A stretch of DNA of 64,000 nucleotides from Maritimibacter harenae (GTDB lineage Bacteria; Pseudomonadota; Alphaproteobacteria; Rhodobacterales; Rhodobacteraceae): assembly GCF_009882975.1 (NCBI RefSeq), contig NZ_WTUX01000019.1, forward strand, positions 566,446 to 630,445, read 5' to 3'. This document shows, piece by piece, positions 1-64,000 of this stretch; within the stretch, counting starts at the first letter, position 1; every line of letters starts with the position of its first letter. Below the pieces are notes generated by a model. The model saw only the letters and a program-made list of their open reading frames with translations, was not told where the DNA came from and ran no database searches. A program made the translations under genes and the position numbers.

Positions 1-50
1 GGGTTTTCCGGATGTGGGCCGAGGGCTGAGGCCCCCGGCGCCCCGGCTTG

Positions 51-72
51 GGCCAGCCCCCGGGGGCTGGCC
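51..72. terminator. GC-rich perfect palindrome downstream of ilvD
   Basis: Two 11-bp arms (GGCCAGCCCCC / GGGGGCTGGCC) with no spacer lie 9 bp past the ilvD stop. The cruciform/hairpin potential is strong but no T-run follows, so it is a weak candidate for an intrinsic terminator and may instead protect the 3' end. Confidence 0.4.
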
Positions 73-81
73 TCCGTCTTC

Positions 82-1839
82 TCAGAGATCCATGTAGACG
101 TGCTTCTCGGCCTTGCCGCCGGGGTGGGTCACCGCGCCCTTGTAGGTCTCGCCCACGAGCTTGGCGAATTTCCACACGGCCCCGCTGGCGTAGATCGTCT
201 CGCGCGGGCCGGACCAGGCCGCGCGCCGCCGCGCCAGTTCGTCGTCTGACAGGTCCACGCTCAGCTCGCCCTTGATCGCGTCGATGGTGATCCGGTCGCC
301 GGTCTCGATCAGCGCGATGGGCCCGCCCTGGGCCGCTTCGGGCCCCACGTGGCCGACACAGAAGCCGCGCGTCGCGCCCGAGAACCGGCCGTCGGTGATC
401 AGCGCCACCTTCTTGCCCATGCCCTGGCCGGACAGCGCGGCGGTCGTGGCCAGCATCTCGCGCATGCCCGGGCCGCCCGCCGGCCCCTCGTTGCGGATCA
501 CGATGACCTCGCCTTCCTCGTATTCGCGCGCACGTACGGCCGCGAAGGCGTCCTCTTCGCATTCGAAGACGCGCGCCGGGCCGGTGAAGACCTGGTTCTC
601 GGCCGCGATGCCCGCGACTTTCACGATGGCCCCCTGGGGGGCGAGGTTACCCTTGAGGCCCACCACGCCGCCGGTTTCGGTCAGCGGCGTCTCGATCGGG
701 TAGATCACGCGCCCGTCGGCCTCGCGGTCGATGCGGTCCAGTTCCTCGCCGATGGTGCGCCCCGACGCGGTGATGCAATCGGTGTGGATCAGCCCGTTCT
801 TGCGCAGTTCCTTCATCACCACGGGGATGCCGCCCGCGTCGTAGAGATCCTTGGCCACGTAGCGCCCGCCCGGCTTCAGATCGACGAAATAGGGCGTTTC
901 GCGGAAGATGTCGCAGACGTCGTCGAGGTAGAACTCGATCCCCGCCTCGTGGGCGATGGCCGGAAGGTGCAGGCCGGCGTTGGTCGAGCCGCCGGTGGCC
1001 GCCACGACCCGGGCCGCGTTCTCCAGGCTCTGACGCGTGACCACGTCGCGCGCGCGGATGTTCTTCTCGACCAGGTTCATGACCGCCCGGCCCGAGGCCG
1101 CCCCGTACTGGTCGCGATCCTCGTAGGGGGCGGGCATGCCCGAGCTGTTCATCAGCGCGAGCCCGATCGCCTCGGAGACGCAGGCCATCGTGTTCGCCGT
1201 GAATTGCCCGCCGCAGGCCCCGGCGGAGGGGCAGGCGACCTTTTCGAGCAGCGCCAGCGCCTTGTCCGACAGGTTGTGGTTCTGGTGGCGACCCACTGCC
1301 TCGAACATGTCCTGAACAGTCAGGTCGCGGCTGCGGAAGTCCTCGGGGATGGCGTCGTCCTTCGGTGCCCGGCCGGGCAGGATCGACCCGCCGTAGAGGA
1401 AGACCGAGGGCACGTTCAGCCGCACCATCGCCATCATCATCCCGGGCAGGGACTTGTCGCAGCCCGCGAGCCCCACGAGCGCATCGTAGCAATGCCCGCG
1501 CATGGTCAGCTCGACCGTGTCCGCGATCGCCTCGCGCGAGGCGAGCGAGCTGCGCATCCCCTCGTGCCCCATCGCGATCCCGTCGGTGACGGTGATGGTC
1601 GTGAATTCGCGCGGGCTGCCGCCTTCCTCCTTCACGCCGGTCTTCACCGATTGGGCCTGGCGCGCCAACGCGATGTTGCAGGGCGCGGCTTCGTTCCAGC
1701 AGGTGGCGACGCCGACGAAGGGCTGGTGGATCTCCTCCTCCGTCATTCCCATCGCGTAGTAATAGGAACGGTGCGGCGCCCGCTGGGGCCCTTCGGTCAC
1801 GTGACGGCTGGGTAGCTTGGACTTGTCGAACTTGCTCAT
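82..1839 (-). CDS. ilvD: Dihydroxy-acid dehydratase
   Basis: Catalyses dehydration of 2,3-dihydroxy-isovalerate and 2,3-dihydroxy-3-methylvalerate to the 2-keto acids, the third step of valine/isoleucine synthesis, in the cytosol. The 585-residue protein has the family length. Cys54 (AAPCN), Cys127 (GCDKSLPG) and Cys209 (PSAGACGG) are the conserved cluster-ligand cysteines, and the C-terminal part carries the [11 protein letters not shown] stretch. I place the start at the ATG at 1839 (MSKFDKSK...), because the 37 residues of open frame upstream look non-coding and the family begins near this point. It stands alone on the minus strand; the next gene is also minus but about 190 bp away. Confidence 0.96.
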
Positions 1840-1917
1840 GAAGGCCCCCGTGTTCAGCTTGAAAGGACGTCGAACCGACGCCCCTTTTTGGTAGCGGTCC
1901 GAAGCGGGGCTGGCAAT

Positions 1918-2016
1918 GAAAGCGAAGTGGACCGCCCCTACCTGATCCACAACGAACCCGTCTGGAAGGACGGGGCGCTGGACGGGCCCGTCAAGGGCGA
2001 CATCATCCGGGGCTGA
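1918..2016 (+). pseudogene. Possible 3' remnant of an unidentified gene
   Basis: Between ilvD and the LysR gene the plus strand has an open frame of 32 codons ending in TGA. Its third codon positions are almost all G or C, as in the real genes nearby. The peptide reads as a protein C-terminus ([17 protein letters not shown], then a GDIIRG end). There is no good start codon, and GC3 falls off upstream. I do not recognise the family. It may be the tail of a deleted gene or chance coding-like sequence. Confidence 0.3.
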
Positions 2017-2028
2017 CCCCGGCGCGGC

Positions 2029-2883
2029 TCAACCCGTGGCGATGAGCGCGGACATCGCCTGCCACTGGCGGCGCGACAGCGCCTTGGGCCCTGCAAGCAT
2101 CCAGTAGCTTTCGTGGTGCGGCAGGGCCTCCGTGCCCAGCCGGGCGAGCGTGCCCTCCTCGAGCGCCGCCGTGCACAGGGGGCGGGAGGCGAGGAAGACG
2201 CCGAGCCCCGCCTTCGCGGCCCCGAGCGCCGAAAGATGCGTGTCGAAGCGCAGGCGTGGCACCGGCGTGGTCGGAATTCCGAATGTGGCCGCCCAGGCGT
2301 TCCAGCCGGGGCGCGGGCCGGAACAGGCGATGCGGGGCAGGGTCGTCCACGCCCCTTCGCGTGCGGCAAGCGCCGGGGCGGCGACCGGGATCATCTCTTC
2401 GTCGTAAAGGCGGGCGCGATGTGCATGTGGCCAGTCGCCGGTGCCGTAGCGGATCCGGATCACGTCGTCCTCCGGCGCGTCATGCGCCCCGACAACGAGG
2501 GTCTGGACCGAGATTTCCGCTTGCGTCAGCGTGGCGAGGCGTTCCAGCCGCGGCAGAACCCACAGTTCGATCACCGATTGGCTGGCAGAGATCGTCAGCC
2601 GCCGGTGGCCGGTTCCGAACACCGCCTCGGTGCTGGCGCGCAGACCGTCGAGCGCGACGCGCACGTGGGGCAGCCACGCCTCGCCCTCGACCGTGAGACG
2701 GATGGCGCGCGCCTGTCGGTGAAAGAGGGCGACGCCCAGGCGGCGTTCGAGCTGGCCGATGCGCTGGCTCACCGCGGCCTGGGTCAGCCCCGCCTCGTCG
2801 GCGGCGGCGGTGAAGCTGCCCAGCCGGGCCGCGGCCTCGAAGGCGCGGATCCATTCGAGCGGGGGGAGTGGGTCTTTTCGCAT
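2029..2883 (-). CDS. LysR-family transcriptional regulator
   Basis: A 284-residue LysR-type regulator. The N-terminal winged helix-turn-helix covers about residues 8-66 (SFTAAADEAGLTQAAVSQRI), followed by a LysR substrate-binding domain. It is divergent from the tmpA-like gene with a 99-bp shared promoter region, the usual arrangement for a LysR regulator of the neighbouring catabolic genes. The inducer is inferred to be a quaternary-ammonium phosphonate or an intermediate of it, purely from context. The domain order and length are typical of GcvA/AmpR-like members. Confidence 0.9.
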   Translation of the reverse strand: MRKDPLPPLEWIRAFEAAARLGSFTAAADEAGLTQAAVSQRIGQLERRLGVALFHRQARAIRLTVEGEAWLPHVRVALDGLRASTEAVFGTGHRRLTISASQSVIELWVLPRLERLATLTQAEISVQTLVVGAHDAPEDDVIRIRYGTGDWPHAHRARLYDEEMIPVAAPALAAREGAWTTLPRIACSGPRPGWNAWAATFGIPTTPVPRLRFDTHLSALGAAKAGLGVFLASRPLCTAALEEGTLARLGTEALPHHESYWMLAGPKALSRRQWQAMSALIATG

Positions 2884-2905
2884 AAGTATTTCGATGCCTC
2901 AGACA

Positions 2906-4718
<1,813 letters not shown>

Positions 4719-4824
4719 GGGTCCGGACGGGCTGCTCCGCCATACTTGACAGGGTGACGGGGTCGCCGAAGACTTGAGTTGACCCGGGCCCGATGCCCGA
4801 TCCCATCACCGTGCGAGCGCCCCT

Positions 4825-5379
4825 GTGACAGATCCTCTGGCCCCTCTCATGACGGCGATCGCCGGAGGCGACAGGGCCGCGCTCGCGGGGCTCTACCGGG
4901 AACTCGAGCGCCCGGTCTACAGATTCATCCTGTCGAAATTGAACGATCCGCACGAGTCGGCCGACATACTTCATGACGTGTTCATGGAGGTCTGGCGCAG
5001 TGCCGGCCGGTTCGAAGGGAGATCGAAAGTGCAGACCTGGGTTTTCGGAATAGCCTGGCGCAAGGTGATCGACCTGCGCCGCAAGACGGGGCGCCTGGAC
5101 ATGCCCGGCGATCCGCCAGACACGGCCGATGAAGGGGTCGACACGGAAGCGGCAGTCCTGGCGGGGCAGGAGGCCGTGCACGTGCGCCATTGCCTGGAGG
5201 AACTGGGCGATGACCACCGGATGGCCGTCGCGCTCGCCTTCTACGAGGATATGCCCTACGGCCAGATCGCCGAGGTCGCCGGCGTGCCGGAAGGCACCAT
5301 CAAGACGCGCATCTACCACGCGAAGAAGCTTCTCTTGCGCTGCCTCTCCGGCCGGGTGACGCGGGGGGTGGCGACATGA
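4825..5379 (+). CDS. ECF-type RNA polymerase sigma factor
   Basis: A 184-residue sigma-70-family extracytoplasmic-function factor. Region 2 includes DPHESADILHDVFMEVW and a tryptophan-rich helix; region 4 has the helix-turn-helix MPYGQIAEVAGVPEGTIKTR. A GTG start at 4825 fits the N-terminus; an ATG at 4849 is the alternative. The downstream anti-sigma gene overlaps by 4 bp (ATGA). This supports co-translation of a sigma/anti-sigma pair that responds to a periplasmic or membrane signal, with the adjacent exported protease as a likely partner or target. Confidence 0.92.
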   Translation: MTDPLAPLMTAIAGGDRAALAGLYRELERPVYRFILSKLNDPHESADILHDVFMEVWRSAGRFEGRSKVQTWVFGIAWRKVIDLRRKTGRLDMPGDPPDTADEGVDTEAAVLAGQEAVHVRHCLEELGDDHRMAVALAFYEDMPYGQIAEVAGVPEGTIKTRIYHAKKLLLRCLSGRVTRGVAT

Positions 5380-5948
5380 CGGATCGCAGCGATATCGAGG
5401 CGCTCCTGCCGTTCTACGCCAATGGCACGCTGTCCGAGGCCGAGCGGGCCGAGGTCGAGGCGGCCTTGCGCGACGACCCCGCGCTCGAGCTGGAGCTGTC
5501 GGCGCTGCGCGCGATGCGCGACACGCTGCAGGCGGAAGAGACCCGCAGCCCCGGCGAGTTCGGCCTTGCCCGCCTTATGCGCAGCGTCGAGGAAGAGGGC
5601 AGGTCGCGGAGCTCCGGACGGGGGCTTCAACCGGCGCGGCTCTGGCGGATCGCGGCCGTGATCGCCATCGCCGCCTTCCTGGCGCAGAGCGTCTTCCTTC
5701 TCGACCGGGGTGGCCCGGGCTACGAGCTTGCAGGCGACGGGGCGGGTGCGGTCCGCGTGACCTTCGACCCCGACGCGACCGAGGCGGAGATCCGCGCGTT
5801 TCTCACCGAGCTCGAGCTGGAAATCACCGGCGGGCCGAGTGCCTTGGGACTTTATGATATCATGGCACTCGACGGAGAGGTTTCCGACGAGGACATGATG
5901 GCGTTGCAGGCGTCCCCGCTGATCGAAACGGCCACGCGCGATGACTAG
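5376..5948 (+). CDS. Membrane anti-sigma factor
   Basis: A 190-residue protein. The N-terminal cytoplasmic domain begins IEALLPFYANGTLSEAE, like ChrR/RskA-type sigma-binding domains but without the HXXXCXXC zinc motif. A single transmembrane helix lies at about 87-105, and a periplasmic C-terminal domain follows (VRVTFDPDATEAEIRAFL). The periplasmic part has the feel of the short alpha/beta fold of subtilisin propeptides (I9-like); this is an inference. It overlaps the sigma gene by 4 bp and the protease gene by 8 bp, so the three form one operon. Confidence 0.82.
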   Translation: MTDRSDIEALLPFYANGTLSEAERAEVEAALRDDPALELELSALRAMRDTLQAEETRSPGEFGLARLMRSVEEEGRSRSSGRGLQPARLWRIAAVIAIAAFLAQSVFLLDRGGPGYELAGDGAGAVRVTFDPDATEAEIRAFLTELELEITGGPSALGLYDIMALDGEVSDEDMMALQASPLIETATRDD

Positions 5949-7170
5949 CCGCGTGGTTTCGGTCGTGGCCGCGATGCTGGTCGCGGTGCTGGCCTTCGCC
6001 CAGGTGGCCGAGGCCCAGGTGCCGCCGCGCGGGGGACCGCCGCCGGGCGGGGCGCGAGTGGGGCCGCCCTCCGACGACGGCAGGCGCGCGACGCGCCCTG
6101 GTGACCCGGCAGAGGTGCAGACCTTCAACGGACGGACGGAATACATCGCCGTGGGGCCGGCGGCGGAGGCCGCAGCGACCCTCGCGGCGCTCGAAGATCT
6201 GGGGGCCACGCTCGTTCGCCGCCGCGACTATCCCGGGCTGGGGCGCGTGGGGCAGGTGGTCGTGTTGCCCTTCGCCCTGGCACCCGACCTCGCGCGGCAG
6301 GCGGTCGAGGCGGCCGCACCGGCCACGGCCTTCGACATCCATGCGCTCTACGGTTTCGCCCAGGGCAGCCCCCGGCTCTTCGCGCGTGATCTGGTCCTGC
6401 GTCCGGGCGGGTGCCGGGAGCCGGCGCGCGGTGCCGTGGGGATCATCGACGGACCGCTCGACCCGTCGCACCCGGCGCTGACGTCCGCGCGGGTCGAGAC
6501 GGTCGCGATCACCCCCGGCGGGCGCCCGCAATCGTCGACGGATCATGCCACCGCCGTTGCCGCGCTGATCGTCGGAGAGGACGCGAGCGGGGCGGTCGCG
6601 GGCTTTGCGCGAGGCGCCCGGCTGGTCGCCGTCGACGCCTTCTCGGGCTCGCGGCGACGGGCGCGCACGGATGTCGACATGATCGGCGCCGGACTCGACG
6701 TCCTGCTGCGCAGTGGCGTGCGGCTGGTCAACCTGTCTCTCTCCGGGCCCGCGAACCGGGCGCTCGCGGACCTCCTGACGGCGGCGGCCGGACAGGGGGT
6801 GGTGATGATCGCGGCGGCCGGCAACGACGGGCGCGCCGTGGGTTGGCCGGCCGCGGCCCCCGAGGTGATCGCGGTCACGGCGGTGGACGCGGCGCTCAGG
6901 CCGTATGCCCGCGCCAACACCGGGCCGGAGATCGAGTTCGCGGCCCCCGGCGTGGATGTCTGGGTCGCGCGACCGGGCGGCGGGGCCTATGCCAGCGGCA
7001 CGTCCTATGCCGCGCCCATCGTCACGGCGCTGGCCGCGCAGCTTGGCGCGGGCACGACGCGCTCGGCGGCGTCCCTGCGCAGAGTCCTGGCGGAAAATGC
7101 GCGCGATCTCGGCCCTGCCGGGCACGACCGCGCGACCGGGTGGGGGCTGGCCCAAGGGCCCGGTTGCTGA
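5941..7170 (+). CDS. Exported subtilisin-like (S8) serine protease
   Basis: A 409-residue protein with a signal peptide (about residues 1-28, ending AEAQ) and a proline/glycine-rich linker. A propeptide-like region follows, then the S8 catalytic domain. The triad can be read as Asp170 (GIIDGPLD), His202 (DHATAVAAL) and Ser355 (SGTSYAAP), with the oxyanion Asn in AAAGNDGRA. The usual HGT after the catalytic His is HAT here. It is encoded in the same operon as the sigma/anti-sigma pair, so it probably acts in the periplasm, either as the regulon output or as part of signal-dependent anti-sigma turnover. Confidence 0.88.
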   Translation: MTSRVVSVVAAMLVAVLAFAQVAEAQVPPRGGPPPGGARVGPPSDDGRRATRPGDPAEVQTFNGRTEYIAVGPAAEAAATLAALEDLGATLVRRRDYPGLGRVGQVVVLPFALAPDLARQAVEAAAPATAFDIHALYGFAQGSPRLFARDLVLRPGGCREPARGAVGIIDGPLDPSHPALTSARVETVAITPGGRPQSSTDHATAVAALIVGEDASGAVAGFARGARLVAVDAFSGSRRRARTDVDMIGAGLDVLLRSGVRLVNLSLSGPANRALADLLTAAAGQGVVMIAAAGNDGRAVGWPAAAPEVIAVTAVDAALRPYARANTGPEIEFAAPGVDVWVARPGGGAYASGTSYAAPIVTALAAQLGAGTTRSAASLRRVLAENARDLGPAGHDRATGWGLAQGPGC

Positions 7171-7318
7171 AAGCGACGCGAAAAAAACGCGTGTGATTTC
7201 AGTGTTTTGCAAGAAAATTCAAAAAATCTTCGGGTTTCTTTGAACCCCGCCGCGTCGTCATCCGACACACGAATACTCCCGGCGCAACCGGGTCACATTC
7301 AAACCAGGAGACGACACA

Positions 7319-7678
7319 ATGACCATCATCACCAAAACCGCCCTCGCCGCTTTCGCCCTCTTCACCACCTCCACCACGGGCATCGCGACCGCCGGGAACG
7401 CCGGCGCCAGCCTTCCGGCCTGCGTCGACCACGTGGTCGCGGCCTGTAACGAGAACTCGAACCATCCCGAGGCCTGCGCCGATGCCGGCATCTCGGCCTG
7501 CGAGGAACTTCACGGCACCGGCGAATCGGCCGCGAACCTTCCGTCGATCCGCATCTTCGAACTTGCGAACGGCCGCTACCGGGTCGTTCTGGAGGGCAAG
7601 CCGCGCCCGGCCCGCTTCGAATACGAAGCGCCCGGCCGTGGTCCGACGCCGACCCCCACGGGCCGCCCGGCCCGCTGA
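7319..7678 (+). CDS. Small secreted protein with four cysteines
   Basis: A 119-residue protein with a Sec signal peptide (about 1-25) and four Cys in the segment CVDHVVAAC...ACADAGISAC, compatible with two disulfides. A basic, proline/threonine-rich tail ends it. A good Shine-Dalgarno (CCAGGAG) precedes the ATG. It lies 148 bp after the S8 protease and is followed by its own terminator. It may be a regulon member or a protease substrate, but this is only context. I do not recognise the family. Confidence 0.72.
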   Translation: MTIITKTALAAFALFTTSTTGIATAGNAGASLPACVDHVVAACNENSNHPEACADAGISACEELHGTGESAANLPSIRIFELANGRYRVVLEGKPRPARFEYEAPGRGPTPTPTGRPAR

Positions 7679-7700
7679 CATCAAGCGCAACGAGACCAGG

Positions 7701-7728
7701 AAAGCGGGGCCGGATGGCCCCGCTTTTT
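7701..7728 (+). terminator. Intrinsic terminator after the small secreted protein
   Basis: Perfect 11-bp stem AAAGCGGGGCC / GGCCCCGCTTT with a GGAT loop, followed by T's; 22 bp after the stop codon. Confidence 0.88.
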
Positions 7729-7748
7729 CGTTGTACGCGTGTGCCCGA

Positions 7749-7774
7749 AAATTCATTGCAAATGCAATGAATTT
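7749..7774. promoter_or_regulatory. Perfect 26-bp palindromic operator (copy 1)
   Basis: AAATTCATTGCA - AA - TGCAATGAATTT: two 12-bp arms with no mismatch. A second, degenerate copy lies exactly 60 bp downstream. This is the type of site bound by a dimeric MarR/GntR-class repressor; the regulator is not in the window. Confidence 0.75.
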
Positions 7775-7786
7775 GATCTGGATCAA
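7773..7786. promoter_or_regulatory. Consensus FNR/FnrL box
   Basis: TTGAT-CTGG-ATCAA matches the FNR/Anr/FnrL consensus at all ten conserved positions, inside an 18-bp perfect palindrome (7771-7788). Its centre (7779.5) is about 41 bp upstream of the start site predicted from the GATAAT at 7808-7813. That is the class II activator position. Confidence 0.75.
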
Positions 7787-7807
7787 ATCGCCGGCCCGCC
7801 TTTTCGC

Positions 7808-7834
7808 GATAATCATTGCAAGTGCAACGAATTT
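7808..7834 (+). promoter_or_regulatory. Probable -10 element overlapped by operator copy 2
   Basis: GATAAT (7808-7813) is a 5/6 match to the -10 consensus. It overlaps a second copy of the palindrome (7809-7834, three mismatches from copy 1), which ends just before the Shine-Dalgarno AGGGAGGAG of the VOC gene. A repressor bound here would cover the -10 and +1. Confidence 0.6.
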
Positions 7835-7849
7835 CCAGGGAGGAGAAAC

Positions 7850-8407
7850 ATGTCCACGCCAGAGCTCAAGGTCCAGCAGATCCACCACGTCGCCTATCGC
7901 TGCAACGATGCGAAGGAGACCGTCGAGTGGTACAAGAAGAACCTCAACATGGATTACACGCTCGCCTTCGCCGAGAACCACGTGCCGTCCACCCATGAGC
8001 CAGACCCCTACATGCATATCTTCCTCGATGCGGGGAACGGCAACGTGCTGGCCTTCTTCGAGCTGCCGACGAAGCCCGAGATGGGGCGGGACGAGAACAC
8101 GCCGATCTGGGTGCAGCACCTCGCGCTGAAGGTGGCGGACCGCGACACGCTGGTGGCTTACAAGGAGCACCTGGAGGCCAACGGGGTCGAGGTTCTGGGC
8201 GTCACCGATCATTCGGTCTTCCACTCGATCTACTTCTTCGATCCGAACGGCCACCGCATCGAGCTTGCCTATGACGATCCGGGCGCGGCCGACATGGCGC
8301 GCAAGGCCGCTGCGGTGAAGGAAGAAATGCTCGAGGAGTGGTCCAAGACCAAGCGCGCGCCCCGTCATGCCGCGTGGCTTCACGAAAAAGAACTGACCGA
8401 GGTGTGA
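7850..8407 (+). CDS. VOC (glyoxalase/dioxygenase superfamily) protein
   Basis: A 185-residue single-chain VOC protein. The paired beta-alpha-beta modules start at IHHVAYRCND and WVQHLALKVAD, and the C-terminal metal-type motif is GHRIELAY. Conserved His and Glu residues suggest a metal site. I take the start at the ATG at 7850 because a strong AGGGAGGAG lies 5-14 bp upstream; the open frame before it covers the operators. The gene is one base from the next, an FAD monooxygenase, so it probably acts on that enzyme's product or substrate in an aromatic or related catabolic route. The exact substrate is unknown. Confidence 0.85.
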   Translation: MSTPELKVQQIHHVAYRCNDAKETVEWYKKNLNMDYTLAFAENHVPSTHEPDPYMHIFLDAGNGNVLAFFELPTKPEMGRDENTPIWVQHLALKVADRDTLVAYKEHLEANGVEVLGVTDHSVFHSIYFFDPNGHRIELAYDDPGAADMARKAAAVKEEMLEEWSKTKRAPRHAAWLHEKELTEV

Positions 8408-8408
8408 G

Positions 8409-10022
8409 ATGCTGAACACCTACGAGTTTCCCGAATTCGACTACGTCCAGTCGCCCGAGCAGACCGCGGGCGAGGTGGTGCGCCACCCCGTCGTGGTCGT
8501 GGGCGCGGGGCCCATCGGGCTGACCGCCGCGCTCGACTTCGCGGCGCGGGGCCTGAAGGTGGTCGTGCTGGACGACAACAACACCGTCTCCGTCGGGTCG
8601 CGCGCCGTGTGCTATGCCAAGCGCCCGCTCGAGATCTGGGACCGGCTGGGCGTGGCCAAGCCGATGCTCGACAAGGGGATCGAATGGAAACTGGGCCGCG
8701 TCTTCATGCGTGACCAGGAAGTCTATGAATTCGATCTTCTGCCCGAGGACGGCCACAAGATCCCGGCCTTCATCAATCTCCAGCAGTACTACCTTGAAGA
8801 ATACATGGTCGAGGCCTGCGAGAAGAACCCGCTGATCGACCTGCGCTGGAAGCACAAGGTCGTCTCGCTGAAGCAGGGGGCGAATTACGTCGACCTCGCG
8901 GTCGAGACGCCGGACGGCATCTTCCACATGGAGGCCGACTGGCTCCTGGCCTGCGACGGCGCCAATTCCGACGTGCGCCGCATGGTGGGGGCGGAATTCA
9001 CCGGCCAGTTCTTCCAGGATCGGTTCCTGATCGCCGACATCGTGATGAAGGCGGACTTCCCGACCGAGCGGTGGTTCTGGTTCGACCCGGACTTTCACCG
9101 CGGCCAGTCGGCGCTGCTTCACAAGCAGTCCGACGACGTCTGGCGGCTGGATTTCCAGCTTGGCTGGGACTCCGATCCCGAGATCGAGAAGCGCCCGGAG
9201 AACATCATCCCGCGCGTGAAGGCGATGATCGGGGAAGACGTGGATTTCGAGCTCGAATGGGCCAGCGTCTACCAGTTCGCCTGCCGCCGGGTGGACAATT
9301 TCCGCCACGGCCGCGTGCTCTTCGCGGGCGACGCGGCGCACCAGGTGTCGCCGTTCGGCGCGCGCGGGGCCAACACCGGCGTGCAGGACATCGACAACCT
9401 GAGCTGGAAACTGGCCGCCGTCATCAATGGCGACGCGCCGGAGGCGCTGATCGACACCTACCACGACGAACGCGCCTTCGCGGCTGACGACAACATCCTG
9501 AACTCGACGCGGTCGACCGACTTCATCACGCCGAAGAACGGCGCGTCGCGCCTCTATCGCGATGCCGTGCTGGCGCTGTCGAGGCAATTCGACTTCGCCC
9601 GCCCGCTGGTCAATTCCGGCCGCCTGTCGTCGCCTACGCCCTATGTGGAAAGCCCGCTCAACACGGCCGACGCGGATGCGTGGGAGGGGGCGATGGTGCC
9701 CGGAACCTGCGCGGCCGACGCGCCCGTGGTCGAGGATGGTCAGCCCGGCTGGTTGCTTGAACACCTGGGAGAGGGCTTCACGCTCCTGGTCTCGGGGTTG
9801 GCGGTCAAGCCGGTCGAGGCCGGAACATTCACCCCGACGGTGCTGGAAATCGGCACGCACGTGGAGGACGTGGAAGGCAAGATCGCCGAGCGCTACGACC
9901 TGCGCGACGGGGCCGTCTACCTCATTCGCCCGGATCAGCACGTCGCGGCGCGCTGGCGCAGTTTCGATCCCGACAAGATCCGCGCGGCGATCGCGCATGC
10001 CACCGGAGGAGACCTGAAATGA
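8409..10022 (+). CDS. FAD-dependent aromatic monooxygenase (MhpA/PobA class)
   Basis: A 537-residue class A flavoprotein monooxygenase. The N-terminal Rossmann motif is VVGAGPIGLTAALDFAARG, the DG motif is WLLACDGANSDVRR, and the GD motif is LFAGDAAHQVSPFGARGANTG. A thioredoxin-like C-terminal tail ends the protein. The length fits the FAD_binding_3 hydroxylases acting on phenolic acids. It is the middle gene of a tight three-gene operon (1-bp gap upstream, 4-bp overlap downstream). Which ring compound is hydroxylated cannot be read from the sequence; 3-(3-hydroxyphenyl)propionate hydroxylase is the nearest named class. Confidence 0.88.
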   Translation: MLNTYEFPEFDYVQSPEQTAGEVVRHPVVVVGAGPIGLTAALDFAARGLKVVVLDDNNTVSVGSRAVCYAKRPLEIWDRLGVAKPMLDKGIEWKLGRVFMRDQEVYEFDLLPEDGHKIPAFINLQQYYLEEYMVEACEKNPLIDLRWKHKVVSLKQGANYVDLAVETPDGIFHMEADWLLACDGANSDVRRMVGAEFTGQFFQDRFLIADIVMKADFPTERWFWFDPDFHRGQSALLHKQSDDVWRLDFQLGWDSDPEIEKRPENIIPRVKAMIGEDVDFELEWASVYQFACRRVDNFRHGRVLFAGDAAHQVSPFGARGANTGVQDIDNLSWKLAAVINGDAPEALIDTYHDERAFAADDNILNSTRSTDFITPKNGASRLYRDAVLALSRQFDFARPLVNSGRLSSPTPYVESPLNTADADAWEGAMVPGTCAADAPVVEDGQPGWLLEHLGEGFTLLVSGLAVKPVEAGTFTPTVLEIGTHVEDVEGKIAERYDLRDGAVYLIRPDQHVAARWRSFDPDKIRAAIAHATGGDLK

Positions 10023-10213
10023 GCCTGATCCTGAGCCCGAACATCGAGAACCCGGACGCGTTCTACCAGGAGCTGACCGAGGCGCAGCGCGATCTCACGG
10101 ATGCGGAGGCCAACGCGATGAACGCGCGACTGGTCCTGATCCTCGCCAACCAGGTCGGCTCCCTCGAGGACCTGCGGGACGCGATCGAGTTGGCCGGCGC
10201 CACGGCGGCCTGA
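10019..10213 (+). CDS. DUF2783 family small protein
   Basis: A 64-residue acidic, largely helical protein (PDAFYQELTEAQRDLTDAEA) that overlaps the monooxygenase by 4 bp (ATGA). Small proteins of this type recur beside FAD monooxygenases, so it may be an accessory subunit. No catalytic residues or membrane segment are evident. Confidence 0.8.
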   Translation: MSLILSPNIENPDAFYQELTEAQRDLTDAEANAMNARLVLILANQVGSLEDLRDAIELAGATAA

Positions 10214-10229
10214 TCTCTCGGAAAAAACG

Positions 10230-10257
10230 AAGGCGCCGGACGGGGATCCGGCGCCTT
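10230..10257. terminator. Bidirectional terminator between the monooxygenase operon and fabI
   Basis: Perfect 11-bp stem AAGGCGCCGGA / TCCGGCGCCTT with a CGGGGA loop. An A-run precedes it and T's follow, so it can serve the plus-strand operon and the converging fabI transcript. Confidence 0.85.
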
Positions 10258-10298
10258 TTCGCGTTCTGGACCGGCGGGGCAGGGCGCCCGGCGCGGCC

Positions 10299-11087
10299 TC
10301 AGAGGTTTTCCGGCTGCGGCATGCCCAGCACGTGGAAACCGCAATCGACGGTGATGATCTCGCCCGTCGTGCAAGCGCCGTAATCGGAGGCCAGATACAC
10401 CGCCGTGCCGCCGATCGATTCCAGCGTCGCGTTCTGGCGCAGGGGCGAGTTCGCCTCGGTGTGCCGGAAGGTCTTGCGCGCACCGCCGATGGCCGCGCCC
10501 GCGAGCGTCTTCATCGGGCCCGGGCTGATCGCGTTCACGCGGATGCCCTGCGGGCCGAGGTCGTTGGCGAGGTACCGCACGCTCGCCTCGAGCGCCGCCT
10601 TGGCCACGCCCATGACGTTGTAGAACGGGGTCACACGGTTCGAGCCGCCGTAGGTGAGCGTCAGGATCGTCCCGCCCTCGGCCATGTAGGGCTCGACCCG
10701 GCGCGCCACCTCGATCAGCGAGTAGCAGGAGATGTCGAGCGAGTTCTTGAAGTTCCCGCGCGAGGTGTTGAGGAACCGGCCCGTCAGCTCCGACTTGTCG
10801 GAATAGGCCACCGCGTGGACCAGGAAGTCGATCCGGTCCCAGCGTTCCCACAGGGACGCGAAGCCGGCGTCGAGCCGCGCGTCATCGGTGACGTCCATAT
10901 CCACGAGGATGTCCGACCCCACGGAGGCGGCGAGCGGTTCGACCCGCTTGCCGAAGGCTTCACCCTGGTAGGAAAACGCGAGCTCGGCCCCTTCGTCGGC
11001 CATCGCCTTGGCGATGCCCCAGGCGATCGAACGGTCGTTCGCGACGCCCATGACCAGGCCGCGCTTGCCCTTCATCAACTGACCCAT
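10299..11087 (-). CDS. fabI: Enoyl-[acyl-carrier-protein] reductase (NADH)
   Basis: Last step of each fatty-acid elongation cycle. The 262-residue SDR-type protein carries Tyr146, Tyr156 and Lys163 at exactly the numbering of E. coli FabI (LTYGGS; YNVMGVAK), and the FabI-type nucleotide motif GVANDRSIAWG. It follows fabB by 9 bp on the same strand and ends the fabA-fabB-fabI operon. Triclosan-type inhibitors target this enzyme class. Confidence 0.97.
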   Translation of the reverse strand: MGQLMKGKRGLVMGVANDRSIAWGIAKAMADEGAELAFSYQGEAFGKRVEPLAASVGSDILVDMDVTDDARLDAGFASLWERWDRIDFLVHAVAYSDKSELTGRFLNTSRGNFKNSLDISCYSLIEVARRVEPYMAEGGTILTLTYGGSNRVTPFYNVMGVAKAALEASVRYLANDLGPQGIRVNAISPGPMKTLAGAAIGGARKTFRHTEANSPLRQNATLESIGGTAVYLASDYGACTTGEIITVDCGFHVLGMPQPENL

Positions 11088-11096
11088 GTTCCCGTC

Positions 11097-12326
11097 CTAT
11101 CCTTGATACTTGCTCACGAGCATGGAGCCGTTGGTGCCGCCGAAGCCGAAGCTGTTGGTCATGACCGTGTCGAGCCCGGCGTTTTCGACGAGCTTCAGAG
11201 CGATCTCGTGTTCGTGGATCGCGGGGTCGAGCGTCTCGACGTTGATCGAGGGCGTGATGAAGTCGTTCTCGAGCATGAGGATCGAGAAGATCGCTTCGAG
11301 CGCGCCGGCCGCGCCCTGGGCATGCCCGGTCATCGACTTGGTGGACGAGATCGGGGGCGTGTTGCCTTCGCCGAAAACGCGGCGCACGGCTTCCACTTCT
11401 CCGACATCACCGACCGGGGTCGAGGTGCCGTGAGCGTTGATATAGCCCACTTTCCGATCTTCGGGCAGGGTGGAGAGCGCAAGGCGCATCGCCCGCTCGC
11501 CGCCTTCGCCGGACGGGGCCACCATGTCGTGACCGTCCGAGGTGGCGGCGAAGCCTGTGATCTCGCCATAGATCTTCGCGCCGCGTGCCAGCGCGTGTTC
11601 GAGGCTTTCCAGCACGACCATCCCGCCGCCGCCGGCGATCACGAACCCGTCGCGTTCGGCGTCGAAGGCGCGGCTGGCCTTGTCCGGCGTATCGTTGAAC
11701 TTCGAGGACATCGCGCCCATCGCGTCGAACAGGCACGACAGCGTCCAGTCGAGCTCTTCCCCGCCGCCGGCGAACATCACGTCCTGCTTGCCCATCATGA
11801 TCTGCTCGGCCGCGTTGCCGATGCAGTGCAGCGAGGTCGAGCAGGCCGAGGTGATGGAGTAGTTGATGCCCTTGATCTTGTACTGTGTCGCGAGGTTCGC
11901 GCTCACGGTCGAGGACATGCACTTCGGCACCGCGAGCGGGCCGATCCGCTTGGGCGAGCCGGATTTCAGCACCGTCTGGTGCGCCTGGAACATCGCGCTG
12001 GTCGACGGGCCGCCGGAGCCGGCGATGAGCCCGGTCCGCTCGTTCACCACGTCCGATTCTTCCAGCCCGGCATCGGCGATCGCCTGGCCCATCGCGAGAT
12101 AGGCATAGGCCGCGCCCGGACCCATGAAGCGCAGCGCGCGCTTGTCCACGTGCTCTTTCAGGTCGATGTCCACATCGCCGGCGATCTGGCTGCGAAAGCC
12201 GTATTCGGCCATGTCGGCATTGGCGGTGATGCCCGAGCGGCCCGCCTTGAGCGAGTCGGTGACTTCGGTGACATCCAGCCCGATGGGCGAAATGATCCCG
12301 AGCCCCGTTACGACGACACGTTGCAT
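11097..12326 (-). CDS. fabB: Beta-ketoacyl-ACP synthase I
   Basis: A 409-residue KAS enzyme. The active-site cysteine is Cys162 ([10 protein letters not shown]); the two histidines lie in [11 protein letters not shown] and [11 protein letters not shown]. FabB extends the cis-3-decenoyl branch made by FabA, so the pair supports anaerobic-type unsaturated fatty acid synthesis. It sits between fabA (31 bp upstream) and fabI (9 bp downstream) in one operon. Confidence 0.96.
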
Positions 12327-12357
12327 CTTCGGCTCCTTTTCTGGCTGCGCCCGACCC

Positions 12358-12867
12358 TCAGGTCTCGGAAAGCGCGACCTTCATGTCCTTGACTTGATAG
12401 ATGACTTCGCCGTCGGCTTCCACGATGCCGTCCGCCACGCCCATCGTCAGGCGCCGGGTCTGGACCGCTTTCGTGAAGTCCACGTAATAGGTCAGCATCT
12501 TGCGGTCGGGGCGGACCATGCCGGTCAGCTTCACCTCGCCCACGCCGAGCGCGTAGCCGCGCCCCTGCCAGCCGCGCCAGCCCAGGTTGAAGCCGGTGAG
12601 CTGCCACAGGCCGTCAAGGCCGAGACAGCCGGGCATGATCGGGTTGCCGGGGAAGTGGCATTCGAAGAACCACAGGTCCGGCGTGATGTCGAACTCGGCG
12701 ACCACGTGGCCCTTGCCGTGCTTGCCGCCGTCCCCGGAGATGTCGGTGATCCGGTCCATCATCAGCATCGGCGGGGCGGGAAGCTGCGCGTTGCCCGGCC
12801 CGAAGAGCTCGCCGGCTGCGCATTTCAGCAGGTCGTCCTTGTCGAAACTGGTTGGATACTCTGCCAT
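12358..12867 (-). CDS. fabA: 3-hydroxydecanoyl-ACP dehydratase/isomerase
   Basis: A 169-residue hot-dog-fold enzyme that dehydrates 3-hydroxydecanoyl-ACP and isomerises trans-2 to cis-3-decenoyl-ACP. The catalytic pair His71 ([12 protein letters not shown]) and Asp85 ([10 protein letters not shown]) is present. I chose the ATG at 12867; the longer open frame upstream runs antisense to irr. First gene of fabA-fabB-fabI and divergent from irr, an arrangement conserved in alphaproteobacteria. Confidence 0.96.
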
Positions 12868-12986
12868 CTGGCCCCCGGTTGTTGTCGCTTGGTCGCGTGA
12901 TGTGGTTCGTGACCGTCTATCACCGGCGCGGACTCCGAGGCAAGGGCGACGGGCCCTGCATGGCGTGCGCAGCAAGGCAAAACCGT

Positions 12987-13016
12987 TTGAAATCCGGGGG
13001 TGATCCTGCCTATATA
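12987..13016 (+). promoter_or_regulatory. Probable sigma-70 promoter of irr
   Basis: TTGAAA (12987-12992), 18-bp spacer, TATATA (13011-13016), about 28 bp before the irr start codon in an AT-rich pocket of the fabA/irr intergenic region. Confidence 0.6.
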
Positions 13017-13044
13017 TGCGGTCAGACCAAGGCAGAGGCATGAC

Positions 13045-13488
13045 ATGACCCAGAGCCAGGCAACACAGACCCGGAGCCAGGCAAAAGACATGGGCGCGCG
13101 GTGGCTGGAAAGCGCCGGACTGCGCCCGACGCGGCAGCGCGTGGCGATCGCCACCCTGCTGATTGGGGACGGTCAACATCGGCACGTCACCGCCGAGAGC
13201 CTGTTCGACGCGATCCGCGAGGCGGGCGAAAAGGTGTCGCTCGCCACGGTCTACAATACCCTTCGCTCGTTTTCCGAGGCGGGCCTCCTGCGGGAGATCC
13301 TGGTGAACGGGACCAAGGGGTATTTCGACACCAATACCACCAACCACCCGCATTTCTTCTGGGAAGACACGGGTGAGCTGATGGATGCGCCGGAAGAGGA
13401 TCTTGAAATTTCCGCGCTGCCCAAGGCGCCCGAAGGCGCCGAGGTGTCGAAGGTCGACGTGGTGATCCGGCTGCGCGCGAAGGGCTGA
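13045..13488 (+). CDS. irr: Fur-family iron/heme response regulator Irr
   Basis: A 147-residue Fur-family repressor/activator. The winged helix holds [15 protein letters not shown] and [19 protein letters not shown]; the C-terminal half is short, with [18 protein letters not shown] instead of the Cys-rich zinc site of Fur. This pattern and the position next to fabA identify the alphaproteobacterial Irr branch, which responds to heme/iron status. The start at 13045 removes 15 non-family residues. PerR or Zur are less likely because the Cys pairs are absent. Confidence 0.85.
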
Positions 13489-13941
13489 TCAGCCCGCCGC
13501 GCGGTCCTCGATCACGTTGATGTCCACGTCATGCTCGATCTGGGCCTTGGCGGCGACCAGCACCTGATTGAGGACGGCCGTCTGTGTGAGCGCCCGGGTC
13601 ATCTTGTCATCCTCGGACCCCTTGAAGCCGCTTTCCACGACCTTGATCTCGGTATGCGGACCCTTCTCGGTGAAGGTCCACGAGACGTGGGTCTCCGTCT
13701 CACCCGATCCCCAGCGCATGTCGATACTGTCGCCGGGGAAGGCGTCATCGATCGTCACGGGAATGCATTGCGCGTCCTTTTCCTCGCCCATGTACCATTC
13801 CAAATCCGCGCCGGGCCGGATCGGACCGGACACGCGCGGGAACCAGAAGCGCGTCAGGCGCTCGGGTTTTGCGAAGGTGTCGTGGCAGATGACGGGAGAG
13901 GCCGCGACCATGATCGCGGCTTTGGCGTTATACTCGGTCAT
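13489..13941 (-). CDS. SRPBCC (AHSA1-like) family protein
   Basis: A 150-residue START/SRPBCC-fold protein, recognisable from the AHSA1-like pattern: an N-terminal strand with FAKPERLTRFWFP, DIDMRWGSGETETHVSWTF in the middle, and a C-terminal helix. These bind hydrophobic ligands or Hsp90-like partners; the ligand is unknown. An excellent Shine-Dalgarno (AAAGGAGG) precedes the ATG. It converges on irr with no gap. Confidence 0.78.
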   Translation of the reverse strand: MTEYNAKAAIMVAASPVICHDTFAKPERLTRFWFPRVSGPIRPGADLEWYMGEEKDAQCIPVTIDDAFPGDSIDMRWGSGETETHVSWTFTEKGPHTEIKVVESGFKGSEDDKMTRALTQTAVLNQVLVAAKAQIEHDVDINVIEDRAAG

Positions 13942-14027
13942 CGCGTCCTCCTTTCATCAAGGAAACGCGAGCCCGGCGCCGGGTGTTCCGGGGCGGGCCG
14001 GCTGAGCGGCCCGCCGCCGAAGGGAGA

Positions 14028-14456
14028 TCAGGCGATCTCGACCAGTTCGATGTCGAAGGTCAGGTCCTTGCCCGCCAGCTGGTGGTTGGCATCGATCGTC
14101 ACCTTCTCCTCGGACACGTCGGTGACGGTCACGGGGATCTGGCGGCCATCCGGCGTGGACATTTGCAGCATGATGCCGTTTTCCAGCGGAATGTCCGCCG
14201 GGATGTCGCCGCGCGGAATCTCGGTCACGCCTTCGGGATGATGCTGGCCATAGGCCTCGTCGGCCGGAACCGGGACGGTCTTCTTCTCGCCCACTTCCAT
14301 GCCGGGCACCGCCTTGTCGAGCCCCGGGATGATCTGGCCGGAACCCACGGTGAATTCCAGCGGGTCACGACCCTCGGAGCTGTCGAACACGGTGCCGTCG
14401 GTCAGCGTGCCGGTGTAGTGAATACGGACGGTATCGCCCGATTTGACTTGCGCCAT
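14028..14456 (-). CDS. FKBP-type peptidyl-prolyl isomerase (SlyD-like)
   Basis: A 142-residue FKBP protein. The FKBP core is VRIHYTGTLTDGTVFDSSEGRDPLEF and GQIIPGLDKAVPGMEVGEKK; an inserted-flap domain follows (residues about 65-125), as in SlyD/FkpB. The His-rich SlyD tail is missing. It acts as a cytosolic prolyl isomerase and chaperone. Monocistronic on the minus strand. Confidence 0.92.
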   Translation of the reverse strand: MAQVKSGDTVRIHYTGTLTDGTVFDSSEGRDPLEFTVGSGQIIPGLDKAVPGMEVGEKKTVPVPADEAYGQHHPEGVTEIPRGDIPADIPLENGIMLQMSTPDGRQIPVTVTDVSEEKVTIDANHQLAGKDLTFDIELVEIA

Positions 14457-14601
14457 GATTGCCTCGATGTCGGGAATGAGTTCTGCAAGGCCACGCGCTT
14501 GGCGCAGGTGCTTGCGGGGTGTTCCTATAACATAGGGGGGCGTGAGCGATTGTAAACGGGGGGTCAGGGCCGGTTTTCGGTGAAAAACCTGGGGTTTTCC
14601 G

Positions 14602-15471
14602 TCAGAACCACTGACCCGGTTCCATCAGACCCAGGTCGAGAAGCTGCTGCGAACTCCAGTCGAAGGGCACCGAATTGTGCCACTTGAAGGTGGGGATGTC
14701 GAAGGTTGAGCCCGCGTTCGACTTGAGCGCCTTGGCCGTCCGGAAGCTCACGATCGCCGCCGTCAGGCTGTTGTGCCAGGGGCAGGCATAGGTGTTGTAT
14801 TCCTCGTCGTTGAACGTGTGGTCCGCCCGCAGCGCCAGGTCGCGGCGCGACCTGAACAGCGCGATCCGGTCGATCTTGCGCCGGTGGCGCGGCACGTGTT
14901 CCTCGTAGCGCCAGCGCAGCCCGCCGAAGAAGTCGAGCTGCCGCTCCTTGGGATAGTTCTTGTTGGCCGGGTCCGGGCGCGCCTGCGCGTAGTAGCCCGA
15001 CTTGTCCATCCAGGCATGATCCAGCGACACCGCCTTCGGGTGGCGTTCCAGGTCGTCGGCGTAGAGGTCGACGACGTAGGTCAGCATCGCGTCGCGCCGT
15101 TCCTCGCCGTGGAAGGTGAGAAGCTCGTTGACGCTGCGCGTCTCGCAGAACGGGAAGAACAGGTACTCGGCGTTGTAGCAGTAGTAGAGCCACGCGCCCT
15201 CGGCGATGTCGATGACCGCGTTCACCGCCTTCTGAACGTCAGAGACCTCGATCACCGCGTAATCGACCCGGTAGACCGTGTTCTCCATCCCGGCGGGCAG
15301 CTCGAGCTCCACGGGGGCGAAGACGACGATGTCGCGAAAGCCGATCAGCTGGTGGTAGCGGATCGTGCTTTCCACCTCGACCAGATCCTCGACGAAGATC
15401 AGGGCGGTCGGCCCGGTGGCGACCGCCGCCTTGCCCTTCTCGATGAACTGCGCGAGTGATCTGAACCGCAT
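14602..15471 (-). CDS. Glycosyltransferase-like protein (GT2/GT92-like)
   Basis: A 289-residue cytosolic protein with no signal peptide. Visible features are IRYHQLIGFRDIVVFAP near the N-terminus, AEGAWLYYCYNAEYLFFPF, a DLYADDLE acidic stretch, and FKWHNSVPFDW near the C-terminus. This resembles bacterial GT2/GT92-type proteins of unknown acceptor. The start at 15471 is preferred; the longer frame overlaps the miaB promoter. Divergent from miaB. The assignment to a transferase is moderate. Confidence 0.6.
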   Translation of the reverse strand: MRFRSLAQFIEKGKAAVATGPTALIFVEDLVEVESTIRYHQLIGFRDIVVFAPVELELPAGMENTVYRVDYAVIEVSDVQKAVNAVIDIAEGAWLYYCYNAEYLFFPFCETRSVNELLTFHGEERRDAMLTYVVDLYADDLERHPKAVSLDHAWMDKSGYYAQARPDPANKNYPKERQLDFFGGLRWRYEEHVPRHRRKIDRIALFRSRRDLALRADHTFNDEEYNTYACPWHNSLTAAIVSFRTAKALKSNAGSTFDIPTFKWHNSVPFDWSSQQLLDLGLMEPGQWF

Positions 15472-15601
15472 CGTTGCCCCGACTGCCCTTTCCCGCGGGC
15501 CATGGTAAACTTTCCCTGAACGACACCGCGGATGCAACCGTTGCGGCGCGCAGGGACATGCGGTAGGACGCGCGCTGATCCTGACCCCGAGAGTGCCTGA
15601 C

Positions 15602-16933
15602 ATGAAAGACGAGACGGCGGACCCCAAGAAGCTCTTCATCCGGACCTACGGGTGCCAGATGAACGTCTACGACAGCGAGCGCATGGCCGAGGCCATGGGC
15701 GGGCAGGGCTATGTCGAGGTCGGCAGCCCGGACGAGGCGGACATGATCCTCCTCAACACCTGCCACATCCGCGAAAAGGCGGCCGAGAAGGTGTATTCCG
15801 AGCTGGGCCGGTTCAAGGACCTCAAGGACGCCAAGCCGGACCTCAAGATCGGGGTGGCCGGCTGCGTGGCGCAGGCCGAGGGCGAAGAGATCATGCGCCG
15901 CCAGCCGATGGTCGACCTGGTGGTCGGGCCGCAGACCTACCACCGGCTGCCGGACATGGTGGAGAAGGTCGCCAAGGGCGAGAAGGCCGTCGACACCGAT
16001 TTCCCGGCCGAGGACAAGTTCGAGATCCTCAAGAACCGCCCGGTCGCGAAGCGCGCGCCGACCGCGTTCCTCACCGTTCAGGAAGGCTGCGACAAGTTCT
16101 GCGCCTTCTGTGTCGTGCCCTACACCCGTGGGGCCGAGGTCAGCCGCCCGCCCGAGCGCATCCTGCGCGAGGCGCGCGAACTCGTGGAGCGCGGTGTGCG
16201 CGAGATCACCCTGCTGGGCCAGAACGTCAACGCCTACCACGGCGCGGGGGAGGGTGGCGACTGGTCGCTGGCCCGCCTGATCTGGGCGCTCAACGACATC
16301 GACGGGCTGGAGCGCATCCGTTTCACCACCTCGCATCCCAACGACATGTCCGACGACCTGATCGCGGCGCACGGCGAATGCGAGAAGCTCATGCCCTACC
16401 TGCACCTGCCGGTGCAGTCCGGGTCGGACCGGATCCTCAAGCGGATGAACCGCAAGCACACGGCGGAGGAATACATCCGGCTGATCGAGCGGATCCGCGC
16501 GGCGCGGCCCGACATCCTGATCTCGGGTGATTTCATCGTCGGCTTCCCGGAAGAGACCGACCGTGACTTCGAGGACACGATGGACCTGATCCGGGAGGTC
16601 AATTACGGGCAGGCGTTCAGTTTCAAGTATTCCTCCCGGCCGGGTACCCCGGCCGCGGAACGCCCGCTGGTCGATGCCGACGTGGCTTCGGCCCGGCTGC
16701 AGGCGCTGCAGGGACTGATCAACGACCAGGCCCGCGCGATCATGGAGGGCATGGTCGGGCGCGAGGTGGGCGTTCTGTTCGAAAAGCCCGGCCGGATGGA
16801 GGGCCAGATGGTCGGCAAGTCCGACTATCTTCATGCCGTCCACGTGAAGGCCGATGGAATCGCTCCCGGGGACCTGAAGCGGGTGAGAATCACGGAAGCG
16901 GCGCCCAATTCGCTCGCCGGGACGCTCGTCTGA
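15602..16933 (+). CDS. miaB: tRNA-2-methylthio-N6-dimethylallyladenosine synthase
   Basis: A radical-SAM methylthiotransferase of 443 residues that adds the 2-methylthio group to i6A37 of tRNAs. The N-terminal UPF0004 domain has three cluster Cys (YGCQMN, NTCHIR, AGCVAQ), the radical-SAM motif is CDKFCAFC, and the C-terminal TRAM domain ends the protein. ATG at 15602 is preferred over the GTG at 15593. Confidence 0.96.
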
Positions 16934-17125
16934 AGACCGGCCTAACTGCCCGGCATGGCCGGATCTTTCTGATTCCCTGTGGTAATGAACCTCTTTGGAC
17001 CAGATTGTTCACCCGGGCGGGGCGAATATAAAGCGGCCAGCGTTTACACGAACACTTTCATCGGTTTAACCTCCATACAATTGATGTAGAGCCGTTTGCC
17101 ACGCGGCCATTTTGGGGGATTAGGA

Positions 17126-17713
17126 GTGAAAAACCGGATAATGTCTGGGGTCAGGACCATGGCGGCCGCCACGGTTTTGGGTCTCGCTGCCGCAGCCGGG
17201 GTTGCAACCACGGCATCGGCACAATCGCAGGTCACGGTCACCGGAAAGATCAATTGGGGTCTCTGGGTCGATCCGGACGGGTGCATGCACTGGTGGGCCG
17301 ACGGCGGTGTCGAAGGATACATGGTGTCGCGCCGCGATCCGAAGACCGGTCGTCACATGTGCCTGGAAAAGAACACCTGTGCCGTTCAGAACACGGACGT
17401 GCTTTTCGCGACCGACAGCTACCGGCTGACGGCGCAGGGGCGTGAATGGCTGCGCAAGTTCTTCTCGTCCGCCGGGGCCTTCGCCTACGCGGTCTACGGG
17501 CACACCGACAGCCGCGCCTCGGACGAGTACAACATCCGCCTGTCGCAGAACCGCGCCAAAGCGGTTGCCGGCGTCGCGCGCCAGTCCGGCGCGGTCGTCG
17601 ACCGGGTCGTGGGCTTCGGCGAACGCCGGCCCATCGCGCCCAACAACTCGGCGGCGAACATGCAAAAGAACCGCCGTGTCGAAATCGTCTGCTACAGGTA
17701 CCCTTCGCCATGA
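17126..17713 (+). CDS. Exported OmpA-like peptidoglycan-binding protein with DGC module
   Basis: GTG start (Shine-Dalgarno GGGGGATTAGGAG), 195 residues, Sec signal peptide (to about residue 32). Residues about 50-79 form a Cys-bounded module (PDGC..W..D.G.EGY...R.DP..G...C) that recurs in the next gene. The OmpA_C domain follows: TDVLFATDSYRLTAQG, YGHTDSRASDEYNIRLSQNRA, GFGERRPIAPN, KNRRVEI. It should anchor to peptidoglycan in the periplasm. The next gene overlaps by 4 bp. The short N-terminal module, with no beta-barrel, means it is not OmpA itself. Confidence 0.85.
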   Translation: MKNRIMSGVRTMAAATVLGLAAAAGVATTASAQSQVTVTGKINWGLWVDPDGCMHWWADGGVEGYMVSRRDPKTGRHMCLEKNTCAVQNTDVLFATDSYRLTAQGREWLRKFFSSAGAFAYAVYGHTDSRASDEYNIRLSQNRAKAVAGVARQSGAVVDRVVGFGERRPIAPNNSAANMQKNRRVEIVCYRYPSP

Positions 17714-18045
17714 TCACGAAACACGCAATTATCGCGCTCGTCGCCACGATGGGCGTCGCCGGCTGCCAGTCGACCGTCTATGACGGCGGTTCGCCGAAAC
17801 TCATCGCCACCAACGTGGACCGCACCATCGGCGACAGCCCCGGCCCGCGCGATGGCATCGCGGCCGTGGCCGTGCTGCCCGACGGCTGCGAGGCCTGGAT
17901 CACCGACGACGGCCTTGAAGGGTATGGCGGCGACCGCTCGGACCCGCGCTCGGGCCTGCCGCGCTGCTCGAACGAGCTGCCGCGCGGCGCCGTGATCGGC
18001 GAGTGGCGCGCCTCGGACGACCTGCCGGACTACCTGCCGCGCTGA
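17710..18045 (+). CDS. Lipoprotein sharing the DGC module with its neighbour
   Basis: A 111-residue protein with a lipobox (MGVAGC, cleavage before Cys19). Residues 57-86 align without gaps to residues 50-79 of the upstream OmpA-like protein at 15 of 30 identical positions (PDGC, W, D, EGY, R, DP, G, C). It overlaps the upstream stop by ATGA, so the two are co-translated. Probably an outer-membrane lipoprotein partner of the OmpA-like protein. I do not recognise a named family. Confidence 0.75.
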   Translation: MITKHAIIALVATMGVAGCQSTVYDGGSPKLIATNVDRTIGDSPGPRDGIAAVAVLPDGCEAWITDDGLEGYGGDRSDPRSGLPRCSNELPRGAVIGEWRASDDLPDYLPR

Positions 18046-18070
18046 GGTCGCGGACCGCACAATATGAAGG

Positions 18071-18098
18071 CCGCGCATCCCCGGTGCGCGGTCTTTTT
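18071..18098 (+). terminator. Intrinsic terminator of the OmpA/lipoprotein pair
   Basis: Stem CCGCGCA / TGCGCGG with a 7-nt loop, followed by TCTTTTT; 25 bp past the lipoprotein stop. Confidence 0.85.
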
Positions 18099-18193
18099 GT
18101 ATCAATCTCGTAATTTTCACACGGGAGAGCTTGCGCGGGAACAAGGGGGCGGGCACGATCGTTGATACAGGCACCCGTGAAACGGAGACATAG

Positions 18194-19207
18194 TTGGGAC
18201 TTGATGCGCTGAACCCGCCGAAACCCGAAGACATTCACGAAACGCTGCTGGAGTTTCCCGACAATCGATTGCTGATCGACCTGTGCGGGGAATTCGACCG
18301 AAACCTCGCCCAGATCGAACACCAGATGAACGTGCACATCCTGCGCCGCGGCAACCAGCTGGCCGTCGTCGGCGACAGCGAGGCGCGCGGGCAGGCCGCG
18401 GCGGTCCTCCAGGCGCTCTACCAGCGGCTCGAGCAGGGCAAGCAGATCGAGGCCGGCGACATCGACGGCGAGATTCGCATGGGGCCCGCCGAGACCGAGG
18501 GCGCGGGCCCGGACGCGCAGATGGAGCTCTTCAAGGGCGGGCGGGTCGAGATCAAGACCCGCAAGAAGCTGGTCGAGCCGCGCACGGAGGCCCAGAAGGC
18601 CTATGTCAAAAGCCTGTTCAACCACGAGCTGGCCTTCGGGATCGGCCCGGCGGGCACCGGCAAGACCTACCTCGCCGTGGCCGTGGGGGTGAACATGTTC
18701 ATCGGCGGCCATGTCGACCGGATCATCCTGTCGCGTCCGGCCGTCGAGGCGGGCGAGAAGCTGGGCTACCTGCCGGGCGACATGAAGGACAAGGTCGACC
18801 CCTACATGCAGCCGCTCTACGACGCGCTGAACGATTTCCTGCCCGGCAAGCAGGCTGCGAAGCTGATGGAAGAAAAGCGGATCGAGATCGCGCCGCTGGC
18901 CTTCATGCGCGGTCGCACGCTGTCCAACGCCTTCGTCGTGCTCGACGAGGCGCAGAACGCCACCACGATGCAGATGAAGATGTTCCTCACCCGCCTGGGC
19001 GAGGGGTCGCGGATGGTGATCACCGGGGACCGCAGCCAGGTCGACCTGCCGCGCGGCGTGAACTCGGGCCTGCGGGATGCCGAGACGCTTCTGAAGGGGA
19101 TCGACGACATCGCGTTCAACTACTTCACCGCGAAGGACGTGGTCCGCCACCCGCTGGTCGCCAAGATCATCGACGCTTACGACGCGGCGGACCCCGCCAA
19201 GGGGTGA
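18194..19207 (+). CDS. ybeZ: PhoH-like ATPase (YbeZ)
   Basis: A 337-residue PhoH-family P-loop protein. Walker A is GPAGTGKTY, Walker B is FVVLDEAQN, and the sensor is ITGDRSQVDLP. TTG start at 18194 with GGAG 7 bp upstream. PhoH/YbeZ works with the endoribonuclease YbeY in 16S rRNA maturation, and ybeY follows after one gene. No terminator separates them. Confidence 0.94.
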   Translation: MGLDALNPPKPEDIHETLLEFPDNRLLIDLCGEFDRNLAQIEHQMNVHILRRGNQLAVVGDSEARGQAAAVLQALYQRLEQGKQIEAGDIDGEIRMGPAETEGAGPDAQMELFKGGRVEIKTRKKLVEPRTEAQKAYVKSLFNHELAFGIGPAGTGKTYLAVAVGVNMFIGGHVDRIILSRPAVEAGEKLGYLPGDMKDKVDPYMQPLYDALNDFLPGKQAAKLMEEKRIEIAPLAFMRGRTLSNAFVVLDEAQNATTMQMKMFLTRLGEGSRMVITGDRSQVDLPRGVNSGLRDAETLLKGIDDIAFNYFTAKDVVRHPLVAKIIDAYDAADPAKG

Positions 19208-19312
19208 GGGTTTCGCGCGATGCGGGCCGCCGGGCGGCCCGCGCAGGTCTGGCGCCGTCCCGCCTGCGGCGGGCCGGCGCGGTCGTCGGGGGACCGGTCC
19301 CCCGAACCCCCT

Positions 19313-19335
19313 GAAGTATTTACGGAACGATGAAG
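19313..19335 (+). repeat. Dispersed intergenic motif, copy 1
   Basis: GAAGTATTTACGGAACGATG preceded by a G5...C5 hairpin (19288-19303). Related copies lie at 25959-25984 (plus) and 29442-29466 (minus). The proposed ATG of the next gene falls inside it. Confidence 0.55.
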
Positions 19336-20274
19336 AGGGATCTCTTGGCCTGGACGATCGAGGATGCGCCGCCGCAGAGCGGCAGGGTGGCCGTGGTCAC
19401 GGGGACCAGCGGGCTCGCGACCGCGATCGTCGAGGGGCTGGCCCGGACCGGGGCGCAGGTGATCATGGCCGGGCGATCGGTCGAGCGGGGGGAGGCCGTG
19501 CTCGACGCGATCCGGTCGCGGGTGCCGGGCGCGGCGCTGTCGTTCCGGCAGGTGGACCTGGCCGAGCTTGCCTCGGTCGCGGCGTTCTGCGACGGGGTGC
19601 TGGCCGAGCTCGACCGGCTCGACATCCTCGTGTGCAACGCGGCGGTGATGGCGGAGCTTGGGCGATCGGAGACCCGGGACGGGTTCGAGATGATGTTCGG
19701 GGTCAATCACCTTGCCCATTTCGCGATGGTCCTGCGTCTGCTGCCGCTTCTGAGCCGGAGCGGCGCGCGGGTGGTCAGCCTGTCATCGGGCGCGCACAAG
19801 TACGGTGAATTCGATTTCGACGATCTGCAGAGCGAACGGGCCTTCAAGCCGATGGGGGCCTATGGCAGGACCAAGCTCGCCTGCCTGATGTTCGCCAAGG
19901 AGCTGCAGCGGCGCAGCGCGGCACAGGGCTGGGGGATCACCAGCGTCGCCGCGCACCCGGGGTTCGCGCGCACGCAGGGCGTTCACGACAGGCTCGCCAC
20001 CTTGCCGGTGGTCGGCTGGATCGCGGGGCGGACGGTCGTGCCGCTCCTGTCCCATCCGCCCGAACAGGCGGCGCAGTCGATCCTGTTCGCCGCCCTGTCG
20101 CCCGAGGTCGAGGGGGGCGGCAATTACGGCCCCCAGGCCTGGCGCGAGCTCAAGGGGCCGGTGGGGCCGGCCTCGGTCGCCCACTACGCGGAGCGCCGCG
20201 ACGTGGCCGAGCGGCTCTGGGCCGAGAGCGAGCGGTTGACCGGCGTGCGGGTGCCGGAGGCTTTGCGCGCATGA
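19330..20274 (+). CDS. Short-chain dehydrogenase/reductase
   Basis: A 314-residue extended SDR of the retinol-dehydrogenase/WWOX type. The cofactor motif is TGTSGLAT rather than the usual TGxxxGIG (the last Gly is Ala). [17 protein letters not shown] and YGRTK give the NAG, Ser and YxxxK elements. The ATG at 19330 lies within a dispersed intergenic motif; TTG at 19345, with AGAGGG upstream, is a reasonable alternative. It sits between phoH and ybeY and overlaps ybeY by 4 bp. Substrate unknown. Confidence 0.85.
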
Positions 20275-20777
20275 GCGAGGAGCAGGCGATGATCGTGGAT
20301 CTCGTGGAAGAAGACGCGCGCTGGGCGGCGTTGGATCTTGAAGCGCTGGCCGAACGCGCCTGCGCCGCGGCGCTCGACCACCTCGGCATCGAGGGGGCGG
20401 AGATCGCGCTGCTCGCCTGCGACGACGCCCGGATCGCGGCGTTGAACGGGGCGTTCCGAGACAAGGGGCAGCCCACCAACGTGCTCTCCTGGCCGTCGGA
20501 GGAGCGCGCGGCCGAGACACCCGGCGCCACGCCGCCGGCGCCGGAGGACCTGGAGCTTGGCGACATCGCCATCGCCTATGAGACCTGCGCGCGGGAGGCG
20601 GCCGAGGCGGGCAAGCCGATGGCCGATCATGTCACTCACCTGGTCGTGCACGGGACCCTGCACCTGTTGGGTTATGATCACATCGACGACCGCGATGCGG
20701 CGCTCATGGAAGGTCTCGAGACGGAAATACTTGGCAAACTGGGTGTGGCTGACCCATATGGAGAGGCGGAGGCATGA
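20271..20777 (+). CDS. ybeY: Endoribonuclease YbeY (rRNA maturation)
   Basis: A 168-residue zinc endoribonuclease of the 17S to 16S rRNA maturation pathway. The metal motif H-x3-H-x5-H is His127, His131 and His137 ([12 protein letters not shown]). Operon with PhoH upstream and the CorC-like gene 24 bp downstream. Confidence 0.94.
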
Positions 20778-20801
20778 TCTCCCGGACAGCGGAAAGGAAA
20801 G

Positions 20802-21692
20802 ATGGGCGACACCGACGGGTCTTCTAGCGCAGCGCGAGGCGCGCGCGAGGAAGAGGAAAACGCGCGGCACGAAGGGTTCTTCGGCCGCATCATCGGGGCA
20901 TTGAGCCCCGCGGAAGCCGACGAAGAGGAGGCGGACGACACGTCCGCGGGCGCGGGCGACAGCGCGCGCAACCTGCCGCTCGGCATGGGCAACCTGCGCC
21001 GGATGCGCGTCGAGGATGTGATGATCCCGAAGGTGGAGGTGGTGGCCGTCCCCGAGGACATCACGCTGCCCGACCTGGTGGAGGTGTTCCGGGAATCCGG
21101 CAACACGCGCCTGCCGGTATTCCGCGACACGCTGGACACGCCCGTGGGGCTCGTCCACCTGAAGGATTTCGCGCTCAAGCACGGCTTCAACGGCGAGAGC
21201 CCGGATTTCTTCCTGGGCGATCTCGTGCGCCCGCTGATCTACGCGCCGCCCTCGATGCCGATCGGCGTCCTGCTTCAGAAGATGCAGTCGGACCGGATGC
21301 ACATGGCGCTGGTCATCGACGAATACGGCGGGGTCGACGGGCTGGTCACGCTCGAAGACCTCGTGGAACAGGTCATCGGCGAGATCGAGGACGAGCACGA
21401 CCTCGAGGAGGGCGCGCTCTGGGCGCAGGAAAGCTCCGGCGCCTGGCTCGTGGAGGCGCGCGCGCCGCTGGACGAGTTCGAGGAAGCCTCGGGGCTCAGG
21501 CTCATCACGGAGGACGCCGAGGAAGAGGAAATCGACACGCTGGGCGGGCTCGTCTTCCTCGAGGCCGGCCGGGTGCCGGCGCGTGGCGAGGTGATCGAGC
21601 ATCCCTCGGGCGCCGAGTTCGAGGTGGTCGATGCCGAACCGCGCCGGATCAAGCGGCTCCGTGTGCGCATGACGGGTCAGGCGGGGGAGTAG
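20802..21692 (+). CDS. CBS-pair / CorC_HlyC-domain protein
   Basis: A 296-residue cytosolic protein with an acidic low-complexity N-terminus, tandem CBS domains (from MRVEDVMIPKVEVVAVPED to about residue 200) and a C-terminal CorC_HlyC transporter-associated domain (EEASGLRLITED...). There are no DUF21 membrane helices, as in CorC. The position between ybeY and lnt is the standard one. It may regulate divalent-cation efflux, but this is not established for it. Confidence 0.9.
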   Translation: MGDTDGSSSAARGAREEEENARHEGFFGRIIGALSPAEADEEEADDTSAGAGDSARNLPLGMGNLRRMRVEDVMIPKVEVVAVPEDITLPDLVEVFRESGNTRLPVFRDTLDTPVGLVHLKDFALKHGFNGESPDFFLGDLVRPLIYAPPSMPIGVLLQKMQSDRMHMALVIDEYGGVDGLVTLEDLVEQVIGEIEDEHDLEEGALWAQESSGAWLVEARAPLDEFEEASGLRLITEDAEEEEIDTLGGLVFLEAGRVPARGEVIEHPSGAEFEVVDAEPRRIKRLRVRMTGQAGE

Positions 21693-21695
21693 GCC

Positions 21696-23210
21696 ATGCA
21701 CGCCAGGATGCGGCGGCTGGCGGATGCCAGGTGGAAGGGGCTGTTCGCAGCCCTTTTTCTTGGCGCGCTCGCAGCGCTGGGGCAGGCCCCCCTCGGGTTC
21801 TATCCCGTCAGTGTGATCGCCTTCGCGCTTGGCTTGGGGCTCGTGCTCGAGGCGGGAAGCTGGCGGCGGGCCGGGGTGCTGGGCTGGGCGCTGGCGACCG
21901 GGTTCTTCGGTGTCGGCTGGCTCTGGATCGTCGAGCCCTTCCTGGTCGATATCCGGCGGCATGGCTGGATGGCGCCCTTCGCGCTGATCCTGCTTGCAGG
22001 CGGCGTCGCGCTCTTTTGGGGCGTGGCGGCCGGTGTGGCGGCGCGGGTCCGGTCGGAATGGCGCTGGCTGGCGCTCCCGGCGGCGCTGGCGCTTGCGGAA
22101 TACGCGCGCGGCTGGGCCTTCACCGGGTTTTCCTGGGGTGGCCCGGGGCTTGCCTGGATCGACACGCCGATGGCGCAGCTTGCGCCGTGGATCGGTGCGC
22201 AGGGGCTGGGCGCCCTCACGCTGGTCGGGGCGGGCGCGCTCTACCGGGCGATCTACGGGCGTGTGACGGTGGCCGCCTGGTTGGCGGGGCTCGCGGTCTT
22301 CGTGGGGCTCGGCATATGGGCCGAGCGGCGGCCGCTGCCGCCCACGCCCGAGGACGCGCCGGTCCTGCGGCTCGTCCAACCCAACGCGCCGCAGCATCTG
22401 AAGTGGGATCCGGACTGGATCATGACCTTCTTCGAGCGCGCGCTGGCGGCGTCGTCGGCCGAGGCGGAGGGCGGACGACCGGACCTGGTGGTCTGGCCCG
22501 AAAGCTCGCTCCCGGCGCTGCTGGGGCAGGCCCCCGCGATGGAGGCGCGCGCGATCGCGGCAGCTGCTCCTGCACCGCTGGTCGCGGGGGTCCTGCGCCG
22601 GGACGGGGCGACCTACCACAATTCCATCGTCTTCTTCGACGGCCCGGGCGAACCCGAGTGGGTCTACGACAAGCATCACCTCGTCCCGTTCGGCGAATAC
22701 GTGCCCTTCGGCGACCTGTTGTCGAAGGTGGGCATCCGGGGACTGGCCCAGCAGGAGGGCTTCGGCTTCTCCGGCGGGCCCGGACCCGTGATACGCACGC
22801 TGCCCGGCGCGTTGGGCGACGTGGTGCCGCTGATCTGCTACGAGGCCATCTTCCCGCGCGATATCCGGGGGGCCGAGGGGCGCTCCGACTGGCTCATGCA
22901 GCTCACGAACGACGCCTGGTTCGGCACCTTCGCCGGGCCCCAGCAGCACCTGGTGCAGGCACGGTTCCGGGCGATCGAGTTTGGCCTGCCGCTGGCGCGC
23001 GCGGCCAACACGGGCATCAGCGCGATGATCGACAGCCGGGGCAGGATCACCGCGTCTCTGCCCCTGGGCGCACAAGGGTTCGTCGATGCGCGCCTGCCGG
23101 CGCCGGAGCCGCCGACCGTCTACGCGCGGTGGGGTGACTGGCCGGTGATCGCGCTTCTGGTCGCGATCCTGGGCACGCTCCTCTTTACCGCGAGGCGGAA
23201 AACCCGTTGA
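21696..23210 (+). CDS. lnt: Apolipoprotein N-acyltransferase
   Basis: A 504-residue inner-membrane enzyme that N-acylates the lipoprotein N-terminal Cys. Hydrophobic segments at the N-terminus precede a nitrilase-type domain with Glu in WPESSLP, Lys in YDKHHLVPFGEYVPF and Cys in LICYEAIFP as the catalytic triad. One further helix lies at the C-terminus. It follows the CorC-like gene by 3 bp and precedes metK. Confidence 0.95.
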   Translation: MHARMRRLADARWKGLFAALFLGALAALGQAPLGFYPVSVIAFALGLGLVLEAGSWRRAGVLGWALATGFFGVGWLWIVEPFLVDIRRHGWMAPFALILLAGGVALFWGVAAGVAARVRSEWRWLALPAALALAEYARGWAFTGFSWGGPGLAWIDTPMAQLAPWIGAQGLGALTLVGAGALYRAIYGRVTVAAWLAGLAVFVGLGIWAERRPLPPTPEDAPVLRLVQPNAPQHLKWDPDWIMTFFERALAASSAEAEGGRPDLVVWPESSLPALLGQAPAMEARAIAAAAPAPLVAGVLRRDGATYHNSIVFFDGPGEPEWVYDKHHLVPFGEYVPFGDLLSKVGIRGLAQQEGFGFSGGPGPVIRTLPGALGDVVPLICYEAIFPRDIRGAEGRSDWLMQLTNDAWFGTFAGPQQHLVQARFRAIEFGLPLARAANTGISAMIDSRGRITASLPLGAQGFVDARLPAPEPPTVYARWGDWPVIALLVAILGTLLFTARRKTR

Positions 23211-23248
23211 CCGGGGGGCGGGGCCCCTGTAACCGCATATGGACCCAA

Positions 23249-23295
23249 CCGTCACAACGGCTTCCTGGCGTGGCGGGGCTATCACAACGGAGCGA
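23249..23295 (+). ncRNA. SAM/SAH riboswitch in the metK leader
   Basis: Seven-pair stem CCGTCAC / GTGGCGG (one G-T) encloses the loop AACGGCTTCCTGGC. The conserved core CACAACGGCTTCCTGGCGTG is that of the SAM/SAH class found before metK in Rhodobacterales. The downstream GGAGC (about 23290-23294), which includes the Shine-Dalgarno 6 bp before the ATG, can pair with GCTTCC of the loop as a pseudoknot. Binding of SAM or SAH would then hide the ribosome-binding site. Confidence 0.88.
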
Positions 23296-23300
23296 CTTTC

Positions 23301-24467
23301 ATGGCACGATCGAATTACGTTTTTACCTCGGAATCCGTTTCCGAGGGGCACCCGGATAAGGTCTGCGACCGCATTTCCGACGCGGTCCTCGACGCTTTCC
23401 TCACCGAAGACCCCTATTCCCGCGTGGCTTGCGAAACCTTCGCGACGACCGACCGCGTGGTGATCGGCGGCGAGGTGCGCGGACCGGGGAGCGTGATCGA
23501 GCGTGTCGAGCAGATCGCGCGCGACTGCGTGCGCGACATCGGCTACGAGCAGAAGGGCTTCCACTGGGCCAATATCCACGTGGACAACTACCTGCACGCC
23601 CAGTCCGCCGACATCGCCCAGGGCGTCGATGCCGCGGGCGACAAGGACGAGGGCGCGGGCGACCAGGGCATCATGTTCGGCTACGCGACGGACGAGACCG
23701 AGGCGCTGATGCCGGCCCCGATCCTTTATTCCCACAAGATCCTCAAGCGGCTGGCCGAGGCGCGCAAATCCGGCGAAGCCCCGCAGCTGGGCCCGGACGC
23801 AAAGAGCCAGCTGTCCGTGCGCTACGAGAACGGGCAGCCGGTCGCGGTGACCTCGCTCGTCCTGTCGACGCAACACCTCGACGACAAGCTGACCTCGGAC
23901 GACGTGCGCGCACTGGTGACGCCCTACATCAACGAGGTGATCCCGGATGAATGGATCACCGACGAGACCGAGTGGCATGTGAACCCCACCGGCAAGTTCG
24001 TGATCGGCGGCCCCGACGGGGATGCGGGTCTCACGGGGCGCAAGATCATCGTGGACACCTACGGCGGCTCGGCCCCCCATGGTGGCGGTGCGTTCTCGGG
24101 CAAGGACCCGACCAAGGTCGACCGCTCGGCCGCCTACGCCGCGCGCTACCTCGCCAAGAACGTCGTTGCTGCGGGGCTTGCCAAGAAGTGCACGCTCCAG
24201 CTGTCCTACGCCATCGGCGTGGCCAAGCCGCTGTCGATCTACGTCGACACCCACGGCACCGGCCAGGTCGACGAGGCGGCGATCGAGAAGGCGGCGGCAG
24301 AGGTGATGAACCTCACCCCGCGCGGCATCCGCGAACACCTGGGCCTCAACCGACCGATCTTCCAGCGCACCGCGGCCTATGGCCATTTCGGGCGCCCGCC
24401 GGAGGCCGACGGGGGGTTCTCCTGGGAGAAGACGGACCTGGTGGACGCGCTCAAGGCCGCGCTCTGA
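23301..24467 (+). CDS. metK: S-adenosylmethionine synthase
   Basis: A 388-residue MetK that makes SAM from methionine and ATP. Motifs include [16 protein letters not shown] (N-terminal ATP/Mg site), [10 protein letters not shown], and [19 protein letters not shown]. Controlled by the SAM/SAH riboswitch just upstream and ended by a strong terminator. Confidence 0.98.
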
Positions 24468-24490
24468 TCAGCCCAACGGACACGAAAAAA

Positions 24491-24510
24491 GCCCCGGCCA
24501 CGGCCGGGGC
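24491..24510. terminator. Bidirectional terminator between metK and doxX
   Basis: Stem GCCCCGGC / GCCGGGGC with a CACG loop, flanked by AAAAAA before and TTTTGTTTTT after; between two converging genes. Confidence 0.92.
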
Positions 24511-24534
24511 TTTTGTTTTTCGCGGGCGCGCTGA

Positions 24535-24963
24535 TCACTCGGCGGGAACGAGTGCGCCGTCCGACTTCGTGGCCGACAGCTTGCCCGGGCCGAAAGCCAC
24601 GACCATCAGAAGGCCGCCAGCGATGGTCACGTTCTTCATGAAGGAGATGATCTGCGCCTGAGCGGCCATCGCGTCTTCCATCCCGAGCCCGGGCAGGAGG
24701 TGGAAGAGCAGGCCCGACAGGATCGAGAAACCGGCAAGCAGGAAGGCCGCGATGCGCGCCTGCCAGCCGATCAGGAGCGCGATGCCGGCGCCGAGTTCGA
24801 CGATGATGACCAGGGGCAGAAGGCCGGGGGCGACACCCATCGCCTCCATGTAGCCCTGGGTGCCGGCATAGCCGGTGATCTTCTGAACCCCCGAGATGAT
24901 GAACATCGCGGAGAGGAGGAGCCGGGCCAGCGGCGCGGCATTGGCAAGAGTCTGTGCAGTCAT
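24535..24963 (-). CDS. DoxX family membrane protein
   Basis: A 142-residue protein with four predicted transmembrane helices (about 10-28, 48-66, 70-90, 105-125) and the DoxX signature at the N-terminus (LARLLLSAMFIISGVQKITGYA). DoxX proteins are linked to redox or quinone-associated membrane functions; the substrate here is not known. It converges on metK. About 270 bp of sequence with no recognisable feature lies upstream, before trmB. Confidence 0.88.
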   Translation of the reverse strand: MTAQTLANAAPLARLLLSAMFIISGVQKITGYAGTQGYMEAMGVAPGLLPLVIIVELGAGIALLIGWQARIAAFLLAGFSILSGLLFHLLPGLGMEDAMAAQAQIISFMKNVTIAGGLLMVVAFGPGKLSATKSDGALVPAE

Positions 24964-25236
24964 GGGTCAATGTCCTTTGGTTTGCGTCGTGCCCGTCGGG
25001 CGATGCGCAGAGCATTAGAGAAGTGCGTCGGCACACGTAACCCGGGATAAACCCACATGTTGTGTGCAGTTATACGCAGACCTGTCTGGCACCCCTGTCC
25101 TTTCTGCGTTTCGGAAAACACCTCGGCGACAGGCTGGTCGTGGGTGCACGCAAACAGGACCTGGTTGGCCTCCCCGGTCGAGATCGGCACCCGCGCACCC
25201 TTGACCCGGGCGCCCCGCCCGCTAGAACCCGCCGCC

Positions 25237-25950
25237 ATGACGGACACCAGACATTCCAGCGGCGCGCCCTGGCGCAATTTCTACGGCCGGTTCAAGGGCA
25301 AGGGCCTGCGCCCGGCCCAGCAGGCCTATCTCGACGAGGACCTGCCGCACCGGGGCCTCCCGGGTGTCGACTGGGAAGACAATCCCGAGCGTGAGAAGAT
25401 CGACCTCGCCGAGGTCTTCGGCCCACGCGACGTCTGGCTCGAGATCGGCTTCGGCTCCGGCGAGCACCTCGTCCACCAGGGCGAGACCCACCCGGACGTG
25501 GGCCTCATCGGCTGCGAACCCTTCGTGAACGGGGTTGCGACCTGCCTGGGCAAGCTGCGCAAGTCCTCCGCCGACAACATCCGTCTGCACCCGGGCGACG
25601 CGCGCGACCTGTTCGACGTGCTGCCGGATGCCGCGATCTCCAAGGCGTTCCTGCTCTACCCGGACCCCTGGCCCAAGAAGCGCCACCACCGGCGCCGTTT
25701 CGTGACGCCCGAACACCTGGAGCCGCTGCACCGCGTGCTGAAACCGGGTGCTGAGTTCCGCGTGGCGACCGACATTCCCGACTACGTGCGCCAGACGCTC
25801 GAGGAAGTGCCGCGCGCCGGGTTCGAATGGCTGGCCGAGGGCCCGGCGGACTGGCGGACGCCGTGGGGCGATTGGCTCTCCACCCGCTACGAGCAGAAGG
25901 CCCTGCGCGAAGGCCGGGTGCCCCATTACCTGACGTTCCGAAAGCTCTGA
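25237..25950 (+). CDS. trmB: tRNA (guanine-N7)-methyltransferase
   Basis: A 237-residue class I SAM methyltransferase that makes m7G46 in tRNA. SAM motif LEIGFGSGEH and the TrmB signature FLLYPDPWPKKRHHRRRF are present. Start at the ATG at 25237; the longer upstream frame is not family-like. Downstream is a dispersed motif, then aroA. Confidence 0.96.
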   Translation: MTDTRHSSGAPWRNFYGRFKGKGLRPAQQAYLDEDLPHRGLPGVDWEDNPEREKIDLAEVFGPRDVWLEIGFGSGEHLVHQGETHPDVGLIGCEPFVNGVATCLGKLRKSSADNIRLHPGDARDLFDVLPDAAISKAFLLYPDPWPKKRHHRRRFVTPEHLEPLHRVLKPGAEFRVATDIPDYVRQTLEEVPRAGFEWLAEGPADWRTPWGDWLSTRYEQKALREGRVPHYLTFRKL

Positions 25951-25958
25951 GCGCCGCG

Positions 25959-25984
25959 AAGGCGTATTTTCGGAAAGATGAAAG
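25959..25984 (+). repeat. Dispersed intergenic motif, copy 2
   Basis: AAGGCGTATTTTCGGAAAGA then TGAAAG, starting 9 bp past the trmB stop. It matches copies at 19313-19335 and 29442-29466. Confidence 0.5.
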
Positions 25985-26046
25985 GCAGGGCGTGGACGGG
26001 CTCTCGCGCCTGCGCTATCAGGCCGGGACCGCTTGAGGAGGCGCCC

Positions 26047-27399
26047 ATGTCAGGCCACGGCAACCCGATCCCCATGACCAGCCGCAAGGCCGGCCCGCTT
26101 ACCGGCGAGGCCCATGTGCCCGGCGACAAGTCGATCAGCCACCGCTCTCTGCTGCTGGGGGCAATGGCGGTGGGCGAGACGCGGATCACCGGCCTGCTCG
26201 AGGGCGAGGATGTACTGGCCACCGCTGCTGCCATGCGTGCCTTCGGTGCCGAGGTCGAGCGGACGGGCGAGGGCGCCTGGTCCGTGCACGGCGTGGGCGT
26301 CGGCGGCTTCGCCGAGCCCGAGGACGTTATCGACTGCGGCAACGCGGGGACCGGGGTGCGGCTCATCATGGGCTGCATGGCGACCTCGCCGATCACCGCG
26401 ACCTTCACCGGCGACGCGTCGTTGCGGTCGCGCCCGATGGGCCGCGTGACCGACCCGATCGCGCTCTTCGGTGCGCAGAGCCATGGCCGGACCGGCGGGC
26501 GGCTGCCGATGACCGTGGTGGGCGCCAAGGCCCCGGTGCCGGTGCGCTACCGGACCCCGATGGCTTCGGCGCAGGTGAAAAGCGCGGTGCTGCTTGCCGG
26601 TCTGAACGCCCCCGGCGAGACCGTGGTGATCGAGGCGGAAGCGACCCGCGATCATACCGAGCGGATGCTTGCGGGCTTCGGCGCGGAGCTCACGGTCGAG
26701 GACAGCGACGAGGGCCGGGTCATCACGCTCGTGGGCCAGCCGGAGCTCGGACCCCAGACCATCGCCGTGCCGCGCGATCCGTCCTCGGCCGCCTTCCCGG
26801 TCTGCGCCGCGCTGATCGTGCCGGGCTCGGACGTGCTGGTGCCCAACATCGGGCTCAACCCCACGCGCGCCGGTCTTTTCACCACGCTGCGCGAGATGGG
26901 GGCGGACCTCACCTATGAGAACGAGCGTGAGGAGGGGGGCGAGCCTGTCGCCGACCTGCGGGCCCGCTTTTCGCCCGACATGCGCGGCGTGCGTGTGCCG
27001 GAAGAGCGCGCGGCGAGCATGATCGACGAATACCCGGTGCTCTCCGTGGTCGCCGCCTTCGCCACCGGCAAGACCGAGATGGTGGGGGTCAAGGAACTTC
27101 GGGTGAAGGAGAGCGACCGGATCGACGCGATGGCGCGCGGGCTCGAGGCGGGCGGCGTCACCGTGGAGGAGGGGGAGGACTTCATGGTGGTCCACGGCAT
27201 GGGGCCGGACGGCGTGCCCGGCGGTGCCACGGCCGCGGCACGGCTCGACCACCGGATCGCGATGAGCTTTCTCGTCATGGGGTTGGCCGCGCAGGCCCCC
27301 ATGTCGGTCGACGATGGCGCGCCGATCGCCACGTCCTTCCCGATCTTCGAGCCGCTCATGTCGGGCCTCGGGGCGGAGATCACGCGCACCGGCGCCTGA
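26047..27399 (+). CDS. aroA: 3-phosphoshikimate 1-carboxyvinyltransferase
   Basis: A 450-residue EPSP synthase that joins shikimate-3-phosphate and PEP in the shikimate pathway. Sequence features such as [42 protein letters not shown] and [11 protein letters not shown] place it with the class II (CP4-like) group. The glyphosate-determining position, Ala in CP4, is Gly here ([10 protein letters not shown]). The ATG at 26047 is preferred over the in-frame upstream extension. Confidence 0.96.
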
Positions 27400-27459
27400 T
27401 CCGCCCTTTCCACGCGCGCCGCGCTCTGCCTTACTGGCGGCAGGATGCGGGAGGGGCCG

Positions 27460-27969
27460 ATGGGTCGGACGGGGATATTCTGGGCTTTGCTGGCGGTGAC
27501 GCTCGCGGTCTACGGCGTGCTGGTCGCGGTCGTTGGGCCGCCGATGCAGGCGCTCGCCAACGGGGGCGCGATCCCCGACCTGCGCATCACCGGCTACGAT
27601 GCCGCCGACATCCGGGCGCTGCTCGACGGCGCCGAGCCGGGTTTTGCCGAGGCCTATGCCCGCGTTTCGCGCAGCTGGGACCGGGCGGTGCCGGTGCTTT
27701 TCGCGCTGACCTTCGGCTACGGGATCTGGATCGGCGGGCTGCCGCGCGTCTTCGTGCTGGTTCCCATCCTGATGGGGCTTGCCGACCTGGCCGAGAACAC
27801 GCTGGCCGCGCGCATGCTTCTGGCGGGCCCCGCGGCGCTCGACCCCGGGCAGGTCGCCTGGGCCAGCGCCTTCACCGTGGCGAAATGGGTGCTCTTCCCC
27901 GTCACGCTCTTGCTTCTCGTCACCGGGTTGGTCAGAAGGCGCAAGGCAGACAAAGAGGTCCGGACTTGA
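27460..27969 (+). CDS. Hypothetical membrane protein upstream of cmk
   Basis: A 169-residue protein with about four hydrophobic segments (residues about 5-25, 75-95, 98-115, 135-158) and a basic C-terminus (RRRKADKEV). ATG at 27460 has GGGAGGGG just upstream; an ATG 15 bp earlier is the alternative. It overlaps cmk by 4 bp (TTGA). I do not recognise the family. Confidence 0.7.
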
Positions 27970-28577
27970 GTTTCACGGTGGCCATTGACGGGCCCGCGGC
28001 GGCGGGCAAGGGCACGATTTCGCGGGCGGTGGCCGATCATTTCGGCTTCGCCCATCTCGACACGGGGCTGCTCTACCGCGCCGTCGGCAAACGCGTGCTG
28101 GACGGCGAGGCGGCGCTCGATGCTGCGCGGGGCCTCGTGGCCGAGGACCTGGAGGCCGAGGGCCTGCGCTCGCCCGAGGTGGCGCAAGCCGCAAGCCGGG
28201 TCGCGGTCGACGCCGACGTGCGCGAGGCGCTGGTGGATTTCCAGCGCGCCTTCGCGATGCGGTCGGGCGGTGCCGTGCTCGACGGGCGCGACATCGGGAC
28301 GGTGATCTGCCCGGATGCCGCGGTGAAGCTTTTCGTCACCGCGAGCCCCGAGGTGCGCGCCGAGCGGCGGTACCGCGAGCAGGTGGGCAACGGCCACGCG
28401 GCAAGCTATGCCGAGGTTCTGGCCGACGTGCGTGCCCGGGACGAGCGCGACGAAAGCCGCGCGGCTGCGCCCCTGAAGCCCGCGCCCGACGCGGTGACGC
28501 TCGACACCAGCCACCTGTCGATCGACGAGGCCGTGGCGGCGGCGTTGGCGGTGGTGACGAAGGCGCGGGGCGCCTGA
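27966..28577 (+). CDS. cmk: Cytidylate kinase
   Basis: A 203-residue CMP/dCMP kinase. P-loop [27 protein letters not shown] and [11 protein letters not shown] are family motifs. TTG start overlapping the upstream stop (TTGA). Upstream of rpsA as in most proteobacteria, but separated from it here by a truncated sulfotransferase on the other strand. Confidence 0.95.
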
Positions 28578-29365
28578 AGGCAGCTCGTCAGCCGGACGCT
28601 TCGAGATGTCGCGCGCCGGTCGCGCCGCATGTGGATGATCTGCGCATCGGGAAAGAGCATCGGGATCGCCCAGGCGAAAACGTAGTTCTCCGGCATCTTG
28701 TCGATGAAGATCCCGTGGTCCGGCACGCCCTCGAGATAGGCCGCGCGGGCTGCCTGCAGCCGGGAGCGGTCGAGCCCCTCCAGGAAGGCGAGGTGCGGAT
28801 TGCGCCCCGTGCCCGGCCGCGCCAGCGCGGGGCCGAGCGCGACGCGCTCGCCCAGGTTCGTGATCTCGGGGTGGGCGGCCAGCATCTGGCTGGCCAGCGA
28901 CGTGCCCGAACGCGGCATGCCCAGAACGAAGACCATGCGCGGCCCGGACGGCGGCAGGCGGATGTCGGGCGCGGCCTCGACCGCGGCGATGAGCGCGCGG
29001 GTCAAAGCGGCCATGCCGGCATCGTCGAACCTTACGCCCTTGAGCCGGTTGGCCGCGACCACGTCCTCGAAACCGGCTTCGTGCTCGCCGAGGTCGTCGC
29101 GCGCCTTGGCGCGCATGAAGAGAAGCTGTGCGCGCAACGGATCGGCCAGTCCCGCCTGTGCCAGGAAGGCCTCGATACGCGCGAGCACCGGATCGTCCTT
29201 CGCGAAACGCGTGCCATGGGTATAGGTCCAAAGACCCGCCAGGCTGCCCGGATCCACGGCGAAGACGTCTTCCAGCGCAGCGTGCATGTCGGCGAACCGG
29301 CCCGCATTCAGCGCCTCTTCGGCACGGGCGAGAAGCGGTCCGAGGCGGGCGGTGCGGTCTGTCAT
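28406..29365 (-). pseudogene. Truncated sulfotransferase
   Basis: From the ATG at 29365 the minus strand encodes a TPR-like N-terminus and the start of a sulfotransferase domain, including the PAPS-binding MVFVLGMPRSGTSLASQML and ENYVFAWAIPMLFPDAQIIHMRRD. Homology stops near 28595, after RRD. The frame then runs on antisense through the end of cmk to a stop at 28406. The C-terminal half of the domain, where the 3'-phosphate loop and the rest of the fold lie, is missing. It is probably a non-functional relic; a working short protein seems unlikely. Confidence 0.7.
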
Positions 29366-29441
29366 CGGGATCCTTTCGCAGGCCACCTTGCCCGCAAACC
29401 GGATCGCTTGGGAAGACGGCGCGACCGCGCACCGTGGTCTC

Positions 29442-29466
29442 CTTCTCTGTTTCCGAAATACCTTCG
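29442..29466 (-). repeat. Dispersed intergenic motif, copy 3 (minus)
   Basis: Read on the minus strand: CCCCGAAGGTATTTCGGAAA followed by CAGAGAAG, again after a G5...C5 inverted repeat, as in copy 1. It lies upstream of the sulfotransferase relic, in the region before the rpsA promoter. Confidence 0.5.
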
Positions 29467-29606
29467 GGGGTGAGCGGCGAAGCCGCGAGGGGGCGGACAG
29501 CCCCCTGCGCCGCCGCGTCACCTCCGCCCGGGGTCCCCGGCAGGGCGCTCCGCCGCGACCGGCGCAAGACCGCCGGCGAACGCGTGCCGGGCCGCTCTCT
29601 TCATCC

Positions 29607-29635
29607 TTGCCAACAAGGCCCGGAGTGCGTATATG
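29607..29635 (+). promoter_or_regulatory. Strong sigma-70 promoter in the rpsA upstream region
   Basis: TTGCCA (29607-29612), 17-bp spacer, TATATG (29630-29635). Predicted start site about 29642, roughly 147 bp before the rpsA ATG. Confidence 0.65.
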
Positions 29636-29641
29636 GCGCCC

Positions 29642-29705
29642 CAGACAGGCGTAAAGCCGCAGCCGAAGAGCGAGCAGGGTCGGGCAACCGGCCCTCTTTG
29701 TTTTG
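29642..29705 (+). ncRNA. rpsA leader RNA with terminator-like hairpin
   Basis: The predicted transcript soon reaches an 8-pair stem AGGGTCGG / CCGGCCCT (29676-29695) with a GCAA tetraloop, followed by CTTTGTTTT. It looks like an intrinsic terminator about 60 nt after the start, and rpsA begins 80 bp later. It could be an attenuator that sets S1 levels or the 3' end of a separate small RNA. The rest of the leader (29706-29788) has no clear feature. Confidence 0.5.
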
Positions 29706-29788
29706 CGGAGCCTGACTGGAAATCCATGAAAGACCCGCGGAGACAACCGTGCGGCCCGAATAGAACTGTAAAGGACTAGACACCGCTT

Positions 29789-31474
29789 ATGAGCGCCAAT
29801 GCATCCATGGAGGAGTTCGAGGCCCTCCTGAACGAAAGCCTCGAAATGGACACCCCCCAAGAGGGCTCTGTCGTCAAAGGCAAGGTCATCGCCGTCGAGG
29901 CGGGCCAGGCCATCATCGACGTCGGCTACAAGATGGAAGGCCGCGTCGATCTCAAGGAATTCGCGAACCCCGGCGAAGCGCCCGACATCTCCGTCGGTGA
30001 CGAGGTCGAGGTTTACCTCCGTGCCGCCGAGAACGCCCGTGGCGAAGCCGTGGTCAGCCGTGAAATGGCGCGCCGCGAAGAAGCCTGGGACCGTCTCGAG
30101 AAGGCCTACGCCGACGACGCCCGCGTCGAAGGCGCGATCTTCGGCCGCGTCAAGGGCGGCTTCACCGTCGATCTCGGCGGTGCCGTGGCCTTCCTGCCCG
30201 GTTCGCAGGTCGACGTGCGCCCCGTGCGCGACGCGGGCCCGCTGATGGGTCTCAAGCAGCCGTTCCAGATCCTCAAGATGGACCGTCGCCGTGGCAACAT
30301 CGTCGTGTCGCGCCGCGCCATCCTTGAAGAATCGCGCGCCGAACAGCGTGCCGAGGTCATCGCCAAGCTCAGCGAAGGCGACACCGTGGAAGGCGTGGTC
30401 AAGAACATCACCGAGTACGGCGCGTTCGTCGACCTCGGCGGCGTCGATGGCCTGCTGCACGTGACCGACATGGCCTGGCGCCGTGTGAACCACCCCTCCG
30501 AGATCCTGTCGATCGGCGAGACGATCAACGTCCAGGTCATCAAGATCAACAAGGAGACGCACCGCATCTCGCTCGGCATGAAGCAGCTGCAGGAAGATCC
30601 GTGGGATCTGGTCGCTGCCAAGTACCCGCTGGGCTCGGTCCACAAGGGCCGCGTGACGAACATCACCGATTACGGTGCATTCGTCGAGCTGGAGCCGGGT
30701 GTCGAAGGCCTCGTGCACGTGTCGGAAATGTCCTGGACCAAGAAGAACGTCCACCCGGGCAAGATCGTGTCGACCTCCCAGGAAGTGGAAGTCATGGTTC
30801 TCGAGATCGACCAGGCGAAACGCCGCGTGTCGCTCGGCCTCAAGCAGACCATGCGCAACCCGTGGGAAGTCTTCGCGGAAACCCATCCGGAAGGCACCCA
30901 GGTCGAAGGCGAAGTCAAGAACATCACCGAGTTCGGTCTGTTCATCGGCCTCGACAACGACATCGACGGCATGGTGCACCTGTCGGACATCTCGTGGGAC
31001 CAGCGTGGCGAGGAAGCCATCCAGCAGTTCCACAAGGGCGACGTGGTCAAGGCCGTCGTCACCGAGGTGGACACCGAGAAGGAGCGCATTTCGCTCTCGA
31101 TCAAGGCGCTCGACGGCGACCCGTTCGCCGAAGCGGTGGGCGGCGTGAAGCGCGGCCAGATCATCACCGTGACGGTCTCCGCGATCGAGGACGGCGGGAT
31201 CGAAGTGGAATACGAGGGCATGAAGTCCTTCATCCGCCGCTCCGACCTGTCGCGTGACCGCTCCGAGCAGCGCCCCGAGCGTTTCCAGGTGGGCGACCAC
31301 GTGGACGTGCGCGTCACCAACGTCGACAACAAGTCGCGTCGCCTGGGCCTGTCGATCAAGGCCCGCGAGATCGCCGAAGAGAAGGAAGCCGTGGAACAGT
31401 TCGGTTCGTCCGACTCCGGCGCTTCGCTCGGCGACATCCTCGGCGCCGCGCTGAACAAGGGCGACGACGAGTAA
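29789..31474 (+). CDS. rpsA: 30S ribosomal protein S1
   Basis: A 561-residue S1 with six OB-fold S1 repeats, readable from the recurring G-x-V-x-N-I-T-x-Y/F-G-A-F/L motif (e.g. KNITEYGAFVDL, TNITDYGAFVEL, KNITEFGLFIGL). It helps mRNA loading on the 30S subunit. Upstream is a promoter and hairpin-bearing leader; downstream a strong terminator and ihfB. The position next to cmk and ihfB is standard. Confidence 0.97.
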   Translation: MSANASMEEFEALLNESLEMDTPQEGSVVKGKVIAVEAGQAIIDVGYKMEGRVDLKEFANPGEAPDISVGDEVEVYLRAAENARGEAVVSREMARREEAWDRLEKAYADDARVEGAIFGRVKGGFTVDLGGAVAFLPGSQVDVRPVRDAGPLMGLKQPFQILKMDRRRGNIVVSRRAILEESRAEQRAEVIAKLSEGDTVEGVVKNITEYGAFVDLGGVDGLLHVTDMAWRRVNHPSEILSIGETINVQVIKINKETHRISLGMKQLQEDPWDLVAAKYPLGSVHKGRVTNITDYGAFVELEPGVEGLVHVSEMSWTKKNVHPGKIVSTSQEVEVMVLEIDQAKRRVSLGLKQTMRNPWEVFAETHPEGTQVEGEVKNITEFGLFIGLDNDIDGMVHLSDISWDQRGEEAIQQFHKGDVVKAVVTEVDTEKERISLSIKALDGDPFAEAVGGVKRGQIITVTVSAIEDGGIEVEYEGMKSFIRRSDLSRDRSEQRPERFQVGDHVDVRVTNVDNKSRRLGLSIKAREIAEEKEAVEQFGSSDSGASLGDILGAALNKGDDE

Positions 31475-31497
31475 GTCGGACCCCATACGCCACAGAG

Positions 31498-31526
31498 ACG
31501 GCCCCGGAGCGATCCGGGGCCGTTTT
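31498..31526 (+). terminator. Intrinsic terminator of rpsA
   Basis: Perfect 11-bp stem ACGGCCCCGGA / TCCGGGGCCGT with a GCGA loop, then TTT. Confidence 0.9.
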
Positions 31527-31606
31527 CATTTCCGGTCCCGCGATTGCGCAAGCGCAAGGCGGCGGCGTGGGATCGGTGGCAGGATGGTCCGAAACGGAGA
31601 GGGCGC

Positions 31607-31786
31607 ATGCGAAAGAGACGAACGGAATGGATGGGCGTGACCGGGGCGCTGGGTGTCGCGGTCTTCCTTTTGGGGCTCCTGGGCGGGCTCTATTCGTTGG
31701 GCCTGGCAATCGCGCTGTCGGTCTCGATCTGGGCGGTGGGCGCGACGCTGGTCATCGCGCTGACCGATCCGCCCGACAGGGGCTGA
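31607..31786 (+). CDS. Small membrane protein
   Basis: A 59-residue protein: basic start (MRKRRTEWMG) and two hydrophobic segments (about 9-30 and 33-50). GGAGAGGG lies upstream of the ATG. It sits between rpsA and ihfB. Family unknown; it could be a true small protein or a chance frame, though the hydrophobicity and ribosome site favour coding. Confidence 0.5.
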   Translation: MRKRRTEWMGVTGALGVAVFLLGLLGGLYSLGLAIALSVSIWAVGATLVIALTDPPDRG

Positions 31787-32032
31787 GCCGGCGCCGCCGG
31801 GTCTGCGAATCATGGGCCGATCACCGTGCCTGCGGCGGCCGTCCGGGCGGCGTTTCTGCGGGCGCACGGTCTAAGGGCCGGGTTTTCCATGAAAAAATCA
31901 GCGCAATGATGCCAAAATCGCTGGCTTGCCGCTGCCTGTGCTGTTTCGCGGTCCAACGTTTCGCCCTATAGTCGATCCAACGTGGCGGGCTGCCTGACAT
32001 CGCCACACTGACCTTTTCGGGGGGATGACGGG

Positions 32033-32314
32033 ATGATCCGGTCTGAGTTGATCCAGAAGATCGCGGACGAGAATCCGCACCTGTATCAGCGCGACGTCGA
32101 GCGTATCGTGAACACCATCTTCGAAGAAGTGATCGAAGCCATGGCGCGGGGCGACCGGGTCGAGCTGCGCGGTTTCGGCGCCTTTTCCGTCAAGAAACGG
32201 GATGCAAGGGTGGGACGGAACCCGCGTACGGGTGAGTCGGTTGATGTCGAAGAAAAGCACGTGCCGTTCTTCAAGACCGGGAAGCTCCTGCGCGACCGTC
32301 TGAACGGGAACTGA
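32033..32314 (+). CDS. ihfB: Integration host factor subunit beta
   Basis: A 93-residue HU/IHF family DNA-bending protein with the RNPRTGE arm motif and [13 protein letters not shown]. It pairs with IhfA. The position after rpsA is conserved in proteobacteria. A possible -10 TATAGT lies at 31967-31972, with no clear -35. Confidence 0.96.
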
Positions 32315-32327
32315 GAGGCCCAGATCC

Positions 32328-32678
32328 ATGCGTTACATCCGCTACGCGTTCCTCGCCGCGCTGGCCGTGGTGTTGATCACCGTCGCGCTCGCCAACCGCA
32401 ACATCGTCGAGCTGCGCATTCTGCCGGGCGAGATGGCCGGGTTCCTCGGGTGGGACTGGACCGTCGACATGCCGCTCTTTATCGTCATTTTCCTCGCGAT
32501 CATCGCGGGCGTGCTGATCGGGTTCGTCTGGGAATGGTTCCGCGAGCACAAGCTGCGCGCCGAAGGGCGCCGGGCCAAGAGCGCCGCGGTGAAACTGGCG
32601 GGCGAGGTGCAGGAGCTCAAGCGCGAGAAGGCCGGCCCGAAAGACGATGTGCTGGCGCTTCTGGAGGATGGGCGCTAA
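32328..32678 (+). CDS. lapA: LapA-like (DUF1049) membrane protein
   Basis: A 116-residue protein with two N-terminal transmembrane segments (about 5-22 and 45-68) and a coiled-coil-forming basic tail ([13 protein letters not shown]). It lies between ihfB and trpF as is common. LapA works with LapB in controlling LPS synthesis in gammaproteobacteria; that role is not proven here. Confidence 0.82.
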
Positions 32679-32688
32679 TCACACGCCC

Positions 32689-33327
32689 ATGAGCGACATC
32701 CGAGTGAAAATCTGCGGGCTGACCAGCGCCGACGCCGTGACGGCGGCGGTCGAGGCCGGCGCGCGCTACGTGGGCTTCGTGTTCTTCCCGAAATCGCCGC
32801 GCAACATCGCGCCTGAGCTGGCCGCCGAGGTTGCCACCCAGGTGCCGCCGGGCGTGGCGAAGGTCGCGCTGGTGGTGAACCCGGATGATGCGCTTCTCGA
32901 CGAGATCACGGCCCGCGTCCCTCTCGACATGCTCCAGCTTCATGGCGCCGAGACGCCCGAGCGTGTGGCCGAGATTCGGGCGCGCTACGGTCTGCCGGTG
33001 ATGAAGGCGGTCGGAATCGCGGATGCCGCAGACCTTGCGACGCTCGACGACTACGTGGGCGTGGCCGACCAGATCCTGGTCGACGCGAAGCCCCCGAAGG
33101 AGGCCGAGCTTCCGGGTGGCAACGGGCTTGCCTTCGACTGGCGCCTTCTGCAGGGCCGCCACTGGAGCGTGCCGTGGATGCTCGCCGGTGGGCTCACCCC
33201 CGAGAATGTGGCGCTGGCCGCCAAGCTCACGGGCGCGCGGCAGGTGGACGTGTCCTCCGGCGTGGAAAGCGCGCCCGGCGAGAAGGACGCGCGGCTCGTG
33301 CGCGACTTCATCGCGGCGGTGGCATGA
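32689..33327 (+). CDS. trpF: Phosphoribosylanthranilate isomerase
   Basis: A 212-residue TIM-barrel enzyme of tryptophan synthesis ([12 protein letters not shown] start motif with the catalytic Cys; DAKPP and [10 protein letters not shown] loops; VDVSSGVE end). Start at the ATG at 32689. It overlaps the GNAT gene by 4 bp. trpB lies 2.6 kb further on, separated by other genes. Confidence 0.95.
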
Positions 33328-33776
33328 GCGTGACCTTCCGCGCCGCGCGGCCCGACGAGGTGGGCGCGGTGATGGCGCTTCTGCGCGAGGACCGGGCGCC
33401 GGGGACGCCGCCGGTGCGTGACGAAGACCCGATGGCGCAGTACCTTGCGATGATCGGGGACGGGACCACGCAGCTCATCGTCGGGGTGGACGGGGACACG
33501 GTCGTCGCCTGTTACCAGTTGACGATCCTGCACCTCGTCTCGCCGTCGATCCCGATCCGTGCGCAGCTGGAATCGGTGCGGGTGCGTGCCGACCTGCGCG
33601 GGCAGGGGATCGGGACCGCACTGATGGAAGATGCGCAGGACCGGGCCCGCGCGGCGCGGGCGACGCTGATGCAATTCACCTCGAACACCGCGCGCGCGGA
33701 CGCGCACCGGTTCTACGAGCGCCTCGGGTTCTCGGCGACGCATGCGGGTTTCAAGAAAGAGCTGGGCACCGGTTAA
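33324..33776 (+). CDS. GNAT family N-acetyltransferase
   Basis: A 150-residue GNAT protein with the acetyl-CoA loop [15 protein letters not shown] and a C-terminal FYERLGF motif. Overlaps trpF by ATGA. The acceptor is unknown. Confidence 0.88.
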
Positions 33777-33810
33777 CCGCGGATTCACCGCGATCGGGCA
33801 TGGTCTGCCC

Positions 33811-34059
33811 ATGACCCAGCTTGTTTCGCCCCAGAGCCCCGACCACTGGCTGTCCGCAGCCTTCTCCTCCACCACCGCGACCACCGGCGGCGTCATCAAG
33901 CGCCGGATCACCGACATCGACCGCATCGTCGGCCGGGACAGGTTCCTGGGCGAAGTGCGCGCCCGCGGGTTCCAGGCGGTGGAGAACGGCGACAGTCTGG
34001 TCGTCTTCTGCAATGCGCAGCCCGTGCGGCTGGCCGCGGCCTGTACGATACACGCCTGA
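33811..34059 (+). CDS. Small conserved hypothetical protein
   Basis: An 82-residue basic protein without a signal peptide (IKRRITDIDRIVGRDRFLGEV, then GFQAVENGDSLVVFCN). GC3 is gene-like. It lies between the GNAT gene and the tannase. I do not recognise it. It looks like a small DNA- or protein-binding domain, but this is a guess. Confidence 0.55.
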   Translation: MTQLVSPQSPDHWLSAAFSSTTATTGGVIKRRITDIDRIVGRDRFLGEVRARGFQAVENGDSLVVFCNAQPVRLAAACTIHA

Positions 34060-34063
34060 CACG

Positions 34064-34088
34064 AAAAAGGGCGCGGTTTCCCGCGCCC
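34064..34088 (-). terminator. Terminator of the tannase-like gene
   Basis: Stem GGGCGCGG / CCGCGCCC with a TTTC loop. On the minus strand it is followed by a run of T (complement of AAAAA at 34064-34068), 22 bp past the tannase stop. Confidence 0.8.
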
Positions 34089-34109
34089 CTCACCGTCATC
34101 TCGTTTGCC

Positions 34110-35735
34110 TTACTGGCAGGTGAACCCGTCCCCGTCGGCCTTGGCCACCTCGGGGTAGAGGCAGAGCGGGCGGGTTTCGCCGCGCACGGCCTCCGGCGCT
34201 TCCTCGTTGCCCGGACGCACCGTGGCGATGACCGGACCCGGCGCCTCGCCGTCCTCGACCCAACTCGTCAGGACGGAGAGCATGTCGAAGGCGTCGGCGG
34301 CCGGGCCGCCCTGTCCGTGCTGCATCCCGGGGACGGGGTAGAGAACCACGTGGTCAAGCACGTCTTCGACGTTTTCCGACAGGCGATCGTACCAGGCCGC
34401 CGTGTCGTTGAACGAAAAGACGGGGTCGGCGGTGCCGTGGAAGATCACCATCTTGCCGCCCGACGCGATGAAATCCTTGAGCATCGGGTCGTCCATGTCG
34501 GGCGGGGACATCACCTCCACCGCGCTTTCGGGAAAGGCCTCGGAGGTGGCGCTGACGCGACCGGCCATTTCGTCGAAGTCGTAGCTGGTCAGGAAAGCCT
34601 GAAGCTCGGTCGGACTGCCGCCCACTTCCGTCGGTGGGGTCGAGAAGACCTGCGCGAGCGAGCCTGCGCCCATCACGGCGATGAGCGGCTGCTGCTCCCA
34701 CGGCGGAATCGGGCTCTCGAGCTTCCAGAAACGCCAGCCGCCGGACGCAATGCCCGGATCCCAAGGCCAGTCGCTGTAGAGCTGTTCGCCCGCGCTGTTT
34801 TTCGGCCCGCCGTGGATCGCGATGAGCGCCTCGACCTTCTCCGTTGGGAGGCATTCGCTGTTCTGCCCGTCCGAGCAGGCCATGCTCATCGGATCGAACG
34901 CGTCCTGACAACCCAGCGGGTCGAGCACGAGACCGTCCTCGGCCCCGTCCAACCCGTCGCAGGCCTGGGTGATCGAGGTGCCCACGAGGCTCATTTCCTC
35001 GCGCGAGAAGGATTGCGGCAATGTCTCGCCCACGCTGAGGAAGTTCTGCACATCCCAGGCATGCTGGATGGCCGCGCGCGGAAGGTTGAAGCCCGGGTAC
35101 CCCGCAAGCAGGCCGTCGAACGTCTCGCCCATGCGGGTCGCCGCCACCATCGCGTGACGCCCGCCGTTGGAGGAGCCGAGTCCGTAACGGTAGGCGATCT
35201 CGCCATCGTAGTAGCCGGTGGTCAGCGCCTCGGCGGCGCGCTGGACCTGCGGGACCGCGCCGTAGCCGTAGTTTCGGCGCGCTTCGAATTCCATGCCGAA
35301 GACGTTGCCGCCCGCAAGGCCGGCCTCGGGGTTCGCCTGACCGTCATGGCCGGCGTCCGATGAGACGACCGCCATGCCGCGCGCAAGGGCACCGTCGCCC
35401 GGCGCAAGGCCGGTGATCGCCCCGAGGGCCGGAACGACCGCACCGTCGTTGCCCCCGTTGAACTGGTGCACGAGCGCGCCGTCCCAGTCGTCGGGCAGGC
35501 GCAGTTCGAAGCGGATGGCGTAATCCTTGCCGTCCGTGCCGGTGCGCTCGGCCATCCGCCCCTGCACGATGCAGTGATCGAGCGGGCTTTCTTCGCCCTG
35601 CGGGGCATAGGCTGTGGACGTGATCGTCACGCCGTCGACGGACAGGTCGGCCGCGGCGTCGCAGTCCTCCGGCGAGGCCATTGCGGCCAATGGAACAAGG
35701 GCCAGCACCGAGGCGCCGGTAAGTATGTTTTTCAT
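34110..35735 (-). CDS. Exported tannase/feruloyl esterase family hydrolase
   Basis: A 541-residue alpha/beta-hydrolase with a signal peptide (to about residue 21). The nucleophile lies in GSSNGGRHAM, the acid Asp in GTADPVFSFND and the His in GMQHGQGG. Cysteines flank the triad in the tannase pattern. It probably acts in the periplasm or outside the cell on aromatic esters of plant or algal origin. It sits between trpF and trpB on the opposite strand with a palindromic operator upstream, and looks like an insertion into the trpF-trpB order. Confidence 0.87.
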   Translation of the reverse strand: MKNILTGASVLALVPLAAMASPEDCDAAADLSVDGVTITSTAYAPQGEESPLDHCIVQGRMAERTGTDGKDYAIRFELRLPDDWDGALVHQFNGGNDGAVVPALGAITGLAPGDGALARGMAVVSSDAGHDGQANPEAGLAGGNVFGMEFEARRNYGYGAVPQVQRAAEALTTGYYDGEIAYRYGLGSSNGGRHAMVAATRMGETFDGLLAGYPGFNLPRAAIQHAWDVQNFLSVGETLPQSFSREEMSLVGTSITQACDGLDGAEDGLVLDPLGCQDAFDPMSMACSDGQNSECLPTEKVEALIAIHGGPKNSAGEQLYSDWPWDPGIASGGWRFWKLESPIPPWEQQPLIAVMGAGSLAQVFSTPPTEVGGSPTELQAFLTSYDFDEMAGRVSATSEAFPESAVEVMSPPDMDDPMLKDFIASGGKMVIFHGTADPVFSFNDTAAWYDRLSENVEDVLDHVVLYPVPGMQHGQGGPAADAFDMLSVLTSWVEDGEAPGPVIATVRPGNEEAPEAVRGETRPLCLYPEVAKADGDGFTCQ

Positions 35736-35779
35736 GATGTCCTCCCTTCAATACCCCAATTCTATGCGCAGGGAGATTT

Positions 35780-35797
35780 TATTTTCCAAGGAAAATA
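35780..35797. promoter_or_regulatory. Palindromic operator between tannase and trpB
   Basis: TATTTTCC - AA - GGAAAATA, 8-bp perfect arms in an AT-rich island 45 bp upstream of the tannase start and 92 bp before trpB. A candidate repressor site for the tannase gene. Confidence 0.5.
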
Positions 35798-35888
35798 TTT
35801 GGGCTCCAGCATTTTTCAACGCGCCGCGCCACTTCTTGCGTCGCTTTCCGGCAGGGGCTAGGAACAGGCAAAGCTTCCGGAGGGCGAC

Positions 35889-37124
35889 ATGGCCGACGAT
35901 CTCTTCAATTCCTTCATGAACGGTCCCGACGAAAAGGGCCGGTTCGGCGATTTCGGCGGGCGTTTCGTGTCCGAAACCCTGATGCCGCTCATTCTCGAGC
36001 TCGAGGCGGAATACGAGAAGGCGAAAACCGACCAGAGCTTCTGGGACGAAATGGACTTCCTGTGGAAGCACTACGTGGGCCGTCCCAGCCCGCTCTACTT
36101 CGCCGAGCGGCTGACCGAGCAGCTGGGCGGTGCGAAGATCTATCTCAAGCGTGACGAACTCAACCACACTGGCGCGCACAAGATCAACAACGTGCTGGGC
36201 CAGATCCTGCTGGCGCGCCGGATGGGCAAGGAACGCATCATCGCCGAAACCGGCGCCGGCCAGCACGGCGTGGCGACCGCCACGGTCTGCGCCAAGTTCG
36301 GGCTGAAGTGCATCGTCTACATGGGCGCGCACGACGTCGAACGGCAGGCCCCGAACGTGTTCCGCATGAAGCTCCTGGGCGCCGAGGTGGTGCCCGTGAC
36401 GTCCGGGCGCGGGACGCTCAAGGACGCGATGAACGACGCGCTGCGCGACTGGGTGACCAACGTGCGCGACACGTTCTACTGCATCGGCACGGTCGCCGGG
36501 CCGCACCCGTACCCGGCGATGGTGCGCGACTTCCAGTCGATCATCGGCACCGAGGCCAAGGCCCAGATGCAGGAGGCCGAAGGCCGTCTGCCCGATACGC
36601 TGATCGCCGCCATCGGGGGCGGGTCCAACGCGATGGGCCTGTTCTACCCGTTCCTCGACGACAAGGATGTGCACATCATCGGGGTCGAGGCCGGCGGCAA
36701 AGGCGTGAACGAGAAGATGGAACACTGCGCCTCGCTCACCGGCGGACGTCCGGGCGTGCTGCACGGCAACCGCACCTACCTGCTCCAGGACGACGACGGG
36801 CAGATCCTCGAAGGGCACTCGATCTCGGCGGGGCTGGATTACCCGGGGATCGGGCCGGAACATTCCTGGCTGCACGACATCGGGCGCGCGGAATACGTGT
36901 CGATCACCGACAAGGAAGCGCTCGAGGGCTTCCAGCTCCTGTGCGAGACCGAGGGCATCATCCCGGCGCTGGAGCCGTCCCACGCGCTGGGCCACGTGAT
37001 GAAGATCGCCGGCGACCTGCCCAAGGATCACATCATCTGCATGAACATGTGCGGGCGCGGCGACAAGGACATCTTCACGGTGGCCAAGGCGCTGGGCACC
37101 GACATGTCAGGGCTCGCGGACTGA
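35889..37124 (+). CDS. trpB: Tryptophan synthase beta chain
   Basis: A 411-residue PLP enzyme that condenses indole and serine. PLP lysine in [12 protein letters not shown]; glycine-rich phosphate loop GGGSNAMG. The trpF-trpB pair is split here by other genes, so trpB probably has its own promoter in the 35736-35888 gap. A weak hairpin (37133-37157, CGGCGCCG arms) follows. Confidence 0.97.
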
Positions 37125-37202
37125 TCCGAAAACGGCGCCGCCCAGGGGACGGCGCCGCTTCATCGGCTTTACGGGTCGCTCAGGGCGACTGATCGTTTCC
37201 AA

Positions 37203-38225
37203 TCACTGGAGCGACGTGGAGGTATCCACTTCCGCGTTCGCGTCGACCTCGGCGCCAGCGGCCGCATCGGTGCCGCTGTCCGTCGGGGTGTCGACATCGG
37301 CGCTGGCGTTGCCGTCGACACTGGCGTTGCCATCGACGCTGGTGGTCGTTTCGTCGTCCGCTGCCGCGTCAGCTTCGGTCTCAACGTCGGCATTCGGGTC
37401 GACGTCCGCCCCACCGGCGGCGTCGTCCGTGCCGCTCTCCGTCGGGGTGTCGACGTCCGCACTGGCGTTGCCGTTCGCCTCGCCTGACGCATTGGTATCG
37501 GTTCCGGCGTCGGTACCCGCATCAGTGCCGGCATCCGCATCGGTTCCGGCATCCGCGCCGGCGTCAGCACCGGCATCGGCGCCTGCGTTGGCATCGGTGT
37601 CGGTCCCACCGTCGGTACCGGTGTCAGTGCCCGCATCGGTGTCGGTCCCACCATCGGTGCCGGCGTCAGTGCCCGCATCGGTATCGGTTCCGGCATCCGC
37701 GCCAGCGTCAGCACCAGCATCGGCACCAGCGTCGGCGTCCGTGTCGGTCCCGCCGTCGGTGCCGGCATCAGTGCCAGCATCGGCACCGGCGTCAGCCCCG
37801 GCGTCCGCGTCGGTGTCGCCGTTCGTGGAGTCACCGTCGCTTCCGCCGTCGGACTGAGCGCCCGAGTCGGAACTGGTCTGGACTCCGCCCTCGTCGGCGA
37901 AGGCGCCCGAGGCCGCGGCCGCTGTGACGTCCTCACCCATGTCGAGACTGACGGTTTCGTTGACGTCGATACAGGCGGCCAGCTCGTCGGAGAGCACGCT
38001 TCCGGCCTCGCCGAGCTTCAGGATGCGACCACGTTGTTCGTCGCAGCCATAGAAGGTCAGTGCGCCCGTGGAATACAGGCGGACCGCTTCGATGGTGTAG
38101 CCGTCGGACCGGAGTTCGGTCACGCCCTTCGCATAGACGTCTTCGTTCAGCGTCTGCGAAAAGGCCGGCGCCGCAAGGGCGAGAGCCGCAGCGGAGGCGA
38201 GGGGAAGGGTTGCGAAATTGCGCAT
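37203..38225 (-). CDS. Exported acidic-repeat protein, paralogue A
   Basis: A 340-residue exported protein. Signal peptide to about residue 23, then a globular domain (residues about 24-95: VYAKGVTELRSDGYTIEAVR, GRILKLGEAGSVLSDELAACID) shared with the next two genes. After it about 215 residues are almost only Asp, Ala, Gly and Thr (DAGADAGTD-type repeats), then a second acidic section rich in Val/Asn/Glu. Very low pI expected. A disordered or cation-binding surface protein is likely; the globular part resembles a PepSY-type fold. Function unknown. Confidence 0.75.
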   Translation of the reverse strand: MRNFATLPLASAAALALAAPAFSQTLNEDVYAKGVTELRSDGYTIEAVRLYSTGALTFYGCDEQRGRILKLGEAGSVLSDELAACIDVNETVSLDMGEDVTAAAASGAFADEGGVQTSSDSGAQSDGGSDGDSTNGDTDADAGADAGADAGTDAGTDGGTDTDADAGADAGADAGADAGTDTDAGTDAGTDGGTDTDAGTDTGTDGGTDTDANAGADAGADAGADAGTDADAGTDAGTDAGTDTNASGEANGNASADVDTPTESGTDDAAGGADVDPNADVETEADAAADDETTTSVDGNASVDGNASADVDTPTDSGTDAAAGAEVDANAEVDTSTSLQ

Positions 38226-38341
38226 GGTTCATTCCTTTCAATGCAGAACGAGAGCGGGATGCGATCGCAAATCCCATCATTGAGAAGTGGGGCACACCGT
38301 CTCGTGTCTGCTTGGTGAATGAGGCCTCGCGCAACTTTGTT

Positions 38342-38363
38342 CCAAATATTCCATTCTATTTGG
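38342..38363. promoter_or_regulatory. Inverted repeat upstream of paralogue A
   Basis: CCAAATA-N8-TATTTGG, 7-bp perfect arms in an AT-rich pocket 117 bp upstream of paralogue A. A possible operator or promoter element. The remainder of 38226-38467 shows nothing further. Confidence 0.35.
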
Positions 38364-38467
38364 CAATTCTTTAATCACTCCGGGCCTCGCGCGGGACGGG
38401 CGCACGTGCGCGGCCTTTATCGTTTAAAAACAACAAATTGTGCGTCTGTCCGCTTGAGGCCCGCCGC

Positions 38468-38502
38468 ACAAAAAAGAGGCGCCGCGATCCGCGGCGCCTC
38501 TT
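38468..38502 (-). terminator. Terminator of paralogue B
   Basis: Arms AAGAGGCGCCGCG / CGCGGCGCCTCTT (13 bp, 3-nt loop). On the minus strand it is followed by a T-run (complement of the A-run at 38468-38475), 19 bp past the stop of paralogue B. Confidence 0.85.
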
Positions 38503-38520
38503 CGTGAACGGACGGACGCA

Positions 38521-39051
38521 TCAGCTGTCGCTGTCGGCCGAGATGCCGAGGTCAACCCCCGCATCGATGCCAAGCGACGCGCTGTCGTCGCCATCGTCGC
38601 CGTCGGCCTCGATACCGATCGAGGTGTCCGAGCCGATGTTGACGGACGCAGAACTTTCGTCATCCGTGCCGTCATTTTCGCCATCCGCCTCGACATCAAT
38701 TCCGGTGTCGGCGCCGACCATGACAGAGGCTTCGCCGTCGTCATTATCTTCGCCTTCGAACTCGATCCGGGTGGAGGCGTCCAGGTCGGTCATGGTGTCG
38801 GACACGACATCGCCGTCGTCGTCCATGATCAGGATGCGGCCGTTGGTTTCATTGCGCGCCATGAAGGTCAGGCTGCCTTCGTCATCCTGGCGCACGGTTT
38901 CCACGTCGTAGCCGTCGCCGGTCAGCTCGGCCATGCCTTCGGCATAGACCTCCTGGTTCAGTTCGGCGCGGGCGTCGTCCTGCGCCAGGGCCGTGACGGC
39001 CGGCGTGGTGGCGAGAAGGGCGATCGCGGTCATGCTGGCAAAGCGTTTCAT
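38521..39051 (-). CDS. Exported protein, paralogue B
   Basis: A 176-residue exported protein (ATG at 39051, signal peptide to about residue 23). Its globular domain (VYAEGMAELTGDGYDVETVR, GRILIMDDDGDVVSDTMTDLD) aligns with paralogues A and C. The C-terminal about 80 residues are an acidic repeat of a different kind (GADTGIDVEADGE, GSDTSIGIEADG, GIDAGVDLGISAD). Monocistronic, with its own terminator. Confidence 0.75.
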   Translation of the reverse strand: MKRFASMTAIALLATTPAVTALAQDDARAELNQEVYAEGMAELTGDGYDVETVRQDDEGSLTFMARNETNGRILIMDDDGDVVSDTMTDLDASTRIEFEGEDNDDGEASVMVGADTGIDVEADGENDGTDDESSASVNIGSDTSIGIEADGDDGDDSASLGIDAGVDLGISADSDS

Positions 39052-39293
39052 GGTATCTCTCCTTTTGTCTTCGACCCCGTGTCCGGGGCGGCGCCGCGGG
39101 ATCGGCCACCGGATCGCATCGGTCGGCATGACCGGATGAGGGTGGCGCCTCGGACGCTGTGACCGGGCAACCCGCGCCGGACGCCCCCAGTTCCGGCCGG
39201 GAGCCAAAACACATTGTGACGATCCGAGGGGCAGTTTTCTGAAACTTTTCAGGGACTTCATTCGTGTTCGCGCGCGCGGGAAGTGACCTGATG

Positions 39294-39326
39294 AAAACGA
39301 CCGGCGCCGCGGGCCGCGGCGCCGGT
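39294..39326 (-). terminator. Terminator of paralogue C
   Basis: 13-bp arms ACCGGCGCCGCGG / CCGCGGCGCCGGT with a 1-nt centre. On the minus strand CGTTTTC follows. The rest of the B-C gap (39052-39293) shows no further feature. Confidence 0.8.
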
Positions 39327-39349
39327 CGATGGCATGGGTGAGGTGGTTC

Positions 39350-39688
39350 TCAGCGGGCCTGGGCGGTCCGTACCGGCAGGGGCTTCAGCGTGCCATTGTC
39401 CAGCGCATGCATCGCCTCGTCCGAAAATACGTCCCAGCGCTCGACCCTTTCGTCGCGCAGGACGGCGCCGGCGCTGTCCAGCACGAGGACGCGGCCGACC
39501 GCGTTGTCGGCGGCGAAGAACTGATGCTCTCCGTTGCGCTTGATGCGGATCGAGATGACGTCGAACCCGTCACCGGACAGGACGCGGACCCCGTCGCGCT
39601 GCACCGCGTCGGTGTCGGCCAGTACCGGGGCAGGGCCTGCAAGCGCGAGCCCGAGGATGAAGGTTTTGAAGATATTACGCACGACCAA
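39350..39688 (-). CDS. Exported protein, paralogue C
   Basis: A 112-residue exported protein (signal peptide to about residue 24). The domain VRVLSGDGFDVISIRIKRNG, GRVLVLDSAGAVLRDERVERWD matches paralogues A and B. It has no acidic repeat tail, only about 25 residues (ALDNGTLKPLPVRTAQAR). It is the short member of the tandem set. Confidence 0.72.
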   Translation of the reverse strand: MVVRNIFKTFILGLALAGPAPVLADTDAVQRDGVRVLSGDGFDVISIRIKRNGEHQFFAADNAVGRVLVLDSAGAVLRDERVERWDVFSDEAMHALDNGTLKPLPVRTAQAR

Positions 39689-39780
39689 GTCCTTTCACGG
39701 CTGGTCCCGACGCTGTCCGTCCACGAAGTTATATAAGACCTACGTCCGAGCGTGACATCGGGTTCCGCGAAATATTCCGG

Positions 39781-40155
39781 TCAGAGCGCGTATTGCTTGA
39801 GGATGCGCAGCGGCACGACCTCGAGCGCACGGCCATGCGTGGCCTCCAGCCGGACCTTGGGCGCGCAGCCTTCGTCATGGGCCTGGAGGAAGCGCGCGGC
39901 GCACAGGCACCACTGGTCGCCCGCCCGCAGGCCCGGGAAGTCGAACTCCGGGCGCGGGGTCGACAGGTCGTTGCCGACGTATTTCGAGTAGGCGAGGAAC
40001 TCGTCCGTCATGACGGCGCAGACGGTGTGGTTGCCGCGATCGGCGTCGCAGGTGTTGCAGTATCCGTCGCGGAAATACCCCGTCGTCGGATCGTCTGAGC
40101 AGGACAGGAGGGTTCCGCCAAGGACGTTGATCGGCTCAATCGGTTCGGGCTTCAT
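39781..40155 (-). CDS. DUF2237 family protein
   Basis: A 124-residue protein with the DUF2237 signature (NVLGGTLLSCSDDPTTGYFRDGYCNTC; NDLSTPRPEFDFPGLRAGDQWCLCA). Conserved cysteines suggest a metal or redox site. It starts inside the end of the serine hydrolase gene (20-bp overlap). Function unknown. Confidence 0.9.
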   Translation of the reverse strand: MKPEPIEPINVLGGTLLSCSDDPTTGYFRDGYCNTCDADRGNHTVCAVMTDEFLAYSKYVGNDLSTPRPEFDFPGLRAGDQWCLCAARFLQAHDEGCAPKVRLEATHGRALEVVPLRILKQYAL

Positions 40156-41311
40156 ACGCGGCTTTCGTGATCTGGCGCAGGGTTGCGATATTGTCGGCCA
40201 AGACCCCGGGTTCCGTAAAGTCCCGGTTGGCGGAATTCACGGCGATGACGACTTCGCGCGCGCGGTCGATCCAGATGTACTGGCCATAGACGCCGATGGC
40301 GAAGACCTCGCCGTCCTCGGCCGCCGGTGGCACCCACCATTGGTAGCCGTAGCGCGTGTCGGCCGGGGAGTCGCCCGGGGGCGCCGTCGGGGCCGTCGAA
40401 GCGTCGATCCAGTCTTCGGGCACGATCTGCGCGCCCTGCCAGCGGCCGCCCTGCGCGATCATCTGGCCGAAGCGGGCGTAATCCCGGGTGCGCATGTTGA
40501 GCCCGCCCAGGACGAAGGCGTTTCCGTCGCCGTCGGTCAGGTAGTAGGGATCCGCTTCGAGCCCCAGGGGCGCGACGATGCGTTGTTCCAGCAGGTCGGG
40601 GATCCGCTCGCCGGTCGCGCCGCGGATGACCATCCCCAGCACGTGGGTGTCCATCGAGACGTAGTGCCATTCTTCGCCGGGCGCTGCCCGGGTGTCCTCG
40701 ATGTCCGCGGTGAAGTCGTCGAGCGAGCCGCCGAGCGCGATGACCCGGCCCATGCGATTGATGTCCGACCAGAAGTCCAGGTAATCCTCGTCGAAGGCCA
40801 CGCCCGAGGCCATGTGCGCCACGTTGGCGATGGTCGCGCCTTCATAGGCGGTGCCTGCAAGCTCGGGGGCATATTTCGTCACCGGGTCGTCCATCGAGTC
40901 GATCGCGCCTTCCTCGATCAGGATGCCCATGAGGGCGGAGAGCCAGCTCTTGGCCACGGACCATGAGATGCGGCGATCCTCTTCGTCGGTGCCCTGGAAG
41001 TAATCCTCGTAGACGATGCGTCCGTCGGAGAGCACGACCATCGCCGTGACCGCGCGCGCCTCGATCCAGTCGTCGGTGCCGTCGGGCAGGGCGATCGGCT
41101 CACCGTCGGGCAGGGCGGCCACGGACCCGTCGCCGCGTGACATCTCGGCCGTCAGGAACAGGTCGTCCATCTTGGAGAAGTTCGTGACGATCTTGTCTTC
41201 ATCGAACAATGTCTGCACGGCCATGAGGCGCGAAAGCTCTTCGCGTTTCACGATTCCGACAATCGCCGCCACTGCGACGAGCACGATGAGAACGTAGACG
41301 ATCCGGCGCAT
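40136..41311 (-). CDS. Beta-lactamase-related serine hydrolase
   Basis: A 391-residue class C beta-lactamase-like/penicillin-binding-fold hydrolase with an N-terminal anchor helix (MRRIVYVLIVLVAVAAIVGIV). The SxxK motif is SVAK in SWSVAKSW; HYVSMDT holds the Tyr. Probably periplasmic and anchored. The substrate could be a D-amino peptide, an ester or a beta-lactam; nothing in the sequence decides it. Overlaps DUF2237. Confidence 0.85.
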   Translation of the reverse strand: MRRIVYVLIVLVAVAAIVGIVKREELSRLMAVQTLFDEDKIVTNFSKMDDLFLTAEMSRGDGSVAALPDGEPIALPDGTDDWIEARAVTAMVVLSDGRIVYEDYFQGTDEEDRRISWSVAKSWLSALMGILIEEGAIDSMDDPVTKYAPELAGTAYEGATIANVAHMASGVAFDEDYLDFWSDINRMGRVIALGGSLDDFTADIEDTRAAPGEEWHYVSMDTHVLGMVIRGATGERIPDLLEQRIVAPLGLEADPYYLTDGDGNAFVLGGLNMRTRDYARFGQMIAQGGRWQGAQIVPEDWIDASTAPTAPPGDSPADTRYGYQWWVPPAAEDGEVFAIGVYGQYIWIDRAREVVIAVNSANRDFTEPGVLADNIATLRQITKAAYEARTD

Positions 41312-41417
41312 GCTGGGCCCTCCCTTGCGACGGACTATGGCCGCGGGCGGGTGCAGCGTCCACCCGGCGCCGGTGAAAATCGCCGCGGCCCTTGCGGGAA
41401 CGTTGCGGCGGTTGTGC

Positions 41418-42101
41418 CTACTTGAACTTGTCGACGAGCTTCTGCAGCGGCGAGCGCTCGTCCTCGGCCGGGGGGGCGGGCGTTTCGGCCGGCTTCGGCT
41501 CGGGCTTGGCGGGCGCTGCTTTGGTGGACGTGGCAGGCCCCACGCGCCGGGCCACCGCGTTGGTGAACTTCGCGTTGTCGTCGTCGACCAGGTGCACGGC
41601 CCCGTCCGACACCCCGCGCAGCACGTCGTCGAGCCAGTCCTGGTCGGCCTTGGCGAAATTCGACAGCACGTAGGGCGACACCTTGTCCTTGTGCCCCGGA
41701 TGCCCGATGCCCAGGCGTACCCGCGCGTAATGCGGGCTGATGTGCTGGTGGATCGAGCGCAGGCCGTTGTGCCCCGCATGCCCGCCGCCGAGCTTCAACT
41801 TCACCTTGCCGGGGGCGAGGTCCAGCTCGTCGTGAAAGACGGTGACGTCGGTCGAGTCGAGCTTGTAGAAGCGCATCGCCTCGCCCACCGACTGCCCGGA
41901 GAGGTTCATGAAGGTTTCGGGCTTGAGCAGGATGACCTTCTCGCCGTCCAGCTTGCCCTCGGACACCTGCCCCTGGAATTTCGCGCGCCACGGCGCGAAG
42001 CCGTGATCCTCCCGGATCCGGTCCACGGCCATGAAGCCGATGTTGTGGCGGTTGCCTGCGTATTTGTCGCCCGGATTGCCGAGGCCCACGAAAAGTTTCA
42101 T
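41418..42101 (-). CDS. pth: Peptidyl-tRNA hydrolase
   Basis: A 227-residue Pth that recycles peptidyl-tRNA. Family residues Asn9 (GLGNPG), His19 (RHNIGF) and the Asp in VFHDELDL are present; a Pro/Ala/Glu-rich tail ends it. ATG at 42101. In many relatives it lies directly beside rplY; here an FkbM gene is set between them on the other strand. Confidence 0.96.
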   Translation of the reverse strand: MKLFVGLGNPGDKYAGNRHNIGFMAVDRIREDHGFAPWRAKFQGQVSEGKLDGEKVILLKPETFMNLSGQSVGEAMRFYKLDSTDVTVFHDELDLAPGKVKLKLGGGHAGHNGLRSIHQHISPHYARVRLGIGHPGHKDKVSPYVLSNFAKADQDWLDDVLRGVSDGAVHLVDDDNAKFTNAVARRVGPATSTKAAPAKPEPKPAETPAPPAEDERSPLQKLVDKFK

Positions 42102-42221
42102 GGCGCGCACTCTATGGCGGGATCGCGCGGGCGTAAATCCGTCCAAGCCGGTATGCACCGCGCCGAACTGGACTTTCACCGGCTGCACTCTAGGATCATC
42201 GAAAACGGCGGGCAGGGTCAC

Positions 42222-42899
42222 ATGGCGAGCTTCATTCTCAACGACATCAAGCTGCGCGTGCCCGGCAAGGCACTGACCGCATCGCTGCGCGCGGCGCTGG
42301 AATCCGGCCATTACGAATGGAACGAAGCCGCGGCGATCGACCGGCACGTGAAGCGTGGCGACCGGGTGCTCGATATCGGGGCCGGGGCCGGCTACATCTC
42401 GATCCTCGCCGGGCGCAAGGCAGGGCCCGAGAACGTGGTCGCGGTCGAGGGCAACGCGGTGATGATGGACGTGCTGCGCCGAAACCTCGACCACAACGGG
42501 TCGGCCGAGACGGCGCTGGTGCACGGCGCGGTGGTGGCTGACAATTACGACGAGGACACGGTCCTTTTCGCCAACCGCGATGCGTTCTGGTCCTCCTCCA
42601 TCGCCGACGACACCGTACGCCCCGACAGGCTCGCCGAGGTGCCGGCGCTGAAGCTCAGAGATCTTCTGGAAGAGTATCGCCCGACCATCGTATCGATGGA
42701 TGTCGAGGGCGGGGAACTGGAGCTCTGCCAGCAGCCCTGGCCCGCGCATGTGCGGCTGGTGATCATGGAGATCCACACGAAGAAGTATCCGCCATCCGGG
42801 GTGAAGGCGATCTTCGACGGGATGTCGCGCAACAACATGACGATCATGCCGTGGGGCACGCGGGGCGAGGTGATCGTGCTGCAACGCTGCGACCGCTGA
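42222..42899 (+). CDS. FkbM family methyltransferase
   Basis: A 225-residue SAM-dependent methyltransferase (VLDIGAGAGYISILAG, then VSMDVEGGELELCQ). Start at 42222; an in-frame ATG at 42153 is the alternative. It lies in opposite orientation between pth and rplY. The acceptor, perhaps a sugar or glycan, is unknown. Confidence 0.85.
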   Translation: MASFILNDIKLRVPGKALTASLRAALESGHYEWNEAAAIDRHVKRGDRVLDIGAGAGYISILAGRKAGPENVVAVEGNAVMMDVLRRNLDHNGSAETALVHGAVVADNYDEDTVLFANRDAFWSSSIADDTVRPDRLAEVPALKLRDLLEEYRPTIVSMDVEGGELELCQQPWPAHVRLVIMEIHTKKYPPSGVKAIFDGMSRNNMTIMPWGTRGEVIVLQRCDR

Positions 42900-42913
42900 G
42901 GAGCGGACACGAA

Positions 42914-42936
42914 AACGGGGCCGCGCGGGCCCCGTT
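42914..42936. terminator. Bidirectional terminator between FkbM gene and rplY
   Basis: Stem AACGGGGCC / GGCCCCGTT with a GCGCG loop in the gap between two converging genes; an AAAA run precedes it, useful for the minus strand. Confidence 0.8.
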
Positions 42937-42959
42937 CGCAGATCGAATTGTCGGTCTTC

Positions 42960-43616
42960 TTATTCTTCGGCGGCTTCGGTCTCTTTTTCCTCGCCGATGA
43001 CCTCGGTTTCCGGGGTCTCTTCTTCCTCGTCTTCCGAGGCGCGCAGGCCGGACGGGGCCGAGATGTTGGCGATCACGAAGTCACGCTCGACCGTGGTCCG
43101 CGCGCCTTTCGGCAGCTCCACGTCCGAGATGTGGATCACGTCACCGATTTCACGGCCGGACAGGTCCACCACGATCTTTTCCGGGATGTCGCCGGCGACA
43201 ACGTCCAGCTCGACTTCCGGGCGCACGTGCACGACCACGCCACCCTTCTTCACGCCCGGCGCGCTTTCTTCGTTCACGAATTCGACCGGGATGAACAGGT
43301 TGATGCGCGAGGTGCGCTTGAGGCGCAGGAAGTCGACGTGAGTCGGCAGATCCTTGACCACGTCCCGCTGCACGTTGCGGCAGATCACGCGGACGTCGTC
43401 GTGGCCTTCGACCTTCATGTTGAGAAGGGTCGACAGGAAACGGCCGTCCTTGAGCTTCTTCAGCAGTACGTTGAAGGGGATGTTGATCGGCAGCGGATCG
43501 AGGTCGCCGCCATAGATGATGCCCGGTACGTTGCCTTCGCGGCGTGCCTGACGAGCGGCCCCCTTGCCCGTCCCCGTCCGTACCGTGGCGTGAAAGTCAG
43601 GAACTTGTCCAGCCAT
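42960..43616 (-). CDS. rplY: 50S ribosomal protein L25 (Ctc type)
   Basis: A 218-residue L25/Ctc protein that binds 5S rRNA. Start motif [24 protein letters not shown]; the C-terminal TL5 domain and an acidic tail are present. ATG at 43616; upstream sequence runs antisense toward the MFS gene. Confidence 0.95.
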
Positions 43617-43788
43617 GGGTATTCTCCAGATTTTGAATGCAGCGGGGTTCCTCCAAGGGTGCAACCCCGCATGAAGCCGCGCGTATAGACGGGATTCGCG
43701 CGCATGGGAAGGGGAAAAGTGGGCCCGGGCGCCCCTTGCGGGACCGGGGCGGCGCCGGTATCGCGGCAGGCGACAGGAGACCCCGAGC

Positions 43789-44928
43789 ATGACCCTTGGC
43801 GAACAGTTCAGAGCGGTGCGCGGCCCCGCGCTCGTCCTCATGGCGACGGGCGTCTACTGGGGTGCTCTGGCAGGACTGATGCCCGACATCAAGGCCCATA
43901 TCGGTGCCTCGGACGGCATGATGGGGGCGCTCCTGCTGTTTCCCGCGACCGCCTCGGTCATCGCGATGGGGATCGCCCCGGGGCTGGGCGCACGGATCGG
44001 GGGGCTCGCGCTGCCACTCTCGGGCCTGTTGATCTCGGTGGGGCTGGGCCTCTTCTTCATCATGGAAAGCACCACGAGCGCGGCGGTCGCGCTGTTCCTC
44101 GGCGGCTTCGCGGTGGCATTTTCCGACATGACGGCCAACGTGCGCATCGCGGCGCACGAGGCGCGGCGCCGCGTGCACCTGATGAACGTGGCCCACGCGA
44201 TGTATTCGCTGTCCTTCGCCATCACAGCGCTGATCGTCGCCGCGCTGCGCTCGGGCGGCTGGGCCTTCGACTGGATCGCCTTCGCCCTGGGCGGTCTTGC
44301 GCTTTTCTACGTGCTGGCGGGCTGGGACGGGCGCGATCCGCCGCCGGCCGACGGCGCGCAGGAGACCGGTGGGCGGTCGGCGCCGAGGGACGTGGTCTGG
44401 CTCGCCGGGCTCGTGCTCTTCGCTTCCTTCGTGTGCGAGAACGCCGCGGAAGGCTGGTCGGCGCTCTATATCGAGCGGACCTTCGGCGCGGTCCAGGGGG
44501 CGGGCAGCCTTGGTCCCGCCACCTTCGGCTTCGTGATGGCCGGGGCGCGGTTCTTCGGGCAGGCGGTCGCCGGGCGGCTGGGGGCCGAGCGGCTGATCCT
44601 GTCCTCCGCGGCCCTGGCGGTGGTCGGAGCGGCCGGGATCGCGGCGGCGCAGAGCGTGCTGCACGTACACGCGGGCGTCGTGCTGATGGCGCTGGGCGTC
44701 GCGGTGATCGCGCCCTCCACGAACTCCATCATCGCGCGCAAGGTGTCGGACGCGGCACGGGCGCGGGCGATTTCACGGGCCTGGATGCTGGGCCTGCTGG
44801 GCTTCTTCGCCGGACCCGCGCTGATGGGCATGTTCTCCGAGATCGGCGACCTGCGCATTTCCTATGCCGCGATCGCGGTGATCGCGGCGGCGATCATCCC
44901 GGCGATCCTTCGGCTTCGCCACCGATGA
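43789..44928 (+). CDS. MFS transporter
   Basis: A 379-residue major facilitator protein with about 12 hydrophobic segments. It resembles the YbjJ/MFS-1 group. A long soluble loop ([15 protein letters not shown]) divides the halves at about residue 190. It converges on the lldD-like gene with a 10-bp gap. Substrate unknown. Confidence 0.88.
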
Positions 44929-44938
44929 GGTGGAGGGC

Positions 44939-46102
44939 TCAGTCCCAATCGCCGGAGAAGCCGCGCGGCACGCGCAGGATCTCGCGGTTCACGTCGTTGA
45001 TGTCGCGGTGGCCGCAGAAGGCCATCGACACGTCGAGCTCCTTGTGGATCACCTCGAGCGCCCGGGTCACGCCCGCTTCGCCCATCGCACCCAGCCCGTA
45101 GACGAAGGCGCGGCCGATGTAGGTCCCCTTGGCTCCCATCGCCAGCGCCTTGAGCACGTCCTGGCCCGAGCGGATGCCGCCGTCGAGGTGAACCTCGGTC
45201 TGGTCGCCCACGGCCTCGAGGATCGGCTCGAGCGCGCGAATGGTGGAGAGTGCGCCGTCAAGCTGGCGACCGCCGTGGTTCGACACGATGATGGCGTCGG
45301 CCCCGATCTGGGCGGCGCGGCGGGCGTCCTCGGCCTCCATGATCCCCTTGAGGATCAGCTTGCCGCCCCACATGTCGCGGATCTTCTCGATCTTGGCCCA
45401 GTCGAGCGCGGGGTCGAACTGCTCGGCCGTCCAGGACATGAGCGAAGAGGGATCGGAAATCCCCTTCACGTGGCCCACCACGTTACCGAACTGCCGGTTC
45501 TTCGTGCCGAGCATGCCCAGCCCCCAGCGCCACTTGGTCGAAAGGTTGGCGATGTTCGACAGAGTGGGTTTCGGCGGGGCCGACAGGCCGTTCTTGATGT
45601 CCATGTGGCGCTGTCCCAGGACCTGGAGGTCCAGCGTGACGACGAGCGCCGAGCATTTCGCATCCTTCGCGCGCTGGATCAGGCGGGCGAGGTAGTCGTC
45701 GTCCTTCATCACGTAGACCTGGAACCAGAACGGCTTTGTGGTCGCTTCCGCAACGGCCTCGATCGAGCAGATCGACATGGTCGACAGGGTGAAGGGCACA
45801 CCGAATTTCTCGGCGGCGCGCGCGGCCTTGATTTCGCCGTCGGCCGATTGCATGCCGGTCAGGCCCACGGGAGCGAGCGCCACGGGCATCGCCACGTCCT
45901 GGCCGATCATCTGCGTCCTGGTGGAGCGGTTCGTCAGGTCCACCGCGACCCTCTGGCGGAAATAGATCCGGTCGAAATCCGAGCTGTTCTCGCGGAAGGT
46001 CTGTTCCGTCCACGATCCGCTTTCGCAGTAGTCGTAGAACATTTTCGGCGTTCGCCGCCGGTAGATGCGCTTGAGGTCTTCGATGTCGGTGATGACGGGC
46101 AT
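44939..46102 (-). CDS. lldD: FMN-dependent alpha-hydroxy-acid dehydrogenase (LldD-like)
   Basis: A 387-residue TIM-barrel flavoprotein with the FMN family active-site signature SNHGGRQLDG (catalytic His) and LDGGIRSGQD for the FMN phosphate. It oxidises L-lactate or another 2-hydroxy acid, feeding electrons to quinone or O2. ATG at 46102. The substrate could also be glycolate or mandelate. Confidence 0.92.
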   Translation of the reverse strand: MPVITDIEDLKRIYRRRTPKMFYDYCESGSWTEQTFRENSSDFDRIYFRQRVAVDLTNRSTRTQMIGQDVAMPVALAPVGLTGMQSADGEIKAARAAEKFGVPFTLSTMSICSIEAVAEATTKPFWFQVYVMKDDDYLARLIQRAKDAKCSALVVTLDLQVLGQRHMDIKNGLSAPPKPTLSNIANLSTKWRWGLGMLGTKNRQFGNVVGHVKGISDPSSLMSWTAEQFDPALDWAKIEKIRDMWGGKLILKGIMEAEDARRAAQIGADAIIVSNHGGRQLDGALSTIRALEPILEAVGDQTEVHLDGGIRSGQDVLKALAMGAKGTYIGRAFVYGLGAMGEAGVTRALEVIHKELDVSMAFCGHRDINDVNREILRVPRGFSGDWD

Positions 46103-46216
46103 CGTGGCTTCGCTCCCGGACGTGAAATGTCCGACGCTTCTAGCGGCCGCGACCCAAACGCGCAACGCGCGACGCTGGGGCTTGCACGGGGCCGGCCTGC
46201 GACGCATTGATGCGCC

Positions 46217-46990
46217 ATGTCGATTGTCCTGATCGGTTTCCTGGCGAGCCTCGGCGCGGGGCTTCTGACCGGCGTGGGGGCCCTGCCGGTCCTCTTTGGC
46301 CGGACGATTTCGCGCAAGGCCTCGGACATGCTGCTGGGCTTCGCGGCCGGGGTGATGCTGTCGGCTTCCTTCTTTTCGCTGCTCCTGCCGGGGATCGACG
46401 CCGCCGAAACCGCAAGCGGGTCGATCTGGGTCGCGGCGGGCGTGGCGGCGGTCGGGATCGCGCTTGGCGCGGCGGTGGTCGCGTGGATGAACGCCACCCT
46501 TCCGCACGAGCATTTCATCGCGGGGCCGGAGGGGGCCGATCCCGGGGCCCTGTCGCGCATCTGGCTCTTCGTCATCGCGATCACGATCCACAACCTGCCC
46601 GAGGGCATGGCGGTGGGCGTGGGCTTCGGGGGCGGCAACGTCGCCAACGGCCTGTCGCTTGCAACCGGGATCGGGCTTCAGAACGCGCCGGAGGGGCTGG
46701 CGGTCGCGATCGCGCTCAAGGGGCTGGGCTACAGCCGGGCGCAGAGTTTCCTCATCGCGCTGGCCACGGGGTTGGTCGAACCGCTGGGCGGGCTGATCGG
46801 TGTCGTCGCGGTGACGGTCTCAGAGGTTCTGCTGCCCTGGGGGCTCACCTTCGCGGCCGGTGCGATGCTCTATGTCATCAGCCACGAGATCATTCCCGAA
46901 ACCCACCGGGGCGGACATCAGCACCGGGCCACGGCCGGGCTGATGATCGGGATGATCCTGATGATGGTGCTCGACGTGACGCTGGGATGA
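46217..46990 (+). CDS. ZIP family metal transporter
   Basis: A 257-residue membrane protein with about eight helices and the ZIP signature helices TIHNLPEGMAVGVGFGGG and TGIGLQNAPEGLAVAIAL (His and Glu metal residues). Likely imports divalent cations such as zinc or iron. Divergent from lldD. Confidence 0.92.
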   Translation: MSIVLIGFLASLGAGLLTGVGALPVLFGRTISRKASDMLLGFAAGVMLSASFFSLLLPGIDAAETASGSIWVAAGVAAVGIALGAAVVAWMNATLPHEHFIAGPEGADPGALSRIWLFVIAITIHNLPEGMAVGVGFGGGNVANGLSLATGIGLQNAPEGLAVAIALKGLGYSRAQSFLIALATGLVEPLGGLIGVVAVTVSEVLLPWGLTFAAGAMLYVISHEIIPETHRGGHQHRATAGLMIGMILMMVLDVTLG

Positions 46991-47023
46991 ACCGGCAGGT
47001 TTCGCTTGCACCCGGCCGGATGA

Positions 47024-47401
47024 ATGGGTCTTTTCAGCGACATGAACGCCCGCACCGCCCTTCGCATCGGCCTTGTCCTCTGGTCGGCCGCCTTCATCCT
47101 GTCCTTCGTGGATTTCCGCCTGACCGAGGCGAGCGGTGACGGCTTCCTGTCCGGGATGAACAAGCTCGGCAAGTTCGCCATCTGGCAGGGCGTCGCGGCG
47201 GTGGTCGCCGCCGGCGTCTGGGTGATCGGACTGCGGTTCGAGAAGCGGACCTCGCAGCGCGGGGTAAGCCGTATTCCGGGCATCATCGCGATCGCCCTGG
47301 TCGCGGCGGTGGGATTGTTCATCCTGAGCGCCAATCTGCTGGGCGGAAGGACGGTGACATCGTCCCCGCCCGAGATACCGACGAAAGACCAATCGCAATG
47401 A
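47024..47401 (+). CDS. Hypothetical membrane protein
   Basis: A 125-residue protein with three predicted transmembrane segments (about 14-33, 55-75, 88-108) and a polar tail. ATG at 47024; an ATG at 47042 is also possible. It overlaps the MaoC-like gene by 4 bp, so the two are probably co-translated. I do not recognise the family. Confidence 0.7.
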   Translation: MGLFSDMNARTALRIGLVLWSAAFILSFVDFRLTEASGDGFLSGMNKLGKFAIWQGVAAVVAAGVWVIGLRFEKRTSQRGVSRIPGIIAIALVAAVGLFILSANLLGGRTVTSSPPEIPTKDQSQ

Positions 47402-47856
47402 CACAACGCTATTTCGAAGACCTGCCGGTGGGGTTCACGTTCCGCACCGAGGCGGTGGAACTGACCCGCGACGCCATCGTGAAATTCGCCAGTGAATGGG
47501 ATCCGCAGCCCTTCCACCTCGATGACGCCGCGGCGGCCGAGACGCATTTCGGAACGCTGATCGCTTCCGGCTGGCACACGCTCCTGATCGCCTTCAACCT
47601 GTCCATGCAGGCCGGCGTCTGGGACGAGGCGTCGATGGGCGCGTCCGGGATGGACGAGGTGCGCTGGTTCAAACCCACGCGACCGGGCGACAAGATCCAC
47701 GTGCGTGCGGAGGTCGTTTCGGCCGAGCGGTCGAAGACGCGCCCGGACCGTGGGCGGGTGGCGTTCCGCATCGACGTGCACCGCGAAGACGGCGAGAAGG
47801 TCGCCTCCTACATCGGCAACCACCTGATGAAGGCGCGCGGCACCTCGGTCGCCTGA
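47398..47856 (+). CDS. MaoC family hot-dog dehydratase
   Basis: A 152-residue hot-dog-fold protein with the MaoC motif around FASEWDPQPFHLDDAAAAET (Asp and His positions) and SGWHT. Probably hydrates or dehydrates an enoyl- or 3-hydroxyacyl-CoA. Overlaps the upstream membrane-protein gene (ATGA). Confidence 0.88.
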   Translation: MTQRYFEDLPVGFTFRTEAVELTRDAIVKFASEWDPQPFHLDDAAAAETHFGTLIASGWHTLLIAFNLSMQAGVWDEASMGASGMDEVRWFKPTRPGDKIHVRAEVVSAERSKTRPDRGRVAFRIDVHREDGEKVASYIGNHLMKARGTSVA

Positions 47857-47860
47857 TCCG

Positions 47861-48406
47861 TCAGGCGGGCAGTCCGCCGTCGTCCGCCGTGTTGTCGGCT
47901 GGCGCCGTCACCGTCCAGACCTCGCGCGCGCCCTCGGCGGGCGCGGAGGTCACGGTGAGGTTCGCGGCCCGCAGGAAGTTCATCACGTCCTCGACGATTT
48001 CCTCCGGTGCATCCTCGGCCCGGCCGATGGGGATCGGGCGGCGCACCTCGCGCTTGCCGGCCGGAAAGAGCGTCAGCGTCTCGTAGGTGCCGCTGCCCCG
48101 CCGTTCGACACGCACCACGCGCGACCACGGCAGCATGATGTGAACGCCGACCTGCGCGCCCTCGTCGGTGAGGCGGGCGAGCCTGCGGCGCATGTGGGTT
48201 TCGCTGAGCCCGACCCAGCCCAGCATGATGCCGATCAGCACGGGCACGACGCTGATCACCCCGACCGGCTTCGTCCAGAGCAGGGCGATGTCATCGGCCG
48301 CGAGCCGCGCCATGAGCACGCCTCCGAGCACCAGGAACGCCAGGCCCAGCCAGCGCATGGTGCGAAACGACGGCGGGGCCGCGTAGATCTCGCGCTCTTT
48401 CGTCAT
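47861..48406 (-). CDS. Hypothetical membrane protein
   Basis: A 181-residue protein with two hydrophobic segments (about 18-36, 48-66) and a soluble C-terminal domain (VHIMLPWSRVVRVERRGSG). It overlaps the nadE stop by 4 bp (ATGA), so it is co-translated downstream of nadE. The soluble part has PH-domain-like character. Function unknown. Confidence 0.7.
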   Translation of the reverse strand: MTKEREIYAAPPSFRTMRWLGLAFLVLGGVLMARLAADDIALLWTKPVGVISVVPVLIGIMLGWVGLSETHMRRRLARLTDEGAQVGVHIMLPWSRVVRVERRGSGTYETLTLFPAGKREVRRPIPIGRAEDAPEEIVEDVMNFLRAANLTVTSAPAEGAREVWTVTAPADNTADDGGLPA

Positions 48407-50070
48407 GTCTTGTCCCGCCAGCGGTTCACGATGGGATAGCGCCGGTCGAGCCAGAAGCTGCGCATGGTGAGCCGCGCGCCCGGCGCGGCCTGGAAGCGCT
48501 TGTATTCCGAGATGAAGATCAGGTGCTCCACCTTTTTCACCGTCTCCCGATCGTAGCCCTGCGCCACCAGTTCGGCGACGGAATGCTCCTTGTCCACCAA
48601 CCCTTCTAGGATGCCGTCGAGGATCTCGTAAGGTGGCAGGCTGTCGCTGTCCTGCTGATCCTCGCGCAGCTCCGCGCTGGGCGGCTTGTCGATGATCGAG
48701 GTCGGGATCACCTCGCCCGGCGGGCCCATCATCCAGTCACGGTGATTGGCATTGCGCCAGCGGCAGGTCTCGAAGACCCGCATCTTGTAGAGATCCTTGA
48801 TCGGGTTGTAGCCGCCCGCCATGTCGCCGTAGATCGTCGCATAGCCCACCGCCACCTCGGACTTGTTGCCGGTGGTGAGCAGCATTTCCCCGAACTTGTT
48901 GGACATCGCCATGAGGAGCAGGCCGCGCAGGCGCGATTGGATGTTCTCCTCCGTGAGGTCGGGCGCGTAGCCTTCGAACAGGGGGGCGAGCGTTTCGGTG
49001 ACCGCGTCGCGCGGGCCGGTGATCGGCACGAAGTCGTAGTGACAGCCCAGGTTCTCGGCCACCGCCTTCGCGTCGTCGAGCGACCCCTGGCTGGTGTATT
49101 CCGAGGGCAGCATCACGCAGCGCACGTTCTCGGGCCCCAGCGCGTCGGCGGCGATGGTCGCGACGATCGCGCTGTCGATGCCCCCCGACAGGCCCAGCAG
49201 CACCTTCCGGAAGCCCGTCTTGCCCATGTAGTCGCGCAGCGATTGCACCATGACGCGGTAATCGGCCTCGTAGGCCGGCCGCGCGGGGACCACGTCGCCG
49301 GGCACGATCGTCCACCCGTCGTCGCCCTTCTGGAGGTCGATGTGCCGGATCACCTCGTCGAATTCCGGGAACTGGAAGGCGAGCTCGCCCTGCGTGTCGA
49401 GCCCGAAGCTGGCGCCGTCGAAGACCTGGTCGTCCTGCCCGCCCACCATGTTGAGGTAGATGAGGGGAAGCCCGGTCTCCTCGACCCGCGCGCGCATCAC
49501 GCCGTGGCGGGTCTCGACCTTGCCGCGGTAATAGGGCGACCCATTCGGCACGGCGAGCACCTCGGCCCCCTTGCGCGCCAGGTCCTCGCAGACCGCCTCC
49601 GGCCACCAGGCGTCTTCGCAGACGGGGATGCCCAGCATGAGCGGACCGACCTTCACCGGTTCCTGCGGCGGGGCGTGGGCGAAGAGGCGCTTTTCGTCGA
49701 ACACCGTCTCGTTCGGCAGCATCTGCTTGAGGATGTGGCCGCGCACCCGGCCGCCTTCGAGAATCCAGTAAGCGTTGTAGAGGTCGCGCCCGTCGTGGAA
49801 CGGGCACCCCATGCCGATCGCCGGACCGTCGGCGCAATCGGCCGCCAGCGCCTCGCAGACCTCCATCGCCTCGGCCCAGAAGGCCGGGCGCATCACCAGG
49901 TCCTGCGGCTGGTAGCCGATGAGGAAGCTCTCGGTGAACATGATCATGTCCGCGCCCGCATCGCGCGCCTGCGCCCAGGCGGCGCGCGCCCGGTCGGCGT
50001 TGCCGGGAATGTCGCCCACGGTCGGGTTGAGCTGTGCCAGCGTCAGGCGAAAGGTCTCGGTCATCGTCAT
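48403..50070 (-). CDS. nadE: Glutamine-hydrolysing NAD+ synthase
   Basis: A 555-residue two-domain enzyme. The N-terminal nitrilase-type glutaminase contains FTESFLIGYQ, LPNETVFDEKR and GIPVCEDAWW (Glu, Lys, Cys). The C-terminal NAD synthetase carries the PP-loop LLGLSGGIDSAIVA. It forms NAD from deamido-NAD with glutamine as the nitrogen source. Start at 50070 or, six bases later, 50064. Confidence 0.96.
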   Translation of the reverse strand: MTMTETFRLTLAQLNPTVGDIPGNADRARAAWAQARDAGADMIMFTESFLIGYQPQDLVMRPAFWAEAMEVCEALAADCADGPAIGMGCPFHDGRDLYNAYWILEGGRVRGHILKQMLPNETVFDEKRLFAHAPPQEPVKVGPLMLGIPVCEDAWWPEAVCEDLARKGAEVLAVPNGSPYYRGKVETRHGVMRARVEETGLPLIYLNMVGGQDDQVFDGASFGLDTQGELAFQFPEFDEVIRHIDLQKGDDGWTIVPGDVVPARPAYEADYRVMVQSLRDYMGKTGFRKVLLGLSGGIDSAIVATIAADALGPENVRCVMLPSEYTSQGSLDDAKAVAENLGCHYDFVPITGPRDAVTETLAPLFEGYAPDLTEENIQSRLRGLLLMAMSNKFGEMLLTTGNKSEVAVGYATIYGDMAGGYNPIKDLYKMRVFETCRWRNANHRDWMMGPPGEVIPTSIIDKPPSAELREDQQDSDSLPPYEILDGILEGLVDKEHSVAELVAQGYDRETVKKVEHLIFISEYKRFQAAPGARLTMRSFWLDRRYPIVNRWRDKT

Positions 50071-50212
50071 CCTCGCGTTACGCCGGACTGTTTAGCAGGT
50101 TCATGGGCAGACAAAAGCCGGGTGCCGTCTTTGTCATAGGAAAAGAATTGTGTCGCGTGGCCTCGTTGCTTAGGTTTCGGACACTTCGGAAAAAATCGAC
50201 CAAGAGGTCCCC

Positions 50213-51844
50213 ATGTCACGCACCCTGCGTCTTGTCGTTCCCATCGCCGCGACCCTTCTCGCGGGCGGCGCTTTTGCGCAAGAGGCGGTCGAGACGATGC
50301 AATACGACGACGGGCGCGTTTACGAGGGCACCTTCAAGGATGGCCAGCCCCACGGCCAGGGCACCCTGCGCACGCCGTCGGGCTACGAATACACCGGCAC
50401 CTTCGTGAACGGCGAGATCCGGGGCGAGGGCGTCGCGCGCTTCCCCAACGGATCGGTCTACGAGGGCAATTTCGCTGCCGGCAAGCCGCACGGGTTCGGC
50501 AAGATCACCTTCGCCGACGGGTCGAGCTTCGAGGGGGACTGGGTCGACGGGAAGATCACCGGCACGGGCCTGGCCGAATACGCCAACGGCGTCGTCTACG
50601 AAGGCGGGCTGCGCGAGGCGATGCATCACGGCAAGGGCCGGATGGAGAGCCCTTCGGGCTTCATCTACGACGGCGACTGGAACATGGGCCAGAAGGACGG
50701 GCAGGGGCAGGCGACCTATGCCGACGGCTCGGTCTACGAAGGCGGTTTCCAGGACGACGAACGGCATGGCCAGGGCGTCTATGTCGGCGCGGACGGCATG
50801 CGCTACGAAGGCGAATGGGTCGACGGCCAGATGCACGGCAATGGCCGGCTCGAACAGGCCAACGGTGACGTCTACCAGGGCCAGTTCGTGGAAGGTCAGC
50901 GTTCGGGCCAGGGCAAGGTCACCTATGCCAGCGGCGACGTCTACACCGGCGCGTTCCTGAACGATCAACGCAACGGGCAGGGCGTCTTCGAGGGTGAGGA
51001 CGGCTATCGCTACGACGGCAACTGGGTCGACGGCCAGATCGAGGGTCAGGGCACCGTCACCTATCCCGACGGCTCGGTCTACGAAGGCATGTTCCGCGCC
51101 GGGCTGCCGGACGGGCAGGGCACGATCACCTATCCCGACGGCGGCACGTATACCGGTGACTGGCGCGACGGCGTGATCGAGGGCATGGGGCGCGCGACCT
51201 ATCCCAACGGCTCGACCTACGAAGGCGGCTTCGTCTCCGCGCTCTTCGAGGGCGAGGGGACGCTCACCTTCGCCGAGGGCCACGGCTATTCCGGCGGATG
51301 GGAGAAGGGCAAGCGCCACGGCCAGGGACGCGAGGAATACGCGGATGGGTCGGTTTACGAAGGCGGCTGGATCGAGGGCAAGCGACAGGGCGACGGCACG
51401 CTCACGCTGGCCGACGGGTTCACTTACACCGGCGAGTGGCTCAACGGCATGAAGCACGGCATGGGCAAGGCGACCTACGCCAACGGCGATGTCTACGACG
51501 GCCAGTTCGCCAACGACCAGCGTAACGGCCAGGGGACGGTGATCTACGCGTCCGGCGAGACGGTATCGGGCGAATGGGTGAACGGCGTCATGGAATCGAT
51601 GCTCGAGGGCGGCACGCCGGCCCCGCTGGTCCCCGCCGCGACGGATGAAACGGTGGACGAGGCGCCGGCGCCCTCAGAAGCGCCCGAAGAGGACACCCAG
51701 CCGGTGGTCGAGGAGGCGCCCGCGCCGGACGAAGCTCCGGCGGAAACGCCGGCCCCGGAACCGGCCGCCGACCCGGAGCCCACGCGGGTGCCCGAAGGGC
51801 TGGCCGATCCGGATGCGTCGCTGGGGTCCGGCGGTCTCTACTGA
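50213..51844 (+). CDS. Exported MORN-repeat protein
   Basis: A 543-residue protein: signal peptide (to about residue 23), then 18 consecutive 23-residue MORN repeats (roughly residues 31-444, consensus DGSVYEGEW..G..HGQGT.TY) plus a partial nineteenth. An acidic Pro/Ala/Glu-rich tail of about 80 residues ends in LGSGGLY. MORN repeats form an elongated beta-hairpin stack that binds lipid or protein. An outer-membrane or periplasmic scaffold is plausible. No neighbour suggests a partner. Confidence 0.85.
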   Translation: MSRTLRLVVPIAATLLAGGAFAQEAVETMQYDDGRVYEGTFKDGQPHGQGTLRTPSGYEYTGTFVNGEIRGEGVARFPNGSVYEGNFAAGKPHGFGKITFADGSSFEGDWVDGKITGTGLAEYANGVVYEGGLREAMHHGKGRMESPSGFIYDGDWNMGQKDGQGQATYADGSVYEGGFQDDERHGQGVYVGADGMRYEGEWVDGQMHGNGRLEQANGDVYQGQFVEGQRSGQGKVTYASGDVYTGAFLNDQRNGQGVFEGEDGYRYDGNWVDGQIEGQGTVTYPDGSVYEGMFRAGLPDGQGTITYPDGGTYTGDWRDGVIEGMGRATYPNGSTYEGGFVSALFEGEGTLTFAEGHGYSGGWEKGKRHGQGREEYADGSVYEGGWIEGKRQGDGTLTLADGFTYTGEWLNGMKHGMGKATYANGDVYDGQFANDQRNGQGTVIYASGETVSGEWVNGVMESMLEGGTPAPLVPAATDETVDEAPAPSEAPEEDTQPVVEEAPAPDEAPAETPAPEPAADPEPTRVPEGLADPDASLGSGGLY

Positions 51845-51857
51845 TCGCCGGGCAGGT

Positions 51858-52073
51858 TCAGCCGCAATCCGCACCCTTCTGGACCGGCGGGCAGGGCACT
51901 GTGCCGTAGGAACAGAAGACGCAGCAATCCCCCGCGCGCGGCCTGAGGACCGCCCCACAGGCGGTGCAGTCGTAGAACCACTGGCATTGATCCGGCGGCA
52001 TGGTTTCCCGGCGGGCGTGGCCACACTCCGGGCAGGTCAGCGTGCTGATGAGGGTGATGTCGCTGTCTGTCAT
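51858..52073 (-). CDS. Small zinc-ribbon protein (GDCCVFCSYG type)
   Basis: A 71-residue protein with nine Cys: a CPECG pair and CTACG pair form a zinc ribbon; the GDCCVFCSYGTVPCPPVQ end is the recurrent mark of this small family. Cytosolic. Convergent with the MORN gene. Confidence 0.82.
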   Translation of the reverse strand: MTDSDITLISTLTCPECGHARRETMPPDQCQWFYDCTACGAVLRPRAGDCCVFCSYGTVPCPPVQKGADCG

Positions 52074-52162
52074 GGCGCCATGTGTTCCCCTTGTTCGGGC
52101 GAAGGCAGCCGTGAACGCGTGGTCCGAAATCGCCGCGCGCCGGTGTGGCGCGGCGGCGCGGG

Positions 52163-52756
52163 TCAGGACCGGCCGATCAGGCCGTCCAGATTGGCGATGA
52201 AGCGTTCCGCCTCGTCGGCCATGTCGAAGCGACGATCGGCCAGCACCCAGTCGAGCGTGAGGCTCTTCAGCCAGCCCAGGATGATCGTCGCGACGTCGCG
52301 GGCCGGCAGTTCCGGGTGGAACGTGTCGTCCTTCTGGCCCGCCTCGATGAACTTGGTCACCTTGTCGTGGCGGTTGCGGTCCAGCGTCCGGAAGCGCTGA
52401 CGCAGGCTTTCGTGTTCGGTCTGCAGCTCCAGCGAGTGCAGGATCGACGGAACCGCCGGCAACACCTCGACGAGCGAAACATAGCCGCGCACGGACCCGG
52501 CGATGGCATCCTGCGAGGCGGCTTCTTTCGGCATCGTGTCTTCGATATCCGAGACGATCCGCTCACTCACGGCATCCCAGATCTCCGCTTTCGTCGAGAA
52601 GTGACGAAAGATGGCGGGCTGCGTAACCCCGACGGCATCTGCGAGATGTTGGGTGGTCACACGGTCAGGCCCCATCCTGCCCGACAGATCTATAACGGTT
52701 TCCACGATCTCTGCTTTGCGGTCGGCGGCGCTTTTTCTTTTGCGCACCTGGTTCAA
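52163..52756 (-). CDS. TetR family transcriptional regulator
   Basis: A 197-residue TetR regulator. The helix-turn-helix reads TTQHLADAVGVTQPAIFRHFSTKAEIW and the rest is a ligand domain. TTG start at 52756 with TAGGGGG 5 bp upstream; the ATG at 52849 would add 31 non-family residues. Direct repeats ATAACAC at 52808-52814 and 52828-52834 lie upstream and may be part of its control. Confidence 0.85.
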   Translation of the reverse strand: MNQVRKRKSAADRKAEIVETVIDLSGRMGPDRVTTQHLADAVGVTQPAIFRHFSTKAEIWDAVSERIVSDIEDTMPKEAASQDAIAGSVRGYVSLVEVLPAVPSILHSLELQTEHESLRQRFRTLDRNRHDKVTKFIEAGQKDDTFHPELPARDVATIILGWLKSLTLDWVLADRRFDMADEAERFIANLDGLIGRS

Positions 52757-52887
52757 GTTACCCCCTAACAAGCCGGCAGCACCGGCGTATGGTGGATGGA
52801 TTGAAAGATAACACTCATGACCACTCCATAACACGACCTTGCGAGTCAACTTTTGTCGTTCCGGCGAGTTCCCGCCAAGGGTTCCTC

Positions 52888-54417
52888 TTATACGTGTGCG
52901 CCGCTGTCGAGGCGAGCCAGAAATGCTTCCGCATCGGACAAAATCTGGCGTCGTTTGTTGGCATCCATGCGCTGCCAGGTCGCGTAAATCGTTCTCATCC
53001 GGTGATTCTTTTCGAATCGTTGCCGGTGGCGGTCAAGAAACCACCAGTAGAGCAGGTTGAACGGGCAGGCCCCTGCGCCGGTCTTCTGGCGCACGTCATA
53101 CGTGCAGCCGTCACAGTAGTCCGACATCTTGTCGATGTAGTTTCCCGAAGACACGTAGGGTTTGGAGGCCAGCATCCCGCCGTCGGCGAACTGGCTCATG
53201 CCAAGCGTGTTCGGGGCTTCCACCCATTCGAAGGCGTCGGCGTAGACGCCGAGGTACCACTCCTGCACCTGCTGCGGATCAACGCCAATCAGCAGCGCGA
53301 AGTTCCCTGTCACCATCAGGCGCTGGATGTGGTGGGCATAGGCGTTCTCCCGGGTCTGGCGCACGGCTTCCGATAGGCAGGCCATGTCGGTCTCGCCACT
53401 CCAGTAGAGCCAAGGCAGGTCGCGGTGGTGGCGCAGGGCGTTGCGCGACGTGTAGCCGGGGCCGTCCATCATGTAGATTCCGCGCACGAATTCGCGCCAG
53501 CCCAGGATCTGGCGGATGAAGCCTTCGGCGGAGTTGAGCGGCACCTGTCCGTCGCGGTAGGCGGCTTCCGCCCGCCGGCACAGGTCGAGCGGGTCGAGAA
53601 GGCCGATGTTGAGGGCGGGCGACAGCACGGAGTGGTAGAGATACGCCTCACCGGTCAGCATGGCGTCCTGGTAGGGGCCGAAGCGGGGCAGGCGGTTGGC
53701 GATGAAATCGTCCGCGGCACGCGCGGCATCCTCGTGGGTGGTGGGAAAGGCGAACCCGTCGAGATCGCCGAAATGGTCGGAAAACTCCGATCCCACAAGC
53801 TCGAGCACCTCTTGCGTGACCGCGTCAGGTTGGAATCGGGGAATCTTCGGCTGGAACAAGTCGTGCGCGGCGGGCTCCCGGTTGTCGTGGTCGTAGTTCC
53901 ACTTGCCGCCCTCGGGCTTGCCGTCATCGTTCATCAATATGCCGGTCTTGCGGCGCATCTCGCGGTAGAAGAACTCCATCCGCAGCTCCTTGCGCCCCTC
54001 GGCCCAACTTTCGAATTCCTCCTGTGTGGAAATGAAGCGGGTGTCGGGCAGGCGCGTGACCTTCAGAGGCAGATCGTCGAGGAGCTGGATCAACCGCCAG
54101 TCGCCGGGCGTGGTGCAGATGAGCTCTTTCGCATCATGGTCTTTTGCCCGGCGCAGAAGCTCGCCGTCGATGCTCTGCGCGTTGTGCGGGTCGGTGAGCC
54201 GGGCATAGGCGACGGTCCAGCCATCCGCCTCCAGCCGGGCCGCGAACTTGCGCATCGCCGCGAAGATCAGCGCGATCTTCTTGGGGTGATGCTTTGGGCG
54301 CCCCGCCTCCCCGCGCACCTCGGCCATGACCACGACGTCCCGCGCCCGGTCGGCCTCGCGCAGCGCGGAGAGATCCGGGGTCAGCTGGTCGCCCAGGACG
54401 AGGACGAGGCGGCTCAC
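52888..54417 (-). CDS. Cryptochrome/photolyase family protein, Fe-S bacterial type
   Basis: A 509-residue photolyase/cryptochrome of the FeS-BCP ((6-4) photolyase, PhrB) group. Three of the cluster Cys are in YCDGC and GACPFN with the spacing of PhrB Cys438/441/454; the fourth is in LDLCRRAE. FAD region is GFIRQILGWREFVRG. GTG start at 54417 overlaps the SDR stop (GTGA). Likely repairs (6-4) photoproducts in a light-driven reaction; a pure sensor role is the alternative. Confidence 0.9.
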   Translation of the reverse strand: MSRLVLVLGDQLTPDLSALREADRARDVVVMAEVRGEAGRPKHHPKKIALIFAAMRKFAARLEADGWTVAYARLTDPHNAQSIDGELLRRAKDHDAKELICTTPGDWRLIQLLDDLPLKVTRLPDTRFISTQEEFESWAEGRKELRMEFFYREMRRKTGILMNDDGKPEGGKWNYDHDNREPAAHDLFQPKIPRFQPDAVTQEVLELVGSEFSDHFGDLDGFAFPTTHEDAARAADDFIANRLPRFGPYQDAMLTGEAYLYHSVLSPALNIGLLDPLDLCRRAEAAYRDGQVPLNSAEGFIRQILGWREFVRGIYMMDGPGYTSRNALRHHRDLPWLYWSGETDMACLSEAVRQTRENAYAHHIQRLMVTGNFALLIGVDPQQVQEWYLGVYADAFEWVEAPNTLGMSQFADGGMLASKPYVSSGNYIDKMSDYCDGCTYDVRQKTGAGACPFNLLYWWFLDRHRQRFEKNHRMRTIYATWQRMDANKRRQILSDAEAFLARLDSGAHV

Positions 54418-55082
54418 CACACTACCCGGTCGCCGCGCCAGTCGAAGAACTGGCCGCTCTGCGCGACGTCGAGCGAGGACAGCACGCGCAGCAGGTTCGC
54501 GGCCGCCTCGGCCGGGGTGACCTTGTCGTGACCCGCGCCGTGCACGGCTGTCAGGTCGGTCGCCACGGTGCCCGGATGGAGCGCGACGCAGATCGCCTGC
54601 TTGTGGGTGCGCCCGAGCTCGATCGCGGCGGTGTGCATGACCTGGTTCAACGCCGCCTTCGCCGCGCGGTAGCCGTACCAACCGCCCATCCGGTTGTCGC
54701 CGATCGAGCCCACGCGGGCCGAAAGGGCGGCGATATGGGCAGGGCGGTCACGGGGCAGAAGCCGTGCCGCGTGCCGCAAGACGAGCGACGGGCCGATCGC
54801 GTTGGTGCGGAACTGGGCGGCCAGCACCTCTGCGTCGAGATGCTTGAGCGCCTTCTCCGGGCCTCTGCCATCGGTCTCGAGCGCGCCGGTGGCGATGAAG
54901 ACGAGATCGAAGGGACCGTCGAGGTCCGAAAGCAGTGCATCGACCCGCTCGGGATCCGCGAAGTCGAAGCCATCGGTGCTGCGCGACAGGCCGGTGACGG
55001 CCCAGTCGGCGTTCGAAAGGTGGCGGGCGATGGCGCCGCCGATTCCGCCGGAGGCGCCGAGTATCAGGGCTTTTTTCGTCAT
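54414..55082 (-). CDS. Short-chain dehydrogenase (CsgA-like)
   Basis: A 222-residue classical SDR. Cofactor motif LGASGGIGGAI, catalytic Tyr/Lys in YGYRAAK, and SARVGSIGD. Overlaps the photolyase start by 4 bp, so the two are one operon and probably one stress response. ATG at 55082. Substrate unknown. Confidence 0.9.
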   Translation of the reverse strand: MTKKALILGASGGIGGAIARHLSNADWAVTGLSRSTDGFDFADPERVDALLSDLDGPFDLVFIATGALETDGRGPEKALKHLDAEVLAAQFRTNAIGPSLVLRHAARLLPRDRPAHIAALSARVGSIGDNRMGGWYGYRAAKAALNQVMHTAAIELGRTHKQAICVALHPGTVATDLTAVHGAGHDKVTPAEAAANLLRVLSSLDVAQSGQFFDWRGDRVVW

Positions 55083-55133
55083 GTTCCCGCTACGCGCGGG
55101 GCGCGCGCGCGGACCAGTCGTGGCAAAAATCAC

Positions 55134-55161
55134 TTTTCATTCGCTATGTGAGCGGTATAAC
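55134..55161 (+). promoter_or_regulatory. Probable promoter of the leu leader and leuA
   Basis: TTTTCA (55134-55139), 16-bp spacer, TATAAC (55156-55161). The predicted start site, 7 bp after the -10, is about 55168, which is the A of the leader ATG. Confidence 0.6.
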
Positions 55162-55167
55162 GGCCCC

Positions 55168-55257
55168 ATGACGAAGACGGCACATACCATCGGTCTGACC
55201 GGCGCGCTTGCGCGTCCGTCCCGTCGTGCTGCCCTCCTTCTTCTTAGCTGCCTCTGA
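55168..55257 (+). CDS. leuL: leuA leader peptide
   Basis: A 29-residue ORF, ATG at 55168, ending in ALLLLSCL (CTC CTT CTT CTT ... CTC) just before the stop. The run of Leu codons upstream of leuA is the pattern of an amino-acid-sensing leader. No Shine-Dalgarno precedes the ATG. The predicted start site coincides with the ATG, so it may be translated from a leaderless RNA. Confidence 0.75.
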   Translation: MTKTAHTIGLTGALARPSRRAALLLLSCL

Positions 55258-55300
55258 GCGTGCCGACGGCGCGAGCGCTCAGGGGTATGGCATCGCGCCG
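55254..55300 (+). promoter_or_regulatory. Competing hairpins between leuL and leuA
   Basis: Stem I CTGAGCG (55254-55260) / CGCTCAG (55276-55282) overlaps the leader stop. Stem II CGGCGCGA (55267-55274) / TCGCGCCG (55293-55300) interlocks with it, so only one can form at a time. A ribosome at the stop would block stem I and allow stem II. No U-run follows stem II, so the output may be translational or Rho-dependent. Confidence 0.55.
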
Positions 55301-55338
55301 CCGAACCACGGCTAAGACAGTATAAGAGAGACATTCCA

Positions 55339-56901
55339 ATGACACAGACGACCAAGCAGGACCGCGTCCTGATTTTCGACACGACGCTGCGCGATGGCGA
55401 ACAGAGCCCCGGCGCGACGATGAGCCACGAGGAAAAGCTCGAGATCGCCGAGATGCTCGACGAAATGGGCGTGGACATCATCGAGGCGGGCTTCCCGATC
55501 GCCTCGGAGGGTGACTTCCAGGCGGTCAAGGAAATCGCGCAGCGCTCGAAGAACGCGACGATCTGTGGCCTGGCGCGGGCGAACACGACGGATATCGACC
55601 GGGCCTACGAGGCGGTGAAGCACGCCAACAGCCCGCGTATCCACACCTTCATCGGCACCTCGCCGCTCCACCGCGCGATCCCGGGGCTGAGCCAGGACGA
55701 CATGGCCGATCTGATCCATGAGACGGTGAGCCACGCGCGCAATTTGACCGACAACGTGCAATGGTCGCCGATGGACGCCACCCGCACCGAGCACGATTAC
55801 CTGTGCCGGGTCGTCGAGATCGCGATCAAGGCGGGCGCCACGACGATCAACATCCCCGACACGGTGGGCTACACCGCGCCCCGCGAAAGCGCCGACCTGA
55901 TCCGCATGCTGATCGAGAAGGTGCCGGGCGGTGACGAAATCGTCTTCTCGACCCATTGCCACAACGACCTGGGCATGGCGACCGCCAACAGCCTCGCCGC
56001 CGTGGAAGCGGGCGCGCGCCAGATCGAGTGCACGATCAACGGCCTGGGCGAACGCGCCGGCAACACGGCGCTGGAAGAGGTCGTGATGGCCCTGCGGGTG
56101 CGCAACGACATCATGCCCTATGCCACCCACATCGACACGAAGAAGATCATGCAGATCAGCCGCCGTGTCAGCCAGGTGTCGGGCTTCCCGGTGCAGTACA
56201 ACAAGGCCGTGGTCGGCAAGAACGCCTTCGCGCACGAATCCGGCATCCACCAGGACGGGATGCTCAAGAACGCCGAGACGTTCGAGATCATGCGCCCCGA
56301 GGACATCGGCCTGGCCTCGTCCTCGCTGCCGCTGGGCAAGCATTCGGGCCGTGCCGCGCTGCGCGACAAGCTCAACGCGCTGGGGCTGGAAGTCGGTGAC
56401 AACCAGCTCAAGGACATCTTCGTGCGCTTCAAGTCGCTGGCCGACCGCAAGAAGGAAGTCTACGACGACGATATCATCGCGCTGGTGGCCGATACGGCCG
56501 GCGACAAGGCGGTCGAGAAGATCAAGCTGAAGTCGCTGAAGGTCGTCTGCGGCACCGAAGGCCCGCAGACCGCGGACCTGGTGCTGGAGATCGACGGCGA
56601 GGAGGTCTCGACCACCCAGACCGGCGACGGTCCGGTGGATGCGACCTTCAACGCGGTCAAGGCGCTCTTCCCGACCGAGGCGCGGCTCGAGATCTACCAG
56701 GTCTCCGCCGTGACCGAGGGCACGGACGCGCAGGCCACCGTTTCGGTCCGTCTGTCGGAGAACGGGCGCATCTCGACCGGCCAGTCGGCAGACACGGATA
56801 CGGTGGTCGCGTCGGCCAAGGCCTACATCACCGCGTTGAACCGCCTTCAGATCCGGCTGGCAAAGTCGGCGCCGGAGGTGCATTACACCGACGCGAGCTG
56901 A
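55339..56901 (+). CDS. leuA: 2-isopropylmalate synthase
   Basis: A 520-residue type 1 LeuA that commits 2-ketoisovalerate and acetyl-CoA to leucine synthesis. Signature LRDGEQSPGATM; metal His in STHCHNDLGMAT; C-terminal regulatory domain (leucine feedback). Leader peptide and hairpins upstream suggest leucine-dependent expression. Confidence 0.97.
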   Translation: MTQTTKQDRVLIFDTTLRDGEQSPGATMSHEEKLEIAEMLDEMGVDIIEAGFPIASEGDFQAVKEIAQRSKNATICGLARANTTDIDRAYEAVKHANSPRIHTFIGTSPLHRAIPGLSQDDMADLIHETVSHARNLTDNVQWSPMDATRTEHDYLCRVVEIAIKAGATTINIPDTVGYTAPRESADLIRMLIEKVPGGDEIVFSTHCHNDLGMATANSLAAVEAGARQIECTINGLGERAGNTALEEVVMALRVRNDIMPYATHIDTKKIMQISRRVSQVSGFPVQYNKAVVGKNAFAHESGIHQDGMLKNAETFEIMRPEDIGLASSSLPLGKHSGRAALRDKLNALGLEVGDNQLKDIFVRFKSLADRKKEVYDDDIIALVADTAGDKAVEKIKLKSLKVVCGTEGPQTADLVLEIDGEEVSTTQTGDGPVDATFNAVKALFPTEARLEIYQVSAVTEGTDAQATVSVRLSENGRISTGQSADTDTVVASAKAYITALNRLQIRLAKSAPEVHYTDAS

Positions 56902-56984
56902 TCGCGCGGGCGCGAATGCGCCCGTTGCGCCGGGGTGAAGGGAACCGGGACCACGCGGGTCCGTTCAGGCAAGAATTCGCTTGA

Positions 56985-58130
<1,146 letters not shown>

Positions 58131-58176
58131 GGCCCCGCGGGGCGCCGCGCATGCCCCATGAGACCGGGGGGACAAA

Positions 58177-59157
58177 TTGGCACGTTCGAAGGCACGGACA
58201 GAGGACTACGTCGGTCCGGTCAGGCGCATCCTGATCGGGCTTACCCTCTTTTTGCTCTTCGCGCTGTTCCTTCTGTGGCGCATCGACAGCCCCCGGGTCG
58301 AACGCTTCCGGGCCCAGCTGGTCGACGCGGTGGTGCCCAATTTCGAATGGGCGCTGGTGCCGGTCACCAAGACCGCGGACGCGATCGAGAACTTCCAGAG
58401 CTACCAGCGCATCGCCCAGCAGAACCAGGAATTGCGGCGTGAACTGCGCCAGATGCAGGCATGGAAGGAAGCCGCGCTTCAACTGGAGCAGGAGAACGCC
58501 AAGCTGCGCGACCTGAACAACGTGCGTCTCGACGCGCGGCTGTCCTATGTCACCGGCGTCGTGCTGGCCGACAGCGGGTCGCCCTTCCGCCAGTCCGTGC
58601 TCATCAACCTCGGCGCGCGCGACGGGGTGGTCGACGGCTGGGCGGCGATGGACGGGCTTGGGCTCGTGGGCCGGATCGCGGGGGTGGGGGAGCGCACCTC
58701 ACGGGTCATCCTTCTGACCGATTCCAACAGCCGTATCCCGGTGACGGTGCAGCCTTCGGGCCAGACCGCGATCCTGACCGGCGACAACTCGGCGGTTCCG
58801 CCGCTCGAGTTCATCGAGAACCGCGAGCTGGTGCGCCCGGGCGACCGGGTTCTGTCGTCCGGCGACGGTGGGGTGTTCCCGGCCGGGCTTCTTGTGGGCG
58901 AGGTCGTTCAGGACAAGGACCGCCGCCTGCGCGTGCGGCTGGCGGCGGATTACGAGCGGCTCGAATTCCTGCGCGTCATGCGCTCCCACCCCGGCGAGGT
59001 GGTCGAGGACACGGGCGCGCTCATCGTCATGAACCCGGCCACCGCCCCGGTGGCCGAGGGCGTGCCGGAGGCCTGCCTCGACCTTGCCGAAGGACAGGCG
59101 CCCCCGGATGAATGCCCGAGCATCGGGCCGGACGAGACGGCGGAGGTCACCCAATGA
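58177..59157 (+). CDS. mreC: Rod shape-determining protein MreC
   Basis: A 326-residue bitopic protein: one N-terminal membrane helix (about 20-40), coiled coil (about 75-115), then the beta-rich periplasmic domain (VVLADSGSPFRQSVLINLGARDGV). TTG start with GGGGGGAC upstream. Overlaps mreD by 4 bp. Confidence 0.94.
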   Translation: MARSKARTEDYVGPVRRILIGLTLFLLFALFLLWRIDSPRVERFRAQLVDAVVPNFEWALVPVTKTADAIENFQSYQRIAQQNQELRRELRQMQAWKEAALQLEQENAKLRDLNNVRLDARLSYVTGVVLADSGSPFRQSVLINLGARDGVVDGWAAMDGLGLVGRIAGVGERTSRVILLTDSNSRIPVTVQPSGQTAILTGDNSAVPPLEFIENRELVRPGDRVLSSGDGGVFPAGLLVGEVVQDKDRRLRVRLAADYERLEFLRVMRSHPGEVVEDTGALIVMNPATAPVAEGVPEACLDLAEGQAPPDECPSIGPDETAEVTQ

Positions 59158-59693
59158 TCGACCCGTATCTCCTGCGCCGGCTGCTTTACTTCATGCTCTT
59201 CCTCGGGCTGTCCGCGCTGATCCTGTTCACCCGGATGCTCCCGCTTCACGGCGGGTCCGGGGGGTTTCCGCCGCCCGACCTGATCCTGTGCTTCGCGCTT
59301 GCCTGGACCGTGCGCCGGCCCGACTACATGCCGGTGCTGGGCGTCGCGGGCATCCTGCTGGTCGCTGACATGCTCACACTCGCGCCCCCGGGCGTGGCGC
59401 CGTTCCTCGCCATCCTCGGGATCGAGGCTTTGCGCGCGCGGCGCGGGCTGCTGGCCGACCAGGGCTTCGCGGTCGAATGGCTGTCGGTCGCCGCGATCCT
59501 CACGCTCATGATGATCGGCGAGCGTCTGCTGCTCGGCGTCTTCTTCGTGCCGCAGGTGGGCTTCGGCATGTCCGTTCTGAGCCTGCTCGTCACGATCCTG
59601 TTCTACCCCGTCGCCGTCCTGATCTCGACACTCGGGTTCCGGATCGAATGGCTCAAGCCCGGCGCGATCGACCCGGAGGCGCACGCGGCATGA
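59154..59693 (+). CDS. mreD: Rod shape-determining protein MreD
   Basis: A 179-residue integral membrane protein with about five helices (LLYFMLFLGLSALILFTRM near the N-terminus). Elongasome component. Overlaps both mreC and mrdA (ATGA each). Confidence 0.93.
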   Translation: MIDPYLLRRLLYFMLFLGLSALILFTRMLPLHGGSGGFPPPDLILCFALAWTVRRPDYMPVLGVAGILLVADMLTLAPPGVAPFLAILGIEALRARRGLLADQGFAVEWLSVAAILTLMMIGERLLLGVFFVPQVGFGMSVLSLLVTILFYPVAVLISTLGFRIEWLKPGAIDPEAHAA

Positions 59694-61633
59694 AACGCAC
59701 ACCCGCCGACACCGAGCGTAGCGCGCGCAAGATCACCCGTCGGGGGCTTCTTCTGGGCGGGGCCCAGATGGCGATGGCCGGGGTCCTGGTCGCACGTATG
59801 CGCTTCATGCAGGTCGACCAGGCCGACCAGTACCGGATGCTGGCCGACGAGAACCGGATCAACATCCGGCTGGTGCCGCCGGTCCGGGGCCTGATCTACG
59901 ACCGCAAGGGCGTGCTGCTCGCGGGCAACGAACAGAACTACTCGATCGTCATGGTGCGCGAGGATGCGGGCGACCCCGAGGACGTGCTGTCGCGGCTGGA
60001 GAAGATCGTCTGGATCGACCCGGCCGACAAGGCGCGCGCGCTCGAAGAAATGTCGCGCCGCTCGCCCTTCGTGCCTGTGACCGTGGCCGACCGCGTGTCG
60101 TGGAAGGACATCTCCGAGGTCGCGGTGAACGCCCCCGCGCTGCCCGGCGTCACGCCCGAGATGGGGCTCAGCCGCGTCTACCCGCTGGGCAAGGATTTCG
60201 CGCATATCGTCGGCTACGTGGGCCCGGTGTCCGATTACGACCTCTCGAAGATCGAAGACCCCGATCCGGTGCTCCAGATCCCGCGCTTCCAGATCGGCAA
60301 GACCGGGATCGAGTCCAAGCACGAGGACGTCCTGCGCGGCAGCGCGGGCACCCGGCGCATCGAGGTGAACGCGGTGGGCCGCGTCATGCGCGAACTCGAC
60401 CGCGAAGAGGGCGTCGCGGGCGCCAACATCCAGCTCACGGTGAACCACGCGCTCCAGAATTTCGCCGAGGCGCGCATGGCCGGGGAAAGCGCGGCGGCCG
60501 TGGTCATGGACCCGCGCAACGGCGATATCCTCGCCATCGCCTCGGCCCCGTCGTTCGATCCGAACAAGTTCGTGCGCGGGATTTCGTCGAAGGATTACAA
60601 CGCGCTCCTCGAAGACCCTTTCCGTCCGCTGGCCAACAAGACGGCGCAGGGCACGTATCCGCCGGGCTCCACCTTCAAGATGGTCACCGCGCTCGCCGCC
60701 CTCGAGGCAGGCGAGATCGAGCTCGACGAGACCATCACATGCCGCGGCTTCGTCGAGTTGCACAACCGCCGCTTCCACTGTTGGCGGCGCGGGGGACACG
60801 GGCGGCTCGACCTGATCGGGTCGCTGCGCGAAAGCTGCGATGTGTTCTACTACGAACTGGCCCAGCGGGTCGGGATCGAGGGCATGGCCGCGATGGCGCG
60901 CAAACTGGGCCTTGGCACCCGGCCGGAACTGCCGTTGTCGGGCGTTGCCGAAGGGCTGATCCCGTCGCGTGAATGGAAACGACAGGTGCGCGGGGCCGAC
61001 TGGGTCGTGGGCGACAGCATCAACGCGGCGATCGGCCAGGGCTTCGTTCTGACCTCGCCCCTGCAGCTGGCGATCATGTCGGCGCGCATCGCGACCGGGC
61101 AGGCGATCGAGCCGCGCCTGGTGCGCGCGATCGACGGGGTCGAGCAACCGATCCTCGGGGCCGAGGCGATCGACATCAACCCGGACCACCTCGCGGTTGT
61201 GCGCGAGGGGATGTACCAGGTCGTCAACGCGACGCGCGGAACCGCTGGCGGATCGCGCGTCATCGCCGAGAACCTGCGCATGGCCGGCAAGACCGGCACC
61301 AGCCAGGTGCGCAACATCACCGCGGCCGAGCGCGCCGCGGGTGTCACCCGCAACGAGGACCTGCCGTGGGAGCGGCGCGACCATGCCCTTTTCGTGAGCT
61401 ACGCGCCCCACGACGCGCCGGAAGTGGCGGTGTCGGTGGTGGTCGAGCACGGCGGGGGCGGGTCGACCGCGGCCGCCCCGATCGCCCGCGACATCCTGCT
61501 GGCCGCGCTCTACGACGACATTCCGCCTCTCGAGGCCTACCCGACCTCGCAGCGCGGCACGATCCGCTCACGCTTCGAGGCGATGGACCTGCGCGAACCG
61601 CTTGCCCCGTCGCAGGGGAGATCGCGCGCATGA
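59690..61633 (+). CDS. mrdA: Penicillin-binding protein 2
   Basis: A 647-residue transpeptidase of the elongasome. N-terminal membrane anchor, PBP dimer domain (RGLIYDRKGVLLAGN), catalytic SxxK in GSTFKMVTALAAL, SCD in RESCDVFYYELAQ, and KTGTS near the end. Overlaps mreD and rodA. Confidence 0.95.
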   Translation: MKRTPADTERSARKITRRGLLLGGAQMAMAGVLVARMRFMQVDQADQYRMLADENRINIRLVPPVRGLIYDRKGVLLAGNEQNYSIVMVREDAGDPEDVLSRLEKIVWIDPADKARALEEMSRRSPFVPVTVADRVSWKDISEVAVNAPALPGVTPEMGLSRVYPLGKDFAHIVGYVGPVSDYDLSKIEDPDPVLQIPRFQIGKTGIESKHEDVLRGSAGTRRIEVNAVGRVMRELDREEGVAGANIQLTVNHALQNFAEARMAGESAAAVVMDPRNGDILAIASAPSFDPNKFVRGISSKDYNALLEDPFRPLANKTAQGTYPPGSTFKMVTALAALEAGEIELDETITCRGFVELHNRRFHCWRRGGHGRLDLIGSLRESCDVFYYELAQRVGIEGMAAMARKLGLGTRPELPLSGVAEGLIPSREWKRQVRGADWVVGDSINAAIGQGFVLTSPLQLAIMSARIATGQAIEPRLVRAIDGVEQPILGAEAIDINPDHLAVVREGMYQVVNATRGTAGGSRVIAENLRMAGKTGTSQVRNITAAERAAGVTRNEDLPWERRDHALFVSYAPHDAPEVAVSVVVEHGGGGSTAAAPIARDILLAALYDDIPPLEAYPTSQRGTIRSRFEAMDLREPLAPSQGRSRA

Positions 61634-62769
61634 CCTTCCTCGAATACAACGTGAAGACCACGCCCACGGGACTGTCGAAGATCCTGCACGTGAACTGGGT
61701 GCTGGCGCTTCTGCTGGCAGCGGCGGCGTCGATCGGGTTCCTGATGCTCTACTCGGTCGCGGGCGGGTCGTTCTCGCCCTGGGCCGAGCCGCAGATGAAA
61801 CGCTTCGCGGTGGGCTTCGTGATGATGCTCGTGGTCGCGATGGTCCCGATCTGGTTCTGGCGCAACATGTCCGTACTGGCCTTCTTGGCCTCGGTCCTGC
61901 TGCTTGTCGCGGTCGAGGTCGCGGGTGACGTTGGCATGGGCGCGCAGCGCTGGATCGATCTCGGTTTCATGCGCCTGCAGCCCTCGGAGCTGACGAAGAT
62001 CACGCTCGTCATGGTGCTGGCGGCCTATTACGACTGGCTCGACATCGACAAGGTGTCGCGCCCGCTCTGGGTGCTGATACCCGTGCTTGTCGTGCTGCTG
62101 CCGACCTTCCTCGTCCTGCGCCAGCCGGACCTCGGGACCTCGATCCTGCTGGTGCTGGGCGGCGGCGCGATGATGTTCCTCGCGGGCGTGCATATCCTCT
62201 ATTTCATCGTTGTGGGCGCGGCGGGGGGCGGGCTGGTGGCCGCCGTCTTCGCCTCGCGCGGGACGGAGTGGCAGCTTCTCAAGGACTACCAGTACCGACG
62301 GATCGACACGTTCCTCGACCCGGCCTCCGACCCGCTCGGGGCGGGCTATCACATCACCCAGTCGAAGATCGCCCTCGGCTCGGGCGGCTGGACCGGGCGG
62401 GGCTTCATGCAGGGCACGCAGTCGCGGCTGAACTTCCTGCCCGAGAAGCATACCGACTTCATCTTCACCACGCTGGCCGAGGAATTCGGCTTCGTCGGTG
62501 CGGCTTCGCTGCTTGCCCTCTACGTGCTGATCATCGTGTTCTGCATCGCCTCGGCCGCGCGCAATTCGGACCGGTTCGGGTCGCTCCTGACGCTCGGCAT
62601 CGCGACCACGTTCTTCCTGTTCTTCGCTGTGAACATGTCGATGGTCATGGGGCTCGCCCCGGTCGTGGGCGTCCCGCTGCCGCTGGTGAGCTACGGCGGC
62701 TCGGCGATGCTGATCCTGATGATCGGCTTCGGGCTGGTCCAATCCGCACACGTACACAGGGCGCGCTGA
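61630..62769 (+). CDS. rodA: Peptidoglycan polymerase RodA
   Basis: A 379-residue SEDS-family protein with about ten membrane helices and the family motif LNFLPEKHTDFIFTTLAEEFGF; SYGGSAML near the C-terminus. Partner of PBP2. Its TGA overlaps the next ATG (TGATG). Confidence 0.95.
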   Translation: MTFLEYNVKTTPTGLSKILHVNWVLALLLAAAASIGFLMLYSVAGGSFSPWAEPQMKRFAVGFVMMLVVAMVPIWFWRNMSVLAFLASVLLLVAVEVAGDVGMGAQRWIDLGFMRLQPSELTKITLVMVLAAYYDWLDIDKVSRPLWVLIPVLVVLLPTFLVLRQPDLGTSILLVLGGGAMMFLAGVHILYFIVVGAAGGGLVAAVFASRGTEWQLLKDYQYRRIDTFLDPASDPLGAGYHITQSKIALGSGGWTGRGFMQGTQSRLNFLPEKHTDFIFTTLAEEFGFVGAASLLALYVLIIVFCIASAARNSDRFGSLLTLGIATTFFLFFAVNMSMVMGLAPVVGVPLPLVSYGGSAMLILMIGFGLVQSAHVHRAR

Positions 62770-63695
62770 TGCTGAAAGTTCAGATGATCACGCCGGCCGA
62801 GGTGGTGGCCAACTGGTCCCCGCATCTCGAGGCCGCCTTCGAGGAGGCGGGCGTCACCGCCAAGCTGGGGACCGACTTCGACCCCGAAGAGGTGGATTAC
62901 GTCATCTACGCGCCCGGCGGCGGTTCGGCCGACCTGTCGGGCTACGTGAACACGAAGGCCGTGCTGGGGCTCTGGGCGGGGGTCGAGAGCATCATCAAGA
63001 ACGAAACGCTGACCCAGCCCTATGCCCGCATGGTGGATGAGGGGCTGACCGAGGGCATGGTGGAGTGGGTGACGGGGCACGTTCTGCGCCATCACCTGGG
63101 CATGGATGCCCACATCACCGGCCGCGCGGGATGGGACCACAGCCCGCCACCACTTGCGCGGCACCGCAAGGTCGGCATCCTCGGGCTCGGGGTGCTGGGA
63201 TCGGCCAGCGCGCAGGCGCTGGCGCGGCTCAACTTCGCGGTGGCGGGGTGGAGCCGGTCGCCCAAGGCGCTGCCCGAGGTCGCCTGTTTCCACGGGGACG
63301 CCGGGCTCGCGCAGGTGCTGGAGCAATCCGAGATTCTGGTCCTGCTGCTACCCTCCACGCCGGAGACGGAGAACACGCTGAACGCCGAAACCCTCGCCCG
63401 AATGCCCGAGGGCGCGGTGATCCTGAACCCGGGGCGCGGCGCGCTGATCGATGACGACGCGCTTCTGGCCGCCCTGGATCGCGGGCAGGTGGGGCATGCG
63501 ACGCTGGACACGTTCCGCGTCGAACCTCTGCCCGAGGACCATCCGTTCTGGGCCCATCCGCACGTGACGGTGACGCCGCACATCGCCTCGGAAACCCGGC
63601 CCGAGACCGCCTCGACGGTGGTGGCCGAGAACATCAGCCGGGTGGAGGCGCGCCAGCCGCTTCTGCACGAAGTCGACAAGTCGCGCGGCTACTGA
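62769..63695 (+). CDS. ghrA: Glyoxylate/hydroxypyruvate reductase A-like
   Basis: A 308-residue D-2-hydroxyacid dehydrogenase. NAD(P) motif GILGLGVLGSASAQALA; ILNPGRGALIDDDAL and ETRPETAS toward the C-terminus. Likely reduces glyoxylate or hydroxypyruvate in the cytosol. Coupled to rodA by a 1-bp overlap though unrelated in function. Confidence 0.88.
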   Translation: MLKVQMITPAEVVANWSPHLEAAFEEAGVTAKLGTDFDPEEVDYVIYAPGGGSADLSGYVNTKAVLGLWAGVESIIKNETLTQPYARMVDEGLTEGMVEWVTGHVLRHHLGMDAHITGRAGWDHSPPPLARHRKVGILGLGVLGSASAQALARLNFAVAGWSRSPKALPEVACFHGDAGLAQVLEQSEILVLLLPSTPETENTLNAETLARMPEGAVILNPGRGALIDDDALLAALDRGQVGHATLDTFRVEPLPEDHPFWAHPHVTVTPHIASETRPETASTVVAENISRVEARQPLLHEVDKSRGY

Positions 63696-63758
63696 ACGGG
63701 GGGCGGCGCGCCGACATGTGATTGGACAGCGCGCCCCCGCGCCGCTCATTCTGAACGC

Positions 63759-64000
63759 ATGAGATGGCTCGCGGCCCTGTTTTTGTCCCTCTGGCTCGTC
63801 CCGCCCGCCCTGGCCGAGGACGTCTGGGTCGATGTCGAGCTGGTCCTGATGGTCGACGTATCGCGCTCCATGAGCGAGCACGAGCTCGAGATTCAACGGG
63901 TGGGCTATGCCGAGGCGCTGCGCTCCGACCCGGTGCTCGCGGCGATCCAATCGGGCTATTTCGGACGCATCGCGGTCACATACGTCGAATGGGCGGGCAC
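63759..64000 (+). CDS. DUF1194/VWA-like exported protein (5' part only)
   Basis: Open to the end of the window (80 codons seen). Signal peptide (MRWLAALFLSLWLVPPALA), then a von Willebrand A start with the MIDAS residues DVSRSMS. Such proteins are periplasmic or secreted; the function is unknown. No stop codon is in view. Confidence 0.8.
   Translation, partial: MRWLAALFLSLWLVPPALAEDVWVDVELVLMVDVSRSMSEHELEIQRVGYAEALRSDPVLAAIQSGYFGRIAVTYVEWAG

Follow-up and report, generated by a model that had tools for sequence, protein, structure and literature searches.

Tandem, apparently exported proteins with a PepSY_2-type domain and diverging tails beside trpB in Maritimibacter, and their relatives upstream of a membrane LuxR-type regulator

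Three consecutive genes, here called A, B and C, lie on one strand in a 64,000-nucleotide stretch of the Maritimibacter harenae genome (hereafter the window), and their products begin alike and end differently. The coordinates, strand and order given in the initial annotation were right (Table 1). For gene C we take the start to be most plausibly GTG 39682 rather than TTG 39688, because AAAGGA stands about 7 nt before it, as seen by eye; the signal peptides of all three proteins were also judged by eye, from their N-termini. By Pfam the eight neighbours scanned in the window are GNAT, tannase/esterase, PALP (the gene that we take to be trpB), DUF2237, beta-lactamase fold, Pth, methyltransferase and L25 genes; none of these eight, of which three are on the left side, is a histidine kinase or response regulator.

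Table 1. Features of the array and its immediate surroundings, in window coordinates
Feature	Position	Strand	Remarks
trpB (presumed)	35889..37124	+	Pfam PALP; conserved left neighbour of the array
Terminator-like hairpin after A	37125..37180	-	z -3.4
Gene A	37203..38225	-	340 aa; signal-peptide-like start, PepSY-like domain at about 25-88, 252-residue D/A/G/T-rich acidic tail
Further 18-bp repeat	37295-37342		In the A tail
DNA tandem repeats	37488..37815	-	Overlapping units of 12, 18, 24, 30, 42, 102 and 144 bp; code the middle of the A tail
Terminator-like hairpin with T run after B	38450..38520	-	z -4.4
Gene B	38521..39051	-	176 aa; signal-peptide-like start, PepSY_2 domain, 82-residue acidic tail
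B-upstream element	39114..39142	-	CCCTCAT, 13-17 bases, ATGCGA; genome position C59:605559-605587
Terminator-like hairpin after C	39285..39345	-	z -5.8
Gene C	39350..39682	-	110 aa; signal-peptide-like start, same domain, nearly tail-less
DUF2237 protein	39781..40155	-	Conserved right neighbour of the array

The domain that the initial annotation had described as common to the three proteins, and whose similarity might have proved no better than chance, holds up well: some 60 residues are shared, with Smith-Waterman scores of 136 (A-B), 93 (A-C) and 94 (B-C) against shuffle means of 21.6-25.4 and a shuffle maximum of 51, so that none of the 5000 shuffles run for each pair equalled any real pair score. 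When the N-terminal 98 residues of B (signal peptide plus domain) were searched against the 4.25 Mb genome, A (3.4e-13) and C (8.6e-6) were retrieved and the next matches were weak (0.07 and 0.47). With 25.5 bits against a cut-off of 24.3 (26.4 bits in the genome search), B is a Pfam match to PepSY_2 (PF13670), and we therefore rejected the candidate explanation of a new domain family; its orthologue in M. alkaliphilus falls just below the cut-off at 22.5 bits. Neither A nor C has a Pfam match at E <= 10, and their places are absent from the four PF13670 matches of their own genome (E <= 1), so it is by sequence homology to B that they are assigned to the PepSY_2-type family. The suggestion that this was not a described family thus stands in part: B belongs to a described one, and that one is functionally vague, with A and C outside its Pfam matches. 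What the array has in common with PepSY_2 is the score of B, the signal-peptide-like start, the short domain and, in the model, a helix with an antiparallel sheet; it differs in the lack of Pfam matches for A and C, in the long acidic low-complexity tails of A and B, and in being a tandem array without a peptidase.

In an AlphaFold2 model of B the domain, at about 31-92, is predicted with confidence (pLDDT about 90) as a helix followed by four strands, and the tail is below 50. Foldseek with this model returned no match at E <= 0.001, which counts against the regulatory reading favoured below. In a second structural comparison all matches were weak (best Z about 6-7), among them three PepSY-type chains, namely UipA (7ath, Z 6.3), a lipoprotein (4exr, Z 6.9) and a vibriolysin (3nqz, Z 5.5); unrelated folds reached Z values equal to those of the PepSY-type chains, and the modelled domain is therefore compatible with a PepSY fold rather than proof of one. 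Searched by sequence against solved structures, the array profile found none (best E 0.22), and the canonical PepSY_2 profile gave weak matches, the best being the propeptide of a PepSY peptidase M4 (0.0023). A stable beta-solenoid in the tail of B was considered and dropped, as the M. alkaliphilus B model has its strands there at pLDDT of about 40, which is not usable.

Within a single genome the array offers a natural series of one domain with tails of 252 (A), 82 (B) and 23 (C) residues, close to the earlier estimate of about 240, about 80 and almost none. The A tail is 22% D, 23% A, 17% G and 15% T with a net charge of -66; that of B is 23% D and 10% E with a net charge of -26 and imperfect repeats; that of C has a net charge of 0. 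The acidic tails are probably disordered. Matches of the A tail to the staphylococcal adhesins ClfA, ClfB, SdrC and SdrD (30.7-39 bits, with cut-offs of 999-2500) look compositional and were rejected. Each gene had also been credited with its own terminator, and the stretch after each stop does fold better than all of 200 shuffles (200/200), the hairpin of C being the only one listed by a simple consensus terminator scan; the hairpin of A, lying between convergent A and trpB, may be shared with trpB. A, B and C appear to be transcribed apart from one another. The element upstream of B recurs in a similar version ahead of B in three relatives and ahead of two D paralogues, and it has two matches in its own genome, one of them at B, against 0 for the backward control. 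A candidate RNA element in the array was set aside, since its Rfam match was below threshold (20.7 bits against a gathering cut-off of 60).

Across the genus the array occupies the same position, between trpB and the DUF2237 gene, in six of the eight genomes (that of the window included), with two to four paralogues whose tails vary between relatives. Read from the trpB side, the gene order is A-B-C in the window, D-A-B in G001 and G002, D-B in G004, D-B-A2-C in G007 and B-A2-C in G003; the letters are our own, and a tree of so short a domain (mostly unresolved, with 2 of its 19 inner branches starred) cannot settle orthology. The N-terminal part of B in the other five array genomes is 64-78% identical to that of the window. 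The domain of A contains two cysteines, as do the A-type genes of G001 and G002, and is 51% identical to that of its nearest relative, G1_A, to whose tail the A tail bears no resemblance. A nearly tail-less gene stands beside the DUF2237 gene in G003 and G007, in the same place as C, and a match of C with these genes is suggested by position; the tree does not group C with them, and its nearest row is G3_C (40% identity). Local duplication of a PepSY-like domain followed by evolution of the tails, as first proposed, is supported by the two to four paralogues at the same spot in six genomes and, for the tails, by the comparison of A with G1_A. A, B and C are shown to be a Maritimibacter tandem family with a PepSY_2-type domain, kept beside trpB, and the array is a genus-level variant of a known domain.

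Outside the genus the closest relatives are shown to be small PepSY-like proteins, most of them with an acidic tail; in many Rhodobacteraceae genera their genes lie directly upstream of a gene for a LuxR-type regulator that appears to have two membrane helices (seen by eye in the alignment). With a profile of A, B and C alone, run on 295 genomes of the family, 17 places were found in other genomes that had also been searched for the regulator, and 13 of these had the regulator at a distance of less than 0.9 kb on that contig (tables compared by hand, rows of the own genome and of G001 left out); among the four misses G102:C10 sits at a contig end. Of 28 non-genus loci fetched with this profile (L033-L060, a set overlapping the 17), 18 contain the regulator, and several of the ten without it in the stretch are short matches inside long unrelated ORFs. 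Profile comparison linked the array to the LuxR-linked PepSY-like proteins at 96.9% (1.4e-10) and these to canonical PepSY_2 at 95.7% (8.8e-9); directly, array and canonical PepSY_2 compared weakly (35%, 3.9e-4), a further point against the regulatory reading.

Approached from its own side, the regulator was detected in 74 of 120 Rhodobacteraceae genomes at E <= 1e-8. The M. alkaliphilus regulator matches Pfam GerE (25.9 bits against 23.5, E 7.8e-6), the own-genome regulator has no Pfam match at E <= 1e-5, and plasmid matches were found neither for it nor for B. Among regulator loci of other genera, taken as the best 29 new of more than 100 rows of a family-wide regulator search (L082-L110), a PepSY-like gene was present in 29 of 29; joined with six Maritimibacter trios (35 loci), the PepSY-like gene was upstream and co-directional in all 35, and the gap between the last PepSY gene and the aligned start of the regulator had a median of 49 nt. 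A trio comprises the LuxR-type gene and two PepSY-like genes, F and E, whose products have acidic tails; in G001, G002, G004 and G007 it sits, on the strand opposite to the array, in the space separating trpB from the array. The PepSY profile used here was built from 15 domains, some of them from L065, L066, L067, L069, L073 and L077, so that of the 14 of 14 genus rows positive (13 places) 8 are independent, as are L082-L110. A reversed-sequence control of the profile found 0 in 45 loci, and on the 647 ORFs of the window the profile retrieved A, B, C and one false match (48406-50091, E 2e-4).

Many regulator loci also carry a candidate operator, the palindrome TAAAC-N4-GTTTA, present in 24 of 59 against 0.05 expected from shuffles. 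By group it occurs in 6 of 6 genus trios and 18 of 29 loci of other genera (the best 29 of more than 100 rows), and it is absent from all 8 other genus rows and from all 16 loci of a class-wide search. It was found within the 600 bp that precede the first PepSY domain in 21 of 35 loci (the same best 29 plus the six trios; backward control 0/35), some of which offer a short upstream stretch (1-62 bp in L086 and L082). As the palindrome was first noticed in five Maritimibacter trios, those trios are no test of it; leaving the genus trios out, the count is 15 of the best 29. In the own genome the palindrome and its backward control each occur once, the palindrome at the trio promoter, so the number means nothing there and it is position and recurrence that carry weight.

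The reading that we favour, while rating it somewhat short of an even chance, is that A, B and C act as additional PepSY accessory proteins in the periplasm, comparable to DbfQ and derived from the PepSY/membrane-LuxR module; it is drawn from their anatomy (signal-like start, small domain, acidic tail) and from the gene company of their nearest relatives. The folded domain would serve as a protein-interaction module in the periplasm, and the acidic tail might bind cations or polycations or, as a spacer, help to keep the protein soluble. PepSY proteins of the parent module would determine how active the membrane regulator is, and that regulator would in turn control its own operon via the palindrome. 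The array genes would be additional, separately transcribed versions of the parent module's PepSY proteins, perhaps kept because tails of various lengths and chemistries tune signal capture, or restraint, of the same or another membrane partner, much as DbfQ restrains the kinase DbfS.

Several observations weigh against this accessory role. No LuxR-type regulator match occurs in the 64,000-nt window, and the trio of this genome stands elsewhere (C51:696045), not beside the array; in G003 the array is present and the trio was not found, and in G005 (81% complete) the trio is present and the array was not found. Neither the window nor the array promoters of the relatives checked contain the palindrome, and we rejected the array as its direct target, the window having no site. 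The lack of Pfam matches for A and C is another such point. The tails of 9 of the 35 LuxR-linked proteins are only weakly acidic (net charge above -10). The inter-helix loop of the regulator is short (about 15 residues) and in most cases not basic, its net charge averaging -1.6 over 60 rows and ranging from 0 to +2 in the six Maritimibacter trios, which argues against simple electrostatic docking of acid tails on a basic loop, a candidate that we discarded. PepSY genes beside a membrane regulator hint at an undescribed envelope-sensing system. A bolder version, which we regard as rather less likely than not, is an undescribed one-component envelope-sensing module of Rhodobacteraceae in which acid-tailed PepSY proteins would switch the two-helix LuxR regulator, which would act on its own operon via the palindrome, the Maritimibacter tandem array supplying interchangeable signal-catching or tuning tails that range from none to 250 acidic residues.

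Proteins with tails as acidic as those of A and B (-66 and -26) could instead be cation-binding buffers, secreted or periplasmic and free of any regulator, with tails that take up Ca2+, iron, other metals or cationic peptides and a PepSY domain as anchor or metal site. A net charge of -10 or lower in the tail of the last PepSY gene at 26 of the 35 LuxR-linked loci (the best 29 plus the six trios), the spacing of the array genes, each followed by a terminator-like hairpin, and metal binding reported for PepSY domains (UipA, cited in PMC12714742) all accord with such buffers. We think them somewhat unlikely, since C has no tail and G003 and G007 retain a tail-less gene corresponding to it, since some relatives have G/S-rich rather than acidic tails, and since the repeated pairing of the domain with a membrane regulator would be left unexplained.

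Less probable again, in our estimate, is near-neutral birth and death of an exported family of low value, with tails growing by DNA slippage and without a dedicated role. The tandem repeats in the DNA coding the A tail, the differences in tails among relatives and the range of paralogue number from two to four are what such a process might leave; the presence of B in six of eight genus genomes, the degree of identity of its N-terminal part to that of the window's B in the other five, and the similar form of its upstream element in several relatives speak against it. That the proteins inhibit a secreted protease, as the domain does in peptidase propeptides, we consider improbable: the Pfam description of PepSY_2 reads 'Peptidase propeptide and YPEB domain', and the autoprocessed vibriolysin structure is among the weak structural matches (Z 5.5), but Pfam finds no peptidase domain in A-C, a peptidase is the best match of none of the eight neighbours scanned (the tannase/esterase has a weaker Peptidase_S9 match), and the gene context of the relatives favours regulators.

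The accessory reading can be set beside known systems. In the ToxR/ToxS type, a membrane transcription factor works with a small periplasmic partner, and the layout is alike in that a membrane-anchored DNA-binding protein is encoded alongside a small exported protein; here, by difference, the DNA-binding domain is of LuxR/GerE type, the two helices are separated by a loop of about 15 residues and the partners are PepSY-like, so it is by layout that the two are likened. To UipA the likeness is structural and weak (the 7ath match above). DbfQ of Vibrio cholerae offers a precedent: this small PepSY protein is secreted and binds the kinase DbfS at its sensor domain, and the authors of that work found small PepSY genes near two-component genes more than 60 times as often as expected by chance (PMC12714742); the relatives of the array likewise adjoin a membrane signalling gene, often with two PepSY genes in a row, and the neighbourhood association recurs. 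The partner of DbfQ, however, is a histidine kinase/response regulator system, whereas that of the array relatives is a one-piece LuxR-type protein that appears to have two helices; for the array itself, the neighbours scanned in the window include no sensor gene. The word LuxR does not occur in the DbfQ paper, in which proposals for PepSY domains include metal binding and protease inhibition and one such domain is shown to control a sensor kinase (PMC12714742).

Membrane LuxR-type regulators are likewise already known as a kind, as is the PepSY domain. DadR, CadR and HcdR of Coriobacteriia, which have 10-12 helices, are responsive to the substrates of enzymes nearby (PMC9734109); like the present regulator they are membrane proteins whose C-terminus carries a LuxR-type DNA-binding domain, and they differ from it in that number of helices, against two apparent ones and PepSY-like neighbours here. 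PepSY is not mentioned in the papers on these regulators (PMC9734109, PMC11585353). Both PepSY and the LuxR family appear in PMC3377617, in separate gene tables, and PepSY is treated in PMC13038864 and PMC12004947; our searches of the open-licence PMC literature brought up no report that ties PepSY to a LuxR-type regulator. PepSY domains are widespread and of unclear role. The PepSY/membrane-LuxR pairing with its candidate operator forms a compact testable system, and if the pairing works as proposed, what was found for DbfQ would reach beyond two-component kinases to one-piece membrane regulators.

Beyond the family the pairing weakens: a PepSY-like gene accompanies the regulator at 7 of 14 places (L117 and L121, of the same family, left out), and two of these seven have E values near that of the false match in the window. 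Some of the loci fetched with the profile of A, B and C take a second form, with canonical PepSY_2 proteins, and in L005 an extra gene, presumably cytochrome b561-like, lies between.

The window's own genome (G000) holds a trio made up of two PepSY-like genes, F and E, and a LuxR-type regulator gene with two apparent membrane helices, which sits apart from the array of genes A, B and C and has the TAAAC palindrome (TAAAC-N4-GTTTA), a candidate operator, upstream. Among the 29 best new regulator matches of more than 100, from many other Rhodobacteraceae genera (L082-L110), extreme poly-Asp/Glu tails occurred on PepSY-like proteins adjoining membrane LuxR genes, as at L083, L097, L101 and L110.

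A second form of pairing was observed, in which a canonical PepSY_2-like gene lies near the membrane LuxR gene (L005, L072, L075-L077, L111, L113, L115-L117); at L005 one gene, which we take to be cytochrome b561-like, intervenes between them. By eye in the alignment, the regulator loop often reads H...E in this form and W...E in the acid-tailed form. The NCBIfam LIC13292 family (NF047608) matched the C-terminal half of the LuxR-type regulator of M. alkaliphilus (L079) at 57 bits, against a cut-off of 200, and from this similarity is possibly a distant relative.

At L004 (G000:C70) the PepSY-like gene product has a G/S/V-rich tail, and its gene is adjoined by a membrane LuxR gene and by a membrane protein gene, presumably YqhA-like. 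The top match outside the genus when the array profile was run over 295 family genomes (L033, G211:C10; 6.2e-6) carries, in addition to its PepSY-like domain, a tail of the GGTGSGG type that is very long; no LuxR gene was found within the fetched stretch.

Within the window itself, a repeat protein has a signal-like start.

Positions of the trio and of the repeat protein
Feature	Location	Strand	Description
F-E-LuxR trio, own genome (L068)	G000:C51:694545-698024		two acid-tailed PepSY-like genes and LuxR-type gene
Repeat protein, 543 aa	window 50213-51844	+	many GxYEGxWxxGxxxGxG-type repeats, MORN-like by eye
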